A stretch of DNA of 64,000 bases from Fervidobacterium nodosum Rt17-B1 (GTDB lineage: Bacteria; Thermotogota; Thermotogae; Thermotogales; Fervidobacteriaceae), in NCBI RefSeq assembly GCF_000017545.1, contig NC_009718.1:1736001-1800000 (forward strand). Reading direction: 5' to 3'. Of this stretch, positions 1-64,000 are shown piece after piece. The first letter of the stretch is position 1; each line of letters starts with the position of its first letter. The translations under genes were made by a program, and so were the position numbers. The notes beneath the pieces are model-generated. The model was not told the origin of the DNA. It ran no database searches and saw only the letters and a program-made list of their open reading frames with translations.

Positions 1-1
1 T

Positions 2-232
2 GTTGACACAGAGATCATTGAGGTTAACCAAGCTGATTTTATACATTCTGTTGTGATTGAACAGTATAAAGTTTATTCAATAATAAATAAGGAAAAAACC
101 CAAGGATTAACGGTAAATGAACTTGTTAAATTAACACTTGAGAAGATGTTTGAAGTATATTTTGATGAAAAGTTCAATGAAGAAGAATATGATATAGAGG
201 TTCATCCTGAGTTAACTGATTACTTTGTTTGA
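2..232 (+). CDS. 3' end of an unidentified protein (partial)
   Basis: An open frame runs in from the window edge and stops at TGA 230-232, giving the last 76 residues. The fragment is acidic and looks soluble, with an end such as HPELTDYFV. I recognise no motif and assign no function. A strong terminator follows within 15 bp, so this is the last gene of its transcript. Confidence 0.6.
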   Translation, partial: VDTEIIEVNQADFIHSVVIEQYKVYSIINKEKTQGLTVNELVKLTLEKMFEVYFDEKFNEEEYDIEVHPELTDYFV

Positions 233-245
233 TTTTAAAAAATAA

Positions 246-284
246 AAAACGGTCGGCTGAATAAAATCTTACACCGACCGTTTT
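246..284. terminator. Bidirectional intrinsic terminator
   Basis: An 11-bp perfect stem (AAAACGGTCGG 246-256 with CCGACCGTTTT 274-284) is followed by a T-run on the plus strand. Read on the minus strand it also ends in T-rich sequence. It separates the convergent upstream gene and the minus-strand ABC ATPase gene that ends at 300. Confidence 0.9.
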
Positions 285-299
285 GTTTTTTAGTATAAT

Positions 300-1370
300 T
301 TAATCTTCAGGTATTATCTTGGCTATATCTGGTACTATATCGATTTTTACTTCACTACCTTCGACTAATTCACTTTCAAATGGTGGAACAATTTTAATCA
401 TAACTTCACCAAACTCTGTGTCTATATAGTATTCGATGAAATTACCAAGATAAACCACAGTTTTGATTTTTCCACTTATTGGTCCTTCTTTTGATATCTT
501 TAACCCTTCTGGCCTACAACCTAATATATATTTTTCAGATTTGGCTGTTGGGAGAGCAGAAATTTTGTATGTTTTCCCTTTTAATCTTATCGTTGTTTCT
601 TCTTTTCCAATTTCAAGAACTTCAATTGGGAAGAAGTTGATTTTTCCTATGAATTCAGCTGCAAACTTACTTGCAGGTCTTTCGTATATATCCTCTGGTG
701 TGCCGATTTGCTCTATTTTTCCTTTATTCATTAACACGATTTTATCGGATAATGTCAAAGCTTCCGTTCTATCATGAGTAACATATATCGCAGTGATGCC
801 TACTTCTCTTTGTATTCTCTTTATTTCAACTCTCATCTGTTCTCTCAACAGAACATCTAAATTTGATAAAGGTTCATCAAAGAGCAATACAGATGGTTCA
901 ACTACAAGGGCTCTTGCAAGCGCAACTCTTTGTTGTTGCCCACCAGAAAGGCTTGATGGTGGTCTATCGCCAAACCCTTCTAAACCAACTATTTTTAAAA
1001 TGTTTTCAACCCTTTTATTTATTTCTTCTTTTGGAATTTTTCTCATCTTGAGTCCGTATGCTATGTTTTCTTTTACATTCATATGTGGAAATAATCCGTA
1101 GCTTTGAAAGACCATCGCGGTGTCTCGTTTCCATGGTGGAATTTCAACAACATTCGTATCATTTATCAAAATGCGCCCACTTGTAGGTTTTTCAAATCCA
1201 GCAATCATTCTCAATGTTGTTGTTTTGCCGCAGCCAGATGGCCCAAGTAATGTTACAAACTCACCTGGTTTGACTTCAAAACTTATATTATCAACAGCTT
1301 TTATTTCCCTACCCTTGTAGTCTTTGAATATCTTTGAGACACTTTCTATTTTTAAAGATACTTGCTTCAC
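300..1370 (-). CDS. ABC transporter ATP-binding protein, iron(III)/spermidine (FbpC/PotA) type
   Basis: This is the ATPase subunit of an importer of the FbpABC/FutABC kind. It has Walker A GPSGCGKTT (residues 43-51), Q-loop Q89, signature LSGGQQQR (141-148), Walker B VLLFDEP (161-167) and the H-loop His near 199. A TOBE-like C-terminal region (about 230-350) is typical of the subfamily, and 356 aa is the normal length. It lies directly downstream of the permease fragment at 1412 on the same strand. The binding protein that would complete the system is at 47.3-48.3 kb, beyond the 43.8-kb inserted block. Iron is inferred from the subfamily of the permease and binding protein; substrate is not shown by this subunit. 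The gene itself is intact, but its partners are broken. Confidence 0.9.
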   Translation of the reverse strand: MKQVSLKIESVSKIFKDYKGREIKAVDNISFEVKPGEFVTLLGPSGCGKTTTLRMIAGFEKPTSGRILINDTNVVEIPPWKRDTAMVFQSYGLFPHMNVKENIAYGLKMRKIPKEEINKRVENILKIVGLEGFGDRPPSSLSGGQQQRVALARALVVEPSVLLFDEPLSNLDVLLREQMRVEIKRIQREVGITAIYVTHDRTEALTLSDKIVLMNKGKIEQIGTPEDIYERPASKFAAEFIGKINFFPIEVLEIGKEETTIRLKGKTYKISALPTAKSEKYILGCRPEGLKISKEGPISGKIKTVVYLGNFIEYYIDTEFGEVMIKIVPPFESELVEGSEVKIDIVPDIAKIIPED

Positions 1371-1411
1371 TCTCTATTCACGCCCCTTCTATAAATGAAT
1401 AATCTTCTAGT

Positions 1412-2723
1412 TTACTGTACAATTGTTTTTTCAAGGTATTCGCTTTTTTTGACAAGAATTCTAAGTAGTCCAAATACTGTTAGTATTATTATTATGAGCA
1501 CTGAAGATAAAACACTTGCAAGTCCGAATCTTAAATTTTCGGAGAAATTGTATATTTGCATTGTTATGTGATACCACTTGGCTGAAATTAAGAAAACCAC
1601 AGCACTAACTGCTGTCATTGACCTAACGAAAGTGTAAGACAAACTTGAAATAAATGCAGGTCGTATCAGTGGTAAAATAATAGTTGAAAATACTGTTTGT
1701 GGGTTTGCACCTAAGTTTTGAGCGGCTTCCTCTATAGATGGATCTATCTGCTTTAATGTTGCAACTCCACCTTCTACCCCAACGGGTAATTCTCTAATAA
1801 CGTAATTTATTACAATTATTGCGGCCGTGCCTACTAAAATAATTGGTGGTTTATTAAACGCTATAACGTAACTAATACCTATAAGTGTACCAGGTATTGA
1901 AAACGGTAGTAATACCAATCCTTGCAAAATCTTCTTTCCTGGAAATTTCTTTCTTACGAATAAAAATGCGACAATCATTGAAAAAATACCAGCTATTGGC
2001 ATAGCAACACTTGCCAGTATAGTCGTATCTACAAGAGCATCCTTCCCTCTTTGGAGTGCTTCTTTTATATTTGCTGTTGTAAATGTGTAATCGATACCCC
2101 AATTTTTGACAAAGCACCCCATGAATATTGTTGAGTAAAGACCTATTAAAAAGAAAACTATAATATATACAAGCGTAGTTAAGAAAATTTTCGTTTTTGG
2201 GCTAACTATTTCAACTATTCTTCCACTTGGCTTGCCAGTTACTGTTACGTATGATTTTCTATTTACCACATATCTTTGCAAATAAAACGCTGTCAGTGTT
2301 GGTAGGAGCAACAGAAGTGATAATGCCGCACCTCTATCAAGTCTGTTCATACCGGTAACTTCAAGGTAAGCCGTAACGGATAAAACATTGAACTTACCAC
2401 CAAGCATCAAAGGATTAGCGAAATCAGCAACAGAATTTGTGAATACCAAAAGCCAGGAACTAAGTAAACCTGGAAGTGAAAGTGGTAATGTAATTGTTGA
2501 AAAAATTTTCCATCTACTTGCACCAAGGTTCATTGCTGCTTCTTCTAAAGTACTATCAATAGACTCCAGTACGCCAACCATGGTTAAATAAGCTATAGGG
2601 AACATACCCATCGTTTGTGCAATCACAAGCCCATCTAACCCGTAAATATCCCAGTTCATTTTTAATAGTTGCTTAGTTATTAATCCGTTTGAACCAAAGA
2701 GTAAAATTATAGATAATGTTAAT
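1412..2723 (-). pseudogene. Iron-type ABC transporter permease, C-terminal part (interrupted by IS copy 1)
   Basis: This is the C-terminal two thirds of a double-length FbpB-type permease with two BPD_transp_1 domains; EEAAMNLGAS and EEAAQNLGAN are the EAA-like loops that contact the ATPase. An internal ATG at 2659 gives a 415-aa open frame, but the reading frame stays open further upstream to the IS edge at 2723 (SLTLSIILLFGSNGL...), matching the family. The missing N-terminal part is at 46533-47351 on the same strand and ends in PVISP. Family members have about four further residues at this point (PFVV-like), so a few codons are lost or the IS edges are slightly ambiguous. Non-functional as it stands. 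Confidence 0.85.
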
Positions 2724-2759
2724 GAGCATTCCTGTAAGGAAAAATAGATTTTGAAAAAA

Positions 2760-2816
2760 GTATCGCCTCCTGATAATATATAATTACCCCATCACACTAA
2801 AATCAGGAGGCGATAC
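2760..2816 (+). promoter_or_regulatory. Hairpin sequestering the transposase ribosome-binding site
   Basis: A perfect 15-bp inverted repeat, GTATCGCCTCCTGAT (2760-2774) and ATCAGGAGGCGATAC (2802-2816), ends one base before the ATG. The 3' arm contains the Shine-Dalgarno AGGAGG. The 27-nt loop holds a TATAAT-like sequence. RNA entering from outside the element would fold and hide the ribosome site, while RNA starting in the loop would not. The same structure is at 25861-25917 and 44873-44929. Confidence 0.75.
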
Positions 2817-2817
2817 C

Positions 2818-4077
2818 ATGGAACAAAAGTATGTTAATCCAAAAGTTTCAAGAATTTCTCAAGACACTCTAATTGTCGGTATTGATGTTGCTAAAAGAAA
2901 TCATTGGGTTAGGATGACTGATTATCGTGGAATTGATTTGATTAGCCCTTTCAAGATTAATAATACCATAGATGGTATTAAAATGTTAGAGGAAAAAATA
3001 AGAATTATTAAGCAAAAGGAAGGGTTAAACAACGTAATCTTAGGCATGGAACCATCAGGGCATTATTGGAAGGTTTTAGCTTGGCAAATGAAATCTAACG
3101 AGCAAGTAAATTATCTTGTTGGAGTAAATCCATATCATGTGAAGAAAAGCAAAGAATTTGATGATAACTCACCTAGTAAAAATGACAAGAAAGATGCAGG
3201 ATTAATAGCCAAATTAATCAAAGATGGAAGATATTTCGATATGCATTTATCAAATGATGTGTATAGTGAGTTAAAAGTATTAACCACGACAAGGGAACAA
3301 TTAGTAAGTAAGAGAAAAAATTCAAAAAATATTGTAATAGCTATAATAGACGAATACTTTCCTGAGTATGAGAAGATATACAAAAACATATTTTCGGAAG
3401 GTTCGATGAAATTATTAAAGACCTATCCATTTCCGGAAGAGATATTAAGAGTTGGAGTAGAAGAAATAGAAAGTGTATTGAAAGAATCGACAAAGGGGAA
3501 AGACTGGAAAAGTAGGGCGCGGAAGATATACGAAGCAGCGAGAGAATCGGTAGGAGTAAGAGCAGGGCAAAAAAGTGCGAAAATGAAATTAAGGATGCTA
3601 TTGGAAGAAATAGAGCTATTAACAAGACAAATTCAAGAGCTAGAAGAAGAGATGAAAAAAATGATAGAAGAAACAGAAGAAGGGGAATATATAGAAAGTG
3701 TGCCAGGGATAGGAACGGTAATGACAGCCACGATATTAGGAGAGACAGGAGGGTTAAGCAGGTTTAAAAGCTGGAAACAAATAAGGAAATTAGCTGGATT
3801 GAACCTGTACGAAGAAAGTTCTGGAGAACACAAAGGAAAAACGCGGATAACAAAAAGAGGGCGGCCGTTACTGAGGAAAATAATATACTTGATGGCAAAA
3901 ACGGTGATAAGACATAACCGTGAAATAATGGAAAAATATTTAAAACTGAGGAAAAGAGAAAAAAATCCATTAAAAGAGACACAAGCATTGATAGCAATAG
4001 GATTGAAAATGATAAGGATAATATTCAAGTTAGTGAAAAGCAAGACAAGATATGAACCGGAGAGAGTATATGTATAG
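2818..4077 (+). CDS. IS110-family transposase (DEDD recombinase), copy 1
   Basis: A 419-aa protein with the N-terminal DEDD/RuvC-like domain (IVGIDVAKRNHWV near residue 20, NKDDKKDAGLIAKL-type motif near 120) and the C-terminal Transposase_20 domain (ESVPGIGTVMTATILGE near 293, followed by KLAGLN and KRGRPLLRKIIY). IS110 enzymes excise and insert DNA through a circular intermediate guided by a bridge/seeker RNA from the element's non-coding end. The protein is identical to copy 2 and differs from copy 3 at one residue. The start ATG directly follows the SD-containing hairpin. Base composition changes sharply in its second half, which becomes purine-rich on the coding strand. Confidence 0.95.
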   Translation: MEQKYVNPKVSRISQDTLIVGIDVAKRNHWVRMTDYRGIDLISPFKINNTIDGIKMLEEKIRIIKQKEGLNNVILGMEPSGHYWKVLAWQMKSNEQVNYLVGVNPYHVKKSKEFDDNSPSKNDKKDAGLIAKLIKDGRYFDMHLSNDVYSELKVLTTTREQLVSKRKNSKNIVIAIIDEYFPEYEKIYKNIFSEGSMKLLKTYPFPEEILRVGVEEIESVLKESTKGKDWKSRARKIYEAARESVGVRAGQKSAKMKLRMLLEEIELLTRQIQELEEEMKKMIEETEEGEYIESVPGIGTVMTATILGETGGLSRFKSWKQIRKLAGLNLYEESSGEHKGKTRITKRGRPLLRKIIYLMAKTVIRHNREIMEKYLKLRKREKNPLKETQALIAIGLKMIRIIFKLVKSKTRYEPERVYV

Positions 4078-4419
4078 GTGAGAAAGCCGGTCACCTCCAT
4101 TAGGAAAGTAACCAGGATACGAGAATAAGCAAACTCACCATACCTCAAATAGGACGAAGGAATGTGAGAGTGTGGAACAAACCAGGTGGGCATAAGAGGG
4201 TTAGTTTGAGGGAAAATGGTGGGGAAGTAGTTAAAAAAAATAATCTAAGAAGGAATAAAGCGACATAAAAATAATGAATTAATTCATTAAAGATAAAAAA
4301 TTAAAATTATTAAGATTTTAGATAAACTCTTTTGGAAAAGAAAGGGAAGTAAGAATTTTTTGAAAAAATAAGAAAAAACGTATTTCAGGAGGCTAATCAA
4401 AAATATTTCTTTGAAGAGG
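4078..4419 (+). other. Right non-coding end of the IS110 element, candidate bridge/seeker RNA region
   Basis: These 342 bp after the transposase stop are conserved in all three copies but hold no credible gene. The first part can fold (GGTGA near 4077 with TCACC near 4095). In the IS1111 branch of IS110 the guide RNA is encoded in the 3' non-coding end, and here the 3' end is much longer than the 5' end. Assignment as an RNA gene is inference from this geometry. Confidence 0.35.
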
Positions 4420-4421
4420 AA

Positions 4422-6044
4422 GTGAAAAGAATAGGTAGACCTACGAATCCACTCTTCGGTGAGACAGCTAATTACAAACCAAAGAAATTAGTCGTAGATA
4501 AAAGAGGCAATTTGTACATCGTTAGCGAAGGTACTTTTGAAGGAATTATACAACTTGATAAAGATGGACAGTTTCTTGGATACTTCGGTAGTAATACCGT
4601 TGGTTTAACATTTTTAGATAAATTCATAGATTTATTTTACACGAAAGAGCAAAAGGCAAAGTTGTTGAATAGAATTCCTAAACCATATACAAATATCACT
4701 ATCGATGACAAAGGTTTGATATACACCGTAACACAGAAGGAATCTGGTAATGCAATAAAAAGGCACAACACTATCGGTATAAATGTACTGTCAGCTTCTC
4801 GTGATAGAAAGATGATCGATGAAGATAATTTCATCGATATAGCTGTTGATAAAGATGGGAGAATGTACGCATTAACGGAAACCGGTTTGATTTACGAATA
4901 TGATCAGGAAGGTAACCTTATCTTTTCGTTCGGTGGACGCGCAATAGCAACTGAACGAAATGGACTCTTTTCCGTAGCTGTAGCTATAACAACTGATGAA
5001 AATGGGAATTTGTACGTGCTTGATAGAGAAAGAGGCCTTGTCCACATATTTGTACCAACAGAATATGCGAATATACTCCACAAAGCGTTGAATTTATATG
5101 AAGAAGGTAAGTACTTAGAAAGTAAGAAGTACTGGGAACAAGTAATGACCTATGATGGATATTCAAAGATCGCACACCATGGACTGGGTAAAGCATACTT
5201 TCAAGAAGGAGATTACAATAGAGCAGCTTTGCATTTCAAAGAAGCATTTTCACGTAGAGATTACTCCGATGCATTTTGGGAATTGAGGAATATGTTTTTG
5301 CAAAATCATATGGGGTTGATACTCTTTGTTTTCTTACTGATTATCATTCTATTCGTACTCATCGACTGGCTATCAAGAACCGGGAAACTTAGCGTAAAGG
5401 TAAAGGTAAAATCAAAGCTCATTTCAGATATTTTATACATGAAAAATATTCTAAAACATCCGTTAGATACGTTTTACTATATCCAAAAGAAAAGGCACGG
5501 TTCTGTGTTATCAGCTTCGATTATTTATTTGTTGTTCTTGATTGTTGTACTATTCGATTACTTCGGCAGGAGTTTTATATTCAATTTGAACACAAATGAG
5601 AGAAGTGTTGGGTTTGTGATTTTAACGGCAGCTGCACCAGTTGGATTGTGGGTCATATCTAATTGGCTTGTGAGCTCCATAAACGATGGGAAAGGAACGT
5701 TAAGGGATATATACATCTTCACCGCTTACACGTTCGCACCATATATACTCTTTCAACCGTTAGTCATTTTAAGTACGTATATACTCACATACAATGAGAC
5801 GTTCTTAATCGATTTTGCCTCATTAATTATCATATCGTGGGTTGGTGTTTTACTCTTTACTGGTGTAAAAGAGATCCACGATTACAACATCAGAAATACG
5901 ATAAAGAGTATTTTACTCACACTTGGTTGGATATTCGTGATGATTTTAATATATTCAATAGTATACATGTTGTGGGACCAACTAACGGAAACCGCTTTTG
6001 GTATAGTTCAGGAGGTGTTGTATCGTGTCAGGATTTCAAGGTAA
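4422..6044 (+). pseudogene. NHL-repeat/TPR/Yip1-domain protein, 5' end removed by IS copy 1
   Basis: The open frame starts at a GTG three bases after the IS edge, inside repeat structure, with no signal peptide, so the true N-terminus is gone. What remains has beta-propeller NHL-like repeats (KPKKLVVDKRGNLYIV, FIDIAVDKDGRMYAL, VAITTDENGNLYVLDRE; residues about 20-210) and a TPR-like pair (about 220-275). A membrane region follows with about five or six helices (about 295-530), resembling Yip1 domains. Its neighbours are a DUF5696-like protein and MalF/MalG-type permeases. This gene order is familiar from Thermotogales sugar loci, where it follows the solute-binding protein gene; that gene is absent here and was presumably upstream of the break. 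The gene overlaps the next by 20 bp. It might still be translated from the fortuitous GAGGAAGTG. Confidence 0.75.
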
Positions 6045-8304
6045 ATACAAATTTTTATTCACTATAATATACTTGCTTGTTGGCTATCTGTCTTTTTCTC
6101 AGGCGATAGGAAATGAATTCTTATCGAACAGGTTTACACGACCAGAGAAGTACGTAGATGTTAATTCTCCATTCACATTGGAAGGTTATACGAAGATAGG
6201 TGAATCAAGTGCTTTGGAATTATGGATCGATTTGAAAACAACATCGTTGAGGGTTGTCGATAAAAGAAGTGGATACATCTGGGGTGATGTCGTAACAACG
6301 CATGAAGCATTCTCTGAAATGAATGATACGTGGAAGGCAATAGCAAAGTCGATAGTTTTAATCGAATACTTCGATGATCGTGGTATTTCAAATGTGATTG
6401 GAAGTGCCGATGAAAGTGTTCAAAAAAGCTATAGTAGAGTCAATGATGGTATAGATTTTAAATTCAATTTCAAAAAAGTAGACATATCTTTCCTGTTGAG
6501 CGTAAGACTGAGTGGAGATAGAATTGTCTTTCAATTGAAGAATGGTACCATAAAGGAATCTGGAAAATACACGTTGGCTTCGGTTATCTTTGCACCGTTT
6601 CTTGGAAGTACAGTTTCAAATGAGATAGATGGATACGTGTTCGTACCGGACGGTCCAGGTGCGCTTATCAGATTTTCAAAGCCCGCTCATTATCTGAATT
6701 GGTTTGAAAAGAGGGTGTATGGTAAGGATTACGGTATCGATAACTTAGCTTCTGTCAACGACCTTCGTTCAAAAAGGCCAAATGATTTCTTACGTGAAGA
6801 ACCGTCGATACTTACACCGGTCTTTGGAATTGTTCATGGTGTTAAAAGAAACGCTATATTTGGTGTCGTGACATCTGGTAAAGAGTACTCTTCTATCGTC
6901 GCTTATCCAAGTGGTATATTAAGCCTTTACAACTGGGTTTCCGCAAAATTTATATACCGCCAAAAATACCTTCAACCAACAAGTCGCAGTGGTGCAGGTA
7001 TACAAGTCGCTCAGAAAGACATGAATAAATTCGATGCGAAACTTGAAGTATCGTTCCTAGCAGGTAACGATGCGGATTACGTTGGAATGGCAAAGTATTA
7101 CAGAGATAATTATCTCAAAAACATCTTGGTGAAAAAGATCGTCGGTAGCAACGTGCCTGTTGCAATCTCTCTAATCGCTTCCGATATTGAAAAGAGAGTA
7201 ATCGGTTATCGTACTATGCCGATAACAACGTTCAAACAGATTGAAAAGATAGTTAGCGAATTGAAAAATTCAGGGATAGGTAATTTGAAAGTGATAATCA
7301 ATGGATGGCAAAAAGGTGGAATCCACGGGAACAAGATAAGTAAGCTTTCTTTTGAGGATAGCCTGGGTGATATAGACGATTTGATAAACTTTGTGAAGAA
7401 TGGAAAGAAAAATGGTTACGATGTATACTTATTAGACAATGTGACGAAAGTTACCGAAAAGCAGATCAATTTGAAAAAAGAAGTCGGGATAAACTTGTCT
7501 CAGTCGGTTATATACGAAGATAGGGATAATAGGGAACTCTGGATTTACAGAAGTTATTATACAAACATCGTACTTGCAAGCCAGTACGTTTCTGAGAAAC
7601 TCACAAAGCTGAGCGAAAAGGGAATTTCAAATTTTGCACTTAACGAATATGGTTCGAAGTTGTACGGTGATTTGAAATACGGACATGAATTTTTTAGAAG
7701 TGATGCGTTGAAACTTGTTGAAAGAACACTTGAAAACATTTCGAAAAAGACAGATAGCCTATATCTTTCAAATCCTAACGATTACACATGGAAGTACGTT
7801 GATGGTATCTTAGATATTCCAATGAATTGCAGCCAATACCTCTTTGAAACAGACACTGTACCGTTTTTACAGATCGTTTTGAGTGGTAGTATAGATTACT
7901 TCGCACCTTACGTAAATAATAGTTTCTTTTCACGAATAGATATACTCAAGATGATAGAATACGGCGCATTGCCATCTTTCTTATTAACATGGGTTGATAA
8001 CTATTTGATAAAGAAGACTCCACTTTGGGATTATCCATCAACAAAATACGAAGACTGGAAAGTAAAAATTACCGAAATTTACAAGGAAGTTAGTGATGCT
8101 TTGAAAAATGTTCGCGGATCAAAGATAATTGACAGGTTTGTAGTTGAACCGGGAATCATCGTCGTAAGTTACAATAATGGAAAATCGATCGTTGTTAATT
8201 ACACATCAAAGACTTACATTCTAAACGATCAGAAAATTAAACCACAATCGTGGATAGTAACTAATTCAAATTCTATAAACGTTGGAGTTGGTCAAAATGA
8301 GTAA
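6025..8304 (+). CDS. Secreted DUF5696-like protein of the sugar-uptake locus
   Basis: A 759-aa protein with an N-terminal signal/anchor (about residues 8-28: KFLFTIIYLLVGYLSFSQA). The GTG start is chosen for the AGGAGGT ribosome site 8 bp upstream, and it overlaps the preceding gene. The body has beta-rich segments followed by a region that looks like a (beta/alpha)8 barrel (about 370-640), as in the DUF5696 proteins encoded beside carbohydrate ABC transporters. No catalytic residues can be assigned. Position between the NHL protein and two permeases indicates a role outside the cell in capture or processing of a beta-glucan. The DUF assignment is from memory of family context and should be treated as probable. 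Confidence 0.65.
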   Translation: MSGFQGKYKFLFTIIYLLVGYLSFSQAIGNEFLSNRFTRPEKYVDVNSPFTLEGYTKIGESSALELWIDLKTTSLRVVDKRSGYIWGDVVTTHEAFSEMNDTWKAIAKSIVLIEYFDDRGISNVIGSADESVQKSYSRVNDGIDFKFNFKKVDISFLLSVRLSGDRIVFQLKNGTIKESGKYTLASVIFAPFLGSTVSNEIDGYVFVPDGPGALIRFSKPAHYLNWFEKRVYGKDYGIDNLASVNDLRSKRPNDFLREEPSILTPVFGIVHGVKRNAIFGVVTSGKEYSSIVAYPSGILSLYNWVSAKFIYRQKYLQPTSRSGAGIQVAQKDMNKFDAKLEVSFLAGNDADYVGMAKYYRDNYLKNILVKKIVGSNVPVAISLIASDIEKRVIGYRTMPITTFKQIEKIVSELKNSGIGNLKVIINGWQKGGIHGNKISKLSFEDSLGDIDDLINFVKNGKKNGYDVYLLDNVTKVTEKQINLKKEVGINLSQSVIYEDRDNRELWIYRSYYTNIVLASQYVSEKLTKLSEKGISNFALNEYGSKLYGDLKYGHEFFRSDALKLVERTLENISKKTDSLYLSNPNDYTWKYVDGILDIPMNCSQYLFETDTVPFLQIVLSGSIDYFAPYVNNSFFSRIDILKMIEYGALPSFLLTWVDNYLIKKTPLWDYPSTKYEDWKVKITEIYKEVSDALKNVRGSKIIDRFVVEPGIIVVSYNNGKSIVVNYTSKTYILNDQKIKPQSWIVTNSNSINVGVGQNE

Positions 8305-9151
8305 GAAAAGACGTATGAGAAAAGCTTTGGCTGGATATTTGTATATCTCACCATGGATAATAGGTTTCCTAATATTCACAGCCTATCCATTTTTCTATTC
8401 GCTGTATCTGAGCTTTTTCAACGTAAATTTCACAGTTGAAGGTATAAAGGCAACTTTTGTTGGTTTGAAACATTATATCTATGCATTCAAGACAGATCCA
8501 TCGTTTCCAATAAATTTTTGGAATACGTTATTAAGTATTGTATTGTCAACACCGTTGATTCTCGTATTTTCACTCGTTGTAGCGATATTGTTGAATAACA
8601 AATTGAAAGCAAGGGCATTTTTCAGGCTTTTGTATTTCTTACCTGTAGTCATAATAAGTGGACCTGTTATATCTGAACTTGTGGCAAACAACGCAGCACA
8701 AATTGTCGATCCGAGAAAATATTTTATATACAACTTCTTTACACTCCTTCCCAATACGATAAGTTATCCGTTTATTTATATGTTCAACAACTTGGTGCTT
8801 ATTTTGTGGTTCTCTGGTGTGCAGATACTATTTTTCTTGGCAGGTCTTCAAAAAATTAGTGGAAGCATCTATGAAGCAGCGAAGATAGACGGAGCAAATA
8901 GTTGGGTGATCTTTTGGAAGATAACATTACCATTGATAAAACCATTTGTACTGATAAATGCGATTTACACGATAGTTGATCTAGCTTCTTTCGCAAATAA
9001 TCCTGTGAACACGAGTATAACTCAGAGGATGTTTGATATAGACAAGCCTTATTCATACTCATCAGCGTTGTCTTGGATTTACTTCATCGCTGTGATGGTT
9101 ATAATAGGAGTTGCTTTTTTGCTTTTAAAAGAAGGGAGGAAGAATAAGTGA
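8297..9151 (+). CDS. Sugar ABC transporter permease, MalF/UgpA type
   Basis: A 284-aa membrane protein with about six helices and the BPD_transp_1 EAA loop (SIYEAAKIDGANSWVIFWKITLPLIKP split near residue 195). The ATG at 8297 is preferred over an upstream TTG because GGAG lies 9 bp before it; it overlaps the DUF5696 gene by 8 bp and the next permease by 4 bp. It pairs with the MalG-type protein that follows. No cognate ATPase or binding protein is in this window; a shared multi-sugar ATPase would be usual, and the binding-protein gene was probably lost or separated at the IS junction at 4419. Confidence 0.92.
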   Translation: MSKKRRMRKALAGYLYISPWIIGFLIFTAYPFFYSLYLSFFNVNFTVEGIKATFVGLKHYIYAFKTDPSFPINFWNTLLSIVLSTPLILVFSLVVAILLNNKLKARAFFRLLYFLPVVIISGPVISELVANNAAQIVDPRKYFIYNFFTLLPNTISYPFIYMFNNLVLILWFSGVQILFFLAGLQKISGSIYEAAKIDGANSWVIFWKITLPLIKPFVLINAIYTIVDLASFANNPVNTSITQRMFDIDKPYSYSSALSWIYFIAVMVIIGVAFLLLKEGRKNK

Positions 9152-10068
9152 GCAAAGTAAAGAATTTCAGAACCAGTTTTTATTATAAATATTTGAAGGC
9201 TCCATCAACGAAGTTCATTATATATTTTATTCTGATAGGTGTTGGATACGCTTACCTTTATCCATTGCTTTACATGATAACAACCTCATTTATGAGCGTT
9301 GAGGATCTTGTGAATCCAACTGTTAATTGGATTCCAACGAAAATTACGTTTGACAACTTTGCAAGAGCTTGGAAAGTATTGGAAGCCACAAAATCTTTGT
9401 TGAACAGTGCTTACATGTCAACTATTCCGGCGCTTTTTCAAACTTTCATCACAGCTCTGATAGCTTACGGATTATCACGTTTTGAATTCCCATTGAAAAG
9501 GTTTTGGATCGTACTTATGCTTGCGACGTTTTTGATACCGTCACAAGTAACACTTGTTACAAAGTACATGCTGTTCAGCAGACTGAACCTTACCGGTACA
9601 CCATTTGTTAGTTTCCTTCCATCGCTAACAGGTCAAGGTATAAGGAGTGCTATCTTCATACTTTTGTACTATAACTTCTTCAACATGTTACCAAAGACAT
9701 TTGATGAAGCAGCTGAACTTGATGGTGCAAATTCTTTTCAGATATTTTTTAAAATCGTCTTCCCACTTTCCATACCAGCTATGGTAACAACGTTCATATT
9801 TTCGCTGGTATGGTATTGGAATGAAACGTTACTAACAGGACTTTTGTTGGGAAATAACATAAGAACAATACCGATAGCTTTAAGAGACTTTGTGTCTAAA
9901 TATTCCATTATGTTCCCATCAGCGGATGGCAGTGCGGCAAATAGGATAAACGAAGGGATAAGGATGTCGGCAACGTTGATCACTATCCTTCCGTTGTTGA
10001 TTACTTATCTGATTTTGCAAAGACAGTTTGTTGAAAGTCTTGAAAGAACTGGAATCACTGGGGAATAA
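9148..10068 (+). CDS. Sugar ABC transporter permease, MalG/UgpE type
   Basis: A 306-aa protein with six predicted helices and a conserved EAA loop (DEAAELDGANSFQIFFKIVFPLS, near residue 195). It starts at GTG 9148, four bases before the previous stop, with GGGAGG upstream. Together with the preceding protein it forms the heterodimeric membrane channel of a CUT1-type oligosaccharide importer. Co-transcription with GH3 and GH16 genes points to beta-1,3-glucan oligosaccharides as substrate, which is an inference from context. Confidence 0.92.
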   Translation: MSKVKNFRTSFYYKYLKAPSTKFIIYFILIGVGYAYLYPLLYMITTSFMSVEDLVNPTVNWIPTKITFDNFARAWKVLEATKSLLNSAYMSTIPALFQTFITALIAYGLSRFEFPLKRFWIVLMLATFLIPSQVTLVTKYMLFSRLNLTGTPFVSFLPSLTGQGIRSAIFILLYYNFFNMLPKTFDEAAELDGANSFQIFFKIVFPLSIPAMVTTFIFSLVWYWNETLLTGLLLGNNIRTIPIALRDFVSKYSIMFPSADGSAANRINEGIRMSATLITILPLLITYLILQRQFVESLERTGITGE

Positions 10069-10101
10069 AATATTTCAACTTTTTGAAAGGGGATGAGTAC
10101 T

Positions 10102-12246
10102 ATGGATATGTTAGATATTGAAAAGGTCATTAGTCAGATGACCCTTGAAGAAAAGATACACTTTGTTGTTGGTGTTGGTGTACTTGGAATTGAAGACAAT
10201 CCAAAAGCACGTGTCAGTGGTGCTGCAGGTGAGACTTTTGAAATTCCAAGACTTGGAATTCCAAGAACCGTTTACGCAGATGGGCCAGCAGGTTTGAGAA
10301 TAGATCCAGAAAGGGAAAGTGATGAAAGAAAATACCATGCAACAGCGTTTCCAGTTGAAACGATGCTTGCTTCAACGTGGAATAAGAACATTTTGAAAAA
10401 AGTGGGAGAGGCGATGGGCGAAGAGGTGAGAGAGTACGGAGTTGATGTGTTACTGGCTCCGGCTATAAATATACACAGAAACCCACTGTGCGGTAGGAAT
10501 TTCGAGTACTATTCAGAAGACCCATTATTGACCGGTGAACTGGCAGCAAGTTTTGTTGAAGGTGTACAATCACAAGGTGTTGGTGCTTGTTTGAAGCATT
10601 TCGTTGTCAATGAACAAGAGACCAATAGAATGACTGTAGATACAATCGTTTCTGAAAGAGCATTAAGGGAAATTTATCTTAAGCCATTTGAAATCGCAAT
10701 TAAGAAATCTAAGCCATGGACAGTGATGAGTTCTTACAACAAATTGAACGGTTATTACACCTCTCAGAACAGTTGGCTTTTAACGAAAGTTTTGAGATAC
10801 GAATGGCAATTCGATGGTTTTGTTATGACAGATTGGTTTGCCGGTGATGATGGAGCTAAACAGATGGCTGCAGGTAATGATTTAATCATGCCAGGAAAGA
10901 GCCACCAGGTTTTGAAACACAGAAGAAATGAGATAGATGATATAAGAAAGGCTATTGAGAATGGAGAGCTAACAGAAGAGGTACTCAACGAGAGAATTCG
11001 AAATATACTAAGAGTACTTGTGAAGATGCCTTCTTTCAAAGGATACAATTATTCCAATAATCCGGATCTTGAGAAGAACGCAAAGATATCTTACGAAGCA
11101 GGTTGCGAAGGTGTCGTATTACTCAAGAACAACGAAGTATTACCGATATCGAAAGATACAACAATTGCACTCTTTGGCACTGGTCAAATCGAAACTATAA
11201 GAGGTGGAACGGGAAGTGGTGAAACACATCCGATGTACACTATCAATTTCCTCGATGGAGTTGTTGAAAGAGGTCTTAATTTCGATAAAGAACTTGCGCA
11301 ATTTTATAGAGCAAAAATAGAAGAGTTGCGAAACGGCGAGTACAGAATAACACGTGGACAGTGGAACGAAGAAATCAAACCGAAATTGCCAGAAAATCTC
11401 TTTATTGTTTCTCAATTGGAAGATATAGCCAAGCGAAACGATGTTGCAATAATCTTCATAACGAGGATATCAGGTGAAGGATACGATAGAAGAGCAGAAA
11501 AAGGAGATTACTACTTAACCGACGATGAATACGAATTGATTAAAAACGTATCTGAGACATTCCATAAATATGGTAAAAAATCACTTGTTGTACTCAACAT
11601 CGGTTCTCCTATAGAAGTTGAGAGTTGGAAAGAGTTAACTGACGGAATATTACTGGTTTGGCAACCTGGTCAAGAAGCTGGGAGAATATTTGCCGATGTA
11701 ATTTCAGGAAAGGTTAATCCATCAGGTAAATTAGCAACAACATTCCCGAAGGATTACAAGGATGTACCGTCAAGGTCGTTCCCTGGAGAGCCAAAGGAAA
11801 ATCCTACAAGCGTTACATACGACGAAGGAATATACGTTGGATACAGATATTACGATACATTTAGAGTCGAGCCAAGTTTCGAATTTGGTTTCGGACTTTC
11901 GTACACCAAGTTTGAATACAGTAATTTGAACCTGTACAAAGATGGTTCTTCGATAGTTGTTTGTTTCGATGTCAAAAACGTTGGAAACGTCCCAGGAAAA
12001 GAGATAACACAACTTTACGTTCGAGCACCAAGGGTGAAAATAGATAAACCGTACCAAGAGCTCAAGGGCTTTTTTAAAACAGACACGCTAGCTCCGGGAG
12101 AAATGCAAAAGGTGAAGATAACAGTGCAAATCAGTGACCTTGCTTCTTTCGATGGTGAAAAATGGGTTGTTGAAGAAGGTATTTATGAGTTTAGAGTTGG
12201 TGCATCATCGAGAGACATACGTTTGAAGGGTACTTTGAATTTGTAA
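10102..12246 (+). CDS. Glycoside hydrolase family 3 beta-glucosidase
   Basis: A 714-aa protein hydrolysing beta-linked glucose disaccharides and oligosaccharides, probably in the cytoplasm since there is no signal peptide. It has the three-domain GH3 layout: N-terminal TIM barrel, an alpha/beta sandwich (GEGYDRRAEKGDYYLTDDE region) and a C-terminal Fn3-like domain (from about residue 600). The likely nucleophile is Asp244 in GFVMTDW. Substrate-pocket motifs KHFVVNEQETNR and GRNFEYYSEDP are present. The second ATG (10102) fits the AAGGGG ribosome site; the ATG at 10093 is too close to it. Its closest characterised relative by layout is Thermotoga Bgl3B. It would finish degradation of sugars imported by the two preceding permeases. 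Confidence 0.95.
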   Translation: MDMLDIEKVISQMTLEEKIHFVVGVGVLGIEDNPKARVSGAAGETFEIPRLGIPRTVYADGPAGLRIDPERESDERKYHATAFPVETMLASTWNKNILKKVGEAMGEEVREYGVDVLLAPAINIHRNPLCGRNFEYYSEDPLLTGELAASFVEGVQSQGVGACLKHFVVNEQETNRMTVDTIVSERALREIYLKPFEIAIKKSKPWTVMSSYNKLNGYYTSQNSWLLTKVLRYEWQFDGFVMTDWFAGDDGAKQMAAGNDLIMPGKSHQVLKHRRNEIDDIRKAIENGELTEEVLNERIRNILRVLVKMPSFKGYNYSNNPDLEKNAKISYEAGCEGVVLLKNNEVLPISKDTTIALFGTGQIETIRGGTGSGETHPMYTINFLDGVVERGLNFDKELAQFYRAKIEELRNGEYRITRGQWNEEIKPKLPENLFIVSQLEDIAKRNDVAIIFITRISGEGYDRRAEKGDYYLTDDEYELIKNVSETFHKYGKKSLVVLNIGSPIEVESWKELTDGILLVWQPGQEAGRIFADVISGKVNPSGKLATTFPKDYKDVPSRSFPGEPKENPTSVTYDEGIYVGYRYYDTFRVEPSFEFGFGLSYTKFEYSNLNLYKDGSSIVVCFDVKNVGNVPGKEITQLYVRAPRVKIDKPYQELKGFFKTDTLAPGEMQKVKITVQISDLASFDGEKWVVEEGIYEFRVGASSRDIRLKGTLNL

Positions 12247-12266
12247 ATCCTGAAGGGAGAGAGAGT

Positions 12267-13133
12267 ATGAAAGTTAAATATTTCTCAAATATTTTGAAAA
12301 TTGCTTCGATTATCGTTTTGTATCTTTTTTCATCATGCAATATATCGGAGGCGCTCGGCGTGAATGTGATGAATATAAGTGATCCAAAATGGAAATTGGT
12401 CTGGTCGGATGAGTTTGATGGTAAGGAGCTTGATAAAAACAAATGGAGATTTGATATAGGAAATAACAACGGATGGGGAAACAACGAACTTCAGTATTAC
12501 ACAGAAGGAAAAAACGTTAAGATAGAAAACGGGATGTTGATAATCGAAGCACGAAGGGAAGATGTCAAAGATGGTAATCGTACTTACAATTACACATCTT
12601 CGAGAATAAAAACTGAAGGGTTATTTTCAGTCCAGTATGGTAAAGTGGAAGCGAGGATAAAATTCCCGTATGGAAAAGGACTGTGGCCCGCATTTTGGAT
12701 GCTTGGTACAAACATCAGATACGTCGGTTGGCCTATGTGCGGTGAGATAGATATCGTTGAATTCTTGGGTCATGATAAATGGACGGTGTACGGTACAATC
12801 CACGGACCTGGTTACAACGGTGGTAAAGCCATATCGAAAAGTTTTAAAGCTGATGCCACGAAAGACAAATCCTTCGTTGATGAATTCTATGTTTATGGTA
12901 TCATGTGGAATGAAGACGAGGTTGTGTGGTACGTTAACGATAAAATCTATCACCGTGTTTCGAGAGAATCTTTAGAGAAACAAGAGAAACTCTGGGTCTT
13001 TGATCAACCGTTTTTCATCATACTCAACCTTGCAGTTGGTGGTAACTGGCCCGGATATCCAACGTTCGAAACACCATTCCCAGCAAGGATGTACGTAGAT
13101 TATGTCCGTGTATACAAGCTTGAAAATGAGTGA
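12267..13133 (+). CDS. Glycoside hydrolase family 16 endo-beta-1,3-glucanase (laminarinase)
   Basis: A 288-aa secreted enzyme cutting internal beta-1,3 (and mixed-linkage) glucan bonds. The GH16 catalytic signature EIDIVE is at residues 160-165 (Glu160 nucleophile, Asp162, Glu165 acid/base) in GEIDIVEFLGHD. The N-terminus is hydrophobic and ends in LFSSC, so it is either a signal peptide or a weak lipobox. The mature domain starts near WKLVWSDEFDG, with no extra carbohydrate-binding module. It is 20 bp after the GH3 gene with AGGGAGAGAG as ribosome site, and completes the pathway: extracellular cleavage, uptake, intracellular hydrolysis. Confidence 0.95.
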   Translation: MKVKYFSNILKIASIIVLYLFSSCNISEALGVNVMNISDPKWKLVWSDEFDGKELDKNKWRFDIGNNNGWGNNELQYYTEGKNVKIENGMLIIEARREDVKDGNRTYNYTSSRIKTEGLFSVQYGKVEARIKFPYGKGLWPAFWMLGTNIRYVGWPMCGEIDIVEFLGHDKWTVYGTIHGPGYNGGKAISKSFKADATKDKSFVDEFYVYGIMWNEDEVVWYVNDKIYHRVSRESLEKQEKLWVFDQPFFIILNLAVGGNWPGYPTFETPFPARMYVDYVRVYKLENE

Positions 13134-13182
13134 GAAGCTCTCTGGAAAATCAAGTTAAAATGAGTCAAAAGAGGTGGGAGTT

Positions 13183-14196
13183 GTGGCAAATATCCGTGAA
13201 GTGGCTAAACTTGCCAACGTTTCGATAGCCACCGTCTCACGAGTACTCAACGGAAGTGATAAGGTATCTCCTGAAACAAGAAAAAAGGTACTCAGTGCTA
13301 TGAAAAAGTTAGATTACAAACCTTCGTTCTCTTTTAAAGATAGTACAACTAAATTGATGCATACAATTGGTGTGCTCATGCCTGATATCCGTGGTTACCA
13401 TTACAGCGATATAGTTATGGCTATAGAAGAGTACGCTTATTCTAAGAATTTCGACATCATGCTTGCTCTTCCAAAATGGGAAATCGATATAGAAAAGCAT
13501 GTACTTGACCAATATTTCCGCAGGAAAGTCGACGGTATTATACTGGGTGAATTATTCGCAGGTCAAAAGATGAGAGAAAGATTCAAAAAAAGTGGTGTAC
13601 CTATCGTCGTTATAGACTTTCGAGTTGATGAGATCGATTTCGATGTGGTCAACGTGGATAACGTAACCGGTGGTTATCTGGCTATGAAATATCTTTACGA
13701 CCACGGACACAGAGATATATTGTTTATCCCTGGTCCTGAGTTATCTCCAGCAGCGCAAGACAGGGAAAAAGGTATTCGCAAGTTCCTCGATAAAATATCA
13801 AAGAAAGATGAAGTAAAGGTGTACCTTGGTGAACACCGTGGGTACAACTCCGAGCATGGATGGGTTAGTGTAACACAACATCTAAACAAATACGGATTGA
13901 ACTTCACCGCAATATTTGCCGTAAACGATTGGGCGGCTCTTGGCGCAATAGATGCACTGAAAGATTACGGTATAAAGGTACCTGACGAAGTATCGATAAT
14001 AGGTTTCGACGATGCACCGTTTGCACAATACACAAACCCGAGATTAACAACTGTGATGCAACCACGCTGGGAGATGGGCACAACCGCAGCACAACTTTTG
14101 ATAGAACGTATCCTTGACAAACATCTCAGATTACCAAGAAACGTTATATTACCCACAAAAATAATCGAACGAGAATCTGTGAAAAAGATAATGTGA
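13183..14196 (+). CDS. LacI-family transcriptional regulator
   Basis: A 337-aa repressor with an N-terminal helix-turn-helix (VANIREVAKLANVSIATVSRVLNGSDKV, split at residues 1-27) and a periplasmic-binding-protein-like sensor domain. The GTG at 13183 with GAGGTGGG upstream gives the canonical LacI N-terminus; an upstream GTG would add three residues. As last gene of the beta-glucan locus it probably senses a glucan-derived sugar and controls this operon. The operator it would bind was likely upstream of the lost first genes; I see no clear CG-centred LacI palindrome in what remains. Confidence 0.93.
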   Translation: MANIREVAKLANVSIATVSRVLNGSDKVSPETRKKVLSAMKKLDYKPSFSFKDSTTKLMHTIGVLMPDIRGYHYSDIVMAIEEYAYSKNFDIMLALPKWEIDIEKHVLDQYFRRKVDGIILGELFAGQKMRERFKKSGVPIVVIDFRVDEIDFDVVNVDNVTGGYLAMKYLYDHGHRDILFIPGPELSPAAQDREKGIRKFLDKISKKDEVKVYLGEHRGYNSEHGWVSVTQHLNKYGLNFTAIFAVNDWAALGAIDALKDYGIKVPDEVSIIGFDDAPFAQYTNPRLTTVMQPRWEMGTTAAQLLIERILDKHLRLPRNVILPTKIIERESVKKIM

Positions 14197-14209
14197 TCAT
14201 ATGAAAACA

Positions 14210-14254
14210 AAACCATCCCCGGAAAGATTGTTTGATAGTCTCTGGGGATGGTTT
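14210..14254. terminator. Bidirectional intrinsic terminator
   Basis: An 11-bp stem, AAACCATCCCC (14210-14220) and GGGGATGGTTT (14244-14254), is followed by ATTTTT on the plus strand. It is T-rich on the minus side too. It ends both the LacI transcript and the convergent exporter operon. Confidence 0.9.
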
Positions 14255-14269
14255 ATTTTTGCAAACATT

Positions 14270-15076
14270 TTAAAACCCATGTACTCCTTTTTGGCGTGCT
14301 TTGTGTTGGAGTATAACGTAACTCAAGTAACCAGCGATAATATAGAGAAAAGATATCACTGTGAAAATCATAAACTCACTTTTCAAATCAAAAATCGTTT
14401 TTGTACCCATCAGAAAATGTCTTGATAAATCTAAGCCCCACGTAAAAGGAAAGACGTACGAAACGTAACGTAAGAACTTCGGTAATACGGTCACTGGAAA
14501 GAACATCCCACCTATCAAAGGTGCAGCGTTTCCTACCAAGCTTACCAGTTCATCGGCGTCCTTTAAAAGTAACGTTAACCCAAAGAAAAGGAAGACAAAT
14601 CCGAACGATGCAATAATGGAAATAACAAATGAACATATAAAAAGTAACAAGTTTAGTGGTTTTATTGTCAATAAATTGCTCAAAAGTGCAAGTATTAATA
14701 TAGGTACAGATTCTATGGTTACTCTTGAAATGCCGAACACACTCCAAGATAGAATGTACTCAAGTCCGCTCACTGGTGTTAAGAAAATTTCTTCAAATTG
14801 TCCTATTCTCATGTAACGTCTCAATGTGAAGATTACTCCCCACAGAATTTCAACGTAATTCCAGTAGGCAGCACCAAGCGCAAGGTAACCGAAGATATTC
14901 GTTGTATTCGATGTCCCATAGAAAAACTTTACGATATTCGATTTACTACCAAGATAGTACAAGAATAATAACGGAATTATTGTGAGCAATGGCACGAAGA
15001 ACGAACCGTAAAAATCTATCTTGTACCTTTTAGCCGAAAGAAATTGTGCTTTAATCAAGTACAAACCTCTTACCAT
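14270..15076 (-). CDS. ABC-2 type exporter permease (second subunit) of the RiPP locus
   Basis: A 268-aa membrane protein of the ABC-2/NodJ type with about six helices (for example SFFVPLLTIIPLLFLYYLGS and LLLFICSFVISIIASFGF). The ATG at 15076 sits at normal distance from AAGGAG; the ATG at 15085 is almost inside it. It overlaps the preceding permease gene by 7 bp. It is the last gene of a five-gene minus-strand unit: precursor peptide, radical SAM enzyme, ATPase, permease, permease. The likely role is export of the modified peptide, or self-protection from it. Confidence 0.85.
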   Translation of the reverse strand: MVRGLYLIKAQFLSAKRYKIDFYGSFFVPLLTIIPLLFLYYLGSKSNIVKFFYGTSNTTNIFGYLALGAAYWNYVEILWGVIFTLRRYMRIGQFEEIFLTPVSGLEYILSWSVFGISRVTIESVPILILALLSNLLTIKPLNLLLFICSFVISIIASFGFVFLFFGLTLLLKDADELVSLVGNAAPLIGGMFFPVTVLPKFLRYVSYVFPFTWGLDLSRHFLMGTKTIFDLKSEFMIFTVISFLYIIAGYLSYVILQHKARQKGVHGF

Positions 15077-15858
15077 TCTTCCCATTCTCCTTTTTGCCTT
15101 ATCAAGTGTTCTGCTTTTTTCAACATCGCAACACCGACAACAAGATACACTACACTAATGATACTCACTGTAAGTAAATTAAAGAAAAACTTCGTAACAT
15201 CGTTGGAGTTTAAGATTACCCTTCCAGCTTCGATTAAATACGTTAATGGCAGTAAGTAACTTGCTATACGAATATAGAACGGGAAATTGCTAACAGGATT
15301 TACCATACCAGATAGAAGACCTATTCCGTACTGAATCGAATAATTTAAAGTTCCGATGCGTTTGTACAGAAGATTCAAACCAGCAAAAAATATCGAAAAG
15401 AAAGTAATATAAAGCCCACTCACAAGTAACAATAAAAAGAAATAGAACGATAAATAAATATCTATGCCAAGCAACCAAAAAAACAAGAGTGTGAAAAGTG
15501 TTATGTACAAATTCATAATGAATGTATCAATTGCTTTTGAAAATAAAAATGCAACTGTGGAAATCGGTGATAAAACAATTGTTACAAGTGTTCCTTCCAT
15601 ACGTTCTTCCGAAAAGCCATCACCAACACCGAAAAAGTATTGATTCAACCAATACCAAAGGAGTGTACCAATAAGTATGTTGTTTACTATATCTTGCTGA
15701 GTTGTTATCTTTGCACTGAAAACGTACGGTGCAATCATAAAAAATGGAGTGAGCGCCATATTTATCCAGACAAATTTGTACTTCCTACGCACTTTCAAGT
15801 CTTTCATCGCTAAGATAAACACACTTTTTAAAGTATCCAGCACGTTCTTCACCTTCAT
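15070..15858 (-). CDS. ABC-2 type exporter permease (first subunit) of the RiPP locus
   Basis: A 262-aa protein with about six transmembrane helices and the ABC-2 membrane fold (FVWINMALTPFFMIAPYVF near the N-terminus, then FGVGDGFSEERMEGTLVTIVLSP, the conserved cytoplasmic E-R-G-T loop). It overlaps the ATPase gene by 4 bp, indicating translational coupling. With the following permease it forms a heterodimeric pore. There is no peptidase C39 domain in this transporter, so any leader removal must be done elsewhere. Confidence 0.87.
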   Translation of the reverse strand: MKVKNVLDTLKSVFILAMKDLKVRRKYKFVWINMALTPFFMIAPYVFSAKITTQQDIVNNILIGTLLWYWLNQYFFGVGDGFSEERMEGTLVTIVLSPISTVAFLFSKAIDTFIMNLYITLFTLLFFWLLGIDIYLSFYFFLLLLVSGLYITFFSIFFAGLNLLYKRIGTLNYSIQYGIGLLSGMVNPVSNFPFYIRIASYLLPLTYLIEAGRVILNSNDVTKFFFNLLTVSIISVVYLVVGVAMLKKAEHLIRQKGEWEEW

Positions 15859-16592
15859 TCGTTTTCAGCATATTCGGAAGATTGCAAAAAGAGTTCAGAA
15901 AGCTGGTTGTAAACATCTTTACTTGCGAAAATATCACCGTACCTTGAAATAAGCTCAATTTTTCCATTTTTCAGAAGTACTATCTTTGCATCCTCACTCA
16001 AATTGTGCAGTATGTGACTTACCATAACGACAGTCACACCATCTTTGCTCGACTTTTCTAAAAAAGAATTAACCTGAATGACGGCGTTAACATCGAGACC
16101 ATTCAAAATCTCATCTATGAAGAGAATCTTTGGTTGATGAATTAAAGCTTTACAAAGTAACAATTTCTTACGCATTCCAGTTGAATAATCTTCAACGAGC
16201 TTATCTTTGTCATCGTATAAACCAAAAAAGTTAAGTAACTCTTCGGCACGTTCTATTCGCTTCTTTTTTGGAACATTGTAAATTCCACCGAATATGTCAA
16301 GGTTTTCCCAAGCCGTTAGCTTCCAATATAAACTTCTTTCGTTAGCAAGCACAACACCGATATACCTTGCGAGTTTTTTCCAGTGCTTTTTTACGTCAAA
16401 ACCTAAGATGTTCACTTCACCTTCATCTGGTAAAAGTAAACCTACCATGATTCGCAAAAGCGTACTCTTACCAGCGCCGTTTGGACCTACCAATACGGTG
16501 AATTCACCTTCTGAAATGTTCAAACTTACATTTTCAAGCACTCTTTGGTCTCCAAAGGATTTACTAACACCTTTCAATAAAACAAGACTCAA
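15855..16592 (-). CDS. ABC exporter ATP-binding protein of the RiPP locus
   Basis: A 245-aa ATPase with Walker A GPNGAGKST (residues 37-45), signature YSTGMRKKLLLCKAL, Walker B ILFIDEILNGLD and switch His in VSHI. The Walker B segment reads DEIL instead of the usual DEPT/DEPF, but the catalytic Glu is present. The LYKTGM-like YSTGM signature is typical of ABC-2 drug/peptide exporters. It overlaps the radical SAM gene by 4 bp and the permease by 4 bp, so the cluster is one tightly coupled operon. Confidence 0.92.
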   Translation of the reverse strand: MSLVLLKGVSKSFGDQRVLENVSLNISEGEFTVLVGPNGAGKSTLLRIMVGLLLPDEGEVNILGFDVKKHWKKLARYIGVVLANERSLYWKLTAWENLDIFGGIYNVPKKKRIERAEELLNFFGLYDDKDKLVEDYSTGMRKKLLLCKALIHQPKILFIDEILNGLDVNAVIQVNSFLEKSSKDGVTVVMVSHILHNLSEDAKIVLLKNGKIELISRYGDIFASKDVYNQLSELFLQSSEYAENE

Positions 16593-17836
16593 GGAACGAT
16601 CACCCTTTCTTGATTTAATACATATAATTCAATTAAATCTGAACTATACAATGTTTCTAAAAATTCTTTCCAACAATCTTTCGGAGTTTGCTTTAAAAAT
16701 GAGTTGTATTTACAGCCACCATCACAAATTGGAAGAAAAGTACAACTCATACAAGTTTTATCATGAGAAATGGATTCTAAGAAATTAGCATATTTTTTAA
16801 TGAATATCTCTTCGTTAGACATTATCTCTTCGTAATTTGCGATTTTGAAATTACTTACTCCAATTCCAGAAATACAATTGTATACATCACCATTCGGAGC
16901 TAAGACAAGGTCGGATTCTTTTTTGTATGTGCAAGGCCAAACATTTAGAAAATCGATGATCCTAAAGCCAAAATTAATCACAGATTTGACTGCTTCAACG
17001 TATTTTTCGGCGTACTCTTTTTGACAAATATTGATTCCTTTTAATGATAATCCACCATTTTCTGGATTCGTTAATAAACCAATATTAAAAATAACCCTTT
17101 CTGATAATACTTTCACTCCGAATATCTCAACGAGCTCGTCTAGCATCTTCTTGTAATAAAAATTAGAGTTTGTCTCATCTAAAACGGTATGAATCACCAC
17201 AGTTGAATTTGAATAACAAAATATTTTACTCATGTTATCCATTATTCTGTCCCAACTACTTGCCCCATCTTTTCGTGGACGTCTTGCATTATGGAGCTCT
17301 CTTGGACCATCTAATGTCAACTGAATAACTCCAAATTTTCTGTGGTTTAATATTGAAAACAAATCATCAAAAACAAAATTTCCATTTGATATTATATTAA
17401 ACTGTTTAAACTTTTCTTCAGATTCAATTTGTTCAAGAACCTGCTGCAAATAATCAATTTTTAGCGAAGGTTCCCCGCCAAAAAATGTAATAATAAATGA
17501 TTTTGGATTGAAGATACTGAGAAGTTTTCTGTAAAGTTCCACTTTCTTCACAGTTTCAATTTCCAGTTGGGTTTTGTCTATTTTTGGTCCATTTTGCATG
17601 CAATATACACAACTTAAATTACAATCATAGGTAATTGCATCTGTTATTGACAAAGTATCGTTTGAATATTTTATCTTATTATTAATATAATTCATTAATG
17701 CAATTCTTTCATCTGAATCATAACTTTCGAATTTTGTGTTCAATGAGTTCTTATTTACTATCTTAATTTCACGCATTAAAAGATCATAATATATTATCTT
17801 ATCATATTTATCAATTTTTACAACAAATCTACTCAT
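16589..17836 (-). CDS. Radical SAM/SPASM peptide maturase
   Basis: A 415-aa enzyme expected to modify the small peptide encoded just upstream. The radical SAM 4Fe-4S site is CNLSCVYC (Cys72, Cys76, Cys79), followed by FFGGEPSL and LTLDGPRELHNARRP. The C-terminal SPASM domain has Cys in WPCTYKK and VYNCISG, then the array C-x2-C-x5-C-x3-C-x12-C ending KTPKDCWKEF-like, for auxiliary Fe-S clusters. The first 65 residues could serve as a peptide-binding (RRE-like) region, but I cannot confirm that fold. The ATG has GGGAGG upstream. This architecture is used for thioether, C-C or epimerising crosslinks in RiPPs; which one applies is unknown. The Thermotoga maritima TM1316-TM1317 locus, as I recall it, is the nearest described parallel. 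Confidence 0.9.
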   Translation of the reverse strand: MSRFVVKIDKYDKIIYYDLLMREIKIVNKNSLNTKFESYDSDERIALMNYINNKIKYSNDTLSITDAITYDCNLSCVYCMQNGPKIDKTQLEIETVKKVELYRKLLSIFNPKSFIITFFGGEPSLKIDYLQQVLEQIESEEKFKQFNIISNGNFVFDDLFSILNHRKFGVIQLTLDGPRELHNARRPRKDGASSWDRIMDNMSKIFCYSNSTVVIHTVLDETNSNFYYKKMLDELVEIFGVKVLSERVIFNIGLLTNPENGGLSLKGINICQKEYAEKYVEAVKSVINFGFRIIDFLNVWPCTYKKESDLVLAPNGDVYNCISGIGVSNFKIANYEEIMSNEEIFIKKYANFLESISHDKTCMSCTFLPICDGGCKYNSFLKQTPKDCWKEFLETLYSSDLIELYVLNQERVIVP

Positions 17837-17911
17837 TTCGGTTCCTCCCTATTTCGAATTTCAGTTATTTATTCTGAAATTCAAGTCTTCTAATTCGATC
17901 CAATAAAATAT

Positions 17912-17925
17912 TAGACCCGGGTCTA
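17912..17925 (-). promoter_or_regulatory. Palindrome between precursor and maturase genes (attenuator candidate)
   Basis: A perfect 14-bp palindrome, TAGACCCGGGTCTA, lies in the 108-bp gap between the precursor stop and the maturase start. On the minus strand it is followed by ATATTTTATT. A hairpin here would partly terminate or stabilise the upstream message, giving more precursor than enzyme, as is common in RiPP operons. Function is inferred from placement. Confidence 0.5.
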
Positions 17926-17944
17926 GTAACATTAAACCATTAGG

Positions 17945-18043
17945 TTATTTTTTACTAATCTCAATGCTCGCACATCTTTGACTTCTATTTATACAACCAC
18001 CAAGTGGAACATTACCATTGATTAATCTTTTCAAAATATTCAT
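17945..18043 (-). CDS. Putative RiPP precursor peptide, 32 residues
   Basis: A small gene with a near-perfect ribosome site, AAGGAGGT, 8 bp before its ATG at 18043, and a TAA stop at 17945-17947. The product begins MNILKRLINGNVPLGG and continues CINRSQRCASIE, ending in ISKK. It has a Gly-Gly at positions 15-16, directly before Cys17, and a second Cys at 24. That is the layout of a leader ending in a double glycine and a 16-residue core with a C-x6-C ring. It is the first gene of the unit with the radical SAM/SPASM enzyme and ABC exporter, has its own promoter, and is otherwise unexplained. It is too short for routine gene callers. Core boundary and modification are inference. Confidence 0.72.
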   Translation of the reverse strand: MNILKRLINGNVPLGGCINRSQRCASIEISKK

Positions 18044-18087
18044 CTGTTATACCTCCTTGTAAGAATCAATAATTTTTAACACGATTT

Positions 18088-18140
18088 ACTCTGCGCAGAG
18101 TTATTTTAATTATATCAAAAAAAAAAAAAAAAAAAGTCAA
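18088..18140 (-). promoter_or_regulatory. Promoter of the RiPP locus with a 19-nt homopolymer spacer and a palindromic operator
   Basis: Reading the minus strand, -35 TTGACT (18140-18135) and -10 TATAAT (18114-18109) are separated by 20 nt, almost all of it T. The T tract is 19 nt long (18117-18135). The expected start point falls at about 18102, at the edge of a perfect 14-bp palindrome ACTCTGCGCAGAGT (18088-18101). That palindrome could be an operator or a 5' mRNA hairpin. A homopolymer this long is prone to slippage, and loss of 3 T would give the optimal 17-nt spacing. Confidence 0.65.
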
Positions 18141-18195
18141 TACTGTAACACCATATTCGTTGAATAGAAATAAAATCACCTATAAGATATAAAAA

Positions 18196-18230
18196 ATCCC
18201 CCGACGAAGTTAAATGTGTTTCCGGGGGAT
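18196..18230 (-). terminator. Intrinsic terminator of the nfn operon
   Basis: ATCCCCCG (18196-18203) pairs with CGGGGGAT (18223-18230). On the minus strand the hairpin is followed by TTTTTTA. It ends the transcript that runs nfnA, nfnB and the small membrane protein, and insulates the RiPP promoter 56 bp further on. Confidence 0.88.
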
Positions 18231-18243
18231 GTTCATTTCTCAA

Positions 18244-18516
18244 TTACTTTTGCCTTTGAAATTTTTCCGCACTGATGGTGACGATGTATTTGTTGCCATC
18301 AACTTCAACTTGGTAATTTATCGAAAAAGTATCAGGTAGGTTTTTCAAAACCGTGTCATCGATCGTTTCCCAAAAGATATTTTCCGCTTTTAATTGGGCT
18401 TTCTCTTGCCTTAGTGCTTCTTCAAGCATGTTTCTTTGCATGGGGATAGTTGATAAGACTATTGCAACGAGTATTAGAAGAACAATTATCGCAGATAGTA
18501 TTTCGATGTAAATCAC
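18244..18516 (-). CDS. Small single-span membrane protein
   Basis: A 90-aa protein with one N-terminal transmembrane helix (residues about 4-24, IEILSAIIVLLILVAIVLS), a charged helical stretch (about 28-48) and a short beta-like C-terminal domain (SINYQVEVDGNKYIVTISAE). The layout resembles minor pilin-like proteins without a prepilin peptidase site, so I do not assign it to that family. It is 13 bp downstream of nfnB and before the operon terminator, so it is co-transcribed with the flavoenzyme genes. Function unknown. Confidence 0.65.
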   Translation of the reverse strand: MIYIEILSAIIVLLILVAIVLSTIPMQRNMLEEALRQEKAQLKAENIFWETIDDTVLKNLPDTFSINYQVEVDGNKYIVTISAEKFQRQK

Positions 18517-18529
18517 ATCATCTTCACCT

Positions 18530-20787
<2,258 letters not shown>

Positions 20788-20833
20788 TGATAATTCCTCC
20801 TATACTTAGGTGAGCAAAGAAAAAAATGTATTG

Positions 20834-21624
20834 TTATACTGTTTTCTGGGCGTCTATTAAAGCTAAGAACTCTTCGTTCGATTTCGTTTCTTTCAATTTT
20901 GAAAGTATGAGTTTGAGACCTTCTTCTTCAGACATAGAGCTCAACATACGCCTAAGGATCCACACTTTCTTCAATTCGTTTTGCCCAATCAATAATTCTT
21001 CTTTTCTTGTACCCGAAAGTGCAAGATTGATGGCTGGGAAAATCCTTTTGTTAGCAAGCTGTCTTGAAAGCACAAGTTCCATATTACCTGTACCTTTGAA
21101 TTCTTCAAATATCACTTCATCCATCTTCGATCCAGTCTCTATGAGTGCGGTTGCGATGATGGTTAAACTTCCACCTTCTCTTGTGTTTCTTGCAGCACCG
21201 AAGAAATGTTTGGGTTTGTAAAGTGCAGCCGGATCAACACCACCAGTCAACAGTTTACCACTTGGTGGAACGGTTATGTTATAAACCCTTCCAAGTCGTG
21301 TAAGACTATCAAGGAGCACAACAACGTGATTTCCATATTCAACAAGTCTTTTGCACATTTCAAGCGTAAGTTCAGCAATTTTTATCTGCTTATCGGAAGG
21401 CATATCAAACGGGGCTGCTATAACCTTTGCATCTACCGATTCTTTGATATCTGTAACTTCTTCAGGTCGTTCATCGATGAGTAATACGATTCTAATTGTA
21501 TCAGGATGGTTAGTTGCAATTCCGTTGGCAATTTCTTTGAGTATCGTGGTCTTACCGGTCTTCGGTGGAGCGACGATCATTCCCCTTTGTCCTTTACCTA
21601 TCGGTGTGAACAAGTCAATCAACC
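20834..21624 (-). pseudogene. rho: Transcription terminator Rho, C-terminal ATPase domain only
   Basis: About 263 residues of Rho from [15 protein letters not shown] to the end. They include Walker A PPKTGKTT, Walker [13 protein letters not shown], the Q-loop region and [11 protein letters not shown]. The N-terminal half with the RNA-binding OB fold is missing. Homology stops at about 21624, where serine recombinase sequence on the opposite strand begins. A TTG at 21622 gives an open frame but lacks a good ribosome site. Rho needs its primary RNA-binding domain, so this copy should be inactive. Whether an intact rho exists elsewhere is not visible here. Confidence 0.88.
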
Positions 21625-21625
21625 T

Positions 21626-22627
21626 TTGGTGGTAAACCCTGAGCAGGCAGAAATCGTGAAGTATATTTTCGCAGAAGTATTATCGGGCAAAGGTACACAG
21701 AAAGTTGCAGATGATCTTAATCAAATGGGTATACCTACTAAAAGAGGTGCTCGTTGGACTGCTACTACAATTCGAGGGATATTAAAAAATGAGAAATATA
21801 CTGGGGATGCTATACTGCAAAAAACTTATACAGATTCCCGATTTAATAAGCGCACCAATTATGGTGAGAAAAATAAATATTTAATAGAAAATCACCATGA
21901 GGCAATTATCAGCCATGAAGTATTTGAAGCAGTAGAAGCTGCCTTAAATCAAAGGGCAAAAGAAAAGGGCATAGAAAAGCGTAACAATAAATACCAAAAC
22001 CGGTATTCTTTCTCTGGAAAAATTATTTGCTCGGAATGTGGTAGTACCTTTAAAAGGCGAATTCATTCATCTGGTGCAAGAAAATACGTAGCCTGGTGTT
22101 GTAGCAAACACTTAAAGCAGATAACAGAATGTTCCATGCAGTTTATTCGAGATGAGGATATAAAGAAGGCATTTGTTACGATGATGAATAAGCTGATTTT
22201 CGGCAGAAAACTTATTCTACAACCACTATTAGAGGCTTTACGTGGAATGAACAAGTCTGATAACCTTTCAAGAATTCAGGAATTAGAGAAGCAAATTGAA
22301 AAAAACGCGGAACAGAGAGAACTGCTTGTAAAGCTTATGGCGAAGGGATATCTAGAACCTGCCCTTTTTAATCGAGAAAACAATGAACTGCAAATGGAAG
22401 CAAACAACTATATGGAGCAAAAAGAAGCATTAATTCATGCCTTAAATGGAGAATTATCAAAGGTGCAGGAAGTCAGTAACTTAATAAAATTTACAAATAA
22501 GGCTGAAATGTTAAGTGACTTTAACGACCAACTTTTTAATGATTATGTTGAAAAAATAATTGTCTTCTCAAGAGTAGAGATAGGTTTCATTTTAAAATGC
22601 GGAATCACACTAAGGGAAAGGATGTGA
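21626..22627 (+). pseudogene. Large serine recombinase lacking its catalytic domain
   Basis: Family similarity starts abruptly at [18 protein letters not shown] and covers the Recombinase domain (KRGARWTATTIRGILKNEKYTGDAILQKTYT), the zinc ribbon (CSECGSTFKRR...CCSKH) and the coiled coil. The N-terminal resolvase domain with the active-site Ser is absent. The frame does extend upstream to 21506, but that stretch is antisense rho. It is the first of three recombinase genes in a row, and its closest relative in the window is the intact one at 23051. The stop overlaps the GTG start of the next gene. Confidence 0.85.
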
Positions 22628-23049
22628 GAAAAGTGGCACATACGCCTTACGGCTATAGGATAGAGAATGGTAGAGCAGTTATCGATGAAGAAAAAGCTGA
22701 AAAGGTTAGGAGTTTGTATAGGGGATACTTATCAGGCCTTTCTTTATCGGTCGCAGCAAAGACTGCTGGAATAGATGCTTATCATGGAACTGCTGGAAGG
22801 ATGCTAAGAAACGAACGTTATCTTGGTGATGATTATTACCCTGCCATCATTGATAAAGAGACCTACGAAAAAGCAGAAGCAGAGAGGGTAAAGAGAGCGA
22901 AAAAGCTAGGTAGAATCTTTGAACCCAAGAAAGAAGACAAACCTACTATTTCTAAGAAGTTTACCATAGGACAAGTAATTCAGAAGTATACAAATCCTTT
23001 TACACAAGCGGAGTATGTTTATAGCTTAATAGAAAGTGAGGGACAGTAA
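22624..23049 (+). CDS. Small recombinase-domain protein (middle gene of a recombinase triplet)
   Basis: A 141-aa protein related to the DNA-binding Recombinase domain of large serine recombinases ([22 protein letters not shown]... then [26 protein letters not shown]). It has no catalytic resolvase domain and no zinc ribbon. The GTG at 22624 overlaps the previous stop as GTGA; a GTG at 22633 is an alternative. Large-small-large recombinase triplets are typical of integrative elements of Clostridia. It may assist the full-length enzyme as an accessory protein. Confidence 0.75.
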
Positions 23050-23050
23050 G

Positions 23051-24622
23051 ATGGCAGTTAGTAAAAATGTAATGATTATACCTGCAATAAAACGCATGGG
23101 CAACAATCGAAAAGAAGATGAAACACCAAAACTTCGGGTTGCTGCTTATTGTCGAGTTTCTACCGACAGCGATGAACAAGCTAGTAGTTACGAAGTGCAG
23201 ATTGAACATTATACTGAATTTATTAAGAAAAATTCAGAGTGGGAATTTGCAGGGATCTTTGCTGATGATGGTATCAGCGGTACAAATACAAAAAATCGTG
23301 ATGAATTTAATCGAATGATTGATGAGTGTATGGCTGGGAAAATTGATATGGTTATTACCAAATCAATAAGCCGATTTGCTAGAAATACCTTGGACTGTCT
23401 ACAATACATCAGAAAACTTAAAGATAAAAATGTTGCGGTATATTTTGAGAAAGAAAATATCAATACACTGGATGCCAAAGGTGAAATTATGCTTACCATT
23501 ATGGCATCCTTAGCGCAACAAGAGAGCCAGTCACTAAGCCAGAATGTAAAGCTTGGTTACCAATACCGATACCAACAGGGAGAGGTAATGGTCAATTGTT
23601 CTAGGTTTTTAGGATATACCAAAGATGAAAATAAGCGATTAGTAATTGTGCCGGAGGAAGCTGAAATTGTTAAAAGGATTTACCGAGAGTATCTTGAAGG
23701 CTCCAGTATGGATAAAATCAAAAAAGGACTTGAAACTGATGGCATACTTACGGGAGCGGGGAAAAAAAGGTGGCATACCAGTACTATAAGGAAAATATTA
23801 AGCAATGAAAAATACATTGGTGATGCATTGCTCCAAAAAACTTATACGGTAGATTTTCTTACAAAAAAGAGGGTTGTGAATAACGGAATCGTACCTCAGT
23901 ATTATGTAGAGAATAACCATGAAGCCATTATCCCGCGTGAAATTTTCATGCAGGTACAAGAAGAGTTAGTTCGTAGAAGTAGAGGACATATAAGTACTAG
24001 TGGAAAGAAAAGAAACTTTAGTTCAAATCATGTATTTTCGCAAATTATCTTCTGTGGTGAGTGTGGCGAAATATACCGTAGAGTTCATTGGAATAATCGA
24101 GGTAAAAAATCGATTGTTTGGAGATGCGTCAGTAGACTTGAGAATACAGGGTTAACTTGTCATTCCCGAACCGTGCTGGAGGATATGATAGGTATTGCTA
24201 CGGTAGAGGCAATTAATAAACTAATAGGGCAAAAGGATGGCTTTTTAACTATCTTAAAGGAAAATATAGAAACAGTGATAAGTGAAACGGGCAATAATGT
24301 TGTTTCCGAGATAGATAAAAAGCTAGAGGAATTACAAAAAGACCTTTTGAGACTGGCCAATTCCAAAGAGGATTATAACGATATAGCCGATGAGATTTAC
24401 AGGCTCAGAGAGGAAAGACATAAGGCTTTAGCAGAAGAAGCTGGCAAAAAAGGCTCCAAGCAAAGACTAGAAGATATGGAAAAGTTCCTAAATGAACAAT
24501 CCACCCTCCTTGAGGAGTATGATGAGCAACTAGTAAGGAGACTTATAGAGAAAATAACGGTTTATGATGACAAACTAACTATTGAATTTAAATCTGGTGT
24601 AGAAATTGATATAGAAAAATAA
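23051..24622 (+). CDS. Large serine recombinase (site-specific integrase), full length
   Basis: A 523-aa integrase. The resolvase domain has the active-site motif [16 protein letters not shown] (Ser near residue 35), followed by [18 protein letters not shown] and [13 protein letters not shown]. Then come the Recombinase domain (about 190-330), the zinc ribbon ([10 protein letters not shown]...WRC, about 340-370) and a coiled coil (about 400-500). It excises or integrates circular DNA between att sites. ATG 23051 has GAGGGAC upstream. The triplet plus cadC-cadA' downstream marks a horizontally acquired segment. Its cognate att sites cannot be placed because both ends of the element are damaged. 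Confidence 0.93.
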
Positions 24623-24632
24623 AACGAATTTG

Positions 24633-24669
24633 ACCGCCGATTGAGGAGAAATACTTCTTGATGGGCGGT
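24633..24669 (+). terminator. Intrinsic terminator after the recombinase genes
   Basis: ACCGCC (24633-24638) pairs with GGCGGT (24664-24669), and the inner arms ATTGAGGAG and CTTCTTGAT pair completely if G-U wobbles are allowed. TCTTTTCT follows. It closes the recombinase transcript. Confidence 0.75.
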
Positions 24670-24711
24670 TCTTTTCTATTTATACTTGGGGATAATCTAA
24701 TAAGTGAACTC

Positions 24712-24796
24712 GTTTCAGCAAGCTGAAACATCGGGGAATCAGATGGAGAGTCTACTCCACCTGATTAAAACCCACCTACGCTGCGCTTAGAGGTGG
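24712..24796 (+). ncRNA. Block of three consecutive hairpins, unidentified (possible IS200/IS605-type end or leader RNA)
   Basis: Three stems follow one another in 85 bp with no gene: GTTTCAGC/GCTGAAAC (24712-24729), AATCAGATGGAG/CTCCACCTGATT (24737-24766, 11 of 12 paired plus one wobble), and CCACCT/AGGTGG (24772-24796). The run of tight hairpins with GC-rich loops resembles the structured right ends and omega-type RNAs of IS200/IS605 elements. No TnpA or TnpB remnant is next to it. It lies between the recombinase terminator and the cadC promoter. Confidence 0.4.
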
Positions 24797-24855
24797 CGGT
24801 CTTGACCGTAAAGCTAAAAGATAAACACACTTGAACAATTACTCATATGTTTTTA

Positions 24856-24918
24856 TTGACAAACGGAGAATTGAGGTTTATAATATATATGAAAGCTTAT
24901 TCAAGTGTTCAATTGAAT
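24856..24918 (+). promoter_or_regulatory. cadC promoter and ArsR/CadC-type operator
   Basis: -35 TTGACA (24856-24861) and -10 TATAAT (24879-24884) are both perfect, with 17-nt spacing. About 15 bp downstream is the inverted repeat ATTCAA (24899-24904) / TTGAAT (24913-24918), flanked by TTA...TAA-like bases, as in metal-sensor ArsR operators. The CadC protein encoded next should bind here and leave when Cd(II), Pb(II) or Zn(II) is bound. Confidence 0.8.
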
Positions 24919-24938
24919 GATAAGGAGGTGATATAAAT

Positions 24939-25313
24939 ATGGCAAAAAAAATTCAACCAATTGAAAGATGCGACTGTGATGTAATACATGAGGAAATTGT
25001 AAATAAAGTGCGAGAAAAAATGCCTCAAGAAGAAACTCTATATGATCTAGCAGAACTATTTAAAGTTTTTGGAGATTCAACAAGAATTAAGATACTCTGG
25101 GCATTAGATGAATCAGAGATGTGCGTTTGCGATATTGCATTCTTATTAAATATGACCCAATCAGCAATTTCACATCAGCTAAGAGTCTTAAAGCAGGCTG
25201 GACTAGTAAAGAGCAGAAGAGAAGGAAAGATTGTATTCTACTCTCTTGAAGATGAACATGTAAAGCAAATATTTGACCAGGGATTAATTCATATTTCAGA
25301 AGAAAGTAAGTAA
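24939..25313 (+). CDS. cadC: CadC: ArsR-family metal-sensing repressor
   Basis: A 124-aa winged-helix repressor. It has the CadC metal-site features: an N-terminal Cys pair (ERCDCDVIHEE, residues 9 and 11) and the alpha-3 box EMCVCD (near 62-67). The recognition helix is in MTQSAISHQLRVLKQAGLV. An AAGGAGGTGAT ribosome site precedes the ATG. It autoregulates the cad operon, whose efflux ATPase gene starts 13 bp downstream. Codon use and base composition resemble the recombinases rather than the Thermotogales genes around it, which fits transfer from Clostridia. Confidence 0.92.
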   Translation: MAKKIQPIERCDCDVIHEEIVNKVREKMPQEETLYDLAELFKVFGDSTRIKILWALDESEMCVCDIAFLLNMTQSAISHQLRVLKQAGLVKSRREGKIVFYSLEDEHVKQIFDQGLIHISEESK

Positions 25314-25326
25314 AGGAGGGTCAGTA

Positions 25327-25824
25327 ATGTTAAAGAAGGAAGTAATTTTAGAAGGTTTAGATTGCGCAAATTGTGCAGCTAAAATTGAAGATGAGGTTAA
25401 TAAATTAAATGGAGTCAAAGCCTATATGAACTTCATGAACAAGACATTGACTTTAGAAATTGAATCAGAGCAAGAGTATAAGAATATATTACAGCAAGTT
25501 AAAACCATAGTGCACAAGCACGAACCGGATGTGGTAGTGAAAGAAAAATCCGTTAACAAGAGCAATAAAAAAGTATTAATACTTGAAGGACTTGGCTGCG
25601 CGAATTGTGCAGCTAAAATAGAAAAAGAAATAAGCGGTCTAGAAGGAGTTGAATTTGCTGCAGTAGATTTTGTTTCGAAGAAACTAACACTGGAAATAAG
25701 TCCGAAAGTCAACCGCTCTGAGTTAAATGAGAAGATTGAAGCCATAGTAAAGAAAATAGAGCCAGATGTAAAGGTCATTTTTGAGGAGAATACATCTAAG
25801 GCCAACGTAAAAGAAAATAATGAA
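25327..25824 (+). pseudogene. cadA: CadA heavy-metal P-type ATPase, N-terminal part only (cut by IS copy 2)
   Basis: Two tandem heavy-metal-associated (HMA) domains each carry the metal-binding GLDCANCAAKIE or GLGCANCAAKIE motif (residues about 9-20 and 86-97), followed by a charged linker. The sequence then runs into IS copy 2 at 25825; the last six codons of the open frame (HSCKEK, stop 25846-25848) are IS sequence. No membrane or P-type ATPase domain is present. The cadC neighbour and double HMA architecture identify CadA/ZntA rather than a free metallochaperone. As it stands it could at most make a soluble metal-binding peptide. Confidence 0.85.
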
Positions 25825-27520
25825 GAGCATTCCTGTAAGGAAAAATAGATTTTGAAAAAAGTATCGCCTCCTGATAATATATAATTACCCCATCACACTA
25901 AAATCAGGAGGCGATACCATGGAACAAAAGTATGTTAATCCAAAAGTTTCAAGAATTTCTCAAGACACTCTAATTGTCGGTATTGATGTTGCTAAAAGAA
26001 ATCATTGGGTTAGGATGACTGATTATCGTGGAATTGATTTGATTAGCCCTTTCAAGATTAATAATACCATAGATGGTATTAAAATGTTAGAGGAAAAAAT
26101 AAGAATTATTAAGCAAAAGGAAGGGTTAAACAACGTAATCTTAGGCATGGAACCATCAGGGCATTATTGGAAGGTTTTAGCTTGGCAAATGAAATCTAAC
26201 GAGCAAGTAAATTATCTTGTTGGAGTAAATCCATATCATGTGAAGAAAAGCAAAGAATTTGATGATAACTCACCTAGTAAAAATGACAAGAAAGATGCAG
26301 GATTAATAGCCAAATTAATCAAAGATGGAAGATATTTCGATATGCATTTATCAAATGATGTGTATAGTGAGTTAAAAGTATTAACCACGACAAGGGAACA
26401 ATTAGTAAGTAAGAGAAAAAATTCAAAAAATATTGTAATAGCTATAATAGACGAATACTTTCCTGAGTATGAGAAGATATACAAAAACATATTTTCGGAA
26501 GGTTCGATGAAATTATTAAAGACCTATCCATTTCCGGAAGAGATATTAAGAGTTGGAGTAGAAGAAATAGAAAGTGTATTGAAAGAATCGACAAAGGGGA
26601 AAGACTGGAAAAGTAGGGCGCGGAAGATATACGAAGCAGCGAGAGAATCGGTAGGAGTAAGAGCAGGGCAAAAAAGTGCGAAAATGAAATTAAGGATGCT
26701 ATTGGAAGAAATAGAGCTATTAACAAGACAAATTCAAGAGCTAGAAGAAGAGATGAAAAAAATGATAGAAGAAACAGAAGAAGGGGAATATATAGAAAGT
26801 GTGCCAGGGATAGGAACGGTAATGACAGCCACGATATTAGGAGAGACAGGAGGGTTAAGCAGGTTTAAAAGCTGGAAACAAATAAGGAAATTAGCTGGAT
26901 TGAACCTGTACGAAGAAAGTTCTGGAGAACACAAAGGAAAAACGCGGATAACAAAAAGAGGGCGGCCGTTACTGAGGAAAATAATATACTTGATGGCAAA
27001 AACGGTGATAAGACATAACCGTGAAATAATGGAAAAATATTTAAAACTGAGGAAAAGAGAAAAAAATCCATTAAAAGAGACACAAGCATTGATAGCAATA
27101 GGATTGAAAATGATAAGGATAATATTCAAGTTAGTGAAAAGCAAGACAAGATATGAACCGGAGAGAGTATATGTATAGGTGAGAAAGCCGGTCACCTCCA
27201 TTAGGAAAGTAACCAGGATACGAGAATAAGCAAACTCACCATACCTCAAATAGGACGAAGGAATGTGAGAGTGTGGAACAAACCAGGTGGGCATAAGAGG
27301 GTTAGTTTGAGGGAAAATGGTGGGGAAGTAGTTAAAAAAAATAATCTAAGAAGGAATAAAGCGACATAAAAATAATGAATTAATTCATTAAAGATAAAAA
27401 ATTAAAATTATTAAGATTTTAGATAAACTCTTTTGGAAAAGAAAGGGAAGTAAGAATTTTTTGAAAAAATAAGAAAAAACGTATTTCAGGAGGCTAATCA
27501 AAAATATTTCTTTGAAGAGG
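25825..27520 (+). mobile_element. IS110-type insertion sequence, copy 2
   Basis: Same 1,696-bp element and orientation as copy 1. The left flank is truncated cadA and the right flank is the ribosome-binding site of a CBM48-type gene, so this is also a joint between unrelated segments. Confidence 0.93.
25919..27178 (+). CDS. IS110-family transposase (DEDD recombinase), copy 2
   Basis: A 419-aa protein identical to the copy 1 product. The upstream SD-sequestering hairpin is at 25861-25917 and the long 3' non-coding end at 27179-27520. Confidence 0.95.
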   Translation: MEQKYVNPKVSRISQDTLIVGIDVAKRNHWVRMTDYRGIDLISPFKINNTIDGIKMLEEKIRIIKQKEGLNNVILGMEPSGHYWKVLAWQMKSNEQVNYLVGVNPYHVKKSKEFDDNSPSKNDKKDAGLIAKLIKDGRYFDMHLSNDVYSELKVLTTTREQLVSKRKNSKNIVIAIIDEYFPEYEKIYKNIFSEGSMKLLKTYPFPEEILRVGVEEIESVLKESTKGKDWKSRARKIYEAARESVGVRAGQKSAKMKLRMLLEEIELLTRQIQELEEEMKKMIEETEEGEYIESVPGIGTVMTATILGETGGLSRFKSWKQIRKLAGLNLYEESSGEHKGKTRITKRGRPLLRKIIYLMAKTVIRHNREIMEKYLKLRKREKNPLKETQALIAIGLKMIRIIFKLVKSKTRYEPERVYV

Positions 27521-27531
27521 GAGGGAAGGGT

Positions 27532-29523
27532 ATGAAAAAGATTAAGTTTTTTGCTTTGATGGTGTTGATACTTTCTGTATTGTCACTTGCGGCATTGAAA
27601 ATTGAAGGGAACAAAGTTGTCTTTACATTCAACTATCCTCAGGCAAATACGGTGCATCTTGCCGGTACATTCAACAATTGGTCAACAAACGCTAACCCAA
27701 TGAGAAGAGAAGGGGATCTGTGGGTTACCGAACTTGAGCTTAAACCAGGAACATACCAATACAAATTTGTTATCGATGGTGGAAAAGTGTGGAAAGAAGA
27801 CCCAGACGCTCCAGGTTACACGGATGACGGATTTGGTGGGAAAAATGGTGTTTTTACACTTGCACTCAAGGATGATCAACTAGTTATCGTTGCTCCAGCT
27901 ACAGAAATTAAAGAAAAAGTTGAAATCAACACGGAAAGAGAAGAAAACTTTTATATAGAAGATAACACGTACGTTGTTATAAGATTTTACAAACCCGAAG
28001 CAAGGTACGTTTTTATTGCGGGGTCGTTCAACAACTGGAGCATGAACGATACAGAATGCTACAGCTCAGGAGATGGATGGTGGGAAGCTGTTTTGGAGCT
28101 CACACCTGGTGTGTATCAATACAAATTTGTTGTTGATGGAAAAGATTGGCTCTTTGACCCAAACGCACCTGCATTTGTTGACGATGGATTTGGTGGAAAG
28201 AACGGGATATTTGAAGTTTGGAAGGAAGATGGACAACTAAAAGTTGGAGCACCAAGAGTCAAACAGGAGGAAGAGCCAGCTAAAGTAGAATTACCAAAGG
28301 AAAATACTGTTAAAAGTGTTGAATACGAAATAGACGGGAAACTTTCCGAAAAAGAAAAATCAACTGCCATATTTACAGGTTCAACATTGAAAGAAATTTA
28401 CGTTGCAAGAACATCAACTGCAGCATATGTGGCAGTTGTACTTGACAAACCAGCTAGAGATTACGTTGGACAAAATGTTCTCTTTGAAGTTTACACCGAC
28501 GCACCAAAAATGACAGCGTCGAACAGAAAAACATCCGGTGGTACAATACTCAGTAAACCAGTTGGTTTCAGATTCTCACTCAACATGAGAACATGGCAAA
28601 CAAGGAAACGTGGTACATTCTTCGCAGCTGCAGGAGACGATTCTTGGATACTCCAAGCAAATGTCTTCAAATCAGCAGTTGATGATGTTGTCGAGATTGA
28701 AATACCATACGATATACTCGGAATCAAAAGTGGGGAAAATTTCAACATTTACATCGTATGTTCTGTTGATGGAAAAGATGAAGTACTGCCGCAAGAAGGC
28801 ATAGCTATAAAGACACCTACGATGCTTTCTGGAAATGTGATAGCAAAATTCGCCGATAAAATTGGCGATGATTACGGCTTTGGTACGTACGTTTATCCAA
28901 AAGATCCAGCTTTTGCGCCTTACAAAGGACTTTGGGACATAACAGAAGTTACCGTACTTGAAAATGACGAAGCGTACGTTTTCAGCATCAAATTTGCTGA
29001 AATGACCAACCCATGGGCGTCACCAAAAGGCTTTTCACACCAACTTGTGAACATTTACCTTGACACAAAGGCTGGTGGAAAGACGTCAACATACAAAGAA
29101 GGGGCAAGGGTACAATTCAAAGAACCTTGGGATTACTTCATAAAGGTTGCAGGATGGCCAGATGATAGAATAGTCTTTGCCACAGCCGATGGTAAAGAAA
29201 TACCAGAAGCTATAATATACGAAGCCGATCCAGCAGATAAAGTGATACATATAATCGTATTCAAGAAATACCTTGAAGTGAAAACTGGTATAAAAGCATA
29301 CATCTTATCACTTAGCCAAGACGGATATGGTACTGATCACATCAGACCTGTTTCAAAAGACCCAACACAATGGACACTCGGTGGATACCCCGTTGATTCA
29401 AAAGACTTTGCACCATACGTACTTGATACAATAGTTCCAGAAGGTCAAAAACAAGAAGACATACTTAAATCATATGTTCCAGGACAATCGTACGCAACAT
29501 TGATACCAATCGTGGTAAAATGA
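27532..29523 (+). CDS. Secreted alpha-glucan-binding protein with two CBM48/AMPK-type domains and a glucodextranase-type C-terminus
   Basis: A 663-aa protein with a signal peptide (residues 1-20, KFFALMVLILSVLSLAA). Two repeated E-set glycogen-binding-type domains follow (about 25-112 and 145-235), each with the core HLAGTFNNWS or FIAGSFNNWS, a YQYKFVIDG strand and DDGFGGKNG. The rest (about 265-600) resembles the DOMON-like C-terminal domain of glucodextranases and pullulanase-type surface proteins. There is no catalytic hydrolase domain, so it is probably a binding or docking protein for alpha-glucan on the cell surface. GGGAGGG is the ribosome site. IS copy 2 ends 11 bp before the start, so the native promoter has been lost or displaced. 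Confidence 0.8.
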   Translation: MKKIKFFALMVLILSVLSLAALKIEGNKVVFTFNYPQANTVHLAGTFNNWSTNANPMRREGDLWVTELELKPGTYQYKFVIDGGKVWKEDPDAPGYTDDGFGGKNGVFTLALKDDQLVIVAPATEIKEKVEINTEREENFYIEDNTYVVIRFYKPEARYVFIAGSFNNWSMNDTECYSSGDGWWEAVLELTPGVYQYKFVVDGKDWLFDPNAPAFVDDGFGGKNGIFEVWKEDGQLKVGAPRVKQEEEPAKVELPKENTVKSVEYEIDGKLSEKEKSTAIFTGSTLKEIYVARTSTAAYVAVVLDKPARDYVGQNVLFEVYTDAPKMTASNRKTSGGTILSKPVGFRFSLNMRTWQTRKRGTFFAAAGDDSWILQANVFKSAVDDVVEIEIPYDILGIKSGENFNIYIVCSVDGKDEVLPQEGIAIKTPTMLSGNVIAKFADKIGDDYGFGTYVYPKDPAFAPYKGLWDITEVTVLENDEAYVFSIKFAEMTNPWASPKGFSHQLVNIYLDTKAGGKTSTYKEGARVQFKEPWDYFIKVAGWPDDRIVFATADGKEIPEAIIYEADPADKVIHIIVFKKYLEVKTGIKAYILSLSQDGYGTDHIRPVSKDPTQWTLGGYPVDSKDFAPYVLDTIVPEGQKQEDILKSYVPGQSYATLIPIVVK

Positions 29524-29542
29524 CATAAGCAAACATAATTTG

Positions 29543-29575
29543 AAAACCTCGCTGGTGTAAAACCAGCGAGGTTTT
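29543..29575 (+). terminator. Intrinsic terminator
   Basis: A 14-bp stem, AAAACCTCGCTGGT (29543-29556) with ACCAGCGAGGTTTT (29562-29575), is followed by TGTTTTTTT. It ends the CBM48-type gene transcript. Confidence 0.92.
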
Positions 29576-29652
29576 TGTTTTTTTGATGAATTAGAAGAGA
29601 TAGTGATATAATATTTTCGAGATTTAAACTTCAAAACAAAGAGGTGAGAATA

Positions 29653-30903
29653 ATGAAAGAACTGCCGATAGGTGTAATAGATTTCAAAGATTTAATAAAT
29701 GGAAATTTTACATACGTGGATAAGACAAAGTACATATACGAACTGGTGAAAAGAGCAAAAGGATACTATTTTCTTTCCCGACCAAGGAGATTTGGGAAGA
29801 GTTTGACAGTGAGTGTACTTGAGTATTTATTCAAAGGAGAGAAAAAACTATTCGAAGGCACATGGATATACGACAAATGGAATTGGGAAAGCTTTCCTGT
29901 TGTTAGGCTGGATATGAACGAAATAGATACAACTTCACCGGAAGATACGTACAATTCTCTTTTCTTAAGATTAAAACGTATAGCCAAAGATTACGATGTT
30001 TCATGTGTTGACGGCACTATTTCCGATGTATTCTATTATCTTGTGCAGGATATAGGTCGGAAATACAACAAACCCGTTGTCTTACTCATCGATGAATACG
30101 AAAAGCCGATATTAGATCATATTTCAGACAAACAAAAGGCACACGAAATGAGAGAAATACTCAGACAACTGTACACAAAAATCAAAAGTCTTGATCAATA
30201 TCTTCGCTTTGTCTTTCTCACTGGTATTACCAAATACACCAAGGCTGGTGTGTTCTCCACTTTGAACAACCTTGTTGATATATCTTTCCATGAAGATTTT
30301 TCTCAAATGCTTGGATATACACAAGAGGAAATCATTCAATATTTTCCTGAGTACATTGATATGGCTTGTCAAAAGTTAAATATGAGCAAGGATTACTTAC
30401 TTGAGCAACTTGAGAAATACTATGGCGGTTTTTCTTTCGATGGAAAACACTTTGTGTTCAATCCATTTGCGGTACTTTTGTTTTTCTTTCACAAAAGCTT
30501 TCTTGTATACTGGAACGATTCAGGAGCACCGAAGTTTTTACATGATTATCTACGTGCAAGGAAAGTCAAGCTTGAAGATATCCTCAAAAAAGATTTACTC
30601 ATCTCATATATCGAATTGACAAGTAGAGAAATAGAAGAGAGCGTTGCTAAATCTTTCCTTGTTCAAGCAGGATATCTGACATTTTACAAGGAAATAGACA
30701 GCGGACTGTACGGGTTAAAAATACCAAACATAGACGCTGGGCAATCATTGTCTCAGATGTTACTTGAATTGAATTACGAATTGGATATAGATGATTTAAA
30801 CAGAATAGGAGTAAAGATAAAGGATGCTGTGAAAAAAGAAAACGTTGATGGGTTGATAGGTGGATTAAAAGAGATACTTGGTAAGATGAGCATATTCACC
30901 CCA
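29653..30903 (+). pseudogene. AAA-ATPase/PD-(D/E)XK family protein, N-terminal part (split by IS3-type element)
   Basis: About 417 residues of the widespread DUF1703-type family with an AAA-like ATPase at the N-terminus (LPIGVIDFKDLINGNFTYVDKT, P-loop region SRPRRFGKSLTVS, Walker B VVLLIDEYEKPI). The open frame ends with FTP and a TGA inside the IS3-type element. The C-terminal nuclease part is at 32390-32618. Comparing the two ends with the family, about 30-40 residues between them are missing, so insertion was accompanied by a deletion. ATG 29653 follows GAGGTG. The family is common in thermophiles in many variable copies; its biological role is unsettled. Confidence 0.85.
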
Positions 30904-30962
30904 TGAAGGATTTGGAGGGAAATTAGGAGAGTGATAAAATTCATCTTAGAGGGGTGAGTCGT

Positions 30963-31379
30963 ATGCAGAGCAGGAAAGAGTATTCTCCAGAGTTCAAACT
31001 TACTGTCGTCAAGGAATATCTTAACGGTGATAAGTCACAAGCGCAGATTTGTGAGAAATATTCAATCTCTCCCAGCATATTCTTCAGATGGTTGAAGAAT
31101 TACAAGGAATCAGGATACGATGATTCAGTATTCAATGTCAGCAGAGGAAGGCCGGGATCAATCATATCAGATTATTCAAAGATACCGCCATTCATCTTTG
31201 AATCGGCAGGTGTTCGGAGAGACGATTCAACCAATCCGAACGACACAATTGCCTTGAAACGGAAACTTGAATACTACGAGAAGATACTGCTCGAGAAGGA
31301 AGTACAATTGAGGATAGCATTAGACCAAATAGAGTTATTAAAAAAAACAAACAGCAAGAAAGAGAATCAACAAAAGTAA
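30963..31379 (+). CDS. IS3-family OrfA (helix-turn-helix protein)
   Basis: A 138-aa protein with a transposase_8-type HTH (YSPEFKLTVVKEYLNGD...ICEKYSISPSIFFRWLKNYK) and a C-terminal leucine-zipper-like coiled coil (about 95-130). The start is ATG 30963 with GAGGGG upstream. Near its end an A8 tract (31340-31347) is a likely -1 slippage site. From there the orfB frame is open, so a fused OrfAB transposase can be made. Confidence 0.85.
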   Translation: MQSRKEYSPEFKLTVVKEYLNGDKSQAQICEKYSISPSIFFRWLKNYKESGYDDSVFNVSRGRPGSIISDYSKIPPFIFESAGVRRDDSTNPNDTIALKRKLEYYEKILLEKEVQLRIALDQIELLKKTNSKKENQQK

Positions 31380-31399
31380 AATCGACAAATGTTGGAGAA

Positions 31400-32362
31400 T
31401 TGTTAATAAGTTTGAAGTACAAGAGAATTGGAGTATGCCTAAGATATCTTTTAGGGAAGTTTCAAATGAGTTCAAGCACATTTTACGCAACAACACGAAC
31501 GTTCTTTTCAATAGATTGGATAAAGGGAAAGAGCAAAAGAAGATGCAAAGGCTACTCAACAAAGGTAACAGGGGAAACAATCAGCGACGAAGAAATAGAG
31601 GGACTTTTAGTTACGATATACGAGAATGAGAACTGTAATGATCCAGAATACTACATCAAGACACTTGGAGACAAGAAGCTCTCGAAAGTACTGAAGAGAA
31701 GATACGGAATAATAGTAAATCACAAGAAAATATACAGAATGAGGAAAGAACTCGGACTAATACGTAAGTACAAGAAACATGCAAAACATCCAAAGAAAAG
31801 GCCAAAGGATCATGAAATAGGAGAGACAAATAGATATTGGGAAGCAGACATTAAATTCATACCGACAAAGAAAGACGGATACGTACCGATGCTTGACATA
31901 ATAGACGTGAGAGACAAAACGATAGTAGGGACACATTTGGGACAGAAGAGCAAATCGAAGAACTTCATAGAATGCATAGAAAGAGCGATAGAATACAGGA
32001 AAGTAGATACGAAGAAACTGACGATAAGGACAGACAATGGGCCACAATTCAAATCAAAAGCAACGGAAGGATACCTGGAAGAAATGGGAATAGAGCATGA
32101 ATTTGGATACAAGAACAATCCAAACAGCCAAGCATACATAGAGTCACATCATTCAGTAGTAGAGAGAGAATTCGTACAAATGAATGAATTTGAGTACATA
32201 GAAGACGTATACAATGCATACAAAGCATACATATACTTCTACCAAGAGATAAGGCCGCACGGATCATTAGGATATATGACACCGAGCGAATATGATGAAC
32301 TATTAAACGAGCAAGAAAGTAGGAAAGGCGCAATTAACAGAGTGGTGGTTGTGAAAAAATGA
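31400..32362 (+). CDS. IS3-family OrfB (DDE integrase)
   Basis: A 320-aa rve-type integrase with catalytic residues in YWEADIKFIPT (Asp), IRTDNGPQFKS (Asp) and NNPNSQAYIESHHSVVERE (Glu). The frame extends upstream without a stop to the A8 slippery site inside orfA, so the functional product is probably OrfAB made by programmed -1 frameshifting rather than a protein started at TTG 31400. Confidence 0.88.
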   Translation: MLISLKYKRIGVCLRYLLGKFQMSSSTFYATTRTFFSIDWIKGKSKRRCKGYSTKVTGETISDEEIEGLLVTIYENENCNDPEYYIKTLGDKKLSKVLKRRYGIIVNHKKIYRMRKELGLIRKYKKHAKHPKKRPKDHEIGETNRYWEADIKFIPTKKDGYVPMLDIIDVRDKTIVGTHLGQKSKSKNFIECIERAIEYRKVDTKKLTIRTDNGPQFKSKATEGYLEEMGIEHEFGYKNNPNSQAYIESHHSVVEREFVQMNEFEYIEDVYNAYKAYIYFYQEIRPHGSLGYMTPSEYDELLNEQESRKGAINRVVVVKK

Positions 32363-32389
32363 GACTCGCTTAATTATTCTCCAAAAACA

Positions 32390-32618
32390 GGGGGTTTAAC
32401 CGGGAGGGATAATAGACATTCTGATAGAAAACAACGGGGTTGCGTATATAATTGAGCTGAAGGTTGACAAAAGTGCAAAAGAAGCGCTTGAACAGATAAA
32501 GGAAAGAAGATATTATGAAGGATTCACAAGCAAGAAATGTTATCTTATAGGTGTGAGTATAGATAGTCGGTTAAAAAACATAAAGGAATGGACCTACGAA
32601 GTTATCGAGGCAAAGTAA
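32390..32618 (+). pseudogene. C-terminal PD-(D/E)XK nuclease remnant of the split AAA gene
   Basis: In frame to TAA 32616-32618, this encodes GFNREGIIDILIENN, then VAYIIELKVDKSAKEAL and KERRYYEGF. The Asp in IIDIL and the ELK triad are the PD-(D/E)XK nuclease signature of the same family as the 29653 gene. No start codon or ribosome site precedes it. Confidence 0.8.
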
Positions 32619-32636
32619 AAAGCGAGGTTGATAACG

Positions 32637-33107
32637 ATGGAGAAATTTCCACCTATGCGTAGAAAAGATAGAGAATTACCAGAACAACAAACGTTTGAAA
32701 TACTCAAATCCGGTGATTATGGTGTCTTAGCAACATTTAACGGCGAATATCCATATGGGATACCAGTAAACTATGCATTTGATGGAGAGTATATCTATAT
32801 TCACTGTGCTAAAGAAGGTCATAAGATAGAAAACATAAAAAAATTTTCAAACGTATGCTTTACTATTGTCAAAAGCTACGAAATTTTGCCTGATGAACTA
32901 TCAACTGCATATGAAAGCGTAATTGCCTTTGGAAAAGCTTCAATAGTTGAAAATGAAGACGAAAAGCGCGGAGCACTTGAACTGATAGGAAAGAAATATT
33001 CAAATAACTTAGAGAAAATAAAAGGCGAAATCGCAGATTCAATACAGAGAGTGAGCATTATAAAAATAGAAATCGAACACATATCTGGTAAATCAAGAAA
33101 AAGATAG
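32637..33107 (+). CDS. Nim-type flavin-binding protein (pyridoxamine 5'-phosphate oxidase fold)
   Basis: A 156-aa FMN-binding split-barrel protein. Typical features are PMRRKDRELPEQQTFEILKSGDYGVLAT, the GIPVNYAFDGEYIYIHCAKEGHKIENI core and AYESVIAFGKASIVE. Relatives include 5-nitroimidazole reductases (NimA) and other small flavoproteins; the substrate here is unknown. ATG 32637 is preferred to TTG 32628. The last 49 codons and the terminator are repeated at 38337-38583. Confidence 0.85.
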   Translation: MEKFPPMRRKDRELPEQQTFEILKSGDYGVLATFNGEYPYGIPVNYAFDGEYIYIHCAKEGHKIENIKKFSNVCFTIVKSYEILPDELSTAYESVIAFGKASIVENEDEKRGALELIGKKYSNNLEKIKGEIADSIQRVSIIKIEIEHISGKSRKR

Positions 33108-33206
33108 TATATCGCAAAATGCGATATCGCATTTTGCGATATTTTTTTCATTTGTCAGAAATTTCCATCCTGGGTGTCTATATATATGAAAAGGAAAAAA
33201 TCCCAA
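32961..33206 (+). repeat. Direct repeat unit A (3' end of nim gene, terminator and following 60 bp)
   Basis: About 246 bp nearly identical to 38337-38583. I see a handful of differences: GGAG versus TATG near the left edge, one silent C/T, and one inserted T after the stop. The right edge of this copy is exactly where the IS6-like element begins. Confidence 0.9.
33109..33148 (+). terminator. 34-bp perfect palindrome terminator
   Basis: Positions 33109-33142 form a perfect palindrome (ATATCGCAAAATGCGAT and its complement) directly after the stop codon, followed by six T. A copy is at 38486-38519. Confidence 0.9.
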
Positions 33207-34531
33207 TAGACTGTTCGGTGATATGAAAAAGTAGGGCAAAAAAGTAAAATTCTTGTTCTTCATCAAGATTTGTTTCTGAAAACCTTTGTCGTTTTTCTTC
33301 GTCGGTTTTTGAAATTGGTAATTTTCGTTCTTTGATAGTCAATTTCTAAGCTTTTTTCACTAAAAAATATCTTCACTGTCTCCACATTGCTTTTTTACTT
33401 GGATTTGATTTTTCTTTACTTGTTTGTTTTACTGTAGTGCAAATAGTTCTTGATGGTGTTCAAACAAGTAATTCAGTAACGGTTTTTGTATCTTTGTCCA
33501 GTTTTTTGCTTGATGTTTTATTCTTAGTTCTCTTTTGATATTGTGCATTACCACAAACGCTTTGATGTAATAAAACACATTCGATAATTTTTTGAATCCT
33601 CTTCTAACTTGAGTAAACATTGCAAGAAGACTATTTCTTGATTCAGCTGGTTGATTTTTCTTTGAATCGATGATTTTGTGCTTGATATTGAGTTTTTCGC
33701 AAGCTACAGCATAGGAAGGTAGACCGTCAGAGTAAACAAGTTTAGGTTTACATGGAAAGATTAGTTGCAAAGCTTCAAAAGTATCACGATTAGTGGAAAC
33801 AACAAAGTTAACGATTCTGTACTTACTCACGGCAAAGAAAATGTACAAATTACGTCTTTCATCACCGATTTTGATTTTCTCAAACTTCTCATCGACGTTG
33901 ATAATATCAGACAGGATAGGAGAAAATACGATAGCTTTAGAAAGATTGATGATCCACTGATAAATAGTAGATACACTTGGAGAGTAACCTTGAGAAATTA
34001 AAACATTTCTAATTTGTCTGATAGACAAATTAGAATAGAAAAGCTCAAAGGCATGCAAGCAGACAGAAATAGGATACTTAGGCGAAAAACGGATAGAAGA
34101 GAAATACTCAACCAAAGAAAGAGTAAAAAGGTCAACGTTAGTTTTGAAATCACAAGTGCGACAACGGAAACGGACGTAAGAATGACGGACTTTGGAGATT
34201 TTCATGGGGCGATCACAATGAGGGCAGCGAGGATAAGGGAAATCGAAGCGTTTCTTACGCTGAGCTTTAGGGAAAGAGAAAGTGCGTTTACATTCAGAAC
34301 AGATGAAACTGGTAACTTGAACCAAAGAACCATCGGGAGCACGACGATGATAGTGAGCGTTGATGTAGACTTTAGTTGGATGATCGCAGTAAGGACAGCG
34401 AGGACGATTGGAGAAGTCGGATTTACGTGGCATAGGGTAATCTACTTTCGTGAGGATGGAGGGGGGTGTACCCCTCTTTAAGAATTATACAACGAATTCG
34501 GATGGTTATCATAATTTTATCGAACAGTCTA
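33207..34531 (-). mobile_element. IS6-like insertion sequence
   Basis: Inverted ends TAGACTGTTCG (33207-33217) and CGAACAGTCTA (34521-34531) enclose one transposase gene, 1,325 bp in all. The two flanks carry no matching target duplication: left is the nim/DUF2828 spacer and right is glgP. That is the expected outcome of an adjacent deletion or of recombination between two copies. Confidence 0.8.
33429..34433 (-). CDS. DDE transposase of the IS6/IS240-like type with zinc-ribbon N-terminus
   Basis: A 334-aa transposase. Two zinc-ribbon units at the N-terminus (CPYCDHPTKV...CSECKRTF and CPHCDRPMKI...CRTCDF) are followed by a helical DNA-binding segment (LSIRQIRNVLISQGYSPSVSTIYQWI). The DDE core has Asp in INVDEKFEKIKI, Asp in LVYSDGLPSY and Glu in NQPAESRNSLLAMF. 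It spans nearly the whole element. Transposition of this group is replicative, which suits its place at a rearrangement joint. Confidence 0.85.
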   Translation of the reverse strand: MPRKSDFSNRPRCPYCDHPTKVYINAHYHRRAPDGSLVQVTSFICSECKRTFSFPKAQRKKRFDFPYPRCPHCDRPMKISKVRHSYVRFRCRTCDFKTNVDLFTLSLVEYFSSIRFSPKYPISVCLHAFELFYSNLSIRQIRNVLISQGYSPSVSTIYQWIINLSKAIVFSPILSDIINVDEKFEKIKIGDERRNLYIFFAVSKYRIVNFVVSTNRDTFEALQLIFPCKPKLVYSDGLPSYAVACEKLNIKHKIIDSKKNQPAESRNSLLAMFTQVRRGFKKLSNVFYYIKAFVVMHNIKRELRIKHQAKNWTKIQKPLLNYLFEHHQELFALQ

Positions 34532-35151
34532 GAACAGTCTCTAAATTTCAAATTACCCTTTTCATCTGTATAAGGTTCACTTCTGCCAAAAAATCTAACC
34601 TTTACCGCTTCTTCCGGCTTTGGAAATTCCCATGGATATCCATTCTTTAGCCAATCATCTGGGAGTTCCTTTTGAAATCCATTTTCGATAGCTTGTTTAA
34701 ACAGGCCGTATTGATACCTAATCGTGTATCCGTAAGAAAGGCAACCGAGGGTGGCTAAGGAATCGAGAAAACAGGCGGCAAGTCTTCCAAGTCCACCGTT
34801 ACCAAGCGCTGCATCTTCTTCCAAAAGCGCAATTTCATCGAGAGATACGTTGTATTTACTCAAAAGTTCTTTAACTTCATCTTCCGCTTTCAAGTTCAAG
34901 ATATTGTTGTACAACAACCTACCTATCAAAAATTCCATCGATAGATAATTGACTATTTTCAGATCTTTCTTTTTGTAGATTATCTCTTCTGTGTTGAGCC
35001 ATTTTTCGGCAATCAGGTCTCTAACAGAGTAGGAAAGTGCAAAGAATTTCTGTAGCAACGTGGAATACTCCGTTTTTTCCGCCAAGGAATGATGCATGTG
35101 GTACTTAAATTGCGTCGATAAGTCTAGTTTTTTGCTATTTCTTGCCACCAT
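34532..35151 (-). pseudogene. glgP: Glycogen phosphorylase N-terminal fragment (GT35)
   Basis: About 205 residues from a plausible start (ATG 35151, AAGGGG ribosome site) through LSMEFLIGRLL, LEEDAALGNGGLGRLAACFLDSLATLG and YGYTIRYQYGLFKQ, all hallmark segments of alpha-glucan phosphorylases. Homology ends at the IS6-like inverted repeat at 34531; the open frame continues to 34423 only through IS sequence. The catalytic PLP domain is absent, so the product is inactive. The missing part should adjoin another copy of this IS elsewhere if the cause was IS-mediated. Confidence 0.9.
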
Positions 35152-35301
35152 CCGCACCCCTTTTCTAAAACTTCAGAACCGTTTCCAACAAAAATCCATC
35201 TTAAAATTTACACTAAATTCGAAAAATGTCAAATACACAAGGAAAAACGAACATACTCTTGAATTCTCAAATTTTAGACGATTAAATGTTGTTTTGTGAT
35301 G

Positions 35302-35493
35302 CTAATGCCTCCTAATCAGTTCATTTACAAATTCACTCCATTCAATATCCTTCGCCGACAACAGTAACGTGAGGTGGTACTTCAAATCGGCTAATTTGTA
35401 TATCAAATGCTCTCTATCTTCTCCCATGGCTGCCAATACAACTTCGATACTTTCTTCACCGAATTTTTTGAATCGTATTATAACAAGAACCTT
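35302..35493 (-). pseudogene. hisE: HisE (phosphoribosyl-ATP pyrophosphatase) C-terminal remnant
   Basis: A short minus-strand frame ending at TAG 35302-35304 encodes KKFGEESIEVVLAAMGED, then REHLIYKLADLKYHLTLLL. This is the alpha-helical HisE core with its metal-binding Glu/Asp residues (EES, ED...AD). An in-frame stop lies upstream at 35494-35496 and no start is evident. It is the tail of hisE or hisIE, separated from any histidine operon. Confidence 0.75.
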
Positions 35494-35584
35494 CTACAAG
35501 CCAAAATAATAAATAATCATAAGATTAGAAAATATATTGAGCATTAATTAATTAGATTTCTTTTTTTTTTACAATTACTCGCGA

Positions 35585-35644
35585 TTGTCATCAAAAGAAG
35601 TTGTACTATAATAAAATTAGTCAGAACATCAAACCGGTTTGATG
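35585..35644 (+). promoter_or_regulatory. Promoter with 18-bp palindromic operator
   Basis: -35 TTGTCA (35585-35590) and -10 TATAAT (35607-35612) have 16-nt spacing. A perfect 18-bp palindrome, CATCAAACCGGTTTGATG, occupies 35627-35644, about 10 bp after the expected start point and 32 bp before the gene. This is a classic roadblock position for a dimeric repressor. No regulator gene is adjacent. Confidence 0.7.
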
Positions 35645-35676
35645 GATATAAATCAATATTACGGGGAGGAAGTATT

Positions 35677-36087
35677 ATGAAGATTCAAGAAAGAAGTAGA
35701 TTTCTTTTGATAATGGTAACATTATTTTTTTTGTTCATTAATGGCTCTGTCCTAAAAGCGGAAACTCTGAGATTGCAAAATAATTCGTTCAATAATTCGT
35801 TCTCTGATTATCAATTAAATTCACCTTGGCAAGGATTTATAGTGGTAGCAAAGTATGTGTATAAATTTTTTAATATCGTAGGTGTAGTAGAAACTGGAAT
35901 CAAGACTGTCAGAGCAATTGGGCAAACTACAGAAGAAGCTATATGGAAGCTTTACAATGCAATTCAAGAGGAAGAGATGATGGAGTATAACAAAAAGGTT
36001 ATTTCAAGTACATTGACTATAGAACAAATATATCCAATCTCTTACTTCACAATGAATAACTTTGAAAAAACCGAAAATGGAGAGTGA
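35677..36087 (+). CDS. Small secreted protein of unknown function, paired with a CPBP protease
   Basis: A 136-aa protein with a clear signal peptide (residues about 8-28, FLLIMVTLFFLFINGSVLKA, cleavage near KAE). The mature part is Asn/Ser-rich, then holds an amphipathic or weakly hydrophobic stretch (PWQGFIVVAKYVYKFFNIVG, about 50-70) and a charged helical tail. There is no cysteine. I do not recognise a family. GGGGAGG lies before the ATG, and the stop is one base before the start of the CPBP gene, so the two are coupled. Small secreted peptide plus CPBP protein is an arrangement known from bacteriocin/immunity pairs, so this is a candidate for that; a regulatory substrate of the protease is equally possible. 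Confidence 0.6.
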   Translation: MKIQERSRFLLIMVTLFFLFINGSVLKAETLRLQNNSFNNSFSDYQLNSPWQGFIVVAKYVYKFFNIVGVVETGIKTVRAIGQTTEEAIWKLYNAIQEEEMMEYNKKVISSTLTIEQIYPISYFTMNNFEKTENGE

Positions 36088-36088
36088 A

Positions 36089-37333
36089 ATGAAACAGTCA
36101 AAGGATAGTTTTTTAAACCGATTTTTGAGCCATCGTGGTAGAATTTTTGAATATGTAATTTTCGTAACCTTATTTGTAATATTCTTTTCTTTAATAAACG
36201 GAGCACAAGAAAGCTTTGTCCCCACATATGGTGGGGTATTTTATATGTTTGTTATTGCATTTTTTGAAGAGCTTATATTCAGGAAATTTTTGTATGGTTT
36301 TTTAAGAAAAAGGAAAAATTCCATAATCGCCGCTATATTTTCGTCAGTTATCTTTTCAATTGCGCACACACAATATTATTCTTCACCTCTTTTGTTATTT
36401 AACATTTTCATTTTGGGGTTAAAGTATTGTGTAATATTTGACTATACGAATTCCGTTCTTTTTACTTCCTTAATGCACTTTTTGGAAAATGTATTTAGGC
36501 AAAAAATTCCAAAACAATTTTTCCCTATTATATCAGTTTCCTATTCAGATTCTGCAGTTATATCTTTTGTTTCGTTCTTTTTAGTTTTGTACTTTTATTA
36601 TAAGAAAAATTCAACTTTACCTATTCAAAAAGAAGAAAGAAAAAAGCTCAATTTTATGGATTTTTTGCAATGGTGTTATCTTCAATCTCAGCATTTTCTC
36701 ATTATTTTGTCAATTCCGTTTTTGTACGGGTATGATTTAAAAAAAGAAGAGATATTTATTGATCCTAAGTATAACAATATTCAAACGTACGTGAGCGTTC
36801 TTTTTGTTTTAACATCAGTATCGATCTTTATTTTCTACTTCTCTGAAAAATTCAAAAATTTCTTTTCGGTGTTTATGGCATACACTTACACAACATTTTG
36901 GTACATATTTTTAAACCTCTTTCTGAATGTAAAAGAAGGAAAAAACATTATAAACTTTTCTATTTTATACATATTTCTTTATGTTCACCTAAGAAAACAA
37001 AAGATTATACATAAGCTTGAATACATTCTTATTCCAAGCCTAAGCACTGTATTAATAGTAATCGAAATTGTTTTGAAAATGAAACTTAGTGTAATACTTC
37101 TATCAGTAGCAATTTTAGTAGCAATTCTCGTACGTGAAAACGGTTTGTTGTATAATTTTTTAGCTTTTACAATTTCATCACTTATTTCAAGGTTCAGTGG
37201 GGATGAATTTCAAATTTTTTACGCTTACTTTTGGGTAATTTATTCTTCAATACTGGTTTTTATTTTTTCATTGAAGTATTTAAAACTTGCATCAAATTCT
37301 TCAAAAGTTACTGTCTCCCAGGATGCCTGCTAA
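36089..37333 (+). CDS. CPBP-family intramembrane metalloprotease (C-terminus altered by IS481)
   Basis: A 414-aa multi-span membrane protein. It holds the three CPBP/Abi motifs: EE-x3-R (Glu60-Glu61-Arg65 in FFEELIFRKF), FxxxH (FSIAH, His93) and HxxxN (HFLEN, His130-Asn134). A further six or so helices follow, making it longer than usual. ATG 36089 has GGAG 6 bp upstream and follows the previous stop at once. The family processes prenylated or signal peptides and often confers immunity to bacteriocins. The last residues, VSQDAC and the stop, lie in the left end of an IS481 element that begins near 37311, so the native C-terminus is lost. Confidence 0.82.
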   Translation: MKQSKDSFLNRFLSHRGRIFEYVIFVTLFVIFFSLINGAQESFVPTYGGVFYMFVIAFFEELIFRKFLYGFLRKRKNSIIAAIFSSVIFSIAHTQYYSSPLLLFNIFILGLKYCVIFDYTNSVLFTSLMHFLENVFRQKIPKQFFPIISVSYSDSAVISFVSFFLVLYFYYKKNSTLPIQKEERKKLNFMDFLQWCYLQSQHFLIILSIPFLYGYDLKKEEIFIDPKYNNIQTYVSVLFVLTSVSIFIFYFSEKFKNFFSVFMAYTYTTFWYIFLNLFLNVKEGKNIINFSILYIFLYVHLRKQKIIHKLEYILIPSLSTVLIVIEIVLKMKLSVILLSVAILVAILVRENGLLYNFLAFTISSLISRFSGDEFQIFYAYFWVIYSSILVFIFSLKYLKLASNSSKVTVSQDAC

Positions 37334-38260
37334 TTAACTGGTGGTGGTGAAGACATATTTACCAGTTAATTTATTGAAAAGATGATACAAACTCCCCACT
37401 TTTCTGAATACCTCCTCAAGTAATACCACAGGATATTCGTATACATGTCCTGATACCATTATTTTGCTTTCTGTAAATTTTTCATATGGCGTCATCCCTT
37501 TCATCCCTTTTCCGTTGCTTGGTCTGGCTTTGTTCCACGTGTCTTGCCATCTTTGTGCCTTGTCTAAAAATTCAACCTTATTCTTGCATCTTTCAGCATG
37601 GTTCATCAAAAAGTATTCATCATCCGCTCTATGGCTGTTCTCTATTACTCCCATCAAGTGTTTTGCTCTCGGTGGTATTGGACTTAACTGTAAATCTAAC
37701 TTTTCAAATATCTCGTTCCATTCGTTCAATTTCCTTTCGCTTCCTGCGCAAAACTCCATTCCGTTATCCATCCGTATTTTCATTCTCCATCTTACATTGT
37801 GCACTCTTAACCATAACGCTACTATCGAAATGAACATAAATCCAAACGTTGAATTTAATTCATATGAGTATGCTGTAAATCTTGTCCTGGTTGCTACGTC
37901 TATCATATTCCATTCGTATCTTGGCAATCTGTAATTTTTCATGTGCTGATATACTTCTTTGGGTAAGCTTTCTTTGTCTAATGGGAGTTTTTCGGTCTTC
38001 TTGACTTATCTTCCAAACAATCGTATACAGCTCTTCTTACTGTTGCTCTTGCAATACCTAATATCTTTGCTGTCTTTGATACATTCTGGTTGTTAGCTTC
38101 AAAAACTTTACGAACAACTTCTCTTGCTTTTTGAGGGGACAGTTTTCTTAGTTCATGATATGATTATTCATAGGCTGACCTCCCATCCTGGAAGGAATTT
38201 GGTAATACGATAAAAGGGGATGTTACATGTTTTAATTATATCAAACAGGATGGAGGCAGC
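37311..38260 (-). mobile_element. IS481-type insertion sequence, degraded
   Basis: Ends are inferred from a short imperfect inverted repeat: CTGTCTCC from 37311 and its near-complement GGAGGCAG ending about 38259. About 950 bp carry a single frameshifted transposase. The left end lies within the CPBP gene. Limits are approximate. Confidence 0.55.
37334..38171 (-). pseudogene. IS481-type transposase with two frameshifts
   Basis: The integrase core is intact from 37942 down (NYRLPRYEWNMIDVATRTRF, IRMDNGMEFCAG, IPPRAKHLMGVIENSHRADDEYF: the D, D, E triad). The N-terminal HTH part (ELRKLSPQKAREVVRKVFEA, then VSKTAKILGIARATVRRAV) lies in another frame at about 37985-38158, and the start ATG at 38171 is in a third frame. 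At least two indels therefore inactivate it. Confidence 0.8.
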
Positions 38261-38336
38261 CTCTATTCTTTTTAGAGTTCCATTTATGTTATTTTGTTTT
38301 TCTATCTGGTAAGTATGTCCATACCCATTCGTGGAT

Positions 38337-38483
38337 GAAAAGCGCTATGCACTTGAACTGATAGGAAAGAAATATTCAAATAACTTAGAGAAAATAAAAG
38401 GTGAAATCGCAGATTCAATACAGAGAGTGAGCATTATAAAAATAGAAATCGAACACATATCTGGTAAATCAAGAAAAAGATAG
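38337..38483 (+). pseudogene. 3' remnant of a nim-like flavoprotein gene
   Basis: Forty-eight codons matching the end of the 32637 gene with one residue difference (Tyr for Gly). It has no start and no FMN-binding core. It shows that the nim gene originally stood directly before the DUF2828-like gene. Confidence 0.8.
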
Positions 38484-38485
38484 TT

Positions 38486-38525
38486 ATATCGCAAAATGCG
38501 ATATCGCATTTTGCGATATTTTTTT
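38486..38525 (+). terminator. 34-bp perfect palindrome terminator, second copy
   Basis: Same palindrome as at 33109-33142, again followed by a T-run. It precedes the leader of the DUF2828-like gene. Confidence 0.88.
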
Positions 38526-38541
38526 CATTTGTCAGAAATTT

Positions 38542-38589
38542 CCATCCTGGGTGTCTATATATATGAAAAGGAAAAAATCCCAAGGATGG
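38542..38589 (+). promoter_or_regulatory. Hairpin in the leader of the DUF2828/TROVE-like gene
   Basis: CCATCCTGGG (38542-38551) pairs with CCCA-A-GGATGG (38579-38589), a 10-bp stem with one bulged A. The loop is AT-rich and includes TATATATATG. The 3' arm abuts the ribosome site GGGGGTG of the gene at 38601. It may regulate translation or be part of a small structured RNA. Confidence 0.5.
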
Positions 38590-38600
38590 GGGTGCTTGGC

Positions 38601-39995
38601 ATGATGAAAACTAACGAAGGTGGAAATACATACGAATTCTCTCTCAATCACCATCTTGAGTTCTTCTCTAAAGCTGGAAGCCTCTTTGAAGGCAGATACT
38701 CATTTTACGGACAAGAAGAATCCGCACTTTCTCTTTTCCAGAAGATGTGGGCAATCGATAGAATTGAAGATAGAGCACTTGCCATGAAACTACTCTTCTG
38801 GCTTAGAGACTGCCGTGGTGGGGCGGGTAATCGCAGTGGCTTTAGAAAATGTGCCAGATGGCTTGCCAAAAACGACTCAAAATGGCTTGAAGTAAACATG
38901 CATTTAATCCCAGAATACGGTCGTTGGGACGACCTTAAGATACTCTTTGGTACACCACTTGAAGACCAAGCAGCTAAACTTTGGGCTGAAGCCATAACTG
39001 AAAAAAACGTACTTGCAGCTAAATGGGCGAAAAGAGAATACAAACCCGTTCAACGTGCTCTTGGTCTAAACGAAGCAGGCTTAAGAAAATTACTTGCTAA
39101 CATTAGAAAACAACACATAGTTGAGCACAAAATGTGCCAAGACATGTGGAAAGAAATCGAATACGAAAAGGTACCTTCAGTTGCAATGGCAAGATACACA
39201 CGTGCCTTCTTAAGGCATGATAAAGAAGGCTTTGAAACATACAAATCCAAACTTTCTAACGGAGAAGCTAAGATAAATACACAAGCACTCTATCCACACG
39301 ACTGTGTAAGAACAGTCTTCTTTGGCGATAAAGAATTAGCAGACCTTCAATTTGAAAATTTACCAAACTTCATGCCGGAAAATTACAAAGTCATAGTAAT
39401 CTCCGACACCTCGGGAAGCATGTCAGTTCCTGTTAGTGGTTCAATACAGGCAGTCGATATTTCCATAGGACTTGCTCTGTATTGCTCTGCAAAAATCCCA
39501 CAAGATAACCCATTCCACAAGAAATTCATAGCTTTCGAATCAGAAAGTGAGTTTAAGAACTGGAACGGTATGAAATTCAGCGAAGCGGTTACGAACAGAG
39601 AAATTTTCGATGGTGCTTGTGGTGCCACGAGGATAGATAAAGCATTGAAATTGATCCTTGATACGGCAAGATTTTACAACCTAAGACAAGAACAACTACC
39701 AGACGTCTTACTCATCGTCTCAGATATGCAATTCCACATGGGTGTGGAAGGGGAAGGAACAGAAGTTGAAAAAGTCTTAAAACAATTCCAAGAAAATGGA
39801 TACATACCACCGAAAATCGTTTACTGGAACACAGCAGGATACGCAGGAAGCCCTGCAACGGTCAACACACCAAATACGGTTCTAATCTCAGGTTTCAGCC
39901 CATCAGTACTAAAATACGTCTTTGCATCGGATTTCTCACCAATGAGCGTGCTCTACGCTACAGTTGAAAAATACAAAGTTAACATACCAAACTAA
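38601..39995 (+). CDS. DUF2828/TROVE-like protein with von Willebrand factor A domain
   Basis: A 464-aa protein resembling Ro60/TROVE proteins and the DUF2828 family. The N-terminal helical-repeat part has LLFWLRDCRGGAGNRSGFRKCARWLA and LIPEYGRWDDLKIL (residues about 55-125). The C-terminal vWA domain carries the metal-ion site DTSGSMS (near 270), a Thr further on (GATRID) and LLIVSDMQF. Ro proteins bind misfolded RNA and Y RNAs, and DUF2828 proteins are less studied. ATG 38601 (or 38604) follows GGGGGTG; a longer frame to 38496 has no ribosome site. It stands alone between two terminators. Confidence 0.82.
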   Translation: MMKTNEGGNTYEFSLNHHLEFFSKAGSLFEGRYSFYGQEESALSLFQKMWAIDRIEDRALAMKLLFWLRDCRGGAGNRSGFRKCARWLAKNDSKWLEVNMHLIPEYGRWDDLKILFGTPLEDQAAKLWAEAITEKNVLAAKWAKREYKPVQRALGLNEAGLRKLLANIRKQHIVEHKMCQDMWKEIEYEKVPSVAMARYTRAFLRHDKEGFETYKSKLSNGEAKINTQALYPHDCVRTVFFGDKELADLQFENLPNFMPENYKVIVISDTSGSMSVPVSGSIQAVDISIGLALYCSAKIPQDNPFHKKFIAFESESEFKNWNGMKFSEAVTNREIFDGACGATRIDKALKLILDTARFYNLRQEQLPDVLLIVSDMQFHMGVEGEGTEVEKVLKQFQENGYIPPKIVYWNTAGYAGSPATVNTPNTVLISGFSPSVLKYVFASDFSPMSVLYATVEKYKVNIPN

Positions 39996-40011
39996 CCATC
40001 CACTCTCTAAA

Positions 40012-40046
40012 AAAGCTACTTTCTAACACAATTAGAAAGTAGCTTT
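40012..40046. terminator. Hairpin terminator after the DUF2828-like gene
   Basis: A 15-bp perfect stem, AAAGCTACTTTCTAA (40012-40026) with TTAGAAAGTAGCTTT (40032-40046). The better T-run (TTTTTTAGAG) is on the minus-strand side; on the plus side it is followed by CTTACG. Confidence 0.7.
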
Positions 40047-40104
40047 CTTACGCCCAAAGATAACCTCTACAATCACGTCAATTATCAACTTTCCCACCAT
40101 AACA

Positions 40105-40128
40105 AATGTCCTGTTTAATTTGGGAAAT
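40105..40128 (+). repeat. Dispersed 24-bp motif, copy 1
   Basis: Fits the consensus AATGTCCnnnnTAATTTGG followed by GGAA. It lies 37 bp before the first RNase H-like gene and marks the left edge of the Cas1 module. Confidence 0.65.
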
Positions 40129-40164
40129 TCCATCCTGAAATTCAAAGCAAGGAGGTGTATTATT

Positions 40165-40614
40165 TTGGACAGACCAATAGAGATCTACGTTGATGGTGCG
40201 TTTAAAGGAGGACTGATCGCATACGGATATGTAATTCACAACAGCGATTGCTCAAAAGCTATCGACGTACAAGTTAAAAGACCAACTACGCACTTTCAAA
40301 ACGTAGAAGCCGAAATCACAGCTGTACTTGAAGCACTTAGACACATTTACAGAAACTACTGGACTACAAATACCGGAAAAATAATACTATACTACGACCT
40401 CAACCTGATAAAGGACATTATATACAACAGAAAACTGCAGCTTAAAAACCCATATTATGAAAACTACGCCACGGAATTTAGAACACTTGAAGAACACCTT
40501 AAGTGCGAAGTGATCTTTAAGAAAGTAACAAACAACCCAATACACAATTATATTGACGAAGAAATTAGGAAAAAACTAAACTCCTCACTCAAAAACAAAC
40601 TACAATCACTATGA
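40165..40614 (+). CDS. RNase H-like protein 1
   Basis: A 149-aa protein with the RNase HI fold: IEIYVDGAFKGGLIAYGYVI (first strands, Asp10), NVEAEITAVLEALRHI (Glu48/Glu50 on helix A), LYYDLNLIKDII (Asp78) and a C-terminal HNYIDEEIRKKL that supplies a fourth acidic residue. The classical RNase HI acidic site is therefore present. The TTG start is chosen because AAGGAGGTG lies 9 bp before it; the upstream ATG frame has no ribosome site. It is a paralogue of the 41791 gene, sharing TTxxQNVEAE and YYD/CYD-L motifs at the same positions. In this module it accompanies a Cas1, suggesting processing of RNA-DNA hybrids during integration. Confidence 0.75.
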   Translation: MDRPIEIYVDGAFKGGLIAYGYVIHNSDCSKAIDVQVKRPTTHFQNVEAEITAVLEALRHIYRNYWTTNTGKIILYYDLNLIKDIIYNRKLQLKNPYYENYATEFRTLEEHLKCEVIFKKVTNNPIHNYIDEEIRKKLNSSLKNKLQSL

Positions 40615-40653
40615 CTCCAACTCTGAAAATAATCAAAAAAGGAGGTAGAAAAT

Positions 40654-41178
40654 ATGTTTGGTTTCATTCCTTTAACAGAACCTGAAGTAAAAGAAATGCT
40701 TGAGATTATGACCCAAAACGACGCATCACACAAAAAATTCATGTTCACTCTAATTAACAACAACGACATTATCGCATTTGGCTTATCAATTCTAATCTCG
40801 TTTGTTATCGATCCAGTAATAATAGCTACTATTTACGGTGGTAGCATACTCAAATTTCTTTTAGCAACGTACTTTTCCTACATGATAGCTAATTACATCA
40901 TTAACGGTGGTATATATTACACATATATAGCAATAAAATTTGCAAGTACGAGAAAACTAAAATTGAAAGTAACCCTAAACAGCATACTGAACTCCGCGTT
41001 TCACGTTGGTCTTTTAACAATAGCTTTATTTCTCTTCGTATTTGTATTACGCATCAACACATTACAATTTGCGGCAGTTGTAAACGACAAATACAACGTA
41101 CCATTTGAAGATTTCAAAGCTATATTTAAACATGTACCATTCGTAGTTCTGCACTTTGCGTTCTTATTTGGAATATAG
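40654..41178 (+). CDS. Membrane protein of the Cas1 module, unknown function
   Basis: A 174-aa protein with a soluble N-terminal 35 residues and about four transmembrane helices (AFGLSILISFVIDPVIIATI, FLLATYFSYMIANYIINGG, VGLLTIALFLFVFVL and VPFVVLHFAFLFG). No motif is recognised. AAGGAGG precedes the ATG. The next gene follows within 19 bp, so they are co-transcribed. Confidence 0.7.
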   Translation: MFGFIPLTEPEVKEMLEIMTQNDASHKKFMFTLINNNDIIAFGLSILISFVIDPVIIATIYGGSILKFLLATYFSYMIANYIINGGIYYTYIAIKFASTRKLKLKVTLNSILNSAFHVGLLTIALFLFVFVLRINTLQFAAVVNDKYNVPFEDFKAIFKHVPFVVLHFAFLFGI

Positions 41179-41197
41179 AAAAGAAAGGAGGAAGAAC

Positions 41198-41545
41198 ATG
41201 GAAAGAATGGAAAGAATACTGTTTGGTAAATTCATAGGTGACGTAGGCATGATGACAATACTTGTCAAAGCTGAAGAATTAGACAATCTACCAAACTGGA
41301 TTTGGATAGATTGCGAAGAAGACTCTCAGAAACCAGACTACGTTTTATTTGAAATCTTAGACTCAGTCCCCGAAGTTGGTGAAATAGATGGAAACATATA
41401 CTACATTTACGGTGAATTCAACGAAGAAAAGTACCAACATGCTGAACCGATTACTACTTTCCAAGATTACAGTATAGACTTAGACTTTTTTCAAACAATA
41501 CAAGACGAATGCGAGTGGGAAATTGTACATTATTTAGATTACTAA
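41198..41545 (+). CDS. Small acidic protein of the Cas1 module, unknown function
   Basis: A 115-aa acidic, soluble protein (DNLPNWIWIDCEEDSQKPDY, then EVGEIDGNIYYIYGEFNEEKY). The ATG at 41198 follows AAAGGAGGAAG; the longer frame from 41156 would overlap the membrane protein. Acidity and size recall small anti-restriction or DNA-mimic proteins, but there is no sequence evidence for that. Unknown. Confidence 0.65.
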   Translation: MERMERILFGKFIGDVGMMTILVKAEELDNLPNWIWIDCEEDSQKPDYVLFEILDSVPEVGEIDGNIYYIYGEFNEEKYQHAEPITTFQDYSIDLDFFQTIQDECEWEIVHYLDY

Positions 41546-41618
41546 ATTAAGAGCGCTATCGCTTCTGAAATTGAACCTCCACACAAACCCACACTATTAC
41601 CCCCACACCCCGAATAAA

Positions 41619-41642
41619 TAATGTCCCAACTAATTTGGAACC
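41619..41642 (+). repeat. Dispersed 24-bp motif, copy 2
   Basis: Matches AATGTCCnnnnTAATTTGG followed by AACC. It sits in the 245-bp gene-free stretch 41546-41790, which otherwise holds a C-rich run and no recognisable gene. Confidence 0.65.
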
Positions 41643-41734
41643 CCCTAACAAATTACACTTTCACTACTCTCACTACATACTAAAATACTAAACTTTGGGT
41701 ACAGGATCAAACCGGTACCCATGCTTTTTCAAAT

Positions 41735-41758
41735 TAATGTCCATCTTAATTTGGAAAA
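41735..41758 (+). repeat. Dispersed 24-bp motif, copy 3
   Basis: Same consensus, 116 bp after copy 2 in the same orientation, 33 bp before the second RNase H-like gene. Confidence 0.65.
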
Positions 41759-41790
41759 CAAAAATAACCTAAAAATTGGAGGTGTAAAGT

Positions 41791-42234
41791 ATGAACGGAG
41801 TAATAAGAGTCTATACTGACGGCTCTTACAAGAACGGCATGATCTCCTACGGATTCATGCTTTACGGCTTTGGTTTTGACGGAACAATAAAAGTTTCAAC
41901 GTCAAGACCTGGTACTACACTTCAAAACGTTGAAGCTGAACTCAAAGCCGTCCTTGAAGCACTCAAATACCTTAAAAGAAATTACGGTGAACTAAACAAC
42001 TACACCATCATACTCTGTTATGACCTTGAACTAATTAAAAGCATACTTACCAACCCAAGAGCACAAGCAAGAAACGGATACTTACGAAACTACGTTGAAC
42101 AATTCAGAATACTCCAACAATCCTTAGGTTGCAAGATACTCTTTGAAAAAGTAAAAGGACACTACCACGAAATACACAACAGACTCGATAGAGCTGTAAG
42201 AAGAAAACTAAACGAAGTACTTGCGTCAGCTTAG
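41791..42234 (+). CDS. RNase H-like protein 2
   Basis: A 147-aa paralogue of the 40165 product with the RNase HI active-site pattern: VYTDGSYKNGMISYGF (Asp10), LQNVEAELKAVLEAL (Glu50), ILCYDLELIK (Asp78), and a more canonical end VKGHYHEIHNRLDRAVRR (fourth Asp plus the VKGH loop). ATG follows GGAGGTG. A terminator comes 17 bp after the stop, yet cas1 begins only 68 bp downstream. Two diverged copies in one module suggest separate tasks or a heterodimer. Confidence 0.8.
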   Translation: MNGVIRVYTDGSYKNGMISYGFMLYGFGFDGTIKVSTSRPGTTLQNVEAELKAVLEALKYLKRNYGELNNYTIILCYDLELIKSILTNPRAQARNGYLRNYVEQFRILQQSLGCKILFEKVKGHYHEIHNRLDRAVRRKLNEVLASA

Positions 42235-42251
42235 TAAATTACTCTCCCTTC

Positions 42252-42269
42252 CCCCGACGCAAGTCGGGG
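42252..42269 (+). terminator. Intrinsic terminator before cas1
   Basis: CCCCGAC (42252-42258) and GTCGGGG (42263-42269) with a GCAA tetraloop, then TTTTTC. It would uncouple cas1 expression from the RNase H-like genes. Confidence 0.85.
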
Positions 42270-42302
42270 TTTTTCTAACAACCTAACAAGAAGGTGGAAA
42301 AA

Positions 42303-43307
42303 ATGACAATATATGTCTTAGAACAAGGAACAGTACTCGCTAAAAAAGATGGCAGAATGATTATAACCAAAGCCAAACAAGTATTAGACGAAATACCACT
42401 CAAAAAAATAGAAAGAATCAACCTACTTGGAAACATCACGCTAACATCTCAAATGATTAACTACTGCCTCGATAACAAAATCGAAGTAATCTTCATGACA
42501 CAACACGGAAGATACAGGGGAAAACTCTATACAGACGAATACAGAAACGTACTCCTAAGACTTAAACAATACGAAAGAGCAACCGACAAACAGTTCCAAC
42601 TCGAAATATCCAAATCGATAGTCCAAGGCAAACTACAAAACTACTACAACTTCCTAACCCAGAAAAGCAAAAACCTCCCAAAAGGATTATTAAGTGAAGA
42701 AAGAGCTGGAATAAGAACAGTAATAGAAAAAGTCAACAAAGCGAAAACAGTCGATGAAGTCAGAGGTTATGAAGGAATAGGCTCAAAAATATACTTCTCT
42801 GGTTTCAAAAAATGCATACGAACAGAAGAACTCACATTCAATGGAAGAACAGCACATCCGCCGAAAGATGAAATAAACGCAATGCTTTCACTTGGATATT
42901 ACTTTCTGTATGTAGAAATGTTATTAGCAATAAATGCAGTTGGACTTGATCCATACTTTGGGAATCTACACACAATAGATGTTTCAAAACAATCACTATT
43001 ATTTGACTTAGTTGAAGAATTCAGATGTGTGATAATCGACAACTTTGTTTTGAACCTAATCAACCTAAAAACAATAAAAAAGGAAGACTTTGAAAAACGT
43101 GAAAACGATATCTACTACTTCACAAAAGACGGTATGAAAAAATACATAACTGAATACGAACAAATGATGAAACAAAAACTCAAATACCACTTAGATTCAG
43201 AAGAAAATTACATACGTACAATATTCGAAAAACAAGCACGACATTATGCAAGAGTCGTATTAGGCGACGAAGAAAAATACCAGCCATACTACTTAGAAAA
43301 AATTTAA
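42303..43307 (+). CDS. cas1: Cas1 endonuclease/integrase without adjacent Cas2 or CRISPR
   Basis: A 334-aa Cas1 of normal length. The N-terminal beta domain (MTIYVLEQGTVLAKKDGRMII) is followed by the all-helical catalytic domain with metal ligands Glu157 (RGYEGIGSKIYF), His223 (FGNLHTIDVSK) and Asp235 (LLFDLVEEFR). The GLDPYFGNLH and DLVEEFR blocks are complete, so the active site looks functional. In CRISPR systems Cas1 with Cas2 integrates spacers; solo Cas1 can be a transposase (casposase) or an orphan. ATG 42303 follows GGTGG. The space after the stop (to 43463) has no cas2 and no repeat array, only a copy of the 24-bp motif and the IS110-type element. Confidence 0.93.
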   Translation: MTIYVLEQGTVLAKKDGRMIITKAKQVLDEIPLKKIERINLLGNITLTSQMINYCLDNKIEVIFMTQHGRYRGKLYTDEYRNVLLRLKQYERATDKQFQLEISKSIVQGKLQNYYNFLTQKSKNLPKGLLSEERAGIRTVIEKVNKAKTVDEVRGYEGIGSKIYFSGFKKCIRTEELTFNGRTAHPPKDEINAMLSLGYYFLYVEMLLAINAVGLDPYFGNLHTIDVSKQSLLFDLVEEFRCVIIDNFVLNLINLKTIKKEDFEKRENDIYYFTKDGMKKYITEYEQMMKQKLKYHLDSEENYIRTIFEKQARHYARVVLGDEEKYQPYYLEKI

Positions 43308-43328
43308 TGTCATATATAACTTGGGAAC
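43305..43328 (+). repeat. Dispersed 24-bp motif, copy 4
   Basis: A weaker match (AATGTCA, N4, TAACTTGGGAA) that begins on the stop codon of cas1. With copy 1 it brackets the 3.2-kb module in direct orientation. Confidence 0.5.
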
Positions 43329-43463
43329 AACCTCAAAAAAGATTTCCGGTAATAAGTCAAGAGGAGAAAAAATAGAAAAATAAAAAACCTAGTCAACACT
43401 TTGACTTTCAATAACTTAATATTTCACTTTCATTCTTCACATACTTGATTTCGTTCTTTTTAC

Positions 43464-44621
43464 CTATTTCATCGGTACATACGGTACGTTGTTCTTTAGT
43501 AAATAATACACTAAATTTACTAATTTCCTTGCAGTTAATATTAGCGCTCTCATGTGTTTGTGTGTTGTTGCTTCTGCGTACTTTTTGCGATAATATTCTT
43601 TGTATACAGGATCGTATGTCTTTACTCCGTTCGCTGCCATTACTAGGTATGTTCTTAGATACTTGTTCCCTTTTTTCGTTAGTTGGTTGTTTTCTGATTT
43701 GTAATTTCCACTTTGATTGATTGTCCATACAAGCCCTGCGTATGATGCTAACGCTGAGGCTTTTTCGAAACGATTGATGTCTCCTATTTCGGCTATAATT
43801 CCAGCTGCAGTTATTTCTCCTATCCCTTTGACTGTTGTTAGTGTGTTCGAAATTACTTTAAGTAATTTACTTATTTCTTTCTTTACTAGTTCGATTTGTT
43901 TTTCATAGTGCTGTATCAAATCGATAGTGGAAACAATAGATATTCTCAGAGTGTTTGAAGGATTAACAGACAACCTCAAGGCATCTTTAGCAAGAGTTTG
44001 GAGTTTTTCTGCTAAGACTTGTGAAGAGACATTGTGTCTGGAAATTTTCGCAATATATTCAAATAACTCTTCAATTGGCATGTTTGCGATTTCTTCGATT
44101 GTATAATCTTTAAGCAGGCATTCGAAAGTCTTATTTAGTTTAAAGTCAAGTTTAGGGAAATAAAGAGAAACATACGAATAGAGCCTAAGTTTCAATCGAG
44201 CGATATCTTCGTTGAACTTTAAATAAAGTCTGGTGAGATTACGAAGCTCAGAGATGATATATGAGTTATTGACAAAAGGGACTAAAGACTCAGGAAATTT
44301 AGAAGCGATAGAGAAAATAAGTTCAGCATCGATTTTGTCAGTTTTAGGACGATTGAGAATTTTGCGATAGAGCTTAATGTTATCAGTTTTAACCCAAAAG
44401 ACAGGTACGTTGTTTTGAAAGAAGAAGTTAGCGACATTAAAAGAAAAAACACCAGTTGATTCAAGGACAAGAGAAAAATCGGAAGAAGAAGCAAAAGCTT
44501 TGTTAAAAAGTTCAACAATACCTTGAGGAGAGTTCTCAACAGTCCCACTACCGATGAAATCAGAAAAGAAAGAAAGATAGTTCTTTGAGACATCAATAGC
44601 TAAAATAGCCAAAGGAATCAC
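43464..44621 (-). CDS. IS110-family transposase of a second, unrelated element
   Basis: A 385-aa protein with DEDD domain (LAILAIDVSKNYLSFF, KTDKIDAELIFSIASK) and Transposase_20 domain (TTVKGIGEITAAGIIAEIGDINRF, ALASYAGLV, KKGNKYLRTYLVMAAN). Outside these family motifs it shows little similarity to the three-copy element. A GGAGGTG ribosome site precedes ATG 44621. The exact ends of the element are not visible because only one copy is in the window. Confidence 0.92.
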   Translation of the reverse strand: MIPLAILAIDVSKNYLSFFSDFIGSGTVENSPQGIVELFNKAFASSSDFSLVLESTGVFSFNVANFFFQNNVPVFWVKTDNIKLYRKILNRPKTDKIDAELIFSIASKFPESLVPFVNNSYIISELRNLTRLYLKFNEDIARLKLRLYSYVSLYFPKLDFKLNKTFECLLKDYTIEEIANMPIEELFEYIAKISRHNVSSQVLAEKLQTLAKDALRLSVNPSNTLRISIVSTIDLIQHYEKQIELVKKEISKLLKVISNTLTTVKGIGEITAAGIIAEIGDINRFEKASALASYAGLVWTINQSGNYKSENNQLTKKGNKYLRTYLVMAANGVKTYDPVYKEYYRKKYAEATTHKHMRALILTARKLVNLVYYLLKNNVPYVPMK

Positions 44622-44630
44622 CTCCGGATT

Positions 44631-44705
44631 GAGTACAGCCTTACAACCTCGCGGTACATAAGAAAACGAGGCAAAACATTTTCCGGCAAGTAAAAAGCTG
44701 TACTC
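44631..44705 (-). ncRNA. Candidate bridge RNA of the second IS110-type element
   Basis: Just upstream of the transposase start is a 75-nt foldback. The outer stem is GAGTACAGC (44631-44639) with GCTGTACTC (44697-44705), and inside it CCTCG (44647-44651) pairs with CGAGG (44667-44671). IS110-group elements encode their bridge RNA in the left non-coding end, upstream of the recombinase gene, with target- and donor-binding loops. Position and structure fit; the loops' pairing with DNA cannot be tested from one copy. The rest of 44706-44836 shows no gene. Confidence 0.5.
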
Positions 44706-44836
44706 TAGTTAGGCAATCTTATTTAAGAGAACAAAGTCTCAAGGAGGGGCAACCTGAAACTATTTTACCAGAGGTGTTAAAAAATATGCATTCAATTTTC
44801 AAAGACCAATTTTAATTTTTACCGAACTTATTATAC

Positions 44837-46532
44837 GAGCATTCCTGTAAGGAAAAATAGATTTTGAAAAAAGTATCGCCTCCTGATAATATATAATTAC
44901 CCCATCACACTAAAATCAGGAGGCGATACCATGGAACAAAAGTATGTTAATCCAAAAGTTTCAAGAATTTCTCAAGACACTCTAATTGTCGGTATTGATG
45001 TTGCTAAAAGAAATCATTGGGTTAGGATGACTGATTATCGTGGAATTGATTTGATTAGCCCTTTCAAGATTAATAATACCATAGATGGTATTAAAATGTT
45101 AGAGGAAAAAATAAGAATTATTAAGCAAAAGGAAGGGTTAAACAACGTAATCTTAGGCATGGAACCATCAGGGCATTATTGGAAGGTTTTAGCTTGGCAA
45201 ATGAAATCTAACGAGCAAGTAAATTATCTTGTTGGAGTAAATCCATATCATGTGAAGAAAAGCAAAGAATTTGATGATAACTCACCTAGTAAAAATGACA
45301 AGAAAGATGCAGGATTAATAGCCAAATTAATCAAAGATGGAAGATATTTCGATATGCATTTATCAAATGATGTGTATAGTGAGTTAAAAGTATTAACCAC
45401 GACAAGGGAACAATTAGTAAGTAAGAGAAAAAATTCAAAAAATATTGTAATAGCTATAATAGACGAATACTTTCCTGAGTATAAGAAGATATACAAAAAC
45501 ATATTTTCGGAAGGTTCGATGAAATTATTAAAGACCTATCCATTTCCAGAAGAGATATTAAGAGTTGGAGTAGAAGAAATAGAAAGTGTATTGAAAGAAT
45601 CGACAAAGGGGAAAGACTGGAAAAGTAGGGCGCGGAAGATATACGAAGCAGCGAGAGAATCGGTAGGAGTAAGAGCAGGGCAAAAAAGTGCGAAAATGAA
45701 ATTAAGGATGCTATTGGAAGAAATAGAGCTATTAACAAGACAAATTCAAGAGCTAGAAGAAGAGATGAAAAAAATGATAGAAGAAACAGAAGAAGGGGAA
45801 TATATAGAAAGTGTGCCAGGGATAGGAACGGTAATGACAGCCACGATATTAGGAGAGACAGGAGGGTTAAGCAGGTTTAAAAGCTGGAAACAAATAAGGA
45901 AATTAGCTGGATTGAACCTGTACGAAGAAAGTTCTGGAGAACACAAAGGAAAAACGCGGATAACAAAAAGAGGGCGGCCGTTACTGAGGAAAATAATATA
46001 CTTGATGGCAAAAACGGTGATAAGACATAACCGTGAAATAATGGAAAAATATTTAAAACTGAGGAAAAGAGAAAAAAATCCATTAAAAGAGACACAAGCA
46101 TTGATAGCAATAGGATTGAAAATGATAAGGATAATATTCAAGTTAGTGAAAAGCAAGACAAGATATGAACCGGAGAGAGTATATGTATAGGTGAGAAAGC
46201 CGGTCACCTCCATTAGGAAAGTAACCAGGATACGAGAATAAGCAAACTCACCATACCTCAAATAGGACGAAGGAATGTGAGAGTGTGGAACAAACCAGGT
46301 GGGCATAAGAGGGTTAGTTTGAGGGAAAATGGTGGGGAAGTAGTTAAAAAAAATAATCTAAGAAGGAATAAAGCGACATAAAAATAATGAATTAATTCAT
46401 TAAAGATAAAAAATTAAAATTATTAAGATTTTAGATAAACTCTTTTGGAAAAGAAAGGGAAGTAAGAATTTTTTGAAAAAATAAGAAAAAACGTATTTCA
46501 GGAGGCTAATCAAAAATATTTCTTTGAAGAGG
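44837..46532 (+). mobile_element. IS110-type insertion sequence, copy 3
   Basis: Same element and orientation as copies 1 and 2, with two substitutions seen in the coding part. The right flank is the N-terminal half of the permease whose other half adjoins copy 1. The left flank is the upstream region of the second IS110-type element. Confidence 0.93.
44931..46190 (+). CDS. IS110-family transposase (DEDD recombinase), copy 3
   Basis: A 419-aa protein differing from copies 1 and 2 by Glu185Lys (EYKKIYKN instead of EYEKIYKN). One further silent change is visible near codon 207. The upstream hairpin is at 44873-44929. Confidence 0.95.
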   Translation: MEQKYVNPKVSRISQDTLIVGIDVAKRNHWVRMTDYRGIDLISPFKINNTIDGIKMLEEKIRIIKQKEGLNNVILGMEPSGHYWKVLAWQMKSNEQVNYLVGVNPYHVKKSKEFDDNSPSKNDKKDAGLIAKLIKDGRYFDMHLSNDVYSELKVLTTTREQLVSKRKNSKNIVIAIIDEYFPEYKKIYKNIFSEGSMKLLKTYPFPEEILRVGVEEIESVLKESTKGKDWKSRARKIYEAARESVGVRAGQKSAKMKLRMLLEEIELLTRQIQELEEEMKKMIEETEEGEYIESVPGIGTVMTATILGETGGLSRFKSWKQIRKLAGLNLYEESSGEHKGKTRITKRGRPLLRKIIYLMAKTVIRHNREIMEKYLKLRKREKNPLKETQALIAIGLKMIRIIFKLVKSKTRYEPERVYV

Positions 46533-47351
46533 AGAAATGACTGGCAATGTTGCCATAGTTGATATAAATTTTTTGCCTTTGATGCTAGTCCTTGTAACTA
46601 AGAACGCGAACAAAAATCCAATGATTGTTGAAACTGTTGCAGTCAATGTACCAAGCAATATACTATTGAAAAATGCTTTTAAGTAGTTTTTTTCAGTCAA
46701 AATGGTCTTCCATACATTAAATGTAAATGTTCCGGTCCGTGTGAATGTCAGTTTAACAGCTTCGTAAAGTGGGTAGACGATGAATACTAATACAACGACG
46801 AACGTAATAATAATTGCGTAAGTTGTCACAGGATTTGTCGAGAATATCCCTATAGCAAATCCGATAACAAATATTGTAAGTGCTATTAAAAACATTATAT
46901 CTATTGTGTTAAGCAATTTGATAGTATCTTCTGCGTTGTGAAGTTGCACCATTATTGCAACTACTTCATAGTCTTTTACAATGGGTGAAAAGACAACGAA
47001 ATACTTTTTATTATTAATCGTTATTATTTTTGGAGAAATGTAAATTTCTTCATACAATGCGTGTTCTTCGCCATAAGAAAAATCTGGTAGATTTTTTATA
47101 GTATTATTTAAACCCTCCAAGCTTTCCTCATAATTACCTTCAAAGTCATAAACATAATATTCCAAGCCCTGATAATTCTCTTTAATTTTTTCTGAGTCGG
47201 TCATAGAGATTGAATTAGCAAGTTTAAGTAAATTCTCCCGCTCCATGCGGGAGAATTCGTTCTTTATGGTTGTTCTAATCCAGAAAAGAATTATAAATAC
47301 TATGGTTATAACAGCTAAAAATTTTATTATTTTCCAATTTCTTTGTTCCAT
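46533..47351 (-). pseudogene. Iron-type ABC transporter permease, N-terminal part (interrupted by IS copy 3)
   Basis: The first about 273 residues of the permease whose C-terminal part is at 1412-2723. After one N-terminal helix there is a long soluble segment (about 33-145, EFSRMERENLLKLANSISM onward) that is unusual for FbpB permeases and looks sensor-like. Then come helices and the start of the first permease domain (SILLGTLTATVSTIIGFLFAFLVTR, ATLPVISP). The frame then enters IS sequence and stops at 46506. It overlaps the end of the binding-protein gene by 25 bp, as in an intact operon. Confidence 0.85.
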
Positions 47352-48313
47352 TTTTCTACTAACCTCTCTCTATTTTGAGCTTCCCAGAGTAAATCTTGTT
47401 GAATTAGGTTTATATCTTCAAGTTTGTAAACTAATTTATTTTTTGGAGCTTTTGGTGAAAGTGGTATAACATACCAACTTGCGATAATTGCTTGTGCCTT
47501 ATCCCCAAGTATCCAGTTGTACAATTTTTTAGCTTCAAGAGGTTCTTTTCCACCTTTTATAAGTGACATAGCTGCTATTTCGTAGCCGGTTCCTTCTCTT
47601 GGTAGTGTTATAACAATCGGTGCACCTTCTTTTTGTAGTTTTACTAAGTCATGTAAATAACCAATAGCTATAGTTGTTTCACCAATTGCACAATCTTTTC
47701 CTGGTGCTGAACCTGATTTTGTGTACATGTTGACGTTTGCATCAAGCTTTTTCAAATAATCAAAAACTTTAGCTTCATCTCTTTTGTAGATGTTTACAAG
47801 TGTTGTAATAACGTTGTAAGCTGTACCAGATGTGTTTGGGTTAGCCATTCTAATTAATCCTTTGTACTCAGGTTTGAGTAAATCTGCCCAACTTATTGGA
47901 GGATTAATTCCGAGCTCTTTTGCTTTGTTCTTGTTTGTTGCAAAAGCTAATGGCCCCACGTAAAGTCCTATCCAGTAACCATCTGGATCTTTAAATTTTT
48001 CATCAATGAATTGACTGTAGGGAGCTCTGTATGGCGTGGTTAAACCTTTTAATTTTGCTTCAACGTGAAAGACACCAACTCCACCAACCCATATCGAAGC
48101 TTGTGGGTTTTGTTTTTCCGCTTCCAATCTCGCTATGACTTCACCAGTTGAGAGCCTTACTCAGTTGACTTTTATTCCTGTTTCTTTCTCAAACTCTGCA
48201 AATAAAACTTTTGCTAATGGTTCTTCAAGAGTTGTGTAAGCATTTACATAATTTGCTGCAAAAACAAAAAATGTGGTCAAAATCACAACAAGCAAAGCCA
48301 AGACTTTCCTCAT
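47327..48313 (-). pseudogene. Iron(III) ABC transporter substrate-binding protein with an in-frame TGA
   Basis: A FbpA/FutA-type binding protein of normal length (about 329 residues from MRKVLALLVVILTTFF, signal peptide). The frame is open from 48313 to 47327 except for a TGA at 48163-48161, exactly where the family has Trp (GIKVN-stop-VRLSTGEVIARLEAEK). Other family features are intact: SIWVGGVGVFHVEAKLKGL, YWIGLYVGPLAFATNK and the YVIPLSPKAPKN end. A longer N-terminus from 48349 is possible but lacks a ribosome site. With the permease also split, the transporter has decayed. A sequencing error at this one base is the alternative. Confidence 0.82.
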
Positions 48314-48422
48314 AGTTGCTATGATGAAAAAGCGCGAGAAATTCAACATCGATCATACATTTTCGTCTTCTACTCAAAATTTAATTTTACATAGTTGACT
48401 CCTGTTTTTTGGATTGAGAATA

Positions 48423-49451
48423 TTATACACTATAAAATGGTAAACTTATTTTATACTTTCCTCTGAAATTTGGTTCTTTAAGCATCAAAGAACTATCAAG
48501 GTCATGGAAATCAAAAGCTCCTGTGCCGAGTGCGAAGTGTACGCTTTGATTTACTCCAAGGCTCGACTCAGCCATGCAACCTAGCATCAATCTTATATTG
48601 GCGGCTTTTGCAATTTCGACGATTGCAAGCGCATCGCTTATGCCAGATTTCATTAGTTTGATATTTATATAATCAACCGCTTCTTCTTTGATAAGTCTTA
48701 AGACGTCATATTTCGTTCTTGCACTTTCATCTGCTGCAACTGGGAATGGGGAGTTCCATCTAACGTATTTTAAACCATCGATATCGGTTATCGCGACTGG
48801 TTGTTCAAATACCGATATATCCACCCCTGCGCGGTACACTTCCGTTACAAATCTTACAGCTTGTTTTGGAGTGTAACCTGTGTTTGCATCAACTATGTAT
48901 TTGCAACCTTTACTTACTTCATGTATCGCTAATATAGCTTGTATATCTTCCTCTAAGTTTTCGCCAACTTTTATTTTTATAACTCTGTGCCCTTGCGAAA
49001 TTATCTTTTTTACATCTTCTAACCTTTCTTCGATTGTACCTATACTCACAGTGTAATCTGTTTCTATTTCTCTTTTTGCCCCGCCTAATATTTGATAAAC
49101 CGGAACGCCTATTTCTTCACTAAACGCATCGAGTACGGCGTATTGTACAGCAGCTTTTATGCTTGGAACGCCTTTTAGTGAGTCGGTAATATCGAAAATT
49201 TTCCTGTACTCTCTTACATCCATTCCAACAATCATTTCTTGAACAGCGTTTTCAAATCCCATCAAAGCTGAGATTTTCTCACCGTTAACTCTAAAAGATG
49301 GTGATGCTTCACCGTAACCTACAACTCCATTCTCAAGTTCTAAAATCACTTCGATATTTTGTGTCTCATATGAAATGTTGTTTGTAATGTGAAATGGTTT
49401 AACGTATTCAAATCGATTGAGCTTAAATTTTACGGATTTAATCTTTGCCAA
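48423..49451 (-). CDS. L-Ala-D/L-Glu-type dipeptide epimerase (enolase superfamily)
   Basis: A 342-aa muconate-lactonizing-type enolase-superfamily enzyme. The catalytic Lys pair is VIKIKVG, metal ligands are in VDANTGYT, FEQPV and VAADESARTKYD, and the second Lys is in INIKLMKSGISDA. This set and the Thermotoga parallel (TM0006) suggest epimerisation of dipeptides from murein or protein breakdown. Other superfamily reactions cannot be excluded. It follows the transglutaminase-fold gene by 24 bp and may share its transcript. Confidence 0.85.
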   Translation of the reverse strand: MAKIKSVKFKLNRFEYVKPFHITNNISYETQNIEVILELENGVVGYGEASPSFRVNGEKISALMGFENAVQEMIVGMDVREYRKIFDITDSLKGVPSIKAAVQYAVLDAFSEEIGVPVYQILGGAKREIETDYTVSIGTIEERLEDVKKIISQGHRVIKIKVGENLEEDIQAILAIHEVSKGCKYIVDANTGYTPKQAVRFVTEVYRAGVDISVFEQPVAITDIDGLKYVRWNSPFPVAADESARTKYDVLRLIKEEAVDYINIKLMKSGISDALAIVEIAKAANIRLMLGCMAESSLGVNQSVHFALGTGAFDFHDLDSSLMLKEPNFRGKYKISLPFYSV

Positions 49452-49474
49452 TTCGCATTCCCCCTTTTGTTTAT

Positions 49475-50824
49475 TTATTTTTTACAAGGCTGAAATTTAA
49501 GTACTTCTATTTTACTTTCGAGGTCAATAACGTATCCATCTTCTTCTTTTGTAATGATTTCCATTTCACCTGTTTGATTATCGTAAGGGTCAAGTCTCCA
49601 AGAGATCTTTCGTGGTTCAAAATCACCTTGGAACTCTGTATTCGCAAACATTCTGAAACCATCAAGGTTTGTGAAATAAAATAATCTAAGGTCCTCGTTA
49701 TCCTTTCTTCCTCCACCGAACGATAAATCAACCGGTACCCAACCATAATCTTCCAAATAAATTATTGCCCAATCATGCGATGAAGCGCCAATTGACGTAA
49801 TACTCCATCCAGATTGCCATTTTGCTGGAACTCCAACCATTCGGCACAAAGTTATAAATAGCAAAGCTTGAAAACCACAATCACCTTTGAAAACAGTTGC
49901 AACATACTCTGGTATATTATCATAGATAGCATACGGTAGCACATATGAATAATTAACATTTAGCGTTACAAAATCGTATATCCTTCTTGCCTTTGCTATA
50001 TCACTGACATTTTCTATGTTTTCATCGTGAAAAATCAAATCGATGAGGTTCCAAAGGTATGGAGTGAATCTTATATGTGGAAGTTTTTCCGAGAGGTCTT
50101 CGCTGGACGGTTTGTTTTTATATAGCCCATCGAAACCAATCCACTCGTGGATTTTATAAGAAAACTCAACGTAAAATTCTTCGTTATCTTTTCCTTCCAT
50201 GTAAACTGTTCTTTGTCCAACTGAGTTTGGGGCTATTTTTACATCGTGACTTGCGGATATCAATTTTACATCAGATTGCTGAAATTCTTCTTTTGGAAAC
50301 GGTAACCAAACTCTGACTTTTGTATCGGAGGGATGCTCTCTTTTTAGAGTTATCTTAGCTTGGATTTCGTATGTTTTAGGTTTTCCACCATCTATTAACC
50401 TTGTAATTGCTTTGTTTATAATATTTCTTCTTTTTTGAGTTAACTTCGTATTTTTATCTATTTTTTGACGTTCCTTAAAATGTGGATAATTGAAGAATAA
50501 ATTACTATCGAATCTTTTTTCAAAGTATGGGGTATCATTTACATACATCCAATCGAGAATACCGTTTTTCATCAATTGTTTGAATTCACCTTTAGTAAGA
50601 TTTTTTACTTTCTTTTTTAAAATGTTATACGCCTCTTTTTCTGAGATGCTGTATGCTTTTTTTAATAAAACTATCCGGTAAAGTTCGAAGTGCAATTTTT
50701 TGTTTAAGCCTTTAGGAATCTTATGTTCGATTCTTTCTTTTATTTTATGTTCGGCACGTTTGAATTTTCCAGCTAAGATATCGAACTTTATATCCTCCGG
50801 TGTTGGAAAGATGAGAAATTCCAA
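49475..50824 (-). CDS. Cytoplasmic transglutaminase-like (cysteine protease fold) protein
   Basis: A 449-aa protein whose C-terminal half is a transglutaminase core: Cys in FKGDCGFQALLFITLCRMVGVPAKW-type motif (split), His in SSHDWAIIYL, Asp in WVPVDLSFG. The N-terminal 130 residues are Lys-rich and helical, and a beta-rich domain (about 160-240) lies between. No signal peptide is present. The TTG start at 50824 is chosen for the GGGGGG ribosome site 6 bp upstream; the longer frame from 50866 starts in that spacer. Such proteins are mostly peptidases or amidases, and the epimerase neighbour suggests peptide catabolism. Confidence 0.75.
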   Translation of the reverse strand: MEFLIFPTPEDIKFDILAGKFKRAEHKIKERIEHKIPKGLNKKLHFELYRIVLLKKAYSISEKEAYNILKKKVKNLTKGEFKQLMKNGILDWMYVNDTPYFEKRFDSNLFFNYPHFKERQKIDKNTKLTQKRRNIINKAITRLIDGGKPKTYEIQAKITLKREHPSDTKVRVWLPFPKEEFQQSDVKLISASHDVKIAPNSVGQRTVYMEGKDNEEFYVEFSYKIHEWIGFDGLYKNKPSSEDLSEKLPHIRFTPYLWNLIDLIFHDENIENVSDIAKARRIYDFVTLNVNYSYVLPYAIYDNIPEYVATVFKGDCGFQALLFITLCRMVGVPAKWQSGWSITSIGASSHDWAIIYLEDYGWVPVDLSFGGGRKDNEDLRLFYFTNLDGFRMFANTEFQGDFEPRKISWRLDPYDNQTGEMEIITKEEDGYVIDLESKIEVLKFQPCKK

Positions 50825-50935
50825 AACAATCCCCCCAATCAATAGCATAATTTTACATATTACCATACTATAATTTTACTCTGTTTTTTTAAATTCTCAA
50901 AATTTATTTTCAAGTTCTTATGTTAATTTTTCAAC

Positions 50936-50979
50936 AAAACAATATCGCAGCCCATTGCTACGAGCTGCGATATTGTTTT
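50936..50979. terminator. Strong bidirectional terminator
   Basis: A 16-bp perfect stem, AAAACAATATCGCAGC (50936-50951) and GCTGCGATATTGTTTT (50964-50979), with T-rich sequence on both sides. It ends the ornithine operon after the dehydrogenase gene. Confidence 0.9.
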
Positions 50980-50995
50980 TTAGTTTTTTGGAAAA

Positions 50996-52573
50996 TTATA
51001 TCTTTTCGCTTATCGCTTTTGCTTGCAAGAACAAACCGAGGTAATCTCTTCCACCAGCCTTGCTGTCAGTACCAGACATGTTAAATCCACCAAATGGATG
51101 TACTCCAACAAGCGCTCCTGTAGACTTTCTGTTGAAGTAAAGGTTTCCAACGTGGAATTCCTCTTTTGCGCGTTCTATTCTGTTTCTATCTTTGCTGTAA
51201 AGCGAACCAGTTAGACCGTATTCTGTTGCATTTGCTATTCTTAGAGCGTCGTCAAAATCCTCTGCCTTTATAATAGCAAGAACAGGGCCGAATATTTCTT
51301 CCTGGGCAATCCTTGCGTCCCATGGAACATCTTTAAATATAGTTGGTTCAATGAAATAGCCACCAAGGTCTTCTCTACCGTTTCCACCGTATATGAGTTG
51401 CCCTTCCTTCTTCCCTATTTCTATATACGCAAGTATTTTTTCCATTGAGCTTTTATTTACAACTGGACCAAGCCAATTTTCTTTGTATCTAACATCTCCC
51501 ATTTTTATCTTTGATATTCGTTCGATAACTTTTTCGATAACTTTATCGTATACTTCTTTTACTATAACTGCCCTGCTACCTGCGCTACATTTTTGACCTT
51601 GATAACCGAACGCGCTTACAACTATTCCTTCAGCAGCAGCATCTAAATCCGCTGTTTCATCAACAACTACGGCATCTTTTCCACCCATTTCAAGGACTGT
51701 ACGTTTTATCCATATCTGACCAGGTTGAGGTTTAGCCGCAAGTTCGTGTATTCTTAGTCCAACATCTTTTGAACCCGTAAAACTTATAAACCTTGTTTTT
51801 GGATGTTTAACGAGAAATTCACCGGCGAGTGCACCACTTCCTGGTAAGAAGTTAACAACGCCATCTGGTAAACCAACTTCTTGGAGCACTTCAAAGAACT
51901 TAGCCGCAATTACAGGACTATCGCTTGCAGGTTTTAAAACGACAGTATTTCCAGTAACAACCGCTGCACTTGTCATTCCTACCAAAATGGCAAGTGGGAA
52001 GTTCCAAGGTGGTATAACTATACCTACACCTAAAGGTATATATCTAAGTTCGTTGTATTCACCAGTTATTCTTACCAATGGTTGTTCTGAAGCGTACCTT
52101 ACCATTTCTCTCGCGTAAAATTCTAAGAAATCGATTGCTTCAGAAACATCTGCATCGGCTTCTACCCAATTCTTTCCAACTTCGTACACAAGCCAAGCAT
52201 CGAATTCAAATTTCCTTTCTCTTATTTTTTTGGCAGCTTTTAACAAATACTCTGCACGAACATGGGCAGGAGTTCTGCTCCACGTTTTAAACGCTTCCCA
52301 TGCATTTTCCAAAGCTTTTTCTGCAAGTTCCTCGTTTGCGCTGTTCACATAACCAACGATTTCATCAAATTTACTAGGATTTATCGATTTAATCTTTTTC
52401 TCTGTTTTGTAAGGTTTTCCCCCTATAAAAATATCGTACTCTTTTCCAAATTCTTTGTAGACTTTTTCAAGAGCTTCTTTCATCTTTGTTTCATTTTCTG
52501 GTTTGGAAAAATCTGTTACTGGCTCATTTTTAAATGGTGGAATAATTGTCCAATCTGTTACTTCGTACCCCAC
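50996..52573 (-). CDS. L-glutamate gamma-semialdehyde (1-pyrroline-5-carboxylate) dehydrogenase
   Basis: A 525-aa NAD(P)-dependent aldehyde dehydrogenase of the PutA/RocA group. It has the NAD fold (FTGSKDVGLRIHE), the Glu motif LEMGGKDAVVVD, the catalytic Cys in GYQGQKCSAGSR, and IAQEEIFGPVLAI. It oxidises glutamate semialdehyde to glutamate. It is the last gene of the ornithine operon, 33 bp after oraE, and is bounded by a strong terminator. That adds an exit from ornithine/proline carbon to glutamate next to the oxidative cleavage route. Start at GTG 52573 after GGGGGGAG. Confidence 0.9.
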   Translation of the reverse strand: MGYEVTDWTIIPPFKNEPVTDFSKPENETKMKEALEKVYKEFGKEYDIFIGGKPYKTEKKIKSINPSKFDEIVGYVNSANEELAEKALENAWEAFKTWSRTPAHVRAEYLLKAAKKIRERKFEFDAWLVYEVGKNWVEADADVSEAIDFLEFYAREMVRYASEQPLVRITGEYNELRYIPLGVGIVIPPWNFPLAILVGMTSAAVVTGNTVVLKPASDSPVIAAKFFEVLQEVGLPDGVVNFLPGSGALAGEFLVKHPKTRFISFTGSKDVGLRIHELAAKPQPGQIWIKRTVLEMGGKDAVVVDETADLDAAAEGIVVSAFGYQGQKCSAGSRAVIVKEVYDKVIEKVIERISKIKMGDVRYKENWLGPVVNKSSMEKILAYIEIGKKEGQLIYGGNGREDLGGYFIEPTIFKDVPWDARIAQEEIFGPVLAIIKAEDFDDALRIANATEYGLTGSLYSKDRNRIERAKEEFHVGNLYFNRKSTGALVGVHPFGGFNMSGTDSKAGGRDYLGLFLQAKAISEKI

Positions 52574-52606
52574 AACGCTCCCCCCTTTTTTTGAATTTGA
52601 GTTTTA

Positions 52607-54808
52607 TTATTTTTGAGATTCTCTTTCTTTTAGTTTTTTGACAATAAACGATGCTACATGGATACCTTTCGTCCCTCTGCCAAAACCTGCGTCTACTCCA
52701 TTTTCTATTGCCATGTCGTTATTTATCTGTGTTCCTCCGACTATGATGAGTACTTTATCCCTTATTCCTTTTTCTATCGCCAGTTCGTTTAATCTTCTCA
52801 TATTTTTGATGTGCACATCGTTATGTGTAATTATCATCGATGCCAAAATAGCGTCTGCTCCGGTTTCTATGGCAGCATCAATTAATTTTTCTGGTGGCAC
52901 GCTTGTACCGAGGTAAACATATTTTATACCATACTTTTCTATACCACCGTGTTTTATGTCAAGTACTTCCCTTAAGCCAACTGAATGCTCGTCTTCACCA
53001 ACAGTGGCAGCTACAACTTTAATTGGGCGTTTTTCGACGAAGCTGAAAAGTTCTTCTTCAGGTAAAGTTTCTGGTTTCTTAGGAAGTTCAAGTTCATCGA
53101 TTTTAATTTCAAATGGCACTTTTGCTTTTACTTCAACGTATGTACCTTCAGATGGGTGAAGTACTGTCTTAGCTATAATTGTTGGTTCCTCAAGACCAAG
53201 TTTTTCACATACGGCAAGTGCCGCGGCTTCTGCGTATTCTTCGGGCAATGAGAAAGTCATATCTAGCTGTATCCAACCATCGGCAAACCATTCAACTTCA
53301 GGTTTTATCACGTTTCGTTTTTTCATATCTTTAATTTTTTCAAGTCTTAAATTAACGTTATCTGTTTCATCAAGCTCATCAATGAACTGTATTTTATCAG
53401 GATTATGGAACGTACATCCGTTAATTAAGTCGCATGGTTTTTCCAACCCTTCAGGTAAGTTATTGTAACCAAAGTGTTCACAAACTGGTGCCATGTAATC
53501 GTGGTCTCTTGGTACAACCGTACCGGCGGCTAATTCTCCATCTTTTTTTCTCGCTATTCCATCGCCGAATCTTTCTGGATAATATCCATTGTCAACGAAC
53601 ATTCCAGCTTCAAGAGCTTCGAAATAGCCTCCCATTTCGATTATCTCTTCGAGCATTAGTATAGCTCGCATTTTTAGTTCTCTAACTTTTTCCCTTATCG
53701 CTTCTTGGTCTATCTTTACGTATTTTTTAATTCCGTCCATTGCAAGCAATGTATGCTTTGCAGTTTCCACACCACGTATGGAATTTATATGCCATGGAAC
53801 GTTTCTTCCTTCGTCTGGTGTAATTGTTGATTGTAAATCCGCGCTTGTTAGTCTTGAAAGTACTGCGTTGAGAACATGCGCTCTTGTTGCGTCGAATAAG
53901 TCAGATTCAATGTATCGTGTATTCATCTGCGCTCTAAATCTGTAGCCTTGGAAAAGTTCTCTAAGTGCGACAGCGTATGGTAAATCGATACGCATTTCTG
54001 GAAGTGGAGCAATTACTGGTGGGACTGTTGAAAGTGCGATGTTTTCTTTTGGCATACCAACTTTGACAGAATACATACAATTGATACCATGCTGGACCAG
54101 TAATTCTGGCATAACGGTCCATGCCAATTTTGCTGATGCATTGGCGTTATGTGCACCATCTATTTGGAGCATATTTGCCCATGCCATTATCTTTTTTGCA
54201 ACTGCAGCATCTACAAATGACCTGACTGGATTGACACCCCTGTATAAGACATTGTACTGTGGGTCTTGGTGTGCGCCGTTAACTCCTTCTTCAGCGAATA
54301 AAACTGCAATTTCTGGACCTGCGACGCCCGAAACGTAGCTGTGGAAATTTATCGGTCTTCCAACTTCTTCTTCGATTAAATCAAGGGCTTTTCTTGTTGC
54401 TCTAACTTGTTTTCTTGTTATAGGGATTCCACCTACACCTTCTGGTGTCCCTTCTATAAGACCATCGAAGTGTGATTGACCAAGTGTGCGGATAACCATA
54501 ATATGGTCAGCACCATGCCATGCCGCCATTCTCATACGCCTAATATCGTCTTCAAACCTTCCTGAAGCGATTTCGGAAGTTATAACAACATCTGGTTGAG
54601 GATCTATGTTGTTGAAATAGTGAGCAGCAGGTAGTGGTATACTGTTTTTCAAAAGCTCACTTATTTGGTGATAATCGTATCTGTCTATTTTTGTCCCTTC
54701 TGGCAATTTCTTTCTCCAAGTCCAACCTCTTCTCTTAGGTCTATATTTATCTAAGTCTTTTAATATTTCTTCAACGTCGATTTGTTTTCTTGGGTCGAGT
54801 TTGTCCAT
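52607..54808 (-). CDS. oraE: OraE: D-ornithine 4,5-aminomutase large subunit
   Basis: A 733-aa adenosylcobalamin- and PLP-dependent mutase that moves the terminal amino group of D-ornithine to C4. The N-terminal TIM-barrel part carries PLP-binding and substrate segments (WHGADHIMVIRTLGQSHFDG). The C-terminal Rossmann domain has the B12 motif D-x-H-x2-G as EDEHSVGLRE (near 610) followed by GTSVPPEKL and VGGTQINND. It overlaps oraS by one base. Order and members match the clostridial oxidative ornithine pathway. Confidence 0.95.
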   Translation of the reverse strand: MDKLDPRKQIDVEEILKDLDKYRPKRRGWTWRKKLPEGTKIDRYDYHQISELLKNSIPLPAAHYFNNIDPQPDVVITSEIASGRFEDDIRRMRMAAWHGADHIMVIRTLGQSHFDGLIEGTPEGVGGIPITRKQVRATRKALDLIEEEVGRPINFHSYVSGVAGPEIAVLFAEEGVNGAHQDPQYNVLYRGVNPVRSFVDAAVAKKIMAWANMLQIDGAHNANASAKLAWTVMPELLVQHGINCMYSVKVGMPKENIALSTVPPVIAPLPEMRIDLPYAVALRELFQGYRFRAQMNTRYIESDLFDATRAHVLNAVLSRLTSADLQSTITPDEGRNVPWHINSIRGVETAKHTLLAMDGIKKYVKIDQEAIREKVRELKMRAILMLEEIIEMGGYFEALEAGMFVDNGYYPERFGDGIARKKDGELAAGTVVPRDHDYMAPVCEHFGYNNLPEGLEKPCDLINGCTFHNPDKIQFIDELDETDNVNLRLEKIKDMKKRNVIKPEVEWFADGWIQLDMTFSLPEEYAEAAALAVCEKLGLEEPTIIAKTVLHPSEGTYVEVKAKVPFEIKIDELELPKKPETLPEEELFSFVEKRPIKVVAATVGEDEHSVGLREVLDIKHGGIEKYGIKYVYLGTSVPPEKLIDAAIETGADAILASMIITHNDVHIKNMRRLNELAIEKGIRDKVLIIVGGTQINNDMAIENGVDAGFGRGTKGIHVASFIVKKLKERESQK

Positions 54809-55194
54809 TATTTACTCACCGCCCCTTTATTAATACCTTTGAATATTCTATCCACATCATCCCAGTATTGACCGTTAATCATTCTTCTACCTGCTTCTAT
54901 ATAATCGATGTTATGCTCCTTTGCAATTCGCCAAACAATATGGCCAGCACCTTTGCCAAGAAGTCCTTTTTCGAAAATCATATCAACTAGTTTCTTAGCT
55001 TCGATACTGTTAAATCCCATTCTCAAAAGTACTGACCTTTCAATCGATGGTGAAGTATGTGTTCTAGCGAGTTCAACTAATGGATCGACAATTTTTTCAA
55101 CAAGACTCCAAAAATATGCGTTTAATTCTTCGTCTGTCATGTTTTGCAAGTGTTTTGACCTTTCTACAAAATCGTCCGGCCTTGGTTTCATCAT
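54808..55194 (-). CDS. oraS: OraS: D-ornithine 4,5-aminomutase small subunit
   Basis: A small helical protein (about 128 aa) that pairs with OraE: KPRPDDFVERSKHLQNMTDEE, then RTHTSPSIERSVLLRMGFNS and GAGHIVWRIAKEH. GGAGGT sits 3 bp before ATG 55194 and 6 bp before ATG 55191, so either may be used; the frame from 55221 is inside ortB. It overlaps the ortB stop (ATGATG). Confidence 0.92.
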   Translation of the reverse strand: MMKPRPDDFVERSKHLQNMTDEELNAYFWSLVEKIVDPLVELARTHTSPSIERSVLLRMGFNSIEAKKLVDMIFEKGLLGKGAGHIVWRIAKEHNIDYIEAGRRMINGQYWDDVDRIFKGINKGAVSK

Positions 55195-56618
55195 AACACC
55201 TCCGAAATTTCTGAAATCCATTTTTTAATTTCTTCTTCAGTGGCTCTCAAATCTTCTTTGAGAAATTCCAATTCTTTTTCTGTAAATTGGTTCCTTCCTT
55301 CACGTTTTATAAGTTCTTTCAAGTAACTTTTTTTCATTTCTTCAACAGGATATTCTATGTATCCTATCTGAGATGGGTGCTCAGGTATTGCGATTACTTT
55401 ACCTGGTTTATCCTCCTTTATTGGATCTCCTCTTTTTACTACCATTCCCATCTTTTTGGCAAAAGTTAATTGAGCAGATGGTAATTTTCCAGCGCCTGTG
55501 TATTCTGTTTCGTTAACAACAATTGTTTGGTCTTCGTCCATTTCTAAAGCAAGAGCTATTGCCGCAGTTAAAGATGTGTTACCCGCAGGCCCTCTTTGTA
55601 GGCCTTCCAAGTTTGCAAGCATTTCTGTAACGTAAAATACTTCGCCTTGGGTAACTAAAACATATCTATCCATGTATCTGAGAGGTCTTGCGGCATTTTT
55701 TGGGACATCCGATCTGTCTGGGAATACGGCAAATGGTATGCCAAAACCAGTATGGCCAGTTGTGAAGTACTTTTTATTAAAATCGTTGTCACTTGCCATA
55801 TGCAGTCCTCTCAAATCAACGCTTGCGCCAATTATCTTTGTTTCTGTTGCTCCAGCTTTTTTCAATCCTCTTGCAGTTCCAGTAATTAGCCCACCACCTG
55901 CGTGTGTAACTACAACTGCATCTGGGAATTTTCCTGTGAGTTCTTTCATCTGTTCCGCAATTTCGTATCCTAACGTCTCTATCCCGGCTATTGCGTACGG
56001 AGAATAAAGTGACGCGTTAAAATAACCTGTTTCTTCCAAAAGTCTTAGTGTGTAGTAAAAAAGTTCTGGACCGACGGTAAGTTGAACAACTTCAGCACCA
56101 TAAGCTTCACACGCTCTACCTTTCTCCAAAATTTCCGGTTGGCCTCTCCAGTGGCTGTCGTAACATTCTTGGACGATAATGCATTTCAAACCTCTTTTAG
56201 CTGCTTGAGACGCGACCGCTGCACCATAATTTCCACTTGTTGCTGCAATAACTCCTTTGTAACCTAACTTTTGCGCGTGATAAACACTAACGGCTGCTCG
56301 CCTATCTTTGAAACTTCCCGAAGGATTTGTTGCTTCATCTTTCAAGAATATTCTTGCTCCTTTGCCCTTAGGTGCTAATTTTTTGATGAGTCTGTTTATA
56401 TTCTTGAGTTCGACAAGAGGTGTGTTTCCAACGCATGTTTCGGCTTGTATCTTTCTAACTTCTTCTATTGTGTACCCTACTTCTTGCATCATGCGTTCGT
56501 AATCGAATGCAAAATTTTGAATTATGAACTTTTCGTAATCTATGCCAACAGCTTTTTTCATTATTTCGGCTCGACGGGCCATAACCGCGTTGTATGAATA
56601 ATCTCTTGTTGGTGTCAT
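55191..56618 (-). CDS. ortB: OrtB: 2-amino-4-ketopentanoate thiolase, beta subunit
   Basis: A 475-aa fold-type II PLP enzyme related to cysteine/threonine synthases. The PLP Lys is in ATNPSGSFKDRRAAVS and the substrate-binding loop is AATSGNYGAAVASQAAKRG. With OrtA it cleaves 2-amino-4-ketopentanoate with CoA to acetyl-CoA and D-alanine. It overlaps ortA by 4 bp and oraS at its end. Confidence 0.94.
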   Translation of the reverse strand: MTPTRDYSYNAVMARRAEIMKKAVGIDYEKFIIQNFAFDYERMMQEVGYTIEEVRKIQAETCVGNTPLVELKNINRLIKKLAPKGKGARIFLKDEATNPSGSFKDRRAAVSVYHAQKLGYKGVIAATSGNYGAAVASQAAKRGLKCIIVQECYDSHWRGQPEILEKGRACEAYGAEVVQLTVGPELFYYTLRLLEETGYFNASLYSPYAIAGIETLGYEIAEQMKELTGKFPDAVVVTHAGGGLITGTARGLKKAGATETKIIGASVDLRGLHMASDNDFNKKYFTTGHTGFGIPFAVFPDRSDVPKNAARPLRYMDRYVLVTQGEVFYVTEMLANLEGLQRGPAGNTSLTAAIALALEMDEDQTIVVNETEYTGAGKLPSAQLTFAKKMGMVVKRGDPIKEDKPGKVIAIPEHPSQIGYIEYPVEEMKKSYLKELIKREGRNQFTEKELEFLKEDLRATEEEIKKWISEISEVL

Positions 56619-56950
56619 TTTTGATCACCGCCATTTTGCTTACTATTTCCTTCAGGGGATTCTAAAATCTCTCTCAATTCTTTTCCAATGGTTATTAATT
56701 CTGGAATTGGCTCTCCAAAATCATGTTCGTATTTTGGATTAATTGCAACCAATCTCCCCGTGACTATTCGCCCAGTCATTGTTTGAATGCTTACGGTTGC
56801 GTCAAGTGAAGCTATTTCATTTATAAGGAAACCTTTTACGCGCATTTGAAGAGGAACTTTTTTTGTATCTTCAGGTACTTGTGGAGCTCTTTCTTCCGGC
56901 GATAAGATGGTCACTTCTATTTGGACCCAATCGCCTTTACGTGCAAGCAT
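56615..56950 (-). CDS. ortA: OrtA: 2-amino-4-ketopentanoate thiolase, alpha subunit
   Basis: A 111-aa partner of OrtB: KGDWVQIEVTILSPEERAPQ, GFLINEIASLDATVSI, TMTGRIVTGRLVAINPKYEH. Position between ord and ortB with 4-bp overlap is diagnostic. AAAGGTGG precedes the ATG. Confidence 0.93.
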   Translation of the reverse strand: MLARKGDWVQIEVTILSPEERAPQVPEDTKKVPLQMRVKGFLINEIASLDATVSIQTMTGRIVTGRLVAINPKYEHDFGEPIPELITIGKELREILESPEGNSKQNGGDQK

Positions 56951-56989
56951 TTTAAAATACCACCTTTCATCTTTGATTTTAGTTAATCA

Positions 56990-58000
56990 TCATTCCATTT
57001 GAGAAAGGATTGACCTTGGAACTGGCAAATCTGCCATACATTTAAGTCCGGGTTGCGCACCAATTACTATAGGTATCATGTTGGTTGCTATAGCTATAGT
57101 TGCCTTCCCACCAGGGATTTCGGGTTTTATCGAAAGGTTGATGTTTATATCTCCGTAAATCTCTATGTAATCACCTGTTTCGACACCTTCCAATTGTGGA
57201 TGAATTTGTTGTGGGTGGTAAAGTTCTATAACACATTTATCGCCAACATATGCTTTTGCTGAGTGATTACATCCAGCAACCATACCAGGTTGCACCTTCA
57301 CGACAGGTGTTTCTCTGTATACATTCGAAATTATTGGTTTTCTTTCTTCTTCGATTTTTGTTATGCTCCAGCCTAACGCTCTTGAAATCATAGCTATGCT
57401 TTGTGGAAAACCGATGTGTCCAACTATATTTCCTTTCTTTAAGCCTTCTTCAAATTGTTCAGGTGTTGTACCAACGCCCTGTGTTTCCATAACTGTTTTT
57501 CCAAATGGTGAAAGGTCATTTATTCTCTTTGCTATAATTTTATTAACTTTTGTGCATACACCAGTGAGAGATATGATAAGCGTATCAAGAACGAAGCCTG
57601 GATTGACACCTGTCCCAAGTATGGTGACTCCGTACCTTCTTGCGAGACTGTCCATGTAAAGTGATTCTTCAGGGTGTGAATCAAAAGGAAATGCCATTTC
57701 TTCCGCTATAGTAATTACGTTTGCGTGATTCTTAACAGCATACTCGATTTGTGGAAGGACATCTCTAACGAAAGAGCTAGTTGCTATAACAACTAAATCA
57801 GGATTTGTTTCTTCTATAACATCTATGGAATCTCTCACTCTTACGCCATATTTACCTAAACCGAGGAGTTCTCCAACATCTTTTCCTATGAACTCTGGAT
57901 TTTTATCGATGACACCAACCAATTTCATAAACTTGCTTTCAATAACATTCTTTGCGATACCTCTACCCATCGCACCAAATCCCCAAGTAACTATACGCAT
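56990..58000 (-). CDS. ord: Ord: 2,4-diaminopentanoate dehydrogenase
   Basis: A 336-aa NAD(P)-dependent oxidative deaminase converting 2,4-diaminopentanoate to 2-amino-4-ketopentanoate. It has an N-terminal Rossmann fold ([20 protein letters not shown]) of the dihydrodipicolinate-reductase type, and [13 protein letters not shown]. It is the first gene of the operon, with an AGGAGG site directly after an A11 tract on the coding strand. Together the five enzymes convert D-ornithine to acetyl-CoA and D-alanine with NAD(P)H gain. No ornithine racemase gene is in the window. Confidence 0.94.
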
Positions 58001-58331
58001 TCTAAAACCTCCTTTTTTTTTTTACAATAATGCCTTCCCTATATAAATTTTAACTTTTATACATGTCTATTTCCAAATTTCCACCTTACAAGCAATTACA
58101 ATATAATACGAATAGAGAGCATGTATCACTTTTATACTCTTTTTCCCACTTTTTTGCTTAAGTATACTCTCTTTAGTTAATTTTTTCTTTGCTCCTTTAC
58201 CAGAAATAATGATTTTGATACAGTCTAAAAAAATATTTTTTGAAAAGAGGTGATTATCGATAACCATTTAAAATAGATGATAAACATAATAATTAATTTT
58301 AATGTAACAAACAATTTTCACTAATAGACCA
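58001..58331. other. Intergenic region upstream of the ornithine operon
   Basis: Very AT-rich and gene-free. It must hold the minus-strand promoter of ord. Candidate -10 boxes (TATAAA near 58055, TATATAG near 58040) occur, but no convincing -35 pairs with them. An 11-nt T tract at 58013-58023 precedes the ord ribosome site on the minus strand as A11. Confidence 0.4.
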
Positions 58332-58359
58332 TTGAAAGTAACACAGCAAATGATATAAT
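58332..58359 (+). promoter_or_regulatory. Promoter of the small TTEE-repeat protein
   Basis: TTGAAA (58332-58337), 16 nt, TATAAT (58354-58359), about 65 bp before the start codon. Confidence 0.65.
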
Positions 58360-58424
58360 AAAGGCGAAAGAAGTTAAAAAATAAAATCGTGCAACTCAAT
58401 TACACTTACAGGGAGGTTGGAGCT

Positions 58425-58682
58425 ATGGCATCCAAAAAAGGTTTGACAGTAACACTTATAGTTATCGCTATTATCGTTGTAGCTATCATTTGGGCAGTAG
58501 CAGCAAACAAGAGTAAAGCAGCTGCAACAACAGAAGAAGCAACAACAACAGAAGAAGTAACAACAGAAGAAACAACAACAGAAGAAATGCCAGCTGAAGA
58601 AGTAACAACAGAAGAAACAACAACAGAAGAAATGCCAACAGAAGAAACAACAACAGAAGAAGCAACAGAAGCAACATACTAA
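58425..58682 (+). CDS. Small membrane-anchored protein with acidic Thr/Glu repeat tail
   Basis: An 85-aa protein: MASKKG, then one transmembrane helix (residues about 7-27, LTVTLIVIAIIVVAIIWAVAA), then a tail built almost only of TTEE-type units (TTEEVTTEETTTEEMPAEE and repeats). The tail is encoded by short ACAACAGAAGAA-like DNA repeats that can expand or contract. GGGAGG precedes the ATG and the gene has its own promoter and terminator. A type II (tail outside) topology is likely from the basic N-terminus. No homologous family is recognised; a surface spacer or charge-layer peptide is conceivable. Confidence 0.7.
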   Translation: MASKKGLTVTLIVIAIIVVAIIWAVAANKSKAAATTEEATTTEEVTTEETTTEEMPAEEVTTEETTTEEMPTEETTTEEATEATY

Positions 58683-58709
58683 TTTTTATTTGTTCATAAC
58701 GGAAAAAAT

Positions 58710-58730
58710 ATGCGGGCGTTCAGCCCGCAT
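58710..58730. terminator. Bidirectional terminator between the TTEE gene and purB
   Basis: ATGCGGGC (58710-58717), loop GTTCA, GCCCGCAT (58723-58730), then TTTTTT. On the minus strand it is followed by ATTTTTTCC, serving the convergent purB gene. Confidence 0.92.
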
Positions 58731-58733
58731 TTT

Positions 58734-60029
58734 TTATTCTTGTCTTCCGAATCGTTTATAAATTTCTTCAATATTTCTTAAATAGTAATCTGGTTTGAAT
58801 ATTTCATCAATTTTGTCTGCTAACAATTTAGAAATGTTCTCATCTTTTTTCAACATTTCCTTGAAACTTTTACCTGTTTCCCAACATTCTAATGCATATT
58901 TTTGAACTATTGTATAGGCTTCTTCTCTACTCATTCCAACATCTACAAGCGCGAGCATTACTCTTTGTGAGTAAACTAAACCGTTGGTTATATCTATGTT
59001 TTTTACGATATTCTTGTCGAAAATTTTTATGTTTTCAATTATGTGTCTTGTTTTTTCTATCATATAATATATTGTCATAGTTGAATCTGGAAGTATGTAT
59101 CTCTCAGCTGATGAATGAGAAATATCTCTTTCATGCCAAAGAGCCATATTTTCGAAACCAACCTGCGCATAACTTCTTATTAATCTTGCCATACCTGTTA
59201 GTCTTTCGCACAGAATTGGGTTTTTTTTATGTGGCATCGCCGATGATCCTCTTTGTCCTTCTTTGAATGGTTCCATTGCCTCAAGTACTTCAGTTTTCTG
59301 TAGATGCCTTATTTCTATCGCTATTCTCTCAATCAAACCTGCTAATACAGCAAATACAGAGAGCATGTGTGCTATATAATCTCTGGATATAACTTGTGTG
59401 GCTACTGGCGTAGGTTTTAAGCCAAGTTTTTGGAGTGCTATTTTTTCGATTTCAGGGTCTATATTCGCATAGTTTCCAACGGCACCGCTTAATTTTCCAA
59501 CTGCTATTTCTTCTTTAACGTATTTTAGTCTTTCTATATTTCTTGTCAATTCAGCATACCAAGAAAGAAATTTTAAACCAAACGATGTCGGTTCTGCGTG
59601 TACTCCATGTGTTCTACCAATCGTTGGAAGTTTTTTGTACTCAATGGCCTTTTTATACAACGATTCGCCTAATTTTTCACAGGAATTTATAATTGTATCT
59701 AAACATCGAACTAACGCCAGTGAATTTGCTGTATCTACGATATCAGATGAAGTTAATCCATAGTGAAAATATCTTGCCTCATCACCCATATTTTTCGTAA
59801 CAGACTTGATAAACGCTATAACATCATGGTCAACTATCTTTTCTGTTTCAAGAATATCGTCTACATCGATGGATGCACTTTCTCTTATCTTTTGAGCGGT
59901 ACCTTTTGGAGCGATGTTTTTTTCTTCGTAAGCTTCCACAACAGCAAGCTCTACTTCTAACCATCTTTCGTACTGTGTCTTCAATGTCCATAAGCTTTTC
60001 AAAGGTTCAAGTGCGTATCTTTCTACCAT
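58734..60029 (-). CDS. purB: Adenylosuccinate lyase
   Basis: A 431-aa lyase of the fumarase/aspartase superfamily acting in purine synthesis and the AMP branch. The family signature GSSAMPHKKNP is present (near residue 255), as are the TSSDIVDTA block and RTHGVHAEPTSFG with the catalytic His. The ATG at 60029 is favoured by GGGGGGT 9 bp upstream; it lies just after the stop of the methyltransferase gene, so the two are coupled. Length is normal. Confidence 0.95.
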   Translation of the reverse strand: MVERYALEPLKSLWTLKTQYERWLEVELAVVEAYEEKNIAPKGTAQKIRESASIDVDDILETEKIVDHDVIAFIKSVTKNMGDEARYFHYGLTSSDIVDTANSLALVRCLDTIINSCEKLGESLYKKAIEYKKLPTIGRTHGVHAEPTSFGLKFLSWYAELTRNIERLKYVKEEIAVGKLSGAVGNYANIDPEIEKIALQKLGLKPTPVATQVISRDYIAHMLSVFAVLAGLIERIAIEIRHLQKTEVLEAMEPFKEGQRGSSAMPHKKNPILCERLTGMARLIRSYAQVGFENMALWHERDISHSSAERYILPDSTMTIYYMIEKTRHIIENIKIFDKNIVKNIDITNGLVYSQRVMLALVDVGMSREEAYTIVQKYALECWETGKSFKEMLKKDENISKLLADKIDEIFKPDYYLRNIEEIYKRFGRQE

Positions 60030-60034
60030 TTCAA

Positions 60035-60706
60035 CTACACCCCCCACTGTGGTGGATCAATTATCACCTCGTACCCACCATTTTTCTTTCCTCTAATTGC
60101 CACTAATTTCGCATTTTTTTCAAGTGTACCGTGGAAAAAACACATCCTTTGAACTATCAATTTGTGCTCTGATAGAATATTGATAACAGGCACAAGTAAC
60201 TTAGGTGACATAACGAATACAAAAGTGCCTTTATTTCTAAGAAGGTATGATGATGATTTGATAAAGTCATTAATCAGTTCTAAGCCAGCACTTCGAGACA
60301 TATTTCTAATTTTATCAGGACTCTTTTTACCAACATGAAAGGGGAAGTTTGAAACGACCATGTCAAAGCTTTCGGCTTTGAAATAATTTTCCACATCTCT
60401 AACATCACAGTGAAGGAATTTAACTTTATCTTCAAGATTATTTACATGGATACCTTCAATTGCCAATTCGTACAATTCATGTTGGATTTCTATTCCGGTT
60501 ACATAAAGATTATACAGCTTGGCTAATGCAAATGCAACTATCCCTGTTCCGCTTCCCAATTCGATTACGTTTTTTATATCACTTGTTGGTTTTGAATACC
60601 AAACTAAAAAAGCCGACGCATGCGTCGGCTTATGTGAAGGTATATCGATTGTTTTAATATTTCTTAGAATTTCTGCTGAGAATTTTTCTGGTTGTTTAAT
60701 GTTCAT
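60035..60706 (-). CDS. TrmN6-like adenine N6-methyltransferase
   Basis: A 223-aa SAM-dependent methyltransferase: motif I VIELGSGTGIVAFALA (near 48), acidic ligand in VTGIEIQHELYELA, and the N6-adenine motif as SNFPFH in place of NPPY/NPPF. Resemblance is to tRNA1(Val) A37 methyltransferases (YfiC/TrmN6). The altered motif leaves the exact target uncertain. It sits between flgL and purB on the same strand. A 22-bp perfect palindrome lies within its 5' coding part. Confidence 0.75.
   Translation of the reverse strand: MNIKQPEKFSAEILRNIKTIDIPSHKPTHASAFLVWYSKPTSDIKNVIELGSGTGIVAFALAKLYNLYVTGIEIQHELYELAIEGIHVNNLEDKVKFLHCDVRDVENYFKAESFDMVVSNFPFHVGKKSPDKIRNMSRSAGLELINDFIKSSSYLLRNKGTFVFVMSPKLLVPVINILSEHKLIVQRMCFFHGTLEKNAKLVAIRGKKNGGYEVIIDPPQWGV
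60610..60631 (-). promoter_or_regulatory. Intragenic 22-bp perfect palindrome with terminator character
   Basis: AAGCCGACGCA and its exact complement (60610-60631) are GC-rich in AT-rich surroundings and lie about codons 26-33 of the methyltransferase gene (KPTHASAF). In the direction of transcription the hairpin is followed directly by TTTTTTA, so it has the form of an intrinsic terminator inside a coding region. Confidence 0.6.
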
Positions 60707-60709
60707 TTA

Positions 60710-61603
60710 TTATCCACCCACAAAGTCAACTAATGATTTTTGGATAGCCATAGCGGCAGACTTAAGCGCAGCTTCAAGAACGGATTGTTGCATTGATAGA
60801 TCTGTCAACACTTTTGTTAAATCAGCATCTTGTTCTTTGGAAAGATATTCGGTGTTAAACAATTTTAAATCCTCTATTCTTGATGAAACCATTTCCGCCA
60901 TTCTTGATGTGGAACCGACGTTTGCGAAGTGTTCCATAACGGATTTTTCCAAAATATCTATTTCTTTCAGAGAAATATTTGAAAGCTTTTTTTCGTCACC
61001 TTCTTGCAAAGCTTGAATTGCATCATCGATTGTTGAAAAAACAGTCTTTCCATTATTCAATGTGAATACGTCGTATACAGTTACACCGTAAGTTATACTG
61101 TATCCTAACACGTTTGCTTTTCTTCGAACATTTGCTTCAATAGGTGTTACTATATTTCCATTTTCGTCTACAGGTTTTAACTCGGATCTTGCGCCGCCGA
61201 ATATGAACTCATCACCAACACGTGTATTTGATACTTCTATCAAATGTTCTTTAATGGCTTTTAACTCAGCAGCAATTGCGTTTCTTTCATCTACTGTATT
61301 TGTCCCATTTGCACCTCTTACCATCAATTCACGAACACGGTGATATAAGTCTGACAATTCTTGTAGAGTGGTATCGTAAGATTGGACAAAGTTGTTTATA
61401 TGATCGACATTCCTTTTGAATTGTTCAAGTTCTCTGAGCCTGCTTGATATATTTGAAGCTCGTGTTGCGATAACTGCGTCATCGCTTGGATATTGAACTT
61501 CTTTTCCGGAAGATAACTTATCATGCATCCGAGCAATTCTGTATAAACTTTGTTGTATATTAAAAAGCGATCTTTCATTAATCATATTGTTTGTTATACG
61601 CAT
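60710..61603 (-). CDS. flgL: Flagellar hook-filament junction protein FlgL
   Basis: A 297-aa flagellin-like junction protein. The N-terminal coiled-coil region MRITNNMINERSLFNIQQSL and the C-terminal LEAALKSAAMAIQKSLVDFVGG are the conserved parts that pack in the axial structure. The middle (DEFIFGGARSELKPVDENG) is the exposed domain. It is exported by the flagellar type III system. AGGAGGGG precedes the ATG, 30 bp after flgK. Confidence 0.93.
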   Translation of the reverse strand: MRITNNMINERSLFNIQQSLYRIARMHDKLSSGKEVQYPSDDAVIATRASNISSRLRELEQFKRNVDHINNFVQSYDTTLQELSDLYHRVRELMVRGANGTNTVDERNAIAAELKAIKEHLIEVSNTRVGDEFIFGGARSELKPVDENGNIVTPIEANVRRKANVLGYSITYGVTVYDVFTLNNGKTVFSTIDDAIQALQEGDEKKLSNISLKEIDILEKSVMEHFANVGSTSRMAEMVSSRIEDLKLFNTEYLSKEQDADLTKVLTDLSMQQSVLEAALKSAAMAIQKSLVDFVGG

Positions 61604-61633
61604 TTGTGCCCCTCCTTTTTATTAATCTCTCGA

Positions 61634-64000
61634 TTATCTTCCAACAAGTCCGAGTTTATCTATAACTCTTGATATCATGTCATCTACAGCTGTCATCACA
61701 CGTGCCGCTGCGTTGAATGCTTGTTGGTATTTAATCATATTTGCCATTTCTTCATCGAGTGAAACCCCTTTAACGCGTTCCCGTTCTCCATCAATTTCTT
61801 TTTTCATCAAGTCTGTATTGCTCTTTATCTTCATAGCTGTTTCACTTTCAACACCCAGTTCTGCAACGACACTGCCAAGGTATTCGTTGAAAGATTCCAA
61901 TCCGTCATTTAGTAATTTTTTGTTTCTTAACGCTGAGAGCATCTCAACTATCTTTGTGTTAGCTCTTCCAGAAGGTTTAAATACTTTCGCATCCCAATTT
62001 GGGTTCTCTTCTGTGTAACCTATATCAACAGCGATAGTTTCAGGGTTGCTTTGAATAGTTGAATTAACCTTTAATTTTTCGACAAATCTGTAAGGTTCCT
62101 TTGGTAATTGTTTGTCTATAAAGAGCGCGTCGGCTTTTATATACCTTATCCTTTGGTCTTCAGGTTTTTCGAAAGGATTCACGAACACAAATCCTTCATC
62201 CCAATCGTTTAGTGGATTACCGTCTGGATCAATAAAGCCAAGAGCTGTCCAAAGCGCTTCTGGACCTTGAATAACTTTTTTTAGTTCGAAGCCTAACGAA
62301 CGTGAACCTCTTAAAACAAATTTACTGTGTGGCGTGACTTCAGCAATTATACCTGTATTTGCTTCATTTATTTTATCGGCAAGATCTCTTATAGTCATTT
62401 TTGTCGGATCGATTCTTATCTCAGTCGCACCTATTCTTATTGAGAAGGCTTCGCTTCTTTGAAGTATATTTTCAAGCGTTTCTTTGCCTGTATCGAGTGC
62501 TTTGTACGTTTCGATATGGAGATTTGATTGGGTGAACAATCCTCCGGAATCTGATATTTTTAAGTTCTTGATGTTAAATTCGTTGGATTTGGTTGGTAGT
62601 ATAAGCAACTTATCTTCATGGACATAGGCGGTTATATGTGAACCAAAATGTGTATTTAATTGTGTGGCAAGGTCTTCAAGTGTAGTGCTATTTGTAATGT
62701 TAATTACTTCTTCTGTACCATTAATTGATACTTTGTACTGCCCAGGCATAACTTTAAAATCTCTTCTATCTATAGTAAACACATCAATATTTTTAGTTGC
62801 AAATCCCATTGTGTTGAACATATTACCATTGAAATCCAGTGCCAACGTGTTTCTTAAATTTTCAGATGATTCGAAATACAATCTATAACCACCGTCACCG
62901 TGCGCGCCGATTTTCAAATCGAACCATCTATCTGTGATTGTAGAGAGAGTGTTTTGGAAATCTTCAACATTATCGTATGGGTTAACGTTTGCAGAAAATA
63001 CTTTGTTAGTACCGTTGAAAAATACAATTGCTCCCTTTTCTATGAATGGTTTTGTGGTTATATCGGAAATCTCTATTCTGTCGCTCATTCCGGATATCCT
63101 GTTTATCGGACCATTTTCAACGCGCTTCGCGCCGGCAAGCCTATAAAGAACTGAATCCTTAATTCTTTCCGCTTCAATGTCGTTAAAGAATTTTAAACCG
63201 GTAACACTTCCATCTCCATTGAAACCGTCTTGATGAATGAGATTGAACTCATCTGAAAGCGAAAGGGCAAATTCATCTAACCTATTCATGTACCTAACAA
63301 GTACTTCGTCTCTCAAGTCAAACAAACTTTTTAACTTTCCGTCGTTTATTGAGACTATAGAATTACCTGCAAATATTTCTTTGAATCCTTTTCCAAACGG
63401 TCTTTCAAGGGCTCTGAGATCAACAACATTCTGACCTGTTAGCACAATTTGATTTCCCAAACGTAAAGTGATTTGACCTGCTGCATCTTCGTAATAGTAA
63501 ATATCAGCAAGGTCTGATAATTCATCTAATATCCTATCTCTTTCGTCAAGTAAATCATTCGGTGTATATTTAAGACTAACAGCAGTTCTTACTTTTGCAT
63601 TTATATCGGCTAGTCTTTTGACCATTGCATTTATTTGTTGGGTTCTTTGTGCAATTTCATTGTCTATATCTGTTCTTAGCTGTTCAAGTCTTGTGTATAA
63701 GTCTTGCATATGCTGTACAAGTTCTTCGGTTCTGCTAACTAATCCTCTTTTGGCGGCAGTATTCGTTGGATCGGTTATAACCTCTTCGATACCTGACCAA
63801 AAAGAGTCAAATAAGTAACGTATACCAGCTTCTGATGGTTCTGCGAAGAGCTGTTCAACGAAATGAAGGTTTGAAGTGATTGTATCCCAGTAATTGTATT
63901 TGTTATTTGTTTGGCGGTACTGAATATCTAAGAACGCATCTCTTACCCTTTTGATATCTCTGACATATACTCCAGTTCCTATTTGAAGTGGTACTGCAGG
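61634..64000 (-). CDS. flgK: Flagellar hook-associated protein FlgK (5' end beyond the window)
   Basis: At least 789 residues are encoded to the window edge; only the extreme N-terminus is missing. Conserved features are QIGTGVYVRDIKRVRDAFLD near the start of the visible part, the coiled coil LYTRLEQLRTDIDNEIAQRT, LLDERDRILDELSDLADIYY, and the C-terminal GVSLDEEMANMIKYQQAFNAAARVMTA block (split). It is much longer than the usual 450-600 residues, owing to an enlarged central region (about 210-560 of the visible part) of repeated beta domains. It forms the first hook-filament junction ring, next to flgL. Confidence 0.94.
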   Translation of the reverse strand, partial: PAVPLQIGTGVYVRDIKRVRDAFLDIQYRQTNNKYNYWDTITSNLHFVEQLFAEPSEAGIRYLFDSFWSGIEEVITDPTNTAAKRGLVSRTEELVQHMQDLYTRLEQLRTDIDNEIAQRTQQINAMVKRLADINAKVRTAVSLKYTPNDLLDERDRILDELSDLADIYYYEDAAGQITLRLGNQIVLTGQNVVDLRALERPFGKGFKEIFAGNSIVSINDGKLKSLFDLRDEVLVRYMNRLDEFALSLSDEFNLIHQDGFNGDGSVTGLKFFNDIEAERIKDSVLYRLAGAKRVENGPINRISGMSDRIEISDITTKPFIEKGAIVFFNGTNKVFSANVNPYDNVEDFQNTLSTITDRWFDLKIGAHGDGGYRLYFESSENLRNTLALDFNGNMFNTMGFATKNIDVFTIDRRDFKVMPGQYKVSINGTEEVINITNSTTLEDLATQLNTHFGSHITAYVHEDKLLILPTKSNEFNIKNLKISDSGGLFTQSNLHIETYKALDTGKETLENILQRSEAFSIRIGATEIRIDPTKMTIRDLADKINEANTGIIAEVTPHSKFVLRGSRSLGFELKKVIQGPEALWTALGFIDPDGNPLNDWDEGFVFVNPFEKPEDQRIRYIKADALFIDKQLPKEPYRFVEKLKVNSTIQSNPETIAVDIGYTEENPNWDAKVFKPSGRANTKIVEMLSALRNKKLLNDGLESFNEYLGSVVAELGVESETAMKIKSNTDLMKKEIDGERERVKGVSLDEEMANMIKYQQAFNAAARVMTAVDDMISRVIDKLGLVGR

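Follow-up and report, generated by a model that had tools for sequence, protein, structure and literature searches.

A cas1 gene with RNase H-like neighbors in Fervidobacterium nodosum, a probable remnant of a CAPP-Argonaute type III-B CRISPR-Cas system

A CAPP-Cas1-Cas2-Argonaute operon belonging to a type III-B CRISPR-Cas system is known from Marinitoga piezophila (PMC8211822). We found a cas1 gene of the same clade, standing apart from such partners and together with two RNase H-like genes, in the complete genome (1.949 Mb) of Fervidobacterium nodosum Rt17-B1 (GCF_000017545.1). The window, meaning the whole stretch of DNA that was analyzed, spans 64,000 nt (NC_009718.1, positions 1,736,001-1,800,000, forward strand), and the module lies at its positions 40105-43328. 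Relatives were sought in a comparison set of 61 related genomes. With a probability of about 0.8, the locus is a remnant, detached and probably eroding, of a CAPP-Argonaute type III-B system that has lost its array and other genes.

The locus and its flanks

The five open frames of the module were re-checked, and their frames and coordinates hold. The features, in window coordinates, are these:

40105..40126, + strand: copy 1 of a 22-nt motif, 5′ of the gene for RNase H-like protein a
40168..40614, + strand: RNase HI-like protein a, KGH loop lost and acidic residues kept (Pfam, alignment)
40654..41178, + strand: membrane protein, one clear relative at 36% identity (G013, L097)
41198..41545, + strand: small acidic protein without confirmed relative
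41620..41641, + strand: motif copy 2, the distal site 5′ of the gene for RNase H-like protein b
41736..41757, + strand: motif copy 3, 5′ of the same gene
41791..42234, + strand: RNase HI-like protein b, active site complete, relatives in type III-B cmr loci
42252..42269, + strand: intrinsic-terminator-like hairpin with T run, between the gene for protein b and cas1
42303..43307, + strand: cas1 of the CAPP-Argonaute type III-B clade (Pfam, tree)
43306..43327, + strand: motif copy 4, of the AACTTGG variant found 5′ of CAPP operons; its downstream gene is missing
43340..44839, - strand: IS110-family element a (transposase 43464-44621), with an identical copy elsewhere in the genome
44837..46532, + strand: IS110-family element b (transposase 44931-46190), abutting element a and, with its right end, cutting into a permease-like frame

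Element a begins only 12 bp past motif copy 4. An IS110 element occurs in the window as three near-identical copies (at 2724, 25825 and 44837), with more elsewhere in the genome. Further features lie to the left. Genes for IS3-type and IS240-type transposases occupy 30954-35157, where a carbohydrate phosphorylase frame (34423-35157) seems cut short, and a 250-bp direct duplication (32958-33206 and 38334-38583, 97.6% identity) holds a palindrome around CGCAAAATGCGATATCGCATTTTGCG. The gene 5′ of the module at 38496-39995 is of the DUF2828/DUF7788 type and shows no sequence relationship with the vWA genes found in CRISPR loci of the relatives.

Relatives of the encoded proteins

Cas1 is 334 aa long from its ATG and matches Pfam Cas_Cas1 over its full length (E 2.7e-93). 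The initial annotation had described a complete active site, and its residues (E157, H223, D235) are all present. Among the 61 genomes, seven others carry a close relative (60-78% identity), the next best match being at most 37% identical. The window protein and these seven form a single eight-row clade in the Cas1 tree (support 100/100), in which the window protein groups with those of genomes G006, G009 and G013.

The surroundings of these genes are uniform. cas2 adjoins cas1 in all seven, as do genes for proteins of ~560 aa (a TPR protein of CAPP size) and ~640 aa (Argonaute), although in G005 the ~640-aa frame is cut by the contig end. In G013, Pfam assigned the smaller of the two to the AEP-TOTE primase-polymerases and found MpAgo N, MID and Piwi domains in the larger, an Argonaute; both in G013 and in G009 a radical SAM gene lies between cas2 and Argonaute (L059:4645-5508, L060:6346-7209). 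A CRISPR array is found on six of the seven stretches, and the seventh contig was covered only in part. G006 has CAPP-cas2-Ago-cas1, array and kinase-like genes all on one contig. The G009 and G013 assemblies are fragmented. Among the relatives, the three nearest have a cas1 that closes the CAPP operon, whereas here it is preceded by the terminator-like hairpin behind the gene for protein b, so that at least one further rearrangement is needed. The gene order of the module (a, membrane, acidic, b, cas1) is found in none of the relatives, so loss alone does not account for it and rearrangement has to be assumed too.

Protein b passes the Pfam RNase_H cut-off of 25.8 bits (28.2 bits) and protein a falls below it (20.0 bits); between them they share 44% identity. 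Protein b has D10, E50, D78, a KGH loop (H124) and D133, and its predicted structure (pLDDT 90) finds RNase HI structures as its first matches. Two diverged proteins of this fold with matching Asp10/Glu50/Asp78 had been noted from the start, and indeed all four acidic positions are kept in protein a as well; only b has the KGH loop, which in a is replaced by TNN. The best relatives of b (54% identity in G013, 51% in G009, 44% in G006) each lie in a cmr/CARF type III-B locus. In G009 a single contig carries the RNase H gene together with cmr and kinase genes. In G006 a repeat identical in sequence to the cas1-linked one stands before the RNase H-like gene, and the single clear relative of the membrane protein, in G013, lies 3′ of an array of the same repeat, under the same 22-nt motif.

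The initial annotation had proposed surveying Cas1 neighborhoods for co-conserved RNase H-like genes. With cas2 in seven of seven cases and arrays in six, the relatives' RNase H-like genes proved to lie outside the cas1 operon, which speaks largely against a module of the two; yet they are part of the same CRISPR system. At a cut-off of E 1e-33 or better, set after the hits were known, the short type has strong matches in 4/8 genomes of the Cas1 clade and in 0/53 others (p 1.3e-4). Scanning named genomes with the RNase H alignment gained only G009 itself and weak matches. Longer paralogous frames are found in G013 (386 aa) and in G006 (368 aa, L069:7515-8621), the latter an RNase H-like domain fused to a C-terminal part in a non-CRISPR context. 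Beside the G013 RNase H-like gene (L066:4491-8181) are genes for a SAVED-domain protein and for a protein of 961 aa that matches HD-CE weakly.

The membrane protein, putatively of four spans, and the small acidic protein are both present. The former is plainly hydrophobic by eye. The latter has 28 D/E and 6 K/R in 115 residues; it has no confirmed relative and no tie to the CRISPR system, and its structure model (pLDDT 48) is too poor for use. A reading of it as a Cmr1 fragment (25% identity), with E 2e-4 singly and 0.065 against a larger set, was rejected, the match being likely due to composition.

Missing partners and resident CRISPR loci

Neither cas2 nor an array is found anywhere in the window, as had been reported for the module's vicinity, and the CAPP primase-polymerase is likewise absent from these 64 kb. 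The G013 Argonaute used as query against the 61 genomes had matches in the seven other clade genomes only and none in the window genome, which is the only member of the Cas1 clade without it; the association of Argonaute with this clade (7/8 genomes vs 0/53) has a Fisher p of 1.8e-8, only a guide since the genomes are related. The cognate repeat has no match in the window genome at up to three mismatches. No cognate cas2 adjoins cas1, and the Cas2 matches of the genome come from two other loci only, at 31-32% identity to the G013 Cas2. A Cas10/Cmr2 query from G009, one without positive control, had no match in the window genome. No convincing remnant of a CRISPR leader was found in the window; a short left-flank match to the G009 cas1-array interval, considered as leader, was read as shared IS debris. 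Of the two explanations first offered for the locus, the second, a CRISPR adaptation fragment with its partners lost, is supported by the Cas1 clade, its neighborhoods, and the absence of Argonaute and repeat.

The genome does have CRISPR-Cas systems. Of its three cas1 genes, two belong to other cas1-cas2 loci: cas4-cas1-cas2 near 1032 kb and a type III-A locus near 1496 kb. One has about 109 repeats, and the other has csm genes with Csm1. The genes of the module might work in trans with these, Cas1 using a resident Cas2 from either locus and the RNase H-like and membrane proteins serving as III-A accessories. We consider this unlikely, even with these loci at hand and with open frames and an unaccelerated Cas1 branch arguing for recent or continuing use, because the resident loci own their cas1 genes (27-28% identical to the Cas1 at 42303-43307), their Cas2 proteins are only distantly similar to the cognate one, and the repeat of the 1032 kb array differs in sequence from the cognate repeat.

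None of the five frames is interrupted, and no acceleration is seen in Cas1: its dN to five shared, more distant relatives is 0.23-0.31, next to 0.28-0.33 for the intact G009 and G013 genes, and its end branch in the tree is 0.064. Decay is thus not visible in the genes themselves, and either the loss was recent or the genes are still used. It is also unlikely that Cas1, the RNase H-like proteins and the membrane protein were kept as a working unit under a dedicated element after the loss of Cas2, Argonaute and array, acting on RNA-DNA hybrids or with the resident III-A system. Spacer integration by this Cas1 alone, with no Cas2 of its own, is expected to fail.

The preferred reading, a remnant, starts from the arrangement in the intact relatives, where CAPP, Cas2, Argonaute and Cas1 form an adaptation operon beside the array and the RNase H-like gene belongs to a cmr/CARF part. 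In two of the relatives a single 22-nt element stands upstream of units from both parts. All that is seen in the window genome are the two RNase H-like genes, the genes for the membrane and acidic proteins, and cas1, accompanied by four copies of this element, Argonaute, the cognate Cas2 and the array being missing. Argonautes of the MpAgo type use RNA guides against DNA targets, CAPP makes primers and DNA, and both can leave RNA-DNA hybrids. In the intact system the RNase H-like protein may strip RNA from the hybrids of CAPP priming or of RNA-guided targeting.

The 22-nt element and comparison with known systems

The motif starts at 40105, 41620, 41736 and 43306, four copies on one strand where 0.17 would be expected by shuffling; copies 2 and 3 stand in tandem at a distance of 116 bp, and no further copies occur elsewhere in the window genome. 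A pattern search of the 61 genomes gave 18 hits, of which 15 are in CRISPR loci (four in the window genome, five in G009, six in G013). The other three lie inside unrelated genes, and such hits, in G022 and one in G009, were taken as chance, in line with the reversed control, which gave six hits in all. A matrix trained on the window and RNase H sites picked out two unseen sites directly 5′ of the CAPP operons in G013 and G009; it also had one hit within a CARF gene of G006. The CRISPR-locus copies of G009 and G013 precede CAPP, kinase, vWA-cmr, RNase H and membrane-protein units, always on the sense strand. Sites are single or tandem, and the motif is often 30-40 nt 5′ of the start codon.

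Such a distribution is what a system-wide promoter or operator would show, and it does not fit the ends of an element; in the relatives the motif probably serves as a common control element in front of the system's gene units. It may act as promoter or operator; a sigma-70 promoter was rejected, there being no promoter-like site at the motif copies. The module had been called motif-bounded, a description we would drop, since the copies are upstream elements of gene units and not module borders. Protein kinase, PP2C phosphatase, FHA and vWA genes occur in the relatives' type III-B systems (L095, L096, L061), with the same motif in G009 and G013; the kinase, PP2C and vWA identities are from Pfam.

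The AACTTGG variant is found in copy 4 and in the CAPP-operon sites, and in no other CRISPR site listed. This sharing suggests that a CAPP operon may once have stood downstream of copy 4. The simplest reading is that CAPP, cas2 and Argonaute were lost between copy 4 and the cut permease-like frame. Loss of the partner genes would be by IS-associated deletion, and the initial suggestion that an IS110-type element removed cas2 is plausible.

It is improbable that the motif copies are recombination or transposition sites bounding cassettes moved by Cas1 or another recombinase. Four direct copies do frame two gene blocks in an order unlike that of the relatives, but the relatives' copies are upstream of start codons, invariably sense and not regularly at the far block end, and the window genome has none outside the locus.

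More useful than the remnant, which is modest in itself, are the RNase HI family and the 22-nt element to which it points. An RNase HI would suit the RNA primers and RNA-guided hybrids expected in CAPP-Argonaute type III-B systems. One element before adaptation, effector, kinase and accessory units suggests a common regulator. The term "RNase H" is absent from the main text of PMC8211822, and in the open-licence literature, where a few works were read in detail, neither an RNase HI family of CAPP-Argonaute III-B systems nor the 22-nt element was found described. What is new is the RNase HI family and the shared cis-element tied to a known kind of CRISPR system.

The first of the two explanations originally offered, a new stand-alone Cas1-RNase H defense module or casposon-like integrating element, is very improbable: cas2, effector and array are all absent nearby and the active sites of Cas1 and protein b are complete, but this Cas1 falls inside a CRISPR adaptation clade with cas2 beside every close relative, the motif copies are direct and not inverted, the module has no polymerase gene, and a casposon or viral origin was rejected because viral contigs gave no relative for Cas1, RNase H or the membrane protein, and phage records none for RNase H. 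Like a casposase or other solo Cas1, the protein lacks a neighboring cas2; unlike these it is placed among CRISPR Cas1 proteins, with neither element ends nor polymerase, and the lack of cas2 is best read as loss. Protein b is like RNase HI (E. coli RnhA fold; PDB 2z1i, 3u3g, 4e19; sequence relative 2kq2) in its fold, acidic residues and His loop. It differs in a diverged sequence, far below the NCBI equivalog cut-offs, and in that its nearest relatives are products of type III-B loci; the His loop is missing from protein a. The closest described system is the Marinitoga piezophila operon (PMC8211822), with which the locus shares a Cas1 clade that stands beside CAPP, Cas2 and MpAgo-type Argonaute, and from which it differs in lacking CAPP, Cas2, Argonaute and array and in having two RNase H-like genes, a membrane protein and the 22-nt element.
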